From: an uncultured Ruminococcus sp.
Lineage (GTDB): Bacteria; Bacillota; Clostridia; Oscillospirales; Ruminococcaceae
NCBI GenBank assembly: GCA_947177755.1
Contig: CAMWVV010000006.1
Location: forward strand, 1-34,718
Reading direction: 5' to 3'
DNA length: 34,718 nucleotides
Part shown: positions 1-34,718 of the stretch, piece after piece
How the letters are laid out: each line of letters opens with the position of its first letter
Position numbering within the stretch: position 1 is the first letter of the stretch
Notes under the pieces: model-generated
What the model was told of the DNA's origin: nothing
What the model saw: only the letters and a program-made list of their open reading frames with translations
Databases searched by the model: none
Made by a program: the position numbers and the translations under genes

Positions 1-31
1 ATATAATAATTCAGGAAAGCAGTGATATAAG

Positions 32-2374
32 TTGACTCTTAAAGAGCTTAAAACAGGAAAATATGCCATTATAACGTCTGTCGGCGGTGAAGGTGCATTA
101 AGACAGCATTTTCTTGATATGGGAGTTATTCCAGGAACAGAAGTCACCGTCGTAAAATACGCACCTATGGGTGACCCTATGGAGTTATGTATTCACGGCT
201 ATGAGCTTACTTTGAGACTTGCCGATGCAGACCGTATTGAAGTACAGCCGATTGAAGAAAAGAAAAACGTTCCCGAAAATAATGTAAAATCCCGTAAACC
301 CGAACACCCCGGATTCGGCGAAGGCGGAAAGTTTCACCCGAAAGGAAGTGGTAATCCCCTGCCCGACGGTACAGAGCTTAAATTTGCTCTTGTCGGAAAT
401 CAGAACTGCGGAAAAACCACCCTTTTCAATCGTCTTACAGGCTCAAACCAGCACGTCGGAAATTTTCCGGGGGTTACGGTTGACCGCAAGGACGGTTCTA
501 TAAAAAATCACAGCAACACCAAAGTAACCGATTTGCCCGGTATATATTCAATGTCACCTTACAGCAGGGAAGAAGTAGTTTCACGTAATTTTGTACTGGA
601 AGAAAAACCGCACGCCATTATAAATATAGTCGATGCTACAAATATTGAAAGAAATCTTTACCTTACAATGCAGCTGCTTGAAATGAATATCCCGATGGTT
701 GTCGCTCTCAATATGATGGACGAATTGACTTCAAACGGCGGAAGTATTGATGTAAATGAAATGGAGCTTATGCTTGGCGTGCCTGTTGTACCGATTTCTG
801 CGGCAAAAAATGAGGGTATTGAAGAACTTACAGAACACGCTTTACACGTTGCACATTATCAGGAACGTCCGCAAAGACAGGATTTCTGCAGTGAAAATGA
901 CAACGGCGGTGCGGTTCACCGATGTCTGCACGGCATAAGTCATCTGATTCAGGACCATGCGGAAAATGCAGGTCTGCCGTTAAGATTTTCGGCAGGAAAA
1001 GTTGCCGAAGGCGATGAGCTGATTATTTCCAAACTTATACTTGAACAGAACGAGAAAGAAATGGTTGAACATATTGTATCACAAATGGAAAAGGAGCGTG
1101 GTCTTGACAGAAGTGCGGCAATAGCAGACATGAGATTTTCCTATATACATAAAGTCTGTCAGAACTCCGTCCGCAAGCCGAAAGAAAGTAAGGAGCATAT
1201 AAGAAGTCAGAAGATAGACAAGTTACTTACGGGAAAATATACCGCCATACCGTCATTCATATGCATTATGGCTCTCGTTTTCTGGCTTACTTTCAATGTA
1301 ATCGGTGCATGGCTTCAGGGACTGCTTGAAAACGGTGTAGAAGCCCTTACAAATCTTACGGACAAAGCACTGACTTCCGCAGGAGTAAACGAAACAATTC
1401 ACAGTCTTATCATAGACGGAATTTTTGCAGGTGTGGGAAGTGTTCTGAGTTTCCTGCCGATTATTGTAACACTGTTTCTTTTCCTGTCACTCCTTGAGGA
1501 CAGCGGTTATATCGCAAGAGTTGCATTTTTTATGGATAAGCTCCTGAGAAAAATAGGACTTTCGGGAAGAAGTATAGTTCCACTGTTAATCGGTTTCGGC
1601 TGTACTGTTCCTGCTGTTATGGCAACAAGAACAATGCCGAGCGAACGTGACAGAAAAATGACAATTCTGCTTACGCCGTTCATGAGCTGTACCGCAAAAC
1701 TTCCTATATACGCATTTTTTGTAAACGCTTTTTTCAAAAACCACGGCGGTCTGATTATGGTCGCACTTTATCTTTTCGGAATTATTACGGGAATCCTTAT
1801 CGCCTTTCTTTACAAGGGAACACTTTTCAGAGGTGAGGCTGTACCGTTTGTAATGGAACTCCCTAATTACCGTCTGCCTGCTCCGAAAAACGTCGCCCAG
1901 CTTCTCTGGGAAAAAGCAAAGGACTTTCTGCAAAGAGCCTTTTCGGTAATACTTATAGCAACTGTTGTTGTATGGTTTCTGCAAAGTTTCGACACACATT
2001 TCAATATGGTTGATGATTCAAAAGACAGTATACTTGCGGTAATATCGGGGATTCTGTCACCAATTATGAAACCCATCGGTCTTGGGGACTGGAGAATCTG
2101 CACATCTTTAATCAGCGGTTTCATGGCTAAAGAAAGCGTTGTCTCAACACTTGAAATACTGTTTTCCGACGGTATCACAACGGCAATGAGTTCGGCGGCT
2201 GCATCGTCACTTCTGGTATTCTCACTTATCTATACACCATGTGTTGCAGCTATAGCATCAATAAAGCGTGAACTCGGTACAAAGTGGGCATTTGGCGTAG
2301 TAGTGTGGCAGTGTGTTATTGCATGGGCTGCTGCTTTTACAGTGTACATTATCGGCACTGTCATAGGAGGCTGA
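32..2374 (+). CDS. feoB: Ferrous iron transporter: FeoA domain fused to the N-terminus of FeoB
   Basis: N-terminal ~75 aa FeoA/SH3-like segment (LKELKTGKYAIITSVGGEGALRQHFLDMGVIPGTEV), then G-protein motifs (GNQNCGKTTLFNRLTG, DLPGIYS, NMMDE) and the FeoB gate/core region (SGRSIVPLLIGFGCTVPAVMATRT). TTG start with an upstream aggaaag. Confidence 0.95.
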   Translation: MTLKELKTGKYAIITSVGGEGALRQHFLDMGVIPGTEVTVVKYAPMGDPMELCIHGYELTLRLADADRIEVQPIEEKKNVPENNVKSRKPEHPGFGEGGKFHPKGSGNPLPDGTELKFALVGNQNCGKTTLFNRLTGSNQHVGNFPGVTVDRKDGSIKNHSNTKVTDLPGIYSMSPYSREEVVSRNFVLEEKPHAIINIVDATNIERNLYLTMQLLEMNIPMVVALNMMDELTSNGGSIDVNEMELMLGVPVVPISAAKNEGIEELTEHALHVAHYQERPQRQDFCSENDNGGAVHRCLHGISHLIQDHAENAGLPLRFSAGKVAEGDELIISKLILEQNEKEMVEHIVSQMEKERGLDRSAAIADMRFSYIHKVCQNSVRKPKESKEHIRSQKIDKLLTGKYTAIPSFICIMALVFWLTFNVIGAWLQGLLENGVEALTNLTDKALTSAGVNETIHSLIIDGIFAGVGSVLSFLPIIVTLFLFLSLLEDSGYIARVAFFMDKLLRKIGLSGRSIVPLLIGFGCTVPAVMATRTMPSERDRKMTILLTPFMSCTAKLPIYAFFVNAFFKNHGGLIMVALYLFGIITGILIAFLYKGTLFRGEAVPFVMELPNYRLPAPKNVAQLLWEKAKDFLQRAFSVILIATVVVWFLQSFDTHFNMVDDSKDSILAVISGILSPIMKPIGLGDWRICTSLISGFMAKESVVSTLEILFSDGITTAMSSAAASSLLVFSLIYTPCVAAIASIKRELGTKWAFGVVVWQCVIAWAAAFTVYIIGTVIGG

Positions 2375-2377
2375 AAT

Positions 2378-2512
2378 ATGAACACGGCTGATATTTTTCT
2401 GATAACTGCAATAGCTGTTTCACTGTTTTCTGCAATAAGAACGTGTATAAAAAGTAAAAAAAATAATAAGTGCAACGGCTGTTGTGCTGAATGCAGCAAA
2501 TGTATAAAATAA
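2378..2512 (+). CDS. FeoB-associated Cys-rich small membrane protein (44 aa)
   Basis: Below the ORF-track cutoff. ATG at 2378 follows aggagg at 2365-2370. Translation MNTADIFLITAIAVSLFSAIRTCIKSKKNNKCNGCCAECSKCIK: one TM helix plus a Cys cluster, immediately after feoB. Confidence 0.85.
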   Translation: MNTADIFLITAIAVSLFSAIRTCIKSKKNNKCNGCCAECSKCIK

Positions 2513-2516
2513 AAAA

Positions 2517-2550
2517 ACGGGTCACCCTGCTTAATGCAAGGTGACCTGTT
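2517..2550. terminator. Intrinsic terminator between convergent feo genes and the GH9 gene
   Basis: Hairpin ACGGGTCACC-C-TGC TTAAT GC-A-AGGTGACCTGT. The minus-strand transcript continues into a T7 run (a7 at 2511-2517). Confidence 0.8.
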
Positions 2551-2576
2551 CTACATTATATTTGAGAGGACTTCTG

Positions 2577-5500
2577 TTATTTATTGTATGTTACCCACTG
2601 ATAACGTGCTGTAAGAGGTGTTTTGCCGTTGAAAGGATTAAGCCATTCGTCAACAGTTATTCCGGGCCATACATTCATCATGATTTTTCCGGCAGTTGAC
2701 GGAATATCACTTGTTGCTTTATATACTTCCTTGCCGTCAACATACCATGTTATGTGGTCGGGCTGCCAGTCAAAACCATATGTGTGGAATCCCTCTGAAG
2801 CGTCAAAGCCGAGGTCATACATATACTCATGATTTCCGACACCGTTTGTATAATAGTTAAGCTGTACTTTTGTTGTATCCTTGCCGAGAATCTCAATGTC
2901 GATTTCGTCCCAAGGGTTATTGTCTGTTGGTCCTGTATAGGTAAAGAACGAAGATACAACACCGTCATTCTTTATAGCCTGCATTGAAGTTTCATAATAG
3001 CCGTACTGGTAAAAATCCTGAGTTCTGTACTCTGCACCTGAATAATTATATTTTCCTGAATGGTCTTTATCAATGGTGAGATTGAGTACACCGCCGTCAA
3101 AAGAAGTATTCTGCTTATACCAGCCACAGTCGAAACAGCTTCCGTTTGTCCAGCCGTCTGAAGCAAAGAATACAGGTGTTTCACCCTTTCTGAAATCGGC
3201 AACTACTGTTGCTTTGTCGTTCATTGGTGTACCGTAATCTTTAATTCCCGAAACAGACGGTGAATAAGATGTTGCTGTAGTTGTAGTAGTGGTCTTCTCC
3301 GAAACAGATGTAGTTGTTACAGCAGTAGTCGTTGTTGTTGTCACGTCGGGCGTTTCGCTTGAGGAATCGTTTTCCAGACTGTCATAATCGAAATCATCAT
3401 AAAGCGGAAGGTCTTTGGCGGAAAGTGTTTTTGATTCAACATACTGAATTACCAAAGCGTCTTTTATTGTAATGCCATCTCCGTGGTTTGCAACATCAGC
3501 ATTTATTTTACCCTGTGCAGAAAGTTTATATTTGTCGGGGTTCGCTATTGACTGCATTATAAGTACAGCGTCGTTAATACCTACTTCTCCGTCTTCATCT
3601 GCATCGCCCCAAAGAATATTATTGTCATCGTTCTGTGCGGGACTGCTTTCTGTAAGAGTAAGGAGATAAGTAAGAGGTGAGTTCCAGTAAATAGTTATTT
3701 CATTTGTCGAATAGCTTTCGGAATTGTCAACATAGCACTTTGCAGGCGGTAAATCACGACAATATGCCTTTGCCGCACTGTCTTCAAGAGCTGAGTTTAC
3801 ACCGCCTACAAGCATACCTTTCATAGCGGTCTCTTTAGCCATTGACGGTCTGTGGTGGGGATTCTGCGGTGATACTGTTCCGAAACCTGTCACAAAACAT
3901 TCACCAATAGGATTTACACCTAAAAGATAATCAAGCTGACCCTGTGCGTTGTCAAGGTATTTCTGTTCGCCTGTCAGCTGATAAGCAACACCAAGAATAA
4001 TACCAGAATTGGCAACAGTCATATTACTGCCCCAGTTGAATTTTGTCTGTGATACGCCGTAGGCGGAGCTTTCGGAAACTGATACGAATTTATCAGCCTG
4101 TGTTATAATGCTGTTGCAGGCATTTTTATAGATGTCAGATTCCTTGTCTATACCTTCCATTGTGGCAATAGCAATGTTACCATAGTCGCCGACTGTTGCC
4201 CAGTCAAGACCCGTTGCAGATGATACATCTGAAAGATAGCCGTTATCACCTGTTGCACGGTAAAGCTGTAAAGATGCCCAGTAAATTTCATCTCTTGCAT
4301 TCCTGTCTTCATAAGCACCCGTTGTAATATCATCGGGATTTGCAAGATAAAGCTCGTTCGGGTTTGCTTTTGCCCACGCATAAGCCTTTTTGGCAGCTTC
4401 AAGGCAGGTATTCGCAAAGTTTGCGTCAACGTCCTTGTAAACTTCATAGGCAAGAGCCATAGATGCAGCAAAGTCAGCAGTGGAAGTTGTTGTTTCAGGC
4501 ATTACAATAAGCGGTTTTGTTTCCTTTTCGGGCATTACATATCCTGGGAAAGTATCGCAGGTAACCTTATGATAAACACCGCCTGTATTCTTGTTCTGCA
4601 TTTTCAGCATCCATTCAAGTTCATAACGGGCTTCGTCAAGAACGTCAGCAGTACCGTTTCCGCTTTCGGGAATACCTATATTGTCGCTGTACATTTCAGG
4701 ATTTGCCTTATAAGCATAGAGCAGGTCAGCAACTGCCTTTGCAGCAGGAACTACATAACGACCATAGTCGCCAGCATCATGCCAACCGCCGCTTACGTCA
4801 ATCTTCTGGTCTGTATGATAGATAGTTGCGATTGTATCATGACATGAAGCATGACCGAAAGTCTCATCTTTTACTTCAGTTCCGCAACGCTGTAAATACA
4901 GCATTCTTATACTGTCGTCAAGCAGATTGTTGTAAACTTTGTCAGAGATTTCAAAAACATATGAGTCATCAAGTCCGCCGTATGAGATGTAATATCTTCC
5001 TGGAGTTTTAACCTCTGAAAAATCAGCTTTATAGTTTGTTTCATTAGCCAGATTATTATTGATTGCCTCTGAAACAACACCATGATACACTACTTCATTT
5101 GTATCAGCATTTATAACTGAAAATTCATTTGTATTTACAGTATCAGCGTTTTTGATTACAGCAAATTTCTTTGAATCAGGTCTATAGCCCACCTGATTAG
5201 TAACTATCTGCGGTTCATAAGGACGTGACGCACTGTAGTCAACATTGCTGTCGTCAATGAGTTCAAGTGAAACATTGTCAAGGTAAATTGTATGTTCAGG
5301 AAGTTCACCGTCTTGTTTCTGTAATCCGCAGTTGAAACAGAATTTTGTCATGATGTCTGTTTCCTCTTCCATTGTAAACTCATAATCAATAGTCTGAGGC
5401 TCTGTTGTAACATCAATACCTTTCCAAGTATAAGCCTGATATGTGCCGCCGTTCTGCTGAATCATGGACTCAACATAGCGTGGAATGGTAGCTGAAATGT

Positions 5501-5804
5501 CAAATTTAAGACGATATACACCGTTCTGATAAAGCGGAACTATATCATAGAACATCTGTACAGCATAATTGAGCGTACCCTGCTTTGTAACATTAAGTGC
5601 AAGCCTGCCGTTATCTGTAGTAAGAGTACAAGCACCGCCACTCTCCTTATATGTACCCCAGCCGAAAGTACCGCTTTCAAAAGTTGAATTTTCAATTATA
5701 TTTGACGCTGCAATTGCAGGTACAGATATAACAGGAAGTGCCGATGCCATGACACTGCACATTGCAAAAACTGCTGCACAGCGTTTCAATATATTTTTTT
5801 TCAT
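2577..5804 (-). CDS. Secreted multimodular glycoside hydrolase: CBM4/9-like - Ig-like/GH9 - dockerin I - Thr-rich linker - GH16
   Basis: Signal peptide; CBM-like NIIENSTFESGTFGWG; PQIVTNQVGYRPDSKKFAVI (GH9 N-terminal Ig-like); GGWHDAGDYGRYVVP, NPHHRPS and NEITIYWNSPL (GH9 catalytic motifs); dockerin repeats DADEDGEVGINDAVLIMQSI and NADVANHGDGITIKDALVIQYV; Thr-rich linker; GH16 motif DEIDIEILGKD. Confidence 0.93.
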   Translation of the reverse strand: MKKNILKRCAAVFAMCSVMASALPVISVPAIAASNIIENSTFESGTFGWGTYKESGGACTLTTDNGRLALNVTKQGTLNYAVQMFYDIVPLYQNGVYRLKFDISATIPRYVESMIQQNGGTYQAYTWKGIDVTTEPQTIDYEFTMEEETDIMTKFCFNCGLQKQDGELPEHTIYLDNVSLELIDDSNVDYSASRPYEPQIVTNQVGYRPDSKKFAVIKNADTVNTNEFSVINADTNEVVYHGVVSEAINNNLANETNYKADFSEVKTPGRYYISYGGLDDSYVFEISDKVYNNLLDDSIRMLYLQRCGTEVKDETFGHASCHDTIATIYHTDQKIDVSGGWHDAGDYGRYVVPAAKAVADLLYAYKANPEMYSDNIGIPESGNGTADVLDEARYELEWMLKMQNKNTGGVYHKVTCDTFPGYVMPEKETKPLIVMPETTTSTADFAASMALAYEVYKDVDANFANTCLEAAKKAYAWAKANPNELYLANPDDITTGAYEDRNARDEIYWASLQLYRATGDNGYLSDVSSATGLDWATVGDYGNIAIATMEGIDKESDIYKNACNSIITQADKFVSVSESSAYGVSQTKFNWGSNMTVANSGIILGVAYQLTGEQKYLDNAQGQLDYLLGVNPIGECFVTGFGTVSPQNPHHRPSMAKETAMKGMLVGGVNSALEDSAAKAYCRDLPPAKCYVDNSESYSTNEITIYWNSPLTYLLTLTESSPAQNDDNNILWGDADEDGEVGINDAVLIMQSIANPDKYKLSAQGKINADVANHGDGITIKDALVIQYVESKTLSAKDLPLYDDFDYDSLENDSSSETPDVTTTTTTAVTTTSVSEKTTTTTTATSYSPSVSGIKDYGTPMNDKATVVADFRKGETPVFFASDGWTNGSCFDCGWYKQNTSFDGGVLNLTIDKDHSGKYNYSGAEYRTQDFYQYGYYETSMQAIKNDGVVSSFFTYTGPTDNNPWDEIDIEILGKDTTKVQLNYYTNGVGNHEYMYDLGFDASEGFHTYGFDWQPDHITWYVDGKEVYKATSDIPSTAGKIMMNVWPGITVDEWLNPFNGKTPLTARYQWVTYNK

Positions 5805-5915
5805 TTAATAAACTCCTCTCAAATTTTTAATAACGTTTATCATTATCCCAATTATAATACATTTCTGCACATAAATATATAAATTTGATGATAAAAATAG
5901 TAAAATCATGACATA

Positions 5916-6653
5916 TTAAAAATCAAGTACCTTATATTGTTTCTTATACTGCTTGGGAGTAAGACCCATTTGTTTTCTGAAAATCTTTATAAAATGACTC
6001 TGTGAACTGAAACCGAGCAGATTACTTATTTCAAGGTCGCTGTATTCCGTGAAAAGCAGAAGTGAAGAAGCTTCTTCAATCTTTAATTTATTTACGTATT
6101 CGCTGAATGCAACACCCGTTTCCTGCTTGAAAAGTCTGGAAAGATATGCAGGACTTATTTTCAGATATTCCGCCGCTTCGTCAATAAGAATACGGCTGTG
6201 TGCATGACTTATTATATAATCAACCGCACGCACTATCTGTTTTGAATATACCTTTTCAAACTTTATCTTTCTCATTCGTGTGGTATATCCCTCAATCATT
6301 TCGGAATGAACCGCACGCACTTCTTCCTCTGTTCTGCATTTGTCTGTCCTCATTATATAAAAATCACTCAGACTGTAAGATTCTTCAGGAGACATTCCGC
6401 CGTTTATGCAGTAACGTGCTATCAAGGCAGCAAGCACAACCATATGATATTTTAAATTCCTTAGCGAATCTTCACTTAATATTCCGCACCCTTCACTGAA
6501 AAGCGGTTTCATGAACATACGCACAAGTTCCATATTCCCCAAACATATACTTTTATAAAAAGCAAGTTCACGGTCAAATGAAGTGTGTCTGAAATCCTCT
6601 TCATGCTGTTCAAATAAATGTTCCGCAAGAATTTTTTCAGTATTTTCACCCAT
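5916..6653 (-). CDS. AraC-family transcriptional regulator
   Basis: C-terminal double HTH: AAEYLKISPAYLSRLFKQETGVAFSEYVNKLKIEEA...ISNLLGFSSQSHFIKIFRKQMGLTPKQYKK. Same strand and immediately upstream of the GH9 gene. Confidence 0.93.
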   Translation of the reverse strand: MGENTEKILAEHLFEQHEEDFRHTSFDRELAFYKSICLGNMELVRMFMKPLFSEGCGILSEDSLRNLKYHMVVLAALIARYCINGGMSPEESYSLSDFYIMRTDKCRTEEEVRAVHSEMIEGYTTRMRKIKFEKVYSKQIVRAVDYIISHAHSRILIDEAAEYLKISPAYLSRLFKQETGVAFSEYVNKLKIEEASSLLLFTEYSDLEISNLLGFSSQSHFIKIFRKQMGLTPKQYKKQYKVLDF

Positions 6654-6732
6654 AAAAACACCCCTCTTTCAGAAATAATTATAACACATATCAGGTCAAA
6701 ACGTCAATGTAAAATATATTTTATTCATATAC

Positions 6733-6761
6733 TTGAAAAAACATTTTAAATATGTTATAAT
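6733..6761 (+). promoter_or_regulatory. Candidate sigma-A promoter TTGAAA-N17-TATAAT
   Basis: ttgaaa 6733-6738, 17-nt spacer, tataat 6756-6761, just upstream of the ATG at 6796. Confidence 0.7.
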
Positions 6762-6795
6762 TCTGTATAATACATTTAAAAAGGAGAAGTCTGCC

Positions 6796-7344
6796 ATGAG
6801 AAAGTTTGCAATATATAAGTCGGAAACAGGATATTATTATTATGAATATTTTGACAGTATTGAACAGCTGAACGGTACGCATCTTGAAAATATAGTGACT
6901 GCGGACAAACTTCCTATTGTAGCCGACGACAAGGGCGGTTATTTCTGCTTTAAAGAAAATGACTACAAATTTGTCGAACTCATTGAAACGGACAAGGACT
7001 GTCCACTTCCCCTTGAAAAAATGTTCTTCAAAAATGACGAAAATTTCAAGCTGGGCTGGATTTCTCCCGACGGCGACACTTATTCATGTGAATATACGGG
7101 TCATACAAAATCCGCCCGTATGATTGCACAGAAATTTTTTCCTGATACAAAGTTTCCTGAGCGTACTCTAGGAAAACACGGCTGGTTAAAGGTCATTGAC
7201 TCGTGGAACGGCACAGAACGTGAACACGGACAGTTTGTCTATTCCCTTAACGGCAGGCTTACCAACCGTCAGATTAATAAGCTTTTCGACTTGGGACTTT
7301 ATGACAATCCCGAAGTAAAGGAGTTGCTTGATAATTATGATTAA
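6796..7344 (+). CDS. Hypothetical protein (first gene of a 3-gene cluster)
   Basis: ATG at 6796 preceded by aaggag (6781-6786). The track's start at 6733 lies in the -35 box. No recognised domain. Confidence 0.8.
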   Translation: MRKFAIYKSETGYYYYEYFDSIEQLNGTHLENIVTADKLPIVADDKGGYFCFKENDYKFVELIETDKDCPLPLEKMFFKNDENFKLGWISPDGDTYSCEYTGHTKSARMIAQKFFPDTKFPERTLGKHGWLKVIDSWNGTEREHGQFVYSLNGRLTNRQINKLFDLGLYDNPEVKELLDNYD

Positions 7345-7801
7345 AGATTTGACTGATATTTTCAGAAAAGGCATTATTAACTCAGCAGGTTACAATCCGG
7401 AAATAATTGAGCATCAACTTGAAAATCTTACGAATATATGCCTCTGGTATGATGATTGGCACTTTAGCTGGTATTATATATACATCAAAGACGAAAAAGG
7501 AATGACAGAAAATTGCGGTTTTTTGTCAACACATTTTCCTGTTGCACTTCTTATGAAAAACTGCCCCGATAATGTGCGTAATCTTCTGAAAAACAATAAT
7601 ATTTTTACCGGCAATTTCAGTCGGAGATGTTCATGTGATGAGGAAATTCTCAAACAGTACGCTTCGGAAGAATTAAACATTGTTGATGACCGTAAACTTC
7701 TTGACGGCAGAATATCTTTTGATTCCAAGGAGTTTGAAATAATCTGCTCCTACTATTATACAGACCCTTATGATTTTGACTTCTATATTTTACTTGATTA
7801 A
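7337..7801 (+). CDS. Hypothetical protein, intact copy of a tandemly duplicated family
   Basis: ATG at 7337 overlaps the previous stop. Paralogue of 7815-8407: shared MIKDLTDIFRKGI..., ALLM.NCP.N.R.LL, CSCDEEILKQYA, DRKLLDGRISFDS.EF, PYDFDFY. Confidence 0.8.
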   Translation: MIKDLTDIFRKGIINSAGYNPEIIEHQLENLTNICLWYDDWHFSWYYIYIKDEKGMTENCGFLSTHFPVALLMKNCPDNVRNLLKNNNIFTGNFSRRCSCDEEILKQYASEELNIVDDRKLLDGRISFDSKEFEIICSYYYTDPYDFDFYILLD

Positions 7802-7814
7802 AGAGGTGATAACT

Positions 7815-8407
7815 ATGATTAAAGATTTGACTGATATTTTCAGAAAAGGTATTTTAAATTCAGCAGACTACAACCCAAAGTCTATTAAGAATAAACTTGA
7901 AACTCTGCCTGATATATGGTGCAGATTCGATGACGATTCTCTTTGGAACTGGTATTGGATTAGCAAAGGTAAAGATTACCCAGTTATAGAAGAACCTCAT
8001 GTTTTTTTTCATCACCATTTCCTGCTTGCTTGTTAGAATACTGTCCCGACGATATCCGTAAACAGCTCGAAGAAAACGGAATACTGATTAAAAATGAAGA
8101 ATACGGAGTTATAGAAAATTATGGGGTCTTATCAAAAGAATTTCCAGTTGCCTTGTTAATGGAAAACTGTCCCAACAATATTCGTCAACTGCTTGAAGAA
8201 AATGACATACTTATTGACGATTTCAGCCGGAAATGCTCCTGTGATGAAGAAATTCTTAAACAGTACGCACCGCAGTCAAGTTTACGCATTATCGACGACA
8301 GAAAGCTTCTTGACGGCAGAATATCTTTTGATTCGCAGGAGTTTATAACAATCTGTTCTTTTCACTATATGTCACCTTATGATTTCGATTTCTATGATAT
8401 TATATGA
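7815..8407 (+). pseudogene. Second copy of the duplicated hypothetical family, split by a frameshift at a T8 tract
   Basis: ATG at 7815 with RBS gaggtg. Frame 1 ends at 8036 (FHHHFLLAC*). Adding one T to the T8 run at 8002-8009 reads ...HVFFSSPFPACLLEYCPDDIRKQLEENGIL..., continuing into the 8030-8407 ORF and matching the intact paralogue. Confidence 0.7.
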
Positions 8408-8478
8408 CCATATTGTAAAATATGCGTACAGCTTTTTGTGCATTCAGCATAAAAAAATAATGTATTTTAAAAAATCTA

Positions 8479-8507
8479 TTGACATTCTGCAAAAAACAGT
8501 GTAAAAT
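8479..8507 (+). promoter_or_regulatory. Candidate sigma-A promoter TTGACA-N17-TAAAAT
   Basis: ttgaca 8479-8484, 17-nt spacer, taaaat 8502-8507, upstream of the DivIVA-like/hydrogenase pair. Confidence 0.75.
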
Positions 8508-8593
8508 ATATTTAATATATAAACGGCTCGGTAATTATTAAAGCACGTTTAAAGTCTTTTCTATTTATGAAAAGAATACAGGAGGATTTTCCA

Positions 8594-9781
8594 ATGGCTG
8601 AAACCAGATTTTTAAAAACAGTGACTTTCGGCGGATATGACAAGGAAGATGTTGAAAAACATCTTTCAGCACTGTATTCCCGAATTTCCGAACTTGAAAG
8701 CGAACTGAAAGAAACAAAACTTTTCCTTGAAAAATACAAGACAGGAACAGAAACGGAAAAAATATATGAATCTGCCCTTGAAGAAGAAAGAAAACGACTT
8801 GCCGAATGTCAGGCGGAAAAAAGGTCAGCGGATGAAAAAATTCAGATGCTGACAGCTGACAACGAAGAGAAAGAAAAAGAAATAACAAATCTGAAATATT
8901 CCGTCGCCGAACTTGAGCAGACTCTTTCAGATGCGGATATTAAACTTTCGTCAATGTCCGAAAAAGACGATGCCGCTGTTTTCGGTGCGGTTTTTGCGAC
9001 CGCTAAAAAATCGGCTTCAACAATAATTGATGAGGCTAAAAAGAAAGCCGCTGAAATTATATATGAAGCCGAAACCTACGCCGCCGAAATGACGGCAGAA
9101 GTAAATAATGAGTCTAAACAGCTTAAACACGCCTCCGTCAATATGAAAGCTCTGATTCTTGAAGACGTAATCCGACTAAGTGAAAAAATGTCTGAAATGA
9201 AAGACATTTTTGAAAAGTCTGAAAAAATACTTTCAGATACTCGGAACACTATTGAAAAGGACGGTGTGCCTGTTTTCTGTATTCCAGAAAAGTTCACACC
9301 CGACCTCCCCGAAAAACCCGTTTACGAAAAAACAGACTATTCATATAACAAGGAAACTGCCGAAAAAGTGCATGATGAATATGACGAATATGCTAACGTT
9401 CCCGATTTTGACGAACTCGAAGAAGTCGATATTTTCGGTGATGACGACGACGATTTTGACCTTTCGGGTCTTGCACGTCCCACTCAGAATACCGCTTCAA
9501 ACAAAGGCGGTATAAACCTTGACGCACTCACCAGACAGGCAGAAGAATTTGTTGCCATGAGCAAAAAGCCGAAAAAAGAAAGTATCGGTCTTGACGAACT
9601 CGCAAAACAGGCAGCTGCACTTGATGATGTTACGCAAAAGAAAAACAACAAAAGTATTGATTTGGAAGAACTTGCACGGCAGGCAACAGCTCTTGATGAC
9701 GTTCCTGCCAAAAAGAAAAACAGCGGAAGTATTGATTTAGAAGAACTCGCACGACAAGCCGCCGCTCTTGATGACAACTGA
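8594..9781 (+). CDS. DivIVA-domain-like coiled-coil protein with C-terminal tandem repeats
   Basis: ATG at 8594 after ggagg (8581-8585). N-terminus FLKTVTFGGYDKEDVEKHLSALYSRISELESEL is DivIVA-like, followed by a long coiled coil and an acidic segment (DIFGDDDDDFDL). Confidence 0.75.
   Translation: MAETRFLKTVTFGGYDKEDVEKHLSALYSRISELESELKETKLFLEKYKTGTETEKIYESALEEERKRLAECQAEKRSADEKIQMLTADNEEKEKEITNLKYSVAELEQTLSDADIKLSSMSEKDDAAVFGAVFATAKKSASTIIDEAKKKAAEIIYEAETYAAEMTAEVNNESKQLKHASVNMKALILEDVIRLSEKMSEMKDIFEKSEKILSDTRNTIEKDGVPVFCIPEKFTPDLPEKPVYEKTDYSYNKETAEKVHDEYDEYANVPDFDELEEVDIFGDDDDDFDLSGLARPTQNTASNKGGINLDALTRQAEEFVAMSKKPKKESIGLDELAKQAAALDDVTQKKNNKSIDLEELARQATALDDVPAKKKNSGSIDLEELARQAAALDDN
9581..9778 (+). 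repeat. Protein-coding tandem repeat, ~24-25 aa period (SI[DG]L[ED]ELA[RK]QA[AT]ALDD)
   Basis: Copies start at about 9581, 9653 and 9728; a more diverged copy lies upstream (INLDALTRQAEEFVAM). Confidence 0.85.
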
Positions 9782-9813
9782 AACACAGTATAATTTTAAG
9801 GAGTTTTTTGTAT

Positions 9814-11496
9814 ATGAATGAAATAATTATAGTAAAACCTGAAAAATGCGTGGGCTGTAATGCCTGTGTGAGAAACTGTCCTGCTCCCGAAGCAAATATA
9901 ACAAAAATGCTTGACGACGGCAGATTTGTTACAACGGTTGACCCGAGCAGATGTATTACGTGCGGTGAATGTGTAAGAACCTGCAATCACGGTGCGAGAG
10001 ACTATATAGATGATACAGAAGCCTGTATGTCAAGAATTTCAAAGAACAAAATGATTATTCTTGCAGCACCCGCAATAAAGTCAGTATTTCCGACACAGTG
10101 GAAAGGTATACTTGACTGGTTCAGAAATAAAGGCTGTATAATTTATGACGTTTCTTTTGGTGCGGATATATGTACATGGGCTCACCTGCGTACCATTGAA
10201 TCGGGAAAGGCAGAAACCAATCTTATCACACAGCCGTGTGCGGCAATTGTAAAGTACATAGAAATATATCAGCCAAGACTTTTAAGAAATCTGTCACCAA
10301 TTCACAGCCCTATTGCCTGTGCGGTAACTTATATAAAAAAATATATGAACAGAAACAATCATATAGCCGTCCTTTCTCCGTGTATCGCAAAGAAAACGGA
10401 ATTTACCGAAACGGGTCTTGTTGACTATAACGTGACTTTCAGTAAGCTTAAAGAATATTTTGAAAGAAACGATATAAAAATACCTTCAAATTCAATTCAT
10501 GACTTTGAATATCCGTTTGATGACCAGCAGGGACAGGTAGGTGCGGTTTATCCACGTCCTGGCGGACTGCGTGATAATCTTTGGCTTCATAATCCCGATA
10601 TTAATATTACAACGTCCGAAGGCGTTCACAAGGTTTATCCTGAACTTGATATGTATGCAAGTATGCCCGAGTACAAACACCCCGAAGTGTTTGATGTTCT
10701 TTCATGTGAATTTGGCTGTAATGTAGGTCCTGCGTCGGGTACTTCACAGACCGTTTTTGACGTAATGGCTACCATGAGGGAAGTCGAGAAAGAGGCTAAA
10801 AAGCGACGTAAAACAGGTATTTTCCGTGGCGGTGAAGACAGACTGTTCAGAAAATTCGACGAGGAACTCAGAATCTCAGACTTTATAAGAAGTTACAAAC
10901 CTACAACCCCCTCCCCAATTCCTACGGAAAAACAGCTTGATGCGGTTTATGAAATGATGGGCAAGCATACGGAAGCCGACCGCAATTATAACTGTCATGC
11001 GTGTGGATACCGTTCATGTCGTGATATGGCTATAGCTATATGCAGAGGTCTCAATACTCCCGACAACTGTATTGTACACGCAAAATCAGTACTTCTTGCA
11101 CGCCACAGCGAACTTGCAACCCAGCATGAAAAACTTGCTGAAATCACCAATGAATGTCTTGAACTCTCCGACAAGCTGAAACGTGACATAAAAAAGATTA
11201 CCGACAACATGAACGCCATCGGCGAATCCACAACAAAAACAAGTCAGAAGGCAGGACAGGTAAACAGTCTGCTTAACAATATCGTCACTTTCTGCAACAG
11301 TAATGAAAGTATGGACGCAGACAGTGTAAAACAGATGGTAAATATTCTTGAAATGACTATCAGGGCATTCAGTGTACTTGACGACAACGTGAACACCACA
11401 AACACAAGTACAGAAATTATAAATAGCTCTATTTCCGAAATTACCCAGCTCATCGACGAAATAAATATCACTCTCCACAAAACCGAAAAGAAATAA
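9814..11496 (+). CDS. Putative sensory-type [FeFe]-hydrogenase with ferredoxin-like N-terminus, extra 4Fe-4S domain and C-terminal coiled-coil signalling-like region
   Basis: Two 4Fe-4S motifs (CVGCNACVRNCP, CITCGECVRTC); H-cluster ligand motifs TQPCAAIVKYIE, LSPCIAKKTE, LSCEFGCNVGPASG; Fe-S domain CHACGYRSCRDMAIAICRGLNTPDNC; MCP-like C-terminal helix. ATG 9814 with aaggag RBS. Confidence 0.85.
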   Translation: MNEIIIVKPEKCVGCNACVRNCPAPEANITKMLDDGRFVTTVDPSRCITCGECVRTCNHGARDYIDDTEACMSRISKNKMIILAAPAIKSVFPTQWKGILDWFRNKGCIIYDVSFGADICTWAHLRTIESGKAETNLITQPCAAIVKYIEIYQPRLLRNLSPIHSPIACAVTYIKKYMNRNNHIAVLSPCIAKKTEFTETGLVDYNVTFSKLKEYFERNDIKIPSNSIHDFEYPFDDQQGQVGAVYPRPGGLRDNLWLHNPDINITTSEGVHKVYPELDMYASMPEYKHPEVFDVLSCEFGCNVGPASGTSQTVFDVMATMREVEKEAKKRRKTGIFRGGEDRLFRKFDEELRISDFIRSYKPTTPSPIPTEKQLDAVYEMMGKHTEADRNYNCHACGYRSCRDMAIAICRGLNTPDNCIVHAKSVLLARHSELATQHEKLAEITNECLELSDKLKRDIKKITDNMNAIGESTTKTSQKAGQVNSLLNNIVTFCNSNESMDADSVKQMVNILEMTIRAFSVLDDNVNTTNTSTEIINSSISEITQLIDEINITLHKTEKK

Positions 11497-11501
11497 AAAA
11501 T

Positions 11502-11525
11502 GCGGACATTCGTGTCCGCTTTTTC
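11502..11525 (+). terminator. Intrinsic terminator with UUCG tetraloop
   Basis: Perfect 7-bp stem gcggaca-ttcg-tgtccgc followed by tttttc. Confidence 0.9.
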
Positions 11526-11554
11526 TTTACATGAGGAAAATTTTGTGGTATAAT
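11526..11554 (+). promoter_or_regulatory. Candidate sigma-A promoter TTTACA-N17-TATAAT for ddh
   Basis: tttaca 11526-11531, 17-nt spacer with tgg extension, tataat 11549-11554. Confidence 0.7.
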
Positions 11555-11588
11555 ATAAATATACAAAATATTATGGGAGGTAAATCCA

Positions 11589-12578
11589 ATGAGCAAAATT
11601 AAAATAGGAATTGCAGGCTATGGCAACCTCGGAAAAGGTGTCGAACTCGCAATCAGACAAAATGACGACATGGAACTTGCGGGAATCTTCACACGCCGTG
11701 ACCCAGCATCAATTAAACCGCTTACGGACGGTGCGAAAGTTTACAGACTTGATGAAGCTGAAAAGTATCAGAATGAAGTTGATGTTATGATTATCTGCGG
11801 AGGAAGTGCAACAGACCTTCCCGAACAGACTCCCGCTCTTGCAAAACTTTTTAACGTTATCGACAGTTTTGACACCCATGCAAGAATCCCCGAGCATTTC
11901 ACAAACGTTGACAACGCCGCAAAGGAAAGCGGTCACCTCGCTATGATTTCTCTCGGCTGGGACCCTGGTCTTTTCTCACTCAACAGACTTTATGCCGAGT
12001 CGATTCTTCCGAACGGTAAAACATACACTTTCTGGGGTAAGGGCGTAAGTCAGGGACATTCCGACGCTATAAGACGTGTTGAGGGCGTAAAGAGAGGAAT
12101 CCAGTACACCGTGCCTGTTGAGGAGGCTATGGACGCAGTACGCTCGGGAAGTCAGCCCGAACTTTCCACACGTCAGAAACACAAAAGGGAATGCTGGGTT
12201 GTTGCAGAGGACGGTGCAGACCTCGCAAAAATTGAAGAAACTATCAGGAACATGAAAAATTATTTTGACGAATACGACACCACTGTTAACTTTATCAGTG
12301 AAGAAGAATTTAACGCTGTTCACAACAAAATGAATCACGGCGGTTTCGTCATGAGAAGCGGTATGACAGGCGACGGCGAAAAAACTCATCAGATGATTGA
12401 ATATTCACTTAAACTTGAATCAAATCCCGAGTTTACCGCAAGTGTACTGATATGCTACGCAAGAGCGTTAAGCCGTCTGAAAGCCGAGGGAGCGACAGGC
12501 TGTAAGACTGCATTTGACATTGCACCGTCGTATCTTTCAAAACTCAGTCCCGAAGAACTCCGCGCAACAATGCTGTAA
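11589..12578 (+). CDS. ddh: meso-Diaminopimelate D-dehydrogenase
   Basis: N-terminal IGIAGYGNLGKGVELAI NADP-binding motif; conserved SLGWDPGLFSLNRLYAESILP, FWGKGVSQGHSDAIRRVEGV, NHGGFVMRSG. Confidence 0.93.
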   Translation: MSKIKIGIAGYGNLGKGVELAIRQNDDMELAGIFTRRDPASIKPLTDGAKVYRLDEAEKYQNEVDVMIICGGSATDLPEQTPALAKLFNVIDSFDTHARIPEHFTNVDNAAKESGHLAMISLGWDPGLFSLNRLYAESILPNGKTYTFWGKGVSQGHSDAIRRVEGVKRGIQYTVPVEEAMDAVRSGSQPELSTRQKHKRECWVVAEDGADLAKIEETIRNMKNYFDEYDTTVNFISEEEFNAVHNKMNHGGFVMRSGMTGDGEKTHQMIEYSLKLESNPEFTASVLICYARALSRLKAEGATGCKTAFDIAPSYLSKLSPEELRATML

Positions 12579-12583
12579 AATAA

Positions 12584-12611
12584 AAAAGTCCGAATTTTAT
12601 TCGGACTTTTC
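12584..12611. terminator. Bidirectional terminator between convergent ddh and the PFL locus
   Basis: aaaagtccgaa / ttcggactttt hairpin flanked by A- and T-tracts. Confidence 0.85.
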
Positions 12612-12618
12612 TTATTGA

Positions 12619-12861
12619 TTAAAGTGAAGCGTGGAATGTTCTTGAAATAACATCGTCCTGCTGTTCCTTAGTGAGCTTTACAAAGTTTACGGCATAACCG
12701 GAAACTCTTACTGTAAGCTGAGGATACTTTTCAGGATGTGCCTGAGCATCAAGAAGTGTTTCTCTTGTAAATACGTTTACGTTAAGGTGATGACCACCTT
12801 TTTCAACATAACCGTCGAGGAGTTCAACAAGGTTGTTAACCTGTGTAGCATTGCTTTCCAT
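12619..12861 (-). CDS. Stand-alone glycyl-radical domain (PFL C-terminus/GrcA-like, 80 aa)
   Basis: [72 protein letters not shown] matches the PFL C-terminal domain including the glycyl-radical motif RVSGYAV. Own start with strong AAAGGAGG RBS. Confidence 0.93.
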
Positions 12862-12892
12862 TTTAATAATCCTCCTTTAAAAAATTTATATA

Positions 12893-12924
12893 GACAGGAA
12901 ACGGCACAAAAACCGTTTCCCGTC
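12893..12924 (-). promoter_or_regulatory. Intercistronic hairpin between the 72-aa ORF and the glycyl-radical gene
   Basis: Plus-strand gacaggaaacgg-cacaaaaa-ccgtttcccgtc: 8-bp perfect core stem, extended by GAC/GTC. Not directly followed by a U-tract. Confidence 0.6.
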
Positions 12925-12930
12925 AATAGC

Positions 12931-13149
12931 TTAATCTTCTTCGTCGGGGTCAACTGATGTTTCGGTAGGCTGCATACAAGCACCTTTTGCACCGCAGTCA
13001 GTACTGTTTACCGTATCAATTTTCATACCCCCGCCGTCTTTATCGGTAGCGATATTCACATGACCGCTTCCCTGAGCCATAAGCTGGTCAATAAGGTCAG
13101 CAAGCTCTTCGGGACTGTCACTTTTGCCGAGCATATCCGGAGTTACCAT
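12931..13149 (-). CDS. 72-aa protein between PFL body and glycyl-radical domain; N-terminal half resembles a diverged PFL C-terminal segment
   Basis: MVTPDMLGKSDSPEELADLIDQLMAQGSGHVNIATDKDGGGMKID...CGAKGAC...; AAGGG upstream. Begins 3 nt after the PFL-body stop and in the same frame. Confidence 0.75.
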   Translation of the reverse strand: MVTPDMLGKSDSPEELADLIDQLMAQGSGHVNIATDKDGGGMKIDTVNSTDCGAKGACMQPTETSVDPDEED

Positions 13150-13152
13150 ATA

Positions 13153-15210
13153 TTATTCACCCTTAAGAGCGTCAATATCAATATCACCTGCGAAAACTTC
13201 CATATCCTTGCCGAGAGCATCGGGGATAATGGAGAATGTATTTGAGATACCGTCCTGAGCGTGTCTGAAAGGAATCTTTGCAACAGAAGAAAGTGAAGCT
13301 GCCGCACCGTGAGTATCTCTGCCGTGCATCGGGTTTGCTCCCGGAGCAAGCGGAACGCCTTCCTTACGTCCGTCAGGTGTGTTGCCTGTCTTTTTACCGT
13401 AAACAACGTTTGAAGTTATTGTGAGGATAGACATTGTAGGAACACCGTCACGGTATGTATGATGTTTTCTAATCATATCCATAAATGTACGTACAACCAT
13501 AACAGCGAGGTCATCAACCCTGTCGTCGTTGTTGCCGTATTTCGGGAAATCTCCCTCAATTTCATAATCAACTACAACGCCGTTTTCGTCACGTATACAC
13601 TTAACCTTAGCGTACTTGATAGCTGAAAGTGAGTCTGCAACAACGGAAAGACCTGCGATACCTGTAGCGAAATAACGCTTTACATCTCTGTCGTGGAGAG
13701 CCATCTGGATTCTCTCATAGCTGTACTTGTCGTGCATATAGTGAATAATGTTAAGAGTATTTACATAAAGACCTGCAAGCCATTCCATCATGTTCTTATA
13801 CTTTTCCCATACATCATCATAGTCAAGGTAATCGCCCTCAACAGGTCTGTACTTAGGACCTACCTGCACTTTCATTCTTTCGTCAACACCGCCATTTATA
13901 GCATAAAGGAGGCACTTGGCGAGGTTTGCTCTTGCACCGAAGAACTGCATTTCCTTACCTACTCTCATTGAAGATACACAGCAGGCAATAGCATAGTCGT
14001 CACCGTGAGTAACTCTCATCATGTCGTCATTCTCGTACTGGATTGAAGAAGTCTTGATAGACATCTTAGCACAGTATTCCTTAAACTTTCTCGGGAGCTT
14101 CTGTGACCAGAGGACAGTCATATTCGGCTCGGGAGCAGTTCCGAGGTTTTCAAGAGTATGGAGATAACGGAAGCTGTTCTTTGTTACAAAGTGGTGACCG
14201 TTAACATCAACACCGCCGATTGACTCAGTAACCCATGTCGGGTCGCCAGAGAAGAGTGAATTATATTCGGGAGTTCTTGCAAATTTAACAATACGGAGCT
14301 TCATGATGAAGTGGTCGATGATTTCCTGTGCCTCCTCTTCAGTAATAACACCGTTGTCAAGGTCACGCTGAATATAAACATCAAGGAAAGTTGAAGTACG
14401 TCCGAGTGACATAGCAGCACCGTTCTGCTCCTTAACAGCAGCGAGGTAACCGAAATAGAGCCACTGAACTGCTTCCTTAGCGTTCTTTGCAGGCTTGGAA
14501 ATGTCAAAACCGTAAATTTCACCGAGTTTCTTGAGTTCGCCCAAAGCACGAACCTGCTCGGCAAGTTCTTCACGAAGTCTGATATTCTTTGAAGTCATTC
14601 TTATAAGAGAAGTTTCAATCTGATGTTTCTTGTCGGCAATAAGATTGTCGATACCATAGAGGGCAACTCTTCTGTAGTCGCCGATAATACGACCTCTGCC
14701 GTAAGCGTCGGGAAGACCTGTAATGATAGCCGACTTACGAGCCATACGCATTTCAGGTGTGTAAGCGTCAAAAACGCCCTGATTGTGAGTTTTGCGGTAC
14801 TCTGTAAAAATCTTTACAACTTCGTCGTCAACCTTATAGCCGTTCTGTTCGCAGGCATTCATTGCCATTCTGATACCGCCGAAAGGCTGGAGTGAACGCT
14901 TGAAAGGCTTATCAGTCTGAACACCGACGATTTTTTCAAGGTCTTTATTGAGATAACCAGCATCGTGGGAAGTGATAGTGGAAACAATCTTTGTGTCCAT
15001 ATCAAGAACACCGCCGGCTTCACGTTCCTGCTTGGTGAGTTCCATAACCTGCTCCCAGAGCTTTGTAGTAGCTTCTGTAGGGCCTGCAAGGAAGCTTTCG
15101 TCACCGTCATAGGGAGTGTAATTCTTCTTGATGAAGTCGCTGACATTAATGCCGAGACTCCATCTGCCGGGAGTAAAACCTTCCCATTCTTTTGCAAATT
15201 CCATAGTCAT
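13153..15210 (-). CDS. pflB: Pyruvate formate-lyase (formate C-acetyltransferase) catalytic body lacking its glycyl-radical domain
   Basis: PFL motifs throughout, including active-site Cys-Cys in [38 protein letters not shown]. Ends ...[33 protein letters not shown], where full-length PFLs continue into the glycyl-radical domain. Confidence 0.95.
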
Positions 15211-15249
15211 TTATTTATAACTCCTTTTAAGAATATTTTATCCACCCCT

Positions 15250-15278
15250 ATATTAACACAACATATCTGAAATGTCAA
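15250..15278 (-). promoter_or_regulatory. Near-consensus sigma-A promoter TTGACA-N17-TAATAT for the PFL operon
   Basis: Reverse-strand TTGACA (15278-15273), 17-nt spacer, TAATAT (15255-15250). Confidence 0.8.
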
Positions 15279-15284
15279 TGATAA

Positions 15285-15302
15285 TGTTAACCGTGGTTAA
15301 CA
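15285..15302. promoter_or_regulatory. Palindromic operator candidate TGTTAACCGTGGTTAACA upstream of the pfl promoter
   Basis: 8-bp perfect arms with a 2-nt centre, located just upstream of the -35 box, centred about 50 nt upstream of the inferred start. Confidence 0.7.
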
Positions 15303-15451
15303 AAAACCCGACGTTTCACTTAAAAATTATAATTAACTATTTTTTTACGTTCTTCGCAATACAGCCAAAAACAGATTTTATGAGTTCACAATTTGTATAT
15401 TTTTGCAGATAAACTTGTTAAATTCAGCCAAAAAGCCAGTCAATATTTTGT

Positions 15452-16390
15452 TTATAACGGAGATTCTGTACAAGGGTATATTTTGTTGAAAAGCCCGATG
15501 ATTTCATGTTTTTCCGCAAGACCTCCAGAGAATGCCGTAGCACTTCCTGAAGCAGTTCCGAGCATAAGGGCAGTACGATAATTGCCCGTCATCTCAAGCC
15601 CAGCAAGAAAACCTGCAAGCATGGAATCCCCTGCCCCGACCGAATTTTTAACTTCACCCTTTGGTGCTGAAACTTCATATTTCTCACCGCTTTCGGTGAG
15701 AAGAACCGCACCCTTTTCCGCAAGTGAAACAAGAACAGTTTTCGCACCGATTTTCTGCAGTTCGGAAGCACCTTTAAAAGCTTCCTCACGGGTTGAAATT
15801 TCCCTGCCGAGTATTTCTCCGAGTTCAAAATTATTCGGTTTAATCAGAAAAGGTTTCAGCGGAAGAAGTTCCGCAAGAGGTTTTCCCGAAGAATCGGCAA
15901 CTATGCGTATGTTTTTATAAGAAAGACGTTTCATTATATCTGCATAAATATCAGACGGAACAGATGCAGGTATACTTCCGGCAAGCACGAGAATATCACC
16001 ATCATTCAGTTCGCTTTCAGTTTTTTTTATAAAGTCTTTAAGAACATCGTCGGCTATTTTCGGTCCTTTTCCGTTTATTTCGGTTTCGCTCCCACCGCAC
16101 CGCAGTTTTACGTTTACTCTTGTAAGCTGATTTTCAAGCCACGTCATAGAATACGGACATTCCATACCATCAAGCAGACTGCAAAGAAGTTTACCCGTTT
16201 CTCCTCCGCAGAATCCAAGTGCTTTTGTCTTTATTCCCAGACGGCTAAGAATCACTGATATATTTATCCCTTTTCCGCCTGCTGTAAGGTGCTGGCTGTC
16301 CGCACGGTTTACAGCGTTTTCACGATAATCGGAAACCTCCATTGCACAGTCAACGGCAGGATTAAGCGTAACAGTTAAAATCACATACAT
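15452..16390 (-). CDS. PfkB-family sugar-phosphate kinase, probably 1-phosphofructokinase
   Basis: MYVILTVTLNPAVD, GGKGINIS, VKNSVGAGDSMLAGFLAG. ATG at 16390 with AGGAAG RBS is preferred over the upstream start at 16462. Confidence 0.87.
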   Translation of the reverse strand: MYVILTVTLNPAVDCAMEVSDYRENAVNRADSQHLTAGGKGINISVILSRLGIKTKALGFCGGETGKLLCSLLDGMECPYSMTWLENQLTRVNVKLRCGGSETEINGKGPKIADDVLKDFIKKTESELNDGDILVLAGSIPASVPSDIYADIMKRLSYKNIRIVADSSGKPLAELLPLKPFLIKPNNFELGEILGREISTREEAFKGASELQKIGAKTVLVSLAEKGAVLLTESGEKYEVSAPKGEVKNSVGAGDSMLAGFLAGLEMTGNYRTALMLGTASGSATAFSGGLAEKHEIIGLFNKIYPCTESPL

Positions 16391-16490
16391 CACTTCCTGA
16401 TAAATATTTTTTATTATTATACCATAATGTGCAAATCGGGTCAAGGGTTCAAAGAATTTCATAATTAACCGAAAATTAACATTTAACCCC

Positions 16491-16519
16491 GTGACATTAC
16501 CGCATACTTATATTATAAT
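16491..16519 (+). promoter_or_regulatory. Candidate sigma-A promoter GTGACA-N17-TATAAT
   Basis: gtgaca 16491-16496, 17-nt spacer, tataat 16514-16519, upstream of the ATG at 16555. Confidence 0.6.
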
Positions 16520-16554
16520 AAGAATATCATTATTTTCGGCAAGGAGTAATTTAT

Positions 16555-17706
16555 ATGAAGAAAAAAGACATCAGACGATACTGTTTTATTGCCGTACTTA
16601 TTTTTGTGGTATGCATTGCAGTCAGGAACTTTTCAGTAATATCAGGACTTATCAAAAAGGCTTTCAGTGTTTCCGTACCTCTTCTTACAGGCTGTATAAT
16701 TGCCTACATCTTCAATATTATCATGACATTCTATGAAAAACACTATTTCCCTAAAAGAAATTCTGACTTTATAAAAAGTTCACGCCGTCCCGTCTGCACT
16801 ATACTTTCATTTGCAAGTGCGGGAATAATCATAGTACTTATTTCAAATATCATCTATCCCGAACTCGTAAAGGCAGTAAAACTTATTTACGACGAAATAC
16901 CGCCGTTTTTCTCGGAAGTACAGAAGTTCGCAAAGACAACGCTGAAAGAATATCCCGAAATACAGGAGTTCATTGACAGCTTTGAACCCGATGTCATGAG
17001 TATCACCGAAAAGATAAGCAGTGGTGCTTATGATATATTTGACTCCGTAATCTCTCTTATAGGCTCGACCGTATCGCTGATAGCAGATACTGTAATAGCC
17101 ATTATTTTCGCACTGTATCTTCTTCTCAGAAAAGACAAGCTGAAAATGGATATTATACGTTTTCAGAAAGCTTATCTCGGTGACAAGACAAACAGACACA
17201 TCAATCATCTTTTTGAAACCGCTCACGAAACTTTCAGAAATTTCTTTGTCGGACAGTTTACCGAAGGTATAATTATAGGTCTGCTGTGTTTTATCGGAAT
17301 GCTTGTTCTGCGTCTTCCCTATTCCGCCATGACTTCAACGATTGTCGGCGTAACTTCACTCATTCCCATTGTAGGCGGACTTTTCGGTGCTGTAATAAGT
17401 GCATTTATAATCTTTACCGTAAATCCGATGCAGGCACTTATTTTTATCATTTTCCTCGTTATCCTGCAACAGATTGAGGGAAACCTTATCTACCCGAAAG
17501 TTGTCGGCTCGTCGGTAGGTCTGCCAGGTATATGGGTAATTGCCGCTGTGACTGTCGGCGGAGGACTTTTCAAAATACTTGGTATGCTCCTCGGTGTTCC
17601 TGTTGTCGCAACCGCATATAAACTTATCTTTGAGATTCTCGAAAAACGTGAACGTTTGCAGTCTGTAACCGAAGAAGAAACAGACGAAGAAGATGAGGAG
17701 GAATAA
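16555..17706 (+). CDS. AI-2E (PerM/TqsA-like) family transporter
   Basis: Multi-TM protein with GVTSLIPIVGGLFGAVISAFI and QQIEGNLIYPKVVGSSVGLPGIWVIAAVTVGGGLFKILGMLLGVPV typical of the family. Confidence 0.9.
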   Translation: MKKKDIRRYCFIAVLIFVVCIAVRNFSVISGLIKKAFSVSVPLLTGCIIAYIFNIIMTFYEKHYFPKRNSDFIKSSRRPVCTILSFASAGIIIVLISNIIYPELVKAVKLIYDEIPPFFSEVQKFAKTTLKEYPEIQEFIDSFEPDVMSITEKISSGAYDIFDSVISLIGSTVSLIADTVIAIIFALYLLLRKDKLKMDIIRFQKAYLGDKTNRHINHLFETAHETFRNFFVGQFTEGIIIGLLCFIGMLVLRLPYSAMTSTIVGVTSLIPIVGGLFGAVISAFIIFTVNPMQALIFIIFLVILQQIEGNLIYPKVVGSSVGLPGIWVIAAVTVGGGLFKILGMLLGVPVVATAYKLIFEILEKRERLQSVTEEETDEEDEEE

Positions 17707-17710
17707 CAAC

Positions 17711-19003
17711 ATGATGAAAATGAAAGACAGCGGTATTGAGTGGATAGGGAAAATACCTCAAGAATATCAAGTTTCAAAAATAAAATACATTTCAGATATC
17801 TTTGGTAGAATAGGATTTAGAGGTTATACCGAAAAGGATTTAGTTGATTATAAGGAAGATGGTGCAATTACACTGAGCCCCTCAAACTTTCATGATATGA
17901 AAATGGACTATACAAAATGTTCATATCTTTCTTGGAAAAAATATGAAGAAAGCCCAGAAATTAAAATATATAATGGTGATGTATTGTTCGTAAAAACAGG
18001 TTCAACTTTTGGTAAAGCTGTATATGTTACAGATTTACCAAAAGAAGCAACAATAAATCCTCAGTTAGTTGTATTTAAGAACATAAAAATAAATAGTAAA
18101 CTGTTTTCATATATATTACAAACAAGAATTATAGAAATTCAATCTGAATTGGCAGTACTTGGTTCTGTAATTCCCACAATGTCACAAGAAAAAATATATA
18201 ACTTTATTATTTCTTTTCCTCCAATTGAAGAACAACAAGCAATATCCGCCTATCTTGACGAAAAATGCACCGAAATAGACTCTCTCATATCAGAGCTGAA
18301 AAAGCAGACAGAAATTCTTGAGGAATATAAGAGGTCTGTGATTATCGAAACAGTCACAAAAGGTCTGAATCCTAACGCTCAAATGAAAGACAGCGGAATT
18401 GAGTGGATAGGTAACATTCCGGAAAACTGGAGGATTCACCCTGTTTATTGCTATTTTTCAGAACGAAAAAATAAAAATTCCTTAGGGCTTGAAAACAATC
18501 TGCTTTCTTTAAGCTATGGGAAAATTGTCAGAAAAAATATTAACTCAAATGAAGGTTTATTGCCAGAAAGTTTCAATACATATAACATCATTGAAAAAGA
18601 TGATATTATTATCCGCCCGACTGATTTGCAGAACGATAAAAAAAGTCTGAGAACAGCTATAGCAAAAGAACATGGTATTATTACATCTGCTTACATTGCT
18701 ATGATGGCAATTAAACCCATAAATTCTCACTATTTTTATTATCTTCTGCACTCATATGATGTTATGAAAGTATTTTACAATATTGGAAATGGTGTAAGAC
18801 AGGGACTGAATTTTTCAGAATTTTCCCGACTGATTGTTTTTGAGCCGACAATAGAAGAACAAAATGAAATAGTTTCATATCTTGATAAAAAGTGTTCTGA
18901 AATTGATTCAATTATTTCCGAAAAAAAACGACAGGTAAAAGCCATAGAAGAATATAAAAAATCATTTATTTATGAGTATGTGACGGGTAAGAAACAACTG
19001 TGA
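17711..19003 (+). CDS. hsdS: Orphan type I restriction-modification specificity subunit (HsdS)
   Basis: Two TRD/helix halves, each starting MKDSGIEWIG[KN]IP and ending PPIEEQQAISAYLDEKCTEIDSLISELKKQ / PTIEEQNEIVSYLDKKCSEIDSIISEKKRQ. No hsdM or hsdR in the window. Confidence 0.92.
   Translation: MMKMKDSGIEWIGKIPQEYQVSKIKYISDIFGRIGFRGYTEKDLVDYKEDGAITLSPSNFHDMKMDYTKCSYLSWKKYEESPEIKIYNGDVLFVKTGSTFGKAVYVTDLPKEATINPQLVVFKNIKINSKLFSYILQTRIIEIQSELAVLGSVIPTMSQEKIYNFIISFPPIEEQQAISAYLDEKCTEIDSLISELKKQTEILEEYKRSVIIETVTKGLNPNAQMKDSGIEWIGNIPENWRIHPVYCYFSERKNKNSLGLENNLLSLSYGKIVRKNINSNEGLLPESFNTYNIIEKDDIIIRPTDLQNDKKSLRTAIAKEHGIITSAYIAMMAIKPINSHYFYYLLHSYDVMKVFYNIGNGVRQGLNFSEFSRLIVFEPTIEEQNEIVSYLDKKCSEIDSIISEKKRQVKAIEEYKKSFIYEYVTGKKQL
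17718..17748 (+). repeat. Direct repeat copy 1 in hsdS (31 bp)
   Basis: aaatgaaagacagcggtattgagtggatagg, one mismatch to 18381-18411. Confidence 0.9.
18381..18411 (+). repeat. Direct repeat copy 2 in hsdS (31 bp)
   Basis: aaatgaaagacagcggaattgagtggatagg, one mismatch to 17718-17748. Confidence 0.9.
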
Positions 19004-19015
19004 AAGGATATGAAT

Positions 19016-20803
19016 ATGAACAGTTTAAACGGCTTTCTGAATGAAGAAATGTACAACGTCGGGAAAGTGATTATAGACAAAAGTTTTCATATGCAGAGAG
19101 CGGACGAGGCTTTTTTCAGCTATTTCGGAAACGATGTTATTTATTCCATAAAGAGAACCATAGACGAAAACGATTTTGAACGGATTTCGGAGTGTCTTGA
19201 AACGGCAGAAAACGGCGTGCCTGCAAAAACCGTGATACGTATGAAAGGGATAAATAATCAACTGCGCTGGATTCTTGCTTCCGTGAGAATGATTGCGGAC
19301 GGTGAAGAACCGCTTTACAGCATAGTTTTCAGCGATGTCTTTTCACTTGAATCACTTGCATACAGCCGTGAAAAGAAGATTTCCGAATACCGCCACATTC
19401 TAAGTCTTATAAACGACCTCGCTTTTGAGTATGGCTTTGAAACCAAGAAAATAAGAATATATATGTCCGACTGCTACCGTGAAATAGTCCTTATCAACGA
19501 AGAACTTGAAAAATGGCGTGCCGAATCGGTTAATTCGGGCTATATTCCCTCACGTTATACTGAAACTTTCAATAATCTCTGCAACGACATTAAAAACGGC
19601 GTTTACCGTTTTGATTATGAATTTGAATCTTCACTGCTCACTTTCGGGAAATCAAGGGAACTGTGTCTTTTCAGAGGCATAACACGTCATGACGACCCCG
19701 ATATAAAAAAAGTAAGCGGAATAATTTCGGTTGTGGGTTCGGGACATAAGGCAAAGGAAATAAACCCTGCCGTTGAGGCAAACAGAGACTCACTCTCAGG
19801 AGTGCTTAACAAGCGTGCGGTGACTTCCTATGCAATGGAAATACTGTCTGAAAAACCGTCACGGAATATTAATTTAGTTCTGCTTGATATAGACAATTTC
19901 AGCGAAATTTTAAGCAGTTACGGACATCTTTTCGGTGACGAGGTAATTTTTACCGTAGCAGGAATAATAAAGAATGAAATAGGCAAAAGAGGTATTGCAG
20001 GAAGAATCACGGGGGAAGGATTTCTTATAGTCCTCGAAGATACCCGTGACGAAACCGATTTGCGTGGCATTCTGAGGGCGATAAGGACAAAGACGGAATG
20101 GGCTTTTGCAGACCGTTCCGAAAACCTCAAAATTACCTGTTCAATGGGCGTTTCAACTTATCCCGTTGACAGTTCCGATTATGACGAGCTTTTCATGCAG
20201 GCGGACAAGGCTCTTTATATTGCACAGCAGAAAGGTCAGAACCGTTATGTAATATACGATGTGAACAAGCACGGAACGGTCGAAAAGGATATTGAAAACA
20301 AAATAGCTTTTCTCAGCGACAAAAAGCAGAGTACACGGAATCTTGCATTTATAGGACAGCTTGCCGAAAGTCTTGTATTCGGACGTATTCCCGATATTTC
20401 CGTTTTACTTGAACAGATACGCCTGCAATTTGAAATTGACGACATATGTATTTTTGCAGGAAACGATATGCACCTCATTCTGAGCTGTGGCAACTCGTCT
20501 TCAAAAAATGCTTCTTACCTCTTTGAAAACCGCTATACCGAACGTTTTTCGGGTGACGGTATCTTCATTATAGATAACGTAAACGAACTGGAGGGACGTG
20601 ACGACAACGCTTTTTTACAGCTTACGGAGCAGAATATAGGCGGTGCGGTGCAGTATCTCATGACGGAAAACAGTATGATTAAAGGTATGATTTCTTTCTG
20701 CTATATAGGACGGTTTAAGAAATGGTCGGTTACCGACCAGAACTATCTGGCAATTATCGGTCGTACCGTTACCGCAATTCTCAAAAAACAGGCTTATATA
20801 TAA
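19016..20803 (+). CDS. GGDEF-domain protein with N-terminal PAS-like and C-terminal GAF-like regions; degenerate signature
   Basis: NLVLLDIDNFSEILSSYGHLFGDEVIFTVAGIIK ... GRITGEGFLIVLED ... SMGVSTYPVDSSDYDELFMQADKALYIAQQKGQNRYVIYD. The signature reads TGEGF instead of GGDEF. Alternative start at 19010. Confidence 0.85.
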   Translation: MNSLNGFLNEEMYNVGKVIIDKSFHMQRADEAFFSYFGNDVIYSIKRTIDENDFERISECLETAENGVPAKTVIRMKGINNQLRWILASVRMIADGEEPLYSIVFSDVFSLESLAYSREKKISEYRHILSLINDLAFEYGFETKKIRIYMSDCYREIVLINEELEKWRAESVNSGYIPSRYTETFNNLCNDIKNGVYRFDYEFESSLLTFGKSRELCLFRGITRHDDPDIKKVSGIISVVGSGHKAKEINPAVEANRDSLSGVLNKRAVTSYAMEILSEKPSRNINLVLLDIDNFSEILSSYGHLFGDEVIFTVAGIIKNEIGKRGIAGRITGEGFLIVLEDTRDETDLRGILRAIRTKTEWAFADRSENLKITCSMGVSTYPVDSSDYDELFMQADKALYIAQQKGQNRYVIYDVNKHGTVEKDIENKIAFLSDKKQSTRNLAFIGQLAESLVFGRIPDISVLLEQIRLQFEIDDICIFAGNDMHLILSCGNSSSKNASYLFENRYTERFSGDGIFIIDNVNELEGRDDNAFLQLTEQNIGGAVQYLMTENSMIKGMISFCYIGRFKKWSVTDQNYLAIIGRTVTAILKKQAYI

Positions 20804-21017
20804 GGTTCATTCAAACTATTCATTCATAAAACAAGGCTATTTATAGCCAAAAAACAGCTTTTTTTATAAAAGTGATGATGGGTTTGAAGCTATTTTATAA
20901 ACTCCTAAAAAAAAATATATAATATATATATAATATAAAAAAATAAAAAAGGTTTATAAAAACGGTTCATATCATACATACCGTTCATCGCTTACAAAAA
21001 TAATATTTTAAAACCCC

Positions 21018-21046
21018 TTGATTTTTTTCACTTATTGATATATAAT
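21018..21046 (+). promoter_or_regulatory. Candidate sigma-A promoter TTGATT-N17-TATAAT for dapF-dapL
   Basis: ttgatt 21018-21023, 17-nt spacer, tataat 21041-21046. Confidence 0.65.
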
Positions 21047-21115
21047 ATATCTGAATGAAAAAGTTAGCAGTTTTTTCGTTCACTCCCGATGAGTCACAAA
21101 ATGGGAGAAATAAAT

Positions 21116-21994
21116 ATGAAATTTTCTAAAATGCACGGTATAGGCAATGACTACATATATGTTAACTGCTTTGAAGAAACGGTTGACGAACCCGAAAAAG
21201 TTTCCGTTATCGTAAGCGACAGACACAAGGGTATAGGCTCGGACGGTCTTGTCCTTATTATGCCGTCCGACAAGGCTGATTTCCGTATGAGGATTTTTAA
21301 TGCCGACGGTTCGGAAGCTATGATGTGCGGTAATGCCACAAGATGTATCGGTAAGTACGTTTATGATATGGGTCTTACCGACAAAACCGACATCACTCTT
21401 GAAACAAATTCAGGTATAAAATATCTCAGGCTTTTTCTCAGAGATAATAAGGTGTCGCTTGTTCAGGTCGATATGGGAAAGGCAGTTCTGAAACCTGCGG
21501 AAATTCCCGTGAAAAGCAGTCTGGACAGGTTTATAAACCAGCCTGTCGAAATCAACGGAAAAACCTACAATATGACCTGCGTTTCAATGGGCAACCCCCA
21601 CGCCGTTATCTTTACGGACGGTATCGACGGTCTTGACCTTGAAAAAATCGGTCCGTCGTTTGAGAATCACGAAATATTCCCGAACCGTGTCAATACCGAG
21701 TTTGCGGAAGTGATCGACGACCACACACTAAAAATGCGTGTATGGGAAAGAGGAAGCGGTGAAACTTTCGCCTGCGGTACTGGTACTTGTGCAACCGTAG
21801 TTGCAGCAGTCCTCAATGGTATATGCAGACACGACGAGGAAATTTTAGTACATCTCAGGGGTGGTGACCTCCGCATTACCTACAAATCCGACGGCACTGT
21901 TATGATGACAGGCGAAGCGGAATATATATGTGAAGGAACTGTTTCAGACGAATTTATCAACGAAAAAAAGGAGTATGTTATATGCCGAAGCTGA
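21116..21994 (+). CDS. dapF: Diaminopimelate epimerase
   Basis: MKFSKMHGIGNDYIYVN, ADGSEAMMCGNATRCIGKYVYD, ERGSGETFACGTGTCATVVAAVLNG (catalytic Cys motifs). ATG at 21116 with gggag RBS is preferred over 21089. Confidence 0.97.
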   Translation: MKFSKMHGIGNDYIYVNCFEETVDEPEKVSVIVSDRHKGIGSDGLVLIMPSDKADFRMRIFNADGSEAMMCGNATRCIGKYVYDMGLTDKTDITLETNSGIKYLRLFLRDNKVSLVQVDMGKAVLKPAEIPVKSSLDRFINQPVEINGKTYNMTCVSMGNPHAVIFTDGIDGLDLEKIGPSFENHEIFPNRVNTEFAEVIDDHTLKMRVWERGSGETFACGTGTCATVVAAVLNGICRHDEEILVHLRGGDLRITYKSDGTVMMTGEAEYICEGTVSDEFINEKKEYVICRS

Positions 21995-23196
21995 ATGAAA
22001 ATTTTCTCAGACTTGAGAAAAATTACTTATTTATAAATATCGCAAAGAAAATAAACGCTTTCAAAGAGGCAAACCCCGATGCCGATATTATACGCATGGG
22101 TATCGGCGATGTTACTCTTCCGATTGCTCCCGTCGTAATCGAAGCCATGAAAAAAGGCTGCGACGAAATGGGTGTAAAAGAAACTTTCAAGGGCTATGAA
22201 GACAGCGGTGCAGGTTACGACTTTCTGAAAAAAGCCGTTTCGGACTATTACAGAAGTTTCGGTGCGGACGTTTCACCCGAAGAAATCAGAATAAATGACG
22301 GTGCTAAAAGTGACTGCGGAAATATAGTTGACATTTTCGGTGACGACAACGTTATTCTTGTAACAGACCCTGCATATCCAGTATACGTCGATTCAAATCT
22401 CATGAGCGGACGTAAGATTATCTATGCGGATTCCAACGAGGAAAACGGTTTTGCGGCTATGCCTGACTATAACGTCCATGCGGATATTATCTATCTCTGT
22501 TCACCGAACAATCCGACAGGCTCGGTCTATACAAAAGAACAGCTTGAAACATGGGTTGACTATGTAAAGAAAAACAATGCCGTGATTATTTACGATTCCG
22601 CTTATGAAGCATTTATCACAGACCCTGACATTCCGAGAAGTATTTTCTGTGTTGACGGTGCGAAAGAAGTCGCAATAGAAATGTGTTCCCTCTCAAAGAC
22701 GGCAGGTTTCACGGGTATGAGGTGCGGTTATACGGTTATTCCCGACGCTCTTAAAGTAACCGCATCGGACGGCTCGGAAGTTTCCGTTTCTCAGCTCTGG
22801 GGACGCAGGCAGGGCAGTAAGTTCAACGGTGTTTCCTATCCTGTACAGTGTGCGGCGGCGGCTGTCTTCACGGAAGAGGGTATGAAGCAGATTCACGAAA
22901 ATATCGCCTACTATCAGGAAAATGCAAGAATCATTTCCGATACAATGACAAAACTCGGCGTTAAATTCACAGGCGGAATAAATTCGCCGTATATATGGTT
23001 TAAATGTCCCGATAATATGGGAAGCTGGGAGTTTTTTGACCTCATGCTTGAAAAAATCGCAGTAGTAGGCACTCCCGGTGCGGGATTCGGCAAAAACGGT
23101 GAAGGCTGGTTCAGACTTACGGCTTTCGGTGACAGACAGAAAACCATTGAGGCTATGAAACGTTTTGAAAAGCTGGTAAGTTCATTAAAAAAATAA
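21982..23196 (+). CDS. dapL: LL-diaminopimelate aminotransferase
   Basis: DIIRMGIGDVTLPIAPVVIEAMKKGCDEMGVKETFKGYEDSGAGYDFLKKAV, INDGAKSDCGNI, SPNNPTGSVY, SLSKTAGFTGMRCGYTVIP. Overlaps dapF by 13 nt, RBS aaggag. Confidence 0.96.
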   Translation: MPKLNENFLRLEKNYLFINIAKKINAFKEANPDADIIRMGIGDVTLPIAPVVIEAMKKGCDEMGVKETFKGYEDSGAGYDFLKKAVSDYYRSFGADVSPEEIRINDGAKSDCGNIVDIFGDDNVILVTDPAYPVYVDSNLMSGRKIIYADSNEENGFAAMPDYNVHADIIYLCSPNNPTGSVYTKEQLETWVDYVKKNNAVIIYDSAYEAFITDPDIPRSIFCVDGAKEVAIEMCSLSKTAGFTGMRCGYTVIPDALKVTASDGSEVSVSQLWGRRQGSKFNGVSYPVQCAAAAVFTEEGMKQIHENIAYYQENARIISDTMTKLGVKFTGGINSPYIWFKCPDNMGSWEFFDLMLEKIAVVGTPGAGFGKNGEGWFRLTAFGDRQKTIEAMKRFEKLVSSLKK

Positions 23197-23215
23197 AGTA
23201 AACGGAGATTTAATT

Positions 23216-24136
23216 ATGTCGGAAAGAATAGGACTTGTTCTCAGCGGAGGCGGTGCAAAAGGTGCTTACGAAATAGGAGTGTACAAAGCTCTTTCAGCAA
23301 TAGGAGCAACAAGATTTATAGATGTCATCGCAGGAACTTCCGTCGGTGCTTTGAATGCCGTTCTTCTCGAAAGCAGAGGGGCGGAATACTCTGAAAATGT
23401 CTGGCATAATCTCAAACTTTCCGATATGCTTAATCTTGACGTAAAAAGAATTGCAAAAAATCCGCTTCTTGTTGACTACAACAGTCCCGATTACGTCGGA
23501 ATAAAACCCGACAATGTTTTTGACAGCATAGTTTTAAAAAGTATGGGGCTTATCTCCTTTATGAAAAAAGAAAATCCTCTCACCGATTTTCTGAAACACG
23601 GTCTGCCTGTAAATCAGGATAAAATATCAGAAATTATTGACAAAAACGTTGATTTCAACAATATATACCGAAAAATTTATGTTACGTGCAGTGACAGTTA
23701 CGGCGATATAAAATATTTTCACTTAAATCACTACAGAAATGAACTTAAAAAGAAAATTATTCTCGCTTCTTCTGCACTTCCCGTAATCTACACCGGAGTT
23801 GCAGGAGGTATAGAAATAAATGGAGAGTATTATTCGGACGGCGGAATAAAAAATGAAAGCAATACGCCTGTACCTTTTATATATGACAACGGCTGTCGTT
23901 CAATTATTGCCGTCCACCTGAAATATGATGCTGACATTACAAATCAATACCGCATGAAAGACGCAGATATTATAAATATTATTCCCTCAAGAGACCTCGG
24001 CGATTTTGTAAGCGGTACTCTTAATCTGAATCCGCTGAAAGTAAAGTCTGATATTGAACTGGGCTATAATGACACGATAAATAAAACACGTGAAATTTAT
24101 GCCATGATTAACAAAGTAAAATTAAAATCAATATAA
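23216..24136 (+). CDS. Patatin-like phospholipase
   Basis: LVLSGGGAKGAYEIGVYKAL oxyanion-hole motif, GTSVGALNA nucleophile elbow, YSDGGIKNE Asp motif. Confidence 0.93.
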   Translation: MSERIGLVLSGGGAKGAYEIGVYKALSAIGATRFIDVIAGTSVGALNAVLLESRGAEYSENVWHNLKLSDMLNLDVKRIAKNPLLVDYNSPDYVGIKPDNVFDSIVLKSMGLISFMKKENPLTDFLKHGLPVNQDKISEIIDKNVDFNNIYRKIYVTCSDSYGDIKYFHLNHYRNELKKKIILASSALPVIYTGVAGGIEINGEYYSDGGIKNESNTPVPFIYDNGCRSIIAVHLKYDADITNQYRMKDADIINIIPSRDLGDFVSGTLNLNPLKVKSDIELGYNDTINKTREIYAMINKVKLKSI

Positions 24137-24142
24137 AAAATA

Positions 24143-24170
24143 ACGGACAGCTTAAAACTGTCCGTTTTTT
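24143..24170. terminator. Bidirectional terminator between convergent patatin and TMK-like genes
   Basis: acggacag-cttaaaa-ctgtccgt followed by tttttt; A-rich on the opposite flank. Confidence 0.88.
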
Positions 24171-24172
24171 AT

Positions 24173-24835
24173 TCAGGGGAAAAGCAATAGTTTTTTTATT
24201 TCACTGAAAATATCGTCTACCGTACGCATTGTATCATTTTCTATACATTCGACAATATTCCAGCCGAATTTATACGCACAGTAGTCGGCAGACACCTTTG
24301 AACGCCTCAGATATTCCATATCACGTTCATGAATGTCCTTTTTTGATTCATCGCTGTTATAACGGGCAGTCATGAGTTTCTGACTTATTTCAAGGTCAGA
24401 ACGCAGATAAATAACGCTGTCGGGTTCAGGAATACCCATATATTTATACTCAAACTCAAAAAGCCAGTCAAGAAAACCGTCCCATTCTTCCCTTTTAAGC
24501 TTTGAACACTGATGCACGGCGTTTGAAGTTGTATAACGGTCGGCGATAACAATTCCGCCATTTTCGTAAAAATCCTGCCATTCGGTTTTAAAGCTTGCGA
24601 AACGGTCAACCGCATAAAAGCTTGACGAAGCGTAAGGATTTACGGAGTCTGCTTTTTTTCCGAAATCCCCCCTGAGATACATTTTTACAAGTGAGGACGA
24701 CGGACTGTCGTAATTCGGAAAACATACCATTTTTACCGATTTGCCGACACTTTCACAGTACTCCTTTAATTTTACTGTCTGAGTATGTTTACCGCTTCCG
24801 TCAAGTCCCTCTATTACAAATAGCTTTCCTTTCAT
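24173..24835 (-). CDS. Thymidylate kinase-like P-loop kinase
   Basis: MKGKLFVIEGLDGSGKHTQTVKLKEY (P-loop), VDRFASF, IVIADRYTTSNAVHQ, LRRSKVSADYCAYKFGWNIVEC. Last gene of the operon; alternative start 24853. Confidence 0.88.
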   Translation of the reverse strand: MKGKLFVIEGLDGSGKHTQTVKLKEYCESVGKSVKMVCFPNYDSPSSSLVKMYLRGDFGKKADSVNPYASSSFYAVDRFASFKTEWQDFYENGGIVIADRYTTSNAVHQCSKLKREEWDGFLDWLFEFEYKYMGIPEPDSVIYLRSDLEISQKLMTARYNSDESKKDIHERDMEYLRRSKVSADYCAYKFGWNIVECIENDTMRTVDDIFSEIKKLLLFP

Positions 24836-24845
24836 AAGTACCCCC

Positions 24846-27230
24846 TTATACACCGATTATTTTACATATTTCCCTGTCAAGCTCCTCACCGAAAACAAAC
24901 AGATTTTCGTCAACTGCCCGAGTATCGAGAATGTCTTTTTTCGCAACGCTGTGAAGTTCCGCCACAGATTTTGCGGTGTCCTGTATTTCGGACGGAGTGA
25001 AGTAACTAAACGCCAGTTTCATTGACGGCAGAATTTCAAGAAAATCATTATATTCCATTTCCGTTATGAGTTTGTCGGTCATTTGCAGAAAAGAATCGTC
25101 AGACAGAATAATATCACGTGCGGTACAGAAAAGCCCCTTGAGAAATTCCGCACCCTTTTTCTGTATTTCCGCAGTTCCCGTAAGATAGCCACGCATGGCA
25201 TTTTCTGCATCTGTTCTATGTGACGGTTCAACAGCGTAAAGCAGACCCGACACCGCTCCGTAGACTGACGGTTCTTTGTCGGCTGACTGCGCCATTGTAA
25301 TAAGAGCCTGCTCCAAAACAGGAAGTTCAGACGTAAGAATATTACCCGTAATACCATACATAATCTTAATAACCGAAATCAGTTCTTCTGCACGTTCTGA
25401 AGCAACGTTTGCCATTGACGGCAGTGAAATTATAAGTTTTTCAAAACACTGTCTTATATAATCAAGTGCGGAAACGTCCGTAAAACCGTAAAGTGACTGT
25501 AAACTGTAAAGCATTTCAAAATATCGCAGACCGTTGCCGACCGAAAAGAAATCGCCGTCTGCCGTAAGAATTTCGTCTATAAGGTCAAGTTCAGTTTTTT
25601 TAAGGGTAATTCCCATAAGAAAACAGTCAACCGCAACCTGTGCCGCTGATTCACACCGCATTTCGCCGTGAAGTTTTTTCACTGCCATTGTACTGCACGC
25701 TTCCTCAATAGTGAAACCGTCTGTTGTGTGGTCGATAAGAGATGCGTCAACATTCGGACTTCTTCTGTAACGCCACTCCTCACGCACACGGCTTCTTCCC
25801 TTGTTATTATGCAGGTCAGGACCTTTTTTCATTCTTGCAAAATCCGTTTCAAGAAATTCCATTCTGTGCAGAAAACGGCTTAATTCCATACCTTTCTGAG
25901 TAGTGAATAGCGGTACTTCAATATCATTCGGCATAACATCCTTTATTTTAAGACGGAATTTTTTACTCTGTTCTTCAAAGTCCGTTATAAGAGGCGGTAC
26001 ATGGGTTTTGTCGCCTATAAATCCAACATCTTTACCTGTTGCAAGCCGTCTGAGAATATCAAGAGGCAGTGACGACGAAACCGTTTTTTCACCCTTTATA
26101 AACGTACTTGTCACGCCGTCGTAAAGTTCGTACATTCCACACTCCCTTGAACCTCTCAGCGATGCAAGACCATCCATGAGAGTTTTAGCGGAAGTAACGT
26201 CAGCAATTGAAACGGGAATATCTTTCTTGTTTGTCTGTTTTGCCGTCTTTACAAGGAGGTCAAGAGTTAAATTATTATAGACGTTTTCGGGCGAATCACT
26301 TTCAAGGAGTCTGTTTGTTACCATATCATAAAAATACGGAAAACTCATTCCCGAAGCATAACCGTGAAGTGCGTCTGCCGATTCGTAAGAATACGCCATA
26401 GGATAACAGCCGTGCAGATTTTCGGGAATTTTACGAAGTCGGGGCGGTTTTATCTTTCCGCCCGAAATCAGATTGTAAATTCCCATACTGTGAAAACCAC
26501 CCGTAACCACAAGAACTTTTTCATATTTCTCCATAGCCTCTGTGATTCTCTGTGCCATATGACTTTCACGGGCAAGTGTACCGTCTGCTTTCATTTCCTC
26601 TTCAGAAGTTTCAAGACGTGTTATTATACAGTAAGTGTGAAGCTGCTTTACAAACTTTTCGGGAGTAAGAAAAATTCCCGAAATCTCAAAGTATTTTTCC
26701 CAGAACTCGTCAAAACTACGGACGTTTGTTTCCTCACAGATTTTTTCATAGAATTTACTTTGTGTAAGATGTGAATCGTCCGCATAGCTGTGCTTTTCAG
26801 TATTTTTACGCAGACCTTTCTTTTCTGCCGTATTAATCAGTATATCACAGTACGGCAGGTCAATGAACTCCGCAGGAATACCAAGCATTTTCGCCTGCTT
26901 CATTGCGTTGTACTCAGGTGACGAATACAGAAAAGGATAATAACATTTATAATCCTCTGCGTTCTCGCTGACAAGTTTTTTAGTGTCCTTGTAATAATAG
27001 TATACAGCCGACGGAAGTTTTGTGTTGTCGTCCGTAAGCACAGGAATAAGACCGTTTGCGTTTTCAGGACCTTCAATAAGAATTATGTCGGGTCTGTATT
27101 CGTTTATTGTCCTTACAAGCTGGTACGAACACACGGGACTATGATGACGCACGGGAAAAAGCAGAAGTTTTTCCGAGAGGTCAAAAGGAATCATTTCAGC
27201 AATTTCGCTGTTTCTGTGTACTTTTTCCAT
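24846..27230 (-). CDS. DUF5682 family protein (YehM-like)
   Basis: LLLFPVRHHSPVCSYQLVRTINEYRPDIILIEGPENANGLIPVLTDD ... VLVVTGGFHSMGIYNL; adjacent to a MoxR ATPase. Overlaps the MoxR gene by 40 nt. Confidence 0.82.
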   Translation of the reverse strand: MEKVHRNSEIAEMIPFDLSEKLLLFPVRHHSPVCSYQLVRTINEYRPDIILIEGPENANGLIPVLTDDNTKLPSAVYYYYKDTKKLVSENAEDYKCYYPFLYSSPEYNAMKQAKMLGIPAEFIDLPYCDILINTAEKKGLRKNTEKHSYADDSHLTQSKFYEKICEETNVRSFDEFWEKYFEISGIFLTPEKFVKQLHTYCIITRLETSEEEMKADGTLARESHMAQRITEAMEKYEKVLVVTGGFHSMGIYNLISGGKIKPPRLRKIPENLHGCYPMAYSYESADALHGYASGMSFPYFYDMVTNRLLESDSPENVYNNLTLDLLVKTAKQTNKKDIPVSIADVTSAKTLMDGLASLRGSRECGMYELYDGVTSTFIKGEKTVSSSLPLDILRRLATGKDVGFIGDKTHVPPLITDFEEQSKKFRLKIKDVMPNDIEVPLFTTQKGMELSRFLHRMEFLETDFARMKKGPDLHNNKGRSRVREEWRYRRSPNVDASLIDHTTDGFTIEEACSTMAVKKLHGEMRCESAAQVAVDCFLMGITLKKTELDLIDEILTADGDFFSVGNGLRYFEMLYSLQSLYGFTDVSALDYIRQCFEKLIISLPSMANVASERAEELISVIKIMYGITGNILTSELPVLEQALITMAQSADKEPSVYGAVSGLLYAVEPSHRTDAENAMRGYLTGTAEIQKKGAEFLKGLFCTARDIILSDDSFLQMTDKLITEMEYNDFLEILPSMKLAFSYFTPSEIQDTAKSVAELHSVAKKDILDTRAVDENLFVFGEELDREICKIIGV

Positions 27231-28294
27231 AATCCACCAACTTTACCTTTTTCCTTTGCAACAGTGCGGAAATAGCTTTTAAGCTTTTCAAGGTCGTCCT
27301 TATTTTCCTTACAAACCGCACCTAAAAGATTTTCAGTCATAACATTAAGGTCAACCTGTCCGTCACCGTAGTACCATGCATGGCTTATAGTCTGATAGTA
27401 AACGGAAACGGCTTCTGCTGTACTCATAACGGCGGACGGTTTGTCAATGCGTGTGCCTTTATCCGTCATACCCTCACGGAGTTCATGATAGGTAACCGCA
27501 AGAAGTTCAGCCGCATCAACGTCAACAGGCATATCAATGTGACCTGCTTCCGCAAGATTCTGTGCCTCACGGATAATAATCTGCTTTTCAAGCCTTACGT
27601 CCTTTACAGGTTCAACCGTCTCAAAATTAAAACGTCGCTTCAAAGCTCCCGACATCTCATTAACGCCTTTGTCACGGGTATTCGCCGTACCTATTATATT
27701 AAAACCAGGGCGGGCAAAAACAAAACCGTCGTCAGCGAGTTCAGGAATATTAAGAATCTGGTCACTCATTATTGAAATAAGACTGTCCTGAATTTCGGCA
27801 GGTGTACGTGTTATTTCCTCAAAACGTGCAAAAATCCCCTTTTCCATTCCGACAAGAAGCGGCGACGGTACAAGTGCCTCACGGCACGGACCTTTTGAAA
27901 GCAGAAGTGCATAATTCCAGCTGTACTTAATCATATCTTCTGTAGTTCCTGCTGTTCCCTGCACTGTGTTTGTGCTTACTCCGCAACAGGCGGCGGAAAG
28001 AAGTTCAGAAAGCATGGTTTTAGCCGTACCCGGTTCGCCGACAAGCATAAGCCCACGGTTTCCTGCAAGCGTTATTATACATCTTTCAACAAGAGCGTCG
28101 TTGCCGTAGAACTTTCTTGCAATTTCAACGTTTCCGTCGTCTGTTTTTACCTTTCCGCCGAGAATGAACGTTCTGACGGCTTTCGGGGAAAGCTTCCAGT
28201 TTTCAGGACGCTTTCCGTTGTCGTACTTTGCGAGTAATTCAAGTTCGTCTGCATAACGAACTTCAACAGGCGGTTTAATTAAATTCTTTTCCAT
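27191..28294 (-). CDS. MoxR-family AAA+ ATPase (YehL-like)
   Basis: Walker A GEPGTAKTMLSE, Walker B-like IFARFEEITR, IIGTANTRDKGVNEMSGALKRRFNFE. ATG 28294 with AAAGGA RBS is preferred over 28333. Confidence 0.92.
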   Translation of the reverse strand: MEKNLIKPPVEVRYADELELLAKYDNGKRPENWKLSPKAVRTFILGGKVKTDDGNVEIARKFYGNDALVERCIITLAGNRGLMLVGEPGTAKTMLSELLSAACCGVSTNTVQGTAGTTEDMIKYSWNYALLLSKGPCREALVPSPLLVGMEKGIFARFEEITRTPAEIQDSLISIMSDQILNIPELADDGFVFARPGFNIIGTANTRDKGVNEMSGALKRRFNFETVEPVKDVRLEKQIIIREAQNLAEAGHIDMPVDVDAAELLAVTYHELREGMTDKGTRIDKPSAVMSTAEAVSVYYQTISHAWYYGDGQVDLNVMTENLLGAVCKENKDDLEKLKSYFRTVAKEKGKVGGLWKKYTETAKLLK

Positions 28295-28310
28295 ATATTT
28301 TTTCCTTTCA

Positions 28311-31300
28311 TTATTGTTCGTCAGTTCCTGCAACTGAAGCCAACTGCATAACTATCTCACTGAAATAGCGTGGGTTTACATCTTTGATTTTAAGCTTTTT
28401 GTTAGTTCCGCTACTATAGAAAAACAGCGTTTCGAGAGTCATCATTTCATTCTGCATAAAATCAATACACATTCCGCTGAACTCTATTTCTGTTCTGTAT
28501 CCTTCGGAAACAGTAATTTCATCATCGTGTACAAACTCCATAAAATAGCCTGCGTCCTGCGGACAACCAGTTTCCCAGCCCATTTTTGTAAGCTTGCCCC
28601 TCAGCGTATAATCACTTACTTCCTTGCCCTCAAAACGTGATACACCCTCCTGATTGAGTTCGGATTCATCAGGTTTATAACAAAGTCTGTCGAGTTGATT
28701 GAACGGCTGAATTATTTCGTAATCGGAAAGCTGTTCTGCCCATGACGCACGCTGTTCGTCTGTAAGTTCAATCGGGTGGACAAGTCCGATTTCCGCATTT
28801 TCGGGGATTTCAAATTCATCTTCATCAATATTTGTGAAACTTCCGTCGTCCATATATCTGAAACTTTCCTTAAGCTGTCCGCACTCGTAAACGCCCCATA
28901 TCAGACCGACTGCAAAACAGTGCATAACGGGATTCTTCACAAACAGATTATTCCATGCATCAGCCGTCCACTTTCTGTCACACATAAGAACGTATTCAAG
29001 ACGGTTTTTCTGACTTTCAATAACTGCCTTAATCTGCTTTTTCATAACCTTGAAATCGTTGTAGGACTTTTCGGCAAGTTCCTTGTCGTCATTAACACCA
29101 GGTTTTGACATATTTTTTACCTTTTTGTCGCCGTTGTAAATTTCCAGTTCAAGCGACGGCGTAAGGTATACTTTAAACTGTCTTTTTCCGTAGTCGAAAA
29201 CACGGCACATATTCTCATCAAAATTCATATCGGGTACTATTCTGTCACCGAGTTCTTCCTTAGTGATTCCGAGTTCTTTGGCTGCTATATCAAGAGCATA
29301 ATTTGCGGCATTTCGTACCTGTCTGTGTTTGAATTTACGTGCCATATTGTCAACGTTCATAAGAGCTTCTGAACTGCCGTTCACCGCCATTGCATAAACA
29401 GCTTCAGACGCAATCGCACCTCTTGAATGTTCCGTCCACTCTTTTATATAGTGCATAAGATTATTTATCATATCGTGACCGCCGTGAACCCCGCAGAACC
29501 ACAACACCCATTTTGTCTTTGCAGCTGCACCCTTTTCAAGCCAGCGACCGAAAACATCAAGTGTAAAGTCACCCAGTTCGTCTGGATTGATTTTTTCTGC
29601 AATGTCAAGAGCGGTCGGGTTTACGGTAACGGAAGTCATTTCCGAATAAATTATAAGCAGAGCCTTAAGGTAATCTTCCGGAACTTCACCGCCGTCTTTA
29701 AAGTGTACGGTTTTATATGGCTGTTCAAAGAGCCATGCCACTTTTTTTGATTTTGCACCCCTTACAAGTCCAGAAACAATGTCAACGTTTTCTGAACTTT
29801 TTCCGGAAGTTTCTGAACCGTAATTCACGTCAAGAAGTCCTGCAATTCGTACCTTGATTTTTTCGGACTTTTCCTTTTCAAAAGCCTTTTCAAGTTCAGC
29901 ACGGTAATTTTCGGGATTCTGCTTTTCTATCACCGATACGGCAATTTCACGCATACCTACCTTTTTGGACTGCAATAATTCCACTATATCATCATGCCAG
30001 TCATGAGCGGAAATTATCCCTGTCAGTGCATTTTTTACCAGTTTGCTTGTATCGCCGACAAGTGCGAGAATCTGTGATTTATACTTGTCTGCATCTGCTA
30101 TGCCGAGACCTGATACATATATCCATCTCGCATTTACACTCATGTCTTTAACGTCAATGTCTGAGAACATATCAGCGTTTTCAGCAAGGGCATTTGCAGA
30201 ATTAAACATAACTTCGTCTTTTCCGCTCCACAAGCCGTCAATATAGTTTCCGAACGAATCAAGAATAGTTTTTGCAGGTACTTTCTGTTCCGAAAGAATA
30301 TTTATAAACTGTTTTTCGTTTCCTTTGAGTTCAAAATCAGTGTAATGCCGAAAAGTCCAATGATAAGTTTCCTTGCAGACAGAACACAAAGTAATGACAC
30401 GTTTCATAAAATCGTCAAAACCATATGTTTTGGTGTAATGGCTTTCTTCACCGTTATATCCTCTCATTACGTCATCTTTGATAAGCGGAAGAATATCATT
30501 TATATCGCAGTTTCCCATAAGATAACTACGGACTTCGTTCTTACACTGAAAATGATTGCTTACATTCTTTGAAAGACGTATCTGTGCTTTTTCTTTCAGG
30601 GAATTTTCCTTAGCGATATACTTCGGATTTGCCTTACACAGAATATTTTCCATTTCCTTTGCCTTAGAAACGTCAGAACGCAATTCCATAGACTTCACAT
30701 ACTCGTCAGTATACTTTACGGCAAGTTTTCCGAGATGACTGACAACAGAAGCTTTATTCATATGCTTGTCCACAAGATATGCTATATACACATAGTCCAC
30801 GCAGTCGGGAATTTCAGCAATCATGTCAAGCACACTCTCAGGATTAGGCATATAACTAATAGCGTGTTCCGCAACCTGAATTTCCTTGCATTTCTTTACA
30901 GCTTCAGTAAAATATGTACGGCACTTATCCGAAAAATAAGCTCCCTCCCCTGTCGCAAACACAAGCTGAATATATAAAGCAGGTTTTTTGTCTATAAGTC
31001 CGTGAACGTATTCAAGTGCCTTTTCGACAATCGGGTCAGTTTCAGTCTTTGAAATAAGCTTTGCTATTATTCCTTTCTTTTCAGGTACAGGACTTTGATT
31101 CAAAGCATATGCACAGAGCCGTGCAATTGTAACGGGGTCATCGTCTGCGAAATCAACAGCGTCAATGCAGACCTGAGGGGATTTAATCTTAAAATCGCAA
31201 CTTACAAACCACTTTCCTGACATCTGTTGCACATATATCGCAAACACACAGGCTTCCGCCTTTTCCCCGAATCTTGAGGAAAAAATTTTAACGAGTTTGT

Positions 31301-31643
31301 TTTCCTGTTTTGTAAACTCATAATGTCCTACAGCGCACGTAATAAATACATATGAATACGAACCATAAATAGCCTGTGAAAGCAGTATATAGCGTTCAAA
31401 AAGCTCATCACTTCTCGTGGCGATGATTTCACGTTTTATAGCCCTTTCGAGCTTGTCACGCACTCCCCAGCCATCATTTATAAGAGTGTGCTTGGATATT
31501 CTGTCAAGCAAAGCATTGTTTCTGTCGTTTGATGTGTCGAGATACTCAACACCGATTTCGATAGTTTCCTTATCTATACCGTAAGCACTCATAGCTTCGG
31601 CAAGTTTCGGAAAACCGCTTACATTTCCGTTTGAATAAAGCAT
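28311..31643 (-). CDS. Large DUF4132 protein (MolR/YehI-like) with HEAT-like middle region
   Basis: C-terminal DUF4132-type segment QKNRLEYVLMCDRKWTADAWNNLFVKNPVMHCFAVGLIWGVYE...IGLVHPIELTDEQRASWAEQLSDYEIIQPFNQLDRLCY; repetitive helical region before it. Confidence 0.85.
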   Translation of the reverse strand: MLYSNGNVSGFPKLAEAMSAYGIDKETIEIGVEYLDTSNDRNNALLDRISKHTLINDGWGVRDKLERAIKREIIATRSDELFERYILLSQAIYGSYSYVFITCAVGHYEFTKQENKLVKIFSSRFGEKAEACVFAIYVQQMSGKWFVSCDFKIKSPQVCIDAVDFADDDPVTIARLCAYALNQSPVPEKKGIIAKLISKTETDPIVEKALEYVHGLIDKKPALYIQLVFATGEGAYFSDKCRTYFTEAVKKCKEIQVAEHAISYMPNPESVLDMIAEIPDCVDYVYIAYLVDKHMNKASVVSHLGKLAVKYTDEYVKSMELRSDVSKAKEMENILCKANPKYIAKENSLKEKAQIRLSKNVSNHFQCKNEVRSYLMGNCDINDILPLIKDDVMRGYNGEESHYTKTYGFDDFMKRVITLCSVCKETYHWTFRHYTDFELKGNEKQFINILSEQKVPAKTILDSFGNYIDGLWSGKDEVMFNSANALAENADMFSDIDVKDMSVNARWIYVSGLGIADADKYKSQILALVGDTSKLVKNALTGIISAHDWHDDIVELLQSKKVGMREIAVSVIEKQNPENYRAELEKAFEKEKSEKIKVRIAGLLDVNYGSETSGKSSENVDIVSGLVRGAKSKKVAWLFEQPYKTVHFKDGGEVPEDYLKALLIIYSEMTSVTVNPTALDIAEKINPDELGDFTLDVFGRWLEKGAAAKTKWVLWFCGVHGGHDMINNLMHYIKEWTEHSRGAIASEAVYAMAVNGSSEALMNVDNMARKFKHRQVRNAANYALDIAAKELGITKEELGDRIVPDMNFDENMCRVFDYGKRQFKVYLTPSLELEIYNGDKKVKNMSKPGVNDDKELAEKSYNDFKVMKKQIKAVIESQKNRLEYVLMCDRKWTADAWNNLFVKNPVMHCFAVGLIWGVYECGQLKESFRYMDDGSFTNIDEDEFEIPENAEIGLVHPIELTDEQRASWAEQLSDYEIIQPFNQLDRLCYKPDESELNQEGVSRFEGKEVSDYTLRGKLTKMGWETGCPQDAGYFMEFVHDDEITVSEGYRTEIEFSGMCIDFMQNEMMTLETLFFYSSGTNKKLKIKDVNPRYFSEIVMQLASVAGTDEQ

Positions 31644-31644
31644 T

Positions 31645-33402
31645 TTATTTACTTCCTTTCATATTATATAATGATGTGATTATTTCAAGACGTTTCCGTC
31701 CCTGATTCAGATATTCATTTATCTGATGTATTTTAAAAAGAACTTCCGAACAGTCGCCGTCAATGCTGTGGCGATATGATGACGCACACTGCATGAACTC
31801 TCCTATAAGCCTGCTCAGACCCTTTAAACCATAGTTGAACGCAAGATTTTCAAGCCTGTGGTCGTTCTTAATATCCGCCTGTAGTCCTCCACGCACAATA
31901 ACGCATATCATGTCATTTACTTCTGAAAAAAGATTAATAATCCTCTCCGCATAAACCGCCGAAACATCAGTATTTTCGTACTTTTCGGGAAGTTCGTAAA
32001 CTTCGGGAACAGGCGGTTTTATAAAGTCATATATCTCTATCGGGAAAAGGGTAAGTTCGCCGTCGGATATATACGCAGACGCAAGAAAGACATAATTTTT
32101 CTTCGGCTTTTTAATCATTCTTTCGCCTATGCTTTCAAGAAGCTTTATAAAATCTTTTGTCTCTGCACGGTACTTTGCACGCACGGAAATTCTGTTCCCT
32201 TGTACGTCCTCCAGTATAATTACATACTGCTGACTGTATTTGTCAAAAGTACTTTCAATGCACTTTTTCGGCTGTACGAAACATAGCTTTTCAAGTTCGT
32301 TTTCGGGATTTTTTTCAGAAATCTCTATTGCAAGCTTTCTGAAATCGGTATAAATCATGTCACGGATTTTGTCGCAATCCAGAACGGCTTTACAGGTTGA
32401 AATAATCTGTGTTTCCTGCGAGGACGACAATTTTCCCCCGCTTACTTTAGCGTTGGCAAGTTTCATTTCAGAGTGCATCATACTTTTCATTGAATTTGCC
32501 ATACCCCACGGAAAAGTAACCCCTCTGAAATGTTTCTGAGTATCATTATAGAAAACGGGTCTCAAATCCGACAGCGACAAAAAACGCTGTTCCGCATAAA
32601 CGTCCATATTCAGAAAATAATAAATTTCGCCCTCATATTCACCTCCTCTGATACTTCGCTGACCTATCGGCATAATATCAATGTTTCCTTTATATTCGGT
32701 GTAAGTCTGACGGAAAGTGCCGAGCTGTTCGGGTTCAATGCAGTCTGATTTAAGAAGTTCAAGAACCTCAATACAGTTACATAATTTATAAATAAAACTA
32801 TCCATACTGAATGACGCACGCCTTGCTATACAGTCGGACAGACGGCTTCCCGCTTCCCTTAATGCACGCTCCGCATCTGCCATTTTCAAAGCATGACAAC
32901 GCACAGCAGACGCTTCAAGCATATCGGGCAGATTTTCAGGTATACGCACAAGACCGTATTTCAGAATACTGCCGAGGGTTTCAAGGCACTGATTCACACA
33001 GTTGTGTATTTTAGCAATGTCACGCTCCGAAATCTGTTCTTTCTTTTTTTCCTCTTTTACTTCTGCAACGGTTTCAGTCTTTTCAACGGGAGTTTCAGGC
33101 TTTACAGGTTCGGGAACTTCTGCCGTAACATCGAGTGAAACATTATTCCGCAGAATCAGAACAGCTCCGATAATATGACGGCATATCCCTCTTGCAACAC
33201 AAGTACATTTACTTTCCGCAAGCGGTACTGATATTGTACACGTTTCACCGCCTGTACGGACTACAGCAGAATTTTCACTAAGTTCAAAATCCGCATCTGC
33301 ACCATCGGTATCCTTACACGCACGCTTGTATATTCCTTTGTTTGAAAGTCCGACAAGAAAATTTTCGTCTGCAAAAGCAAGAGCCTTTTTTAATTCGTCC
33401 AA
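31645..33402 (-). CDS. SWIM zinc-finger protein (YehQ-like)
   Basis: N-terminal SWIM motif CTCVARGICRH (CxCxnCxH). TTG start with AGAGGTG RBS; stop 1 nt before the DUF4132 start. Confidence 0.85.
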   Translation of the reverse strand: MDELKKALAFADENFLVGLSNKGIYKRACKDTDGADADFELSENSAVVRTGGETCTISVPLAESKCTCVARGICRHIIGAVLILRNNVSLDVTAEVPEPVKPETPVEKTETVAEVKEEKKKEQISERDIAKIHNCVNQCLETLGSILKYGLVRIPENLPDMLEASAVRCHALKMADAERALREAGSRLSDCIARRASFSMDSFIYKLCNCIEVLELLKSDCIEPEQLGTFRQTYTEYKGNIDIMPIGQRSIRGGEYEGEIYYFLNMDVYAEQRFLSLSDLRPVFYNDTQKHFRGVTFPWGMANSMKSMMHSEMKLANAKVSGGKLSSSQETQIISTCKAVLDCDKIRDMIYTDFRKLAIEISEKNPENELEKLCFVQPKKCIESTFDKYSQQYVIILEDVQGNRISVRAKYRAETKDFIKLLESIGERMIKKPKKNYVFLASAYISDGELTLFPIEIYDFIKPPVPEVYELPEKYENTDVSAVYAERIINLFSEVNDMICVIVRGGLQADIKNDHRLENLAFNYGLKGLSRLIGEFMQCASSYRHSIDGDCSEVLFKIHQINEYLNQGRKRLEIITSLYNMKGSK

Positions 33403-33417
33403 AAAAATTCACCTCTT

Positions 33418-34563
33418 TCATGAAAAAATTTTACCTATGTAATCTCCGAGCTGTTCGGGAGTCAACGCACCGACAAATGCCCCCATATTTGCGAGTATCT
33501 GTCCCAGATTTCTGTCATATGACGGACGTGCCTCTTCGTCGAGTGCGGTAAGAAAACTAAGCTTTGCACCGCTTTCAATAATATTCTTGCTTATATTAAG
33601 CAGACGGCTTCTTTCCGCACCTTCATACAAGTCAGTAACCACTATAACGCACGTATGCGACGGCGTGCCTATAAGGCTTTCACAGTAACCCAACGCACTG
33701 CCTATGTCAGTACCACCGCCAAGCTGTACACTCATGAGAACTTGTGCAGGGTCGTCAGCTTCACTTGAAAGGTCAACAATGCTCGTATCAAAAATAACAA
33801 GCTTTACTTCCGCAAACGGCAGATTTGAAATAATCTGTGCCATAACTGCACTGTATATAATCGACCCCGTCATTGAACCGCTTTCGTCTATGGCAATAAT
33901 AACACGTTTATTGTTATAACGTCTTACACGACTGCTGAAATATATATCTTTAAGGACAATCTGCTGACGCTCCGTATCGTAATTTTTGAGATTACGGCGG
34001 ATAGTCTTTTTTATGTCAAGATTTCGGGCAGAGTGTACGGGACTTGATGAGTTTCTGTCTATTCTTCCAAGAACCGAACGGCGTATATCGTTCTCAAGTT
34101 TTTTTCTTATATCGTCGGCAACCTGCTTTGCAATTCTTTTAGCTGTTTCAAGAACTTCGCCTTTCATAAGGTGTTTAAGCTGTAGAACGCTTTTCAGTAA
34201 ATTCATATCGGGTTTAAGCTGTTCAAGGACTTTTTTGTCCGTAAGCAGTTCTGTCATTTCAAATTCCTCAAGAGCGTGCTTTTCAAGAACTTCGGCAGTC
34301 TGATTCGGGAAAAGTTCACGTACTTTTGTAATCCATTCGGCAGCCGTCAGGACTGTTTCGTCAAGACTGCCTGACCTTTCGTCTGAACGCACGTCGTCGC
34401 CCTGTGAACGACTGTAAAGATAGTCAAGTAACTGCTCCATATCCTGAAATTGCAGTATATCACGGCTTTCACCGCTAAACTGTAATTGTTTGTCGGAAAG
34501 ACCTCCGAGAACGAGCCTCCAGCGGTTTACGGCAGTATTTGAATAATTATCGGGAGTATTCAT
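33418..34563 (-). CDS. VWA-domain protein with MIDAS motif (YehP-like)
   Basis: VIIAIDESGSMTGSI (DxSxS), GGGTDIGSAL, CVIVVTDLYEG; C-terminal VWA, helical N-terminal region. Confidence 0.93.
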   Translation of the reverse strand: MNTPDNYSNTAVNRWRLVLGGLSDKQLQFSGESRDILQFQDMEQLLDYLYSRSQGDDVRSDERSGSLDETVLTAAEWITKVRELFPNQTAEVLEKHALEEFEMTELLTDKKVLEQLKPDMNLLKSVLQLKHLMKGEVLETAKRIAKQVADDIRKKLENDIRRSVLGRIDRNSSSPVHSARNLDIKKTIRRNLKNYDTERQQIVLKDIYFSSRVRRYNNKRVIIAIDESGSMTGSIIYSAVMAQIISNLPFAEVKLVIFDTSIVDLSSEADDPAQVLMSVQLGGGTDIGSALGYCESLIGTPSHTCVIVVTDLYEGAERSRLLNISKNIIESGAKLSFLTALDEEARPSYDRNLGQILANMGAFVGALTPEQLGDYIGKIFS

Positions 34564-34629
34564 TTAATAAAAAATTCTCCTTTCGGTGTATTGTAAATTC
34601 ATAAAAACTGAACATTTATTCTATTTTTT

Positions 34630-34658
34630 ATTATACCATATTCTTACAGACAATTCAA
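34630..34658 (-). promoter_or_regulatory. Strong sigma-A promoter candidate TTGAAT-N17-TATAAT for the VWA/SWIM/DUF4132/MoxR/DUF5682/TMK operon
   Basis: Reverse-strand TTGAAT (34658-34653), 17-nt spacer ending TGG, TATAAT (34635-34630). Confidence 0.75.
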
Positions 34659-34676
34659 TATATTTATAAAAAAAAT

Positions 34677-34710
34677 AAAACTGCCGTTTACAAAAACGAC
34701 AGTTTTTTTA
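34677..34710. terminator. Intrinsic terminator upstream of the operon promoter
   Basis: aaaactgccgttt-acaa-aaacgacagtttttttatt: stem with one C/A mismatch, T-tract downstream and A-tract upstream. Confidence 0.75.
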
Positions 34711-34718
34711 TTTACTTA

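What the first reader, a model, noticed from the sequence alone, without database searches (positions are those of the whole stretch)
24173..34563. Six-gene VWA-SWIM-DUF4132-MoxR-DUF5682-TMK operon of unknown function
Six genes on one strand are nearly contiguous (gaps of 15, 1 and 16 nt, then overlaps) under one strong promoter with a terminator at each end. The first five match by family the E. coli yehP (VWA), yehQ (SWIM), yehI/molR-like (DUF4132), yehL (MoxR AAA+) and yehM (DUF5682) set, whose function is not firmly established. MoxR-VWA pairs typically act as metal-dependent remodelling or chaperone machines. A SWIM DNA/protein-binding module, a giant HEAT/DUF4132 scaffold and a DUF5682 putative effector suggest a multi-part NTP-driven system, possibly stress or conflict related.
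Basis: partly seen in the sequence, partly recalled or inferred. Interest (0 to 1): 0.72.

Follow-up and report, generated by a model that had tools for sequence, protein, structure and literature searches.

The report
MoxR–VWA machine with hydrolase-like DUF5682
A set of five bacterial genes that travels together from gut bacteria to E. coli (the uncharacterised yehLMPQI genes) looks like an ATP-driven machine built around a probable hydrolase of the TraB/Tiki fold; the sixth gene reported is just the cell's ordinary thymidylate kinase sitting next to it.

Summary
In detail: six minus-strand genes, 24173-34563, one good promoter, a terminator at each end. Five genes (VWA, SWIM, DUF4132, MoxR, DUF5682) are a conserved system: in about 95 DUF5682 loci from many phyla MoxR, DUF5682 and VWA nearly always sit together in that order, with a SWIM protein and a HEAT-type scaffold (DUF4132 or DUF5691). 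The TMK is not part of it: it is the genome's only tmk, occurs in 51 of 61 family genomes, and stands alone in the same-genus genome. New result: DUF5682 is probably a TraB/Tiki-fold hydrolase. Its GxxH, E, RExxM and GGxH residues match that family in order and spacing, and its predicted N-terminal domain finds TraB-containing and erythromycin-esterase structures first. Best model: a cytosolic MoxR-VWA machine that activates or gates a DUF5682 hydrolase, with SWIM/HEAT proteins as adaptors. Molybdate metabolism (the old E. coli 'MolR' label) is refuted as a general role: 10 of 11 related genomes searched lack molybdenum-cofactor genes. No defence-island signal was found and the E. coli set is core genome, so a conflict role is unsupported but not excluded. 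Substrate unknown. An overlooked but widespread system.

The parts
34677..34706 (-). Terminator-like hairpin upstream of the operon, ending a preceding transcript
34630..34658 (-). Sigma-70 promoter TTGAAT-17-TATAAT with extended -10 (TG)
   Evidence: 10 of 12 consensus bases, but the scan's total number of hits is at the shuffle expectation
33418..34563 (-). VWA protein (CoxE-type), intact MIDAS DESGS...GGGTD...TDL
   Evidence: VWA_CoxE 6.8e-40; MIDAS complete in 92 of 94 homologues
31645..33402 (-). SWIM zinc-finger protein, motif CTCVARGICRH at residue 66
   Evidence: YehQ-like
28311..31643 (-). DUF4132 protein; relatives show HEAT repeats before the DUF4132 domain
   Evidence: 6.6e-45; HEAT_2 in relatives
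27191..28333 (-). MoxR-type AAA+ ATPase, Walker A GEPGTAKT, Walker B ARFEE, Arg finger ALKRRF; likely start ATG at 28294
24846..27230 (-). DUF5682 protein: N-terminal TraB/Tiki-like domain (about residues 14-312) plus alpha-helical C-terminal region
24173..24853 (-). Thymidylate kinase; housekeeping neighbour, not part of the system (likely start ATG at 24835)
24142..24166 (.). Bidirectional terminator between the tmk end and the convergent patatin gene

Best explanation
The five genes VWA-SWIM-DUF4132-MoxR-DUF5682 encode a cytosolic AAA+ machine. MoxR (ATPase ring) and the CoxE-type VWA protein form the motor/co-chaperone pair. DUF5682 is the catalytic subunit: an N-terminal TraB/Tiki-fold hydrolase domain with a 2His/Glu active site, followed by a helical, solenoid-like region. 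The motor remodels DUF5682, either to mature it (as NorQD does for nitric oxide reductase) or to switch it on, so that it hydrolyses a peptide or ester bond in a substrate chosen by the SWIM protein and the HEAT/DUF4132 (or DUF5691) scaffold. Shown by sequence: the set, its co-inheritance, intact motor and MIDAS motifs, and invariant catalytic-type residues. Supported by prediction: the TraB/Tiki fold. Inferred: DUF5682 is the client of the motor, the adaptor roles, and hydrolysis itself. Substrate and trigger are unknown.
For: Neighbourhood: MoxR in 101, VWA in 98 and SWIM in 89 of 104 loci with DUF5682, nearly always in the order MoxR-DUF5682-VWA; two types, DUF4132-MoxR-DUF5682-VWA-SWIM and SWIM-DUF5691-MoxR-DUF5682-VWA. 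Distances between components correlate at r = 0.90-0.98, 0 of 200 shuffles as high. DUF5682: R28, H29, E53, E106, D124, E182, R205, R221, E222, G244, H247 invariant in 61 of 61 sequences. Model of the N-domain pLDDT 88.5, pTM 0.90; its first PDB matches are chains of the Tetrahymena complex IV (7w5z_E, probability 1.00, E 3.2e-4; 8b6h_DQ; 8bqs_DQ), whose paper reports a TraB-family subunit (PMC10060162), then erythromycin esterase EreC (6xcs, 6xcq) and BcR135 (3b55). The full model's first match among viral proteins is a 'TraB family protein', probability 1.00. Profile comparison with TraB/GumN proteins aligns REAxM..GGxH to RNxxM..GxxH with the same spacing, P 0.009-0.013, against 0.05-0.7 for five other component profiles. 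MIDAS complete in 92 of 94 VWA proteins; Walker A and Arg finger present. MoxR-VWA pairs remodel enzymes and insert metal (PMC13036017). No clear membrane segment in any of the five proteins.
Against: Foldseek TM-scores are low (0.38 at best) and the EreC match is E 0.038. The profile P of 0.009 is weak alone, and Pfam TraB/ChaN hits are below cut-off. The second Glu of the 2His/2Glu motif (two residues before the first His in PMC6254334) is V27 in the window. The window has P26 where most members have the G of the first GxxH. No direct evidence that MoxR-VWA acts on DUF5682 rather than on something else.
Confidence: 0.45

Rival explanations
1. A conflict or anti-phage system: MoxR-VWA senses invasion and releases DUF5682 as a toxic hydrolase.
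For: Related MoxR-vWA ternary systems are proposed conflict systems (PMC7159879). Distribution in the window's own bacterial family is patchy, 8 of 61 genomes. One relative has variable LRR proteins interleaved with the operon. One plasmid copy sits beside a type I restriction system.
Against: No PADLOC family matches more than one of 145 flanking proteins (only 25 of 49 families listed). No viral contig encodes it; the only phage-collection hit is an unverified scaffold. In E. coli it is in 5311 of 5426 genomes, nearly always chromosomal. Catalytic residues are invariant and DUF5682 was not seen swapped for another effector, unlike the conflict systems in PMC7159879. No PADLOC match for any of the five system proteins (the tmk alone gives a weak hit, PDC-M51B, 3e-8).
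Confidence: 0.22
2. Cofactor or molybdate metabolism: the set matures a molybdenum or other metal enzyme elsewhere in the cell, as CoxD/CoxE do, consistent with the E. coli name MolR.
For: The VWA protein is CoxE-like; CoxD-CoxE serve metal-cluster insertion (PMC7159879); DUF4132/MolR has been linked by name to molybdate (PMC8533742).
Against: MoaA and MoeA are absent from the window's genome and from 9 of the 10 other system-bearing genomes searched, so molybdenum cofactor cannot be the general purpose. No other enzyme gene recurs in the system besides DUF5682 itself.
Confidence: 0.12
3. DNA-damage or stress response machine: SWIM and WGR/DUF4132 parts bind nucleic acid and the set acts in the SOS response.
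For: A LexA-box-like site scoring 16.2 lies upstream of E. coli yehF (WGR), the best in its 26 kb; weaker boxes precede DUF4132 in Proteus and Xenorhabdus. Deinococcus DUF4132/WGR genes rise on DdrO depletion and E. coli MolR was described as LexA-regulated (PMC8533742).
Against: LexA-like sites are not enriched upstream across all loci (31 in 134 kb against 435 in 1.84 Mb). The window promoter has only a one-mismatch box, and such boxes are at chance frequency. No WGR domain was found in the window's DUF4132 protein.
Confidence: 0.12
4. All six genes, TMK included, form one functional unit (nucleotide metabolism linked to the machine).
For: TMK is contiguous and probably cotranscribed in the window.
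Against: TMK was found next to the system in no other locus, is the only tmk in the genome, is present in 51 of 61 family genomes with or without the system, and has unrelated neighbours in the same-genus genome.
Confidence: 0.02

Closest known systems
E. coli K-12 yehI-yehL-yehM-yehP-yehQ (chromosomal, function unknown)
   Same: Same five families, one strand, close packing
   Different: Order D-M-E-V-S against V-S-D-M-E in the window; DUF5682 only 23% identical; E. coli has a second, broken DUF4132 gene (yehH) and a WGR gene (yehF)
NorQ-NorD / CoxD-CoxE / RavA-ViaA MoxR-VWA chaperone pairs
   Same: MoxR AAA+ plus VWA with intact MIDAS; VWA is CoxE-type
   Different: Client here appears to be an encoded TraB/Tiki-like hydrolase, plus SWIM and HEAT partners; MoxR Walker B reads R-h-E-E instead of D-E
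MoxR-vWA-centric ternary conflict systems (VMAP, iSTAND, FtsH, beta-propeller; PMC7159879)
   Same: MoxR-VWA core with further components
   Different: None of the four defining third components detected; VWA ends after its domain with no fused effector; not confined to multicellular taxa
TraB/PrgY/GumN, Tiki, ChaN, erythromycin esterase superfamily
   Same: Motif order GxxH-E-RxxxM-GxxH, predicted fold, spacing
   Different: Apparently cytosolic, fused to a large helical region and encoded with an AAA+ motor; first-motif Glu absent

Membership tests
yehLMPQI-type five-gene set | DUF5682, MoxR, VWA, SWIM and DUF4132/DUF5691 genes together on one strand | tested here: met
yehLMPQI-type five-gene set | Gene order MoxR-DUF5682-VWA (common, not known to be required) | tested here: not met
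   Window is permuted to VWA-SWIM-DUF4132-MoxR-DUF5682; the MoxR-DUF5682 and VWA-SWIM-DUF4132 blocks are kept
MoxR-VWA chaperone pairs | MoxR with Walker A, sensor 1 and Arg finger | tested here: met
   GEPGTAKT, GTANTRD, ALKRRF; 98 of 100 homologues keep the finger
MoxR-VWA chaperone pairs | Canonical Walker B Asp-Glu | tested here: not met
   FEE in the window; R-h-E-E in 78 of 79 readable homologues, so a family-wide conservative change, not a loss
MoxR-VWA chaperone pairs | VWA with complete MIDAS (DxSxS-T-D) | tested here: met
   92 of 94
MoxR-VWA chaperone pairs | VWA finger enters MoxR pore; ATP-driven remodelling | not testable with these tools
   needs biochemistry or cryo-EM
TIKI/TraB/EreA superfamily (DUF5682) | Core of a parallel beta-sheet surrounded by helices | tested here: inconclusive
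   Predicted alternating strands and helices, confident model, top structural matches Tetrahymena complex IV chain and EreC, but TM-scores below 0.5
TIKI/TraB/EreA superfamily (DUF5682) | Two GxxH motifs with a Glu after strand 2 | tested here: met
   H29, E53, H247 in 61 of 61; first G is P in the window, G in most members
TIKI/TraB/EreA superfamily (DUF5682) | Second catalytic Glu two residues before first His (2His/2Glu, PMC6254334; not in all members) | tested here: not met
   V27 in the window
TIKI/TraB/EreA superfamily (DUF5682) | Hydrolysis of peptide or ester bonds | not testable with these tools
   needs enzyme assay
MoxR-vWA ternary conflict systems | VMAP, iSTAND, FtsH or beta-propeller third component | tested here: not met
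   No such domain by Pfam; bpMoxR 18.5 bits, below cut-off 27
MoxR-vWA ternary conflict systems | Variable effector domains fused to VWA | tested here: not met
   Window VWA is 381 aa and ends after the VWA domain
Anti-phage defence system | Match to known defence models or defence-island neighbourhood | tested here: not met
   far-flank control not run
Thymidylate kinase as part of the system | Co-conserved with the other five | tested here: not met

The most novel reading that the evidence does not exclude
The set is a new kind of AAA+-controlled proteolytic machine: a MoxR ring with its VWA partner gates a TraB/Tiki-fold peptidase (DUF5682), with SWIM and HEAT proteins choosing the substrate. 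It would be present in nearly all E. coli yet unrecognised.
Probability: 0.18. Interest if true: 0.85.

Novelty: new variant of a known kind. Interest (0 to 1): 0.55.

Why it matters
The same five genes sit, uncharacterised, in E. coli (yehM alone is in 5311 of 5426 complete genomes) and in many phyla. Placing DUF5682 in the TraB/Tiki hydrolase superfamily gives a concrete catalytic hypothesis for the set, and names residues (H29, E53, H247; MIDAS; Walker A) for direct test in ordinary E. coli K-12 knockouts. If right, it adds a hydrolase to the short list of MoxR-VWA clients and removes the misleading molybdate label.

Tried and rejected
TMK as a sixth member: rejected. Molybdate metabolism: rejected as a general role. 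LexA/SOS control as a general feature: not enriched over all loci. Phage or viral carriage: none (one unverified fecal scaffold). Defence-island enrichment: none seen, though a far-flank control set was prepared but not scanned. Foldseek with the whole DUF5682 model gave mostly helical-repeat noise in the PDB because the helical half dominates; the N-domain alone was then modelled. Profile search of PDB sequences with DUF5682 found only de novo helical designs and a short helical match. Literature: no paper in the held library mentions DUF5682, three mention DUF4132, none joins SWIM zinc finger with MoxR. LRR_5 proteins inside one relative's operon were followed: these are an expanded family in that genome and are not in the window's operon.
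Full report
What is there. The window lies at the end of a contig of a Clostridia-like genome of 2.6 Mb (the lineage is my reading of the gene content and relatives); the contig stops 155 nt upstream of the VWA gene. Pfam names VWA_CoxE, AAA_5/MoxR, DUF4132, DUF5682 and Thymidylate_kin; the SWIM protein has no Pfam match but a canonical SWIM motif, CTCVARGICRH.

Is it a real unit? A collection scan with a DUF5682 alignment gave 80 loci from Bacteroidota, Actinomycetota, Pseudomonadota, Bacillota, Verrucomicrobia and others; with plasmid, E. coli and family genomes there are about 95 usable loci. Profiles built from the window proteins find MoxR in 101, VWA in 98, SWIM in 89 and DUF4132 in 67 of 104 (some loci are overlapping fetches or contig ends). 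The order MoxR-DUF5682-VWA is nearly invariant. Two types appear: DUF4132-MoxR-DUF5682-VWA-SWIM, and SWIM-DUF5691-MoxR-DUF5682-VWA; some Bacillota and other loci of the second type have a weakly HEAT-like 600-aa protein in the DUF5691 slot. Close relatives have MoxR-DUF5682-VWA-SWIM-DUF4132; one genome keeps SWIM-DUF4132 six kb away from MoxR-DUF5682-VWA. The window's order VWA-SWIM-DUF4132-MoxR-DUF5682 was seen nowhere else among these. Component distances correlate at 0.90-0.98; shared species history contributes to that number.

TMK. No other system locus has it. It is the only thymidylate kinase found in the genome and occurs in 51 of 61 genomes of the family. In the same-genus genome G019, which lacks DUF5682, tmk has unrelated neighbours. 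It is a housekeeping neighbour.

DUF5682. Sixty-one diverse sequences share invariant R28, H29, E53, D124, E182, R221, E222, G244 and H247. The pattern G-x-x-H, Glu 24 residues on, R-E-x-x-M, then G-x-x-H with its His 22 residues after the Met parallels TraB/GumN proteins: GxxH, Glu 26 on, R-N-x-x-M, GxxH with its His 22 after the Met. Profile comparison picks the same segment (P 0.009; controls 0.05-0.7). The whole protein models well (pLDDT 89.2), as does the N-domain alone (pLDDT 88.5, pTM 0.90). Against solved structures the N-domain finds first three chains of Tetrahymena complex IV, a complex reported to hold a TraB-family subunit (PMC10060162), then erythromycin esterases. That the matched chains are that TraB subunit is my inference. 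The full model's first viral-library match is a TraB family protein. TM-scores are modest, so I hold the fold assignment at about 0.85. One catalytic Glu of the 2His/2Glu set described for a TIKI enzyme (PMC6254334) is absent, so catalysis is likely but not assured.

The motor. Walker A and Arg finger are conserved; Walker B reads R-h-E-E in place of D-E across the family; the VWA MIDAS is complete in 92 of 94. MoxR-VWA pairs such as NorQD remodel a client enzyme and insert metal (PMC13036017). The one other enzyme-like protein always present is DUF5682, which makes it the best client candidate; this step is inference. SWIM (mean identity 21.5%) and DUF4132 (26.8%) vary most and MoxR least (51.8%), as expected if they face variable partners. 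DUF4132 relatives carry HEAT repeats and are often duplicated in tandem, consistent with an adaptor or scaffold.

Conflict or housekeeping? In E. coli yehM is in 5311 of 5426 genomes, nearly always chromosomal. In the window's family it is patchy, 8 of 61. Flanking genes show no recurring defence family, no viral contig carries it, and DUF5682 was not seen replaced. These argue against a standard defence system but do not exclude one; the loci were selected by DUF5682, so a replacement of that very component would have been missed. Ten of 11 system genomes, the window's own included, lack MoaA and MoeA, which rules out molybdenum cofactor as the general purpose; the window genome is 92.6% complete, so a miss in one genome alone would be weak. 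An SOS link is plausible for Enterobacterales only.

Verdict. A real, widespread, overlooked five-gene system. It works like a MoxR-VWA remodelling machine; it is not a member of the described ternary conflict classes. The new element is the probable TraB/Tiki-type hydrolase at its core.

Noticed in passing
L100:4979-13056 (genome G028): BspA-type LRR_5 genes with a shared C-terminal tail are interleaved with the system genes of the closest-type relative; the genome holds dozens of related LRR matches.
   Followed up: partly
L133:7857-8774: A gene matching aminoglycoside/hydroxyurea phosphotransferase (APH_6_hur) lies between DUF5682 and VWA in one genome.
   Followed up: no
L001:4448-4467: LexA-box-like site CTGGATAAAATTACAG just upstream of E. 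coli yehF (WGR); weaker conserved boxes upstream of DUF4132 in Proteus and Xenorhabdus.
   Followed up: partly
window 27191-28333 and about 100 homologues: MoxR Walker B Asp is replaced by Glu (R-h-E-E) throughout the family.
   Followed up: partly
L008 (NZ_CP103756.1): A chromosomal E. coli yeh/bts segment has been captured on a conjugative IncF plasmid between IS26 copies, next to CTX-M-15 and other resistance genes.
   Followed up: no
L005 (NZ_CP025783.1): Plasmid copy of the system in Iodobacter sits directly beside a type I restriction-modification locus and transposases.
   Followed up: no
window 17693-19003: Type I restriction specificity-like gene (Methylase_S) within the same window, next to a GGDEF gene; possible restriction remnant.
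   Followed up: no
window 2577-5804: Glycoside hydrolase with GH9 and GH16 catalytic domains in one protein plus a carbohydrate-binding module.
   Followed up: no
L130 (genome G329): System split into SWIM-DUF4132 and MoxR-DUF5682-VWA blocks about 6 kb apart, suggesting two modules.
   Followed up: no
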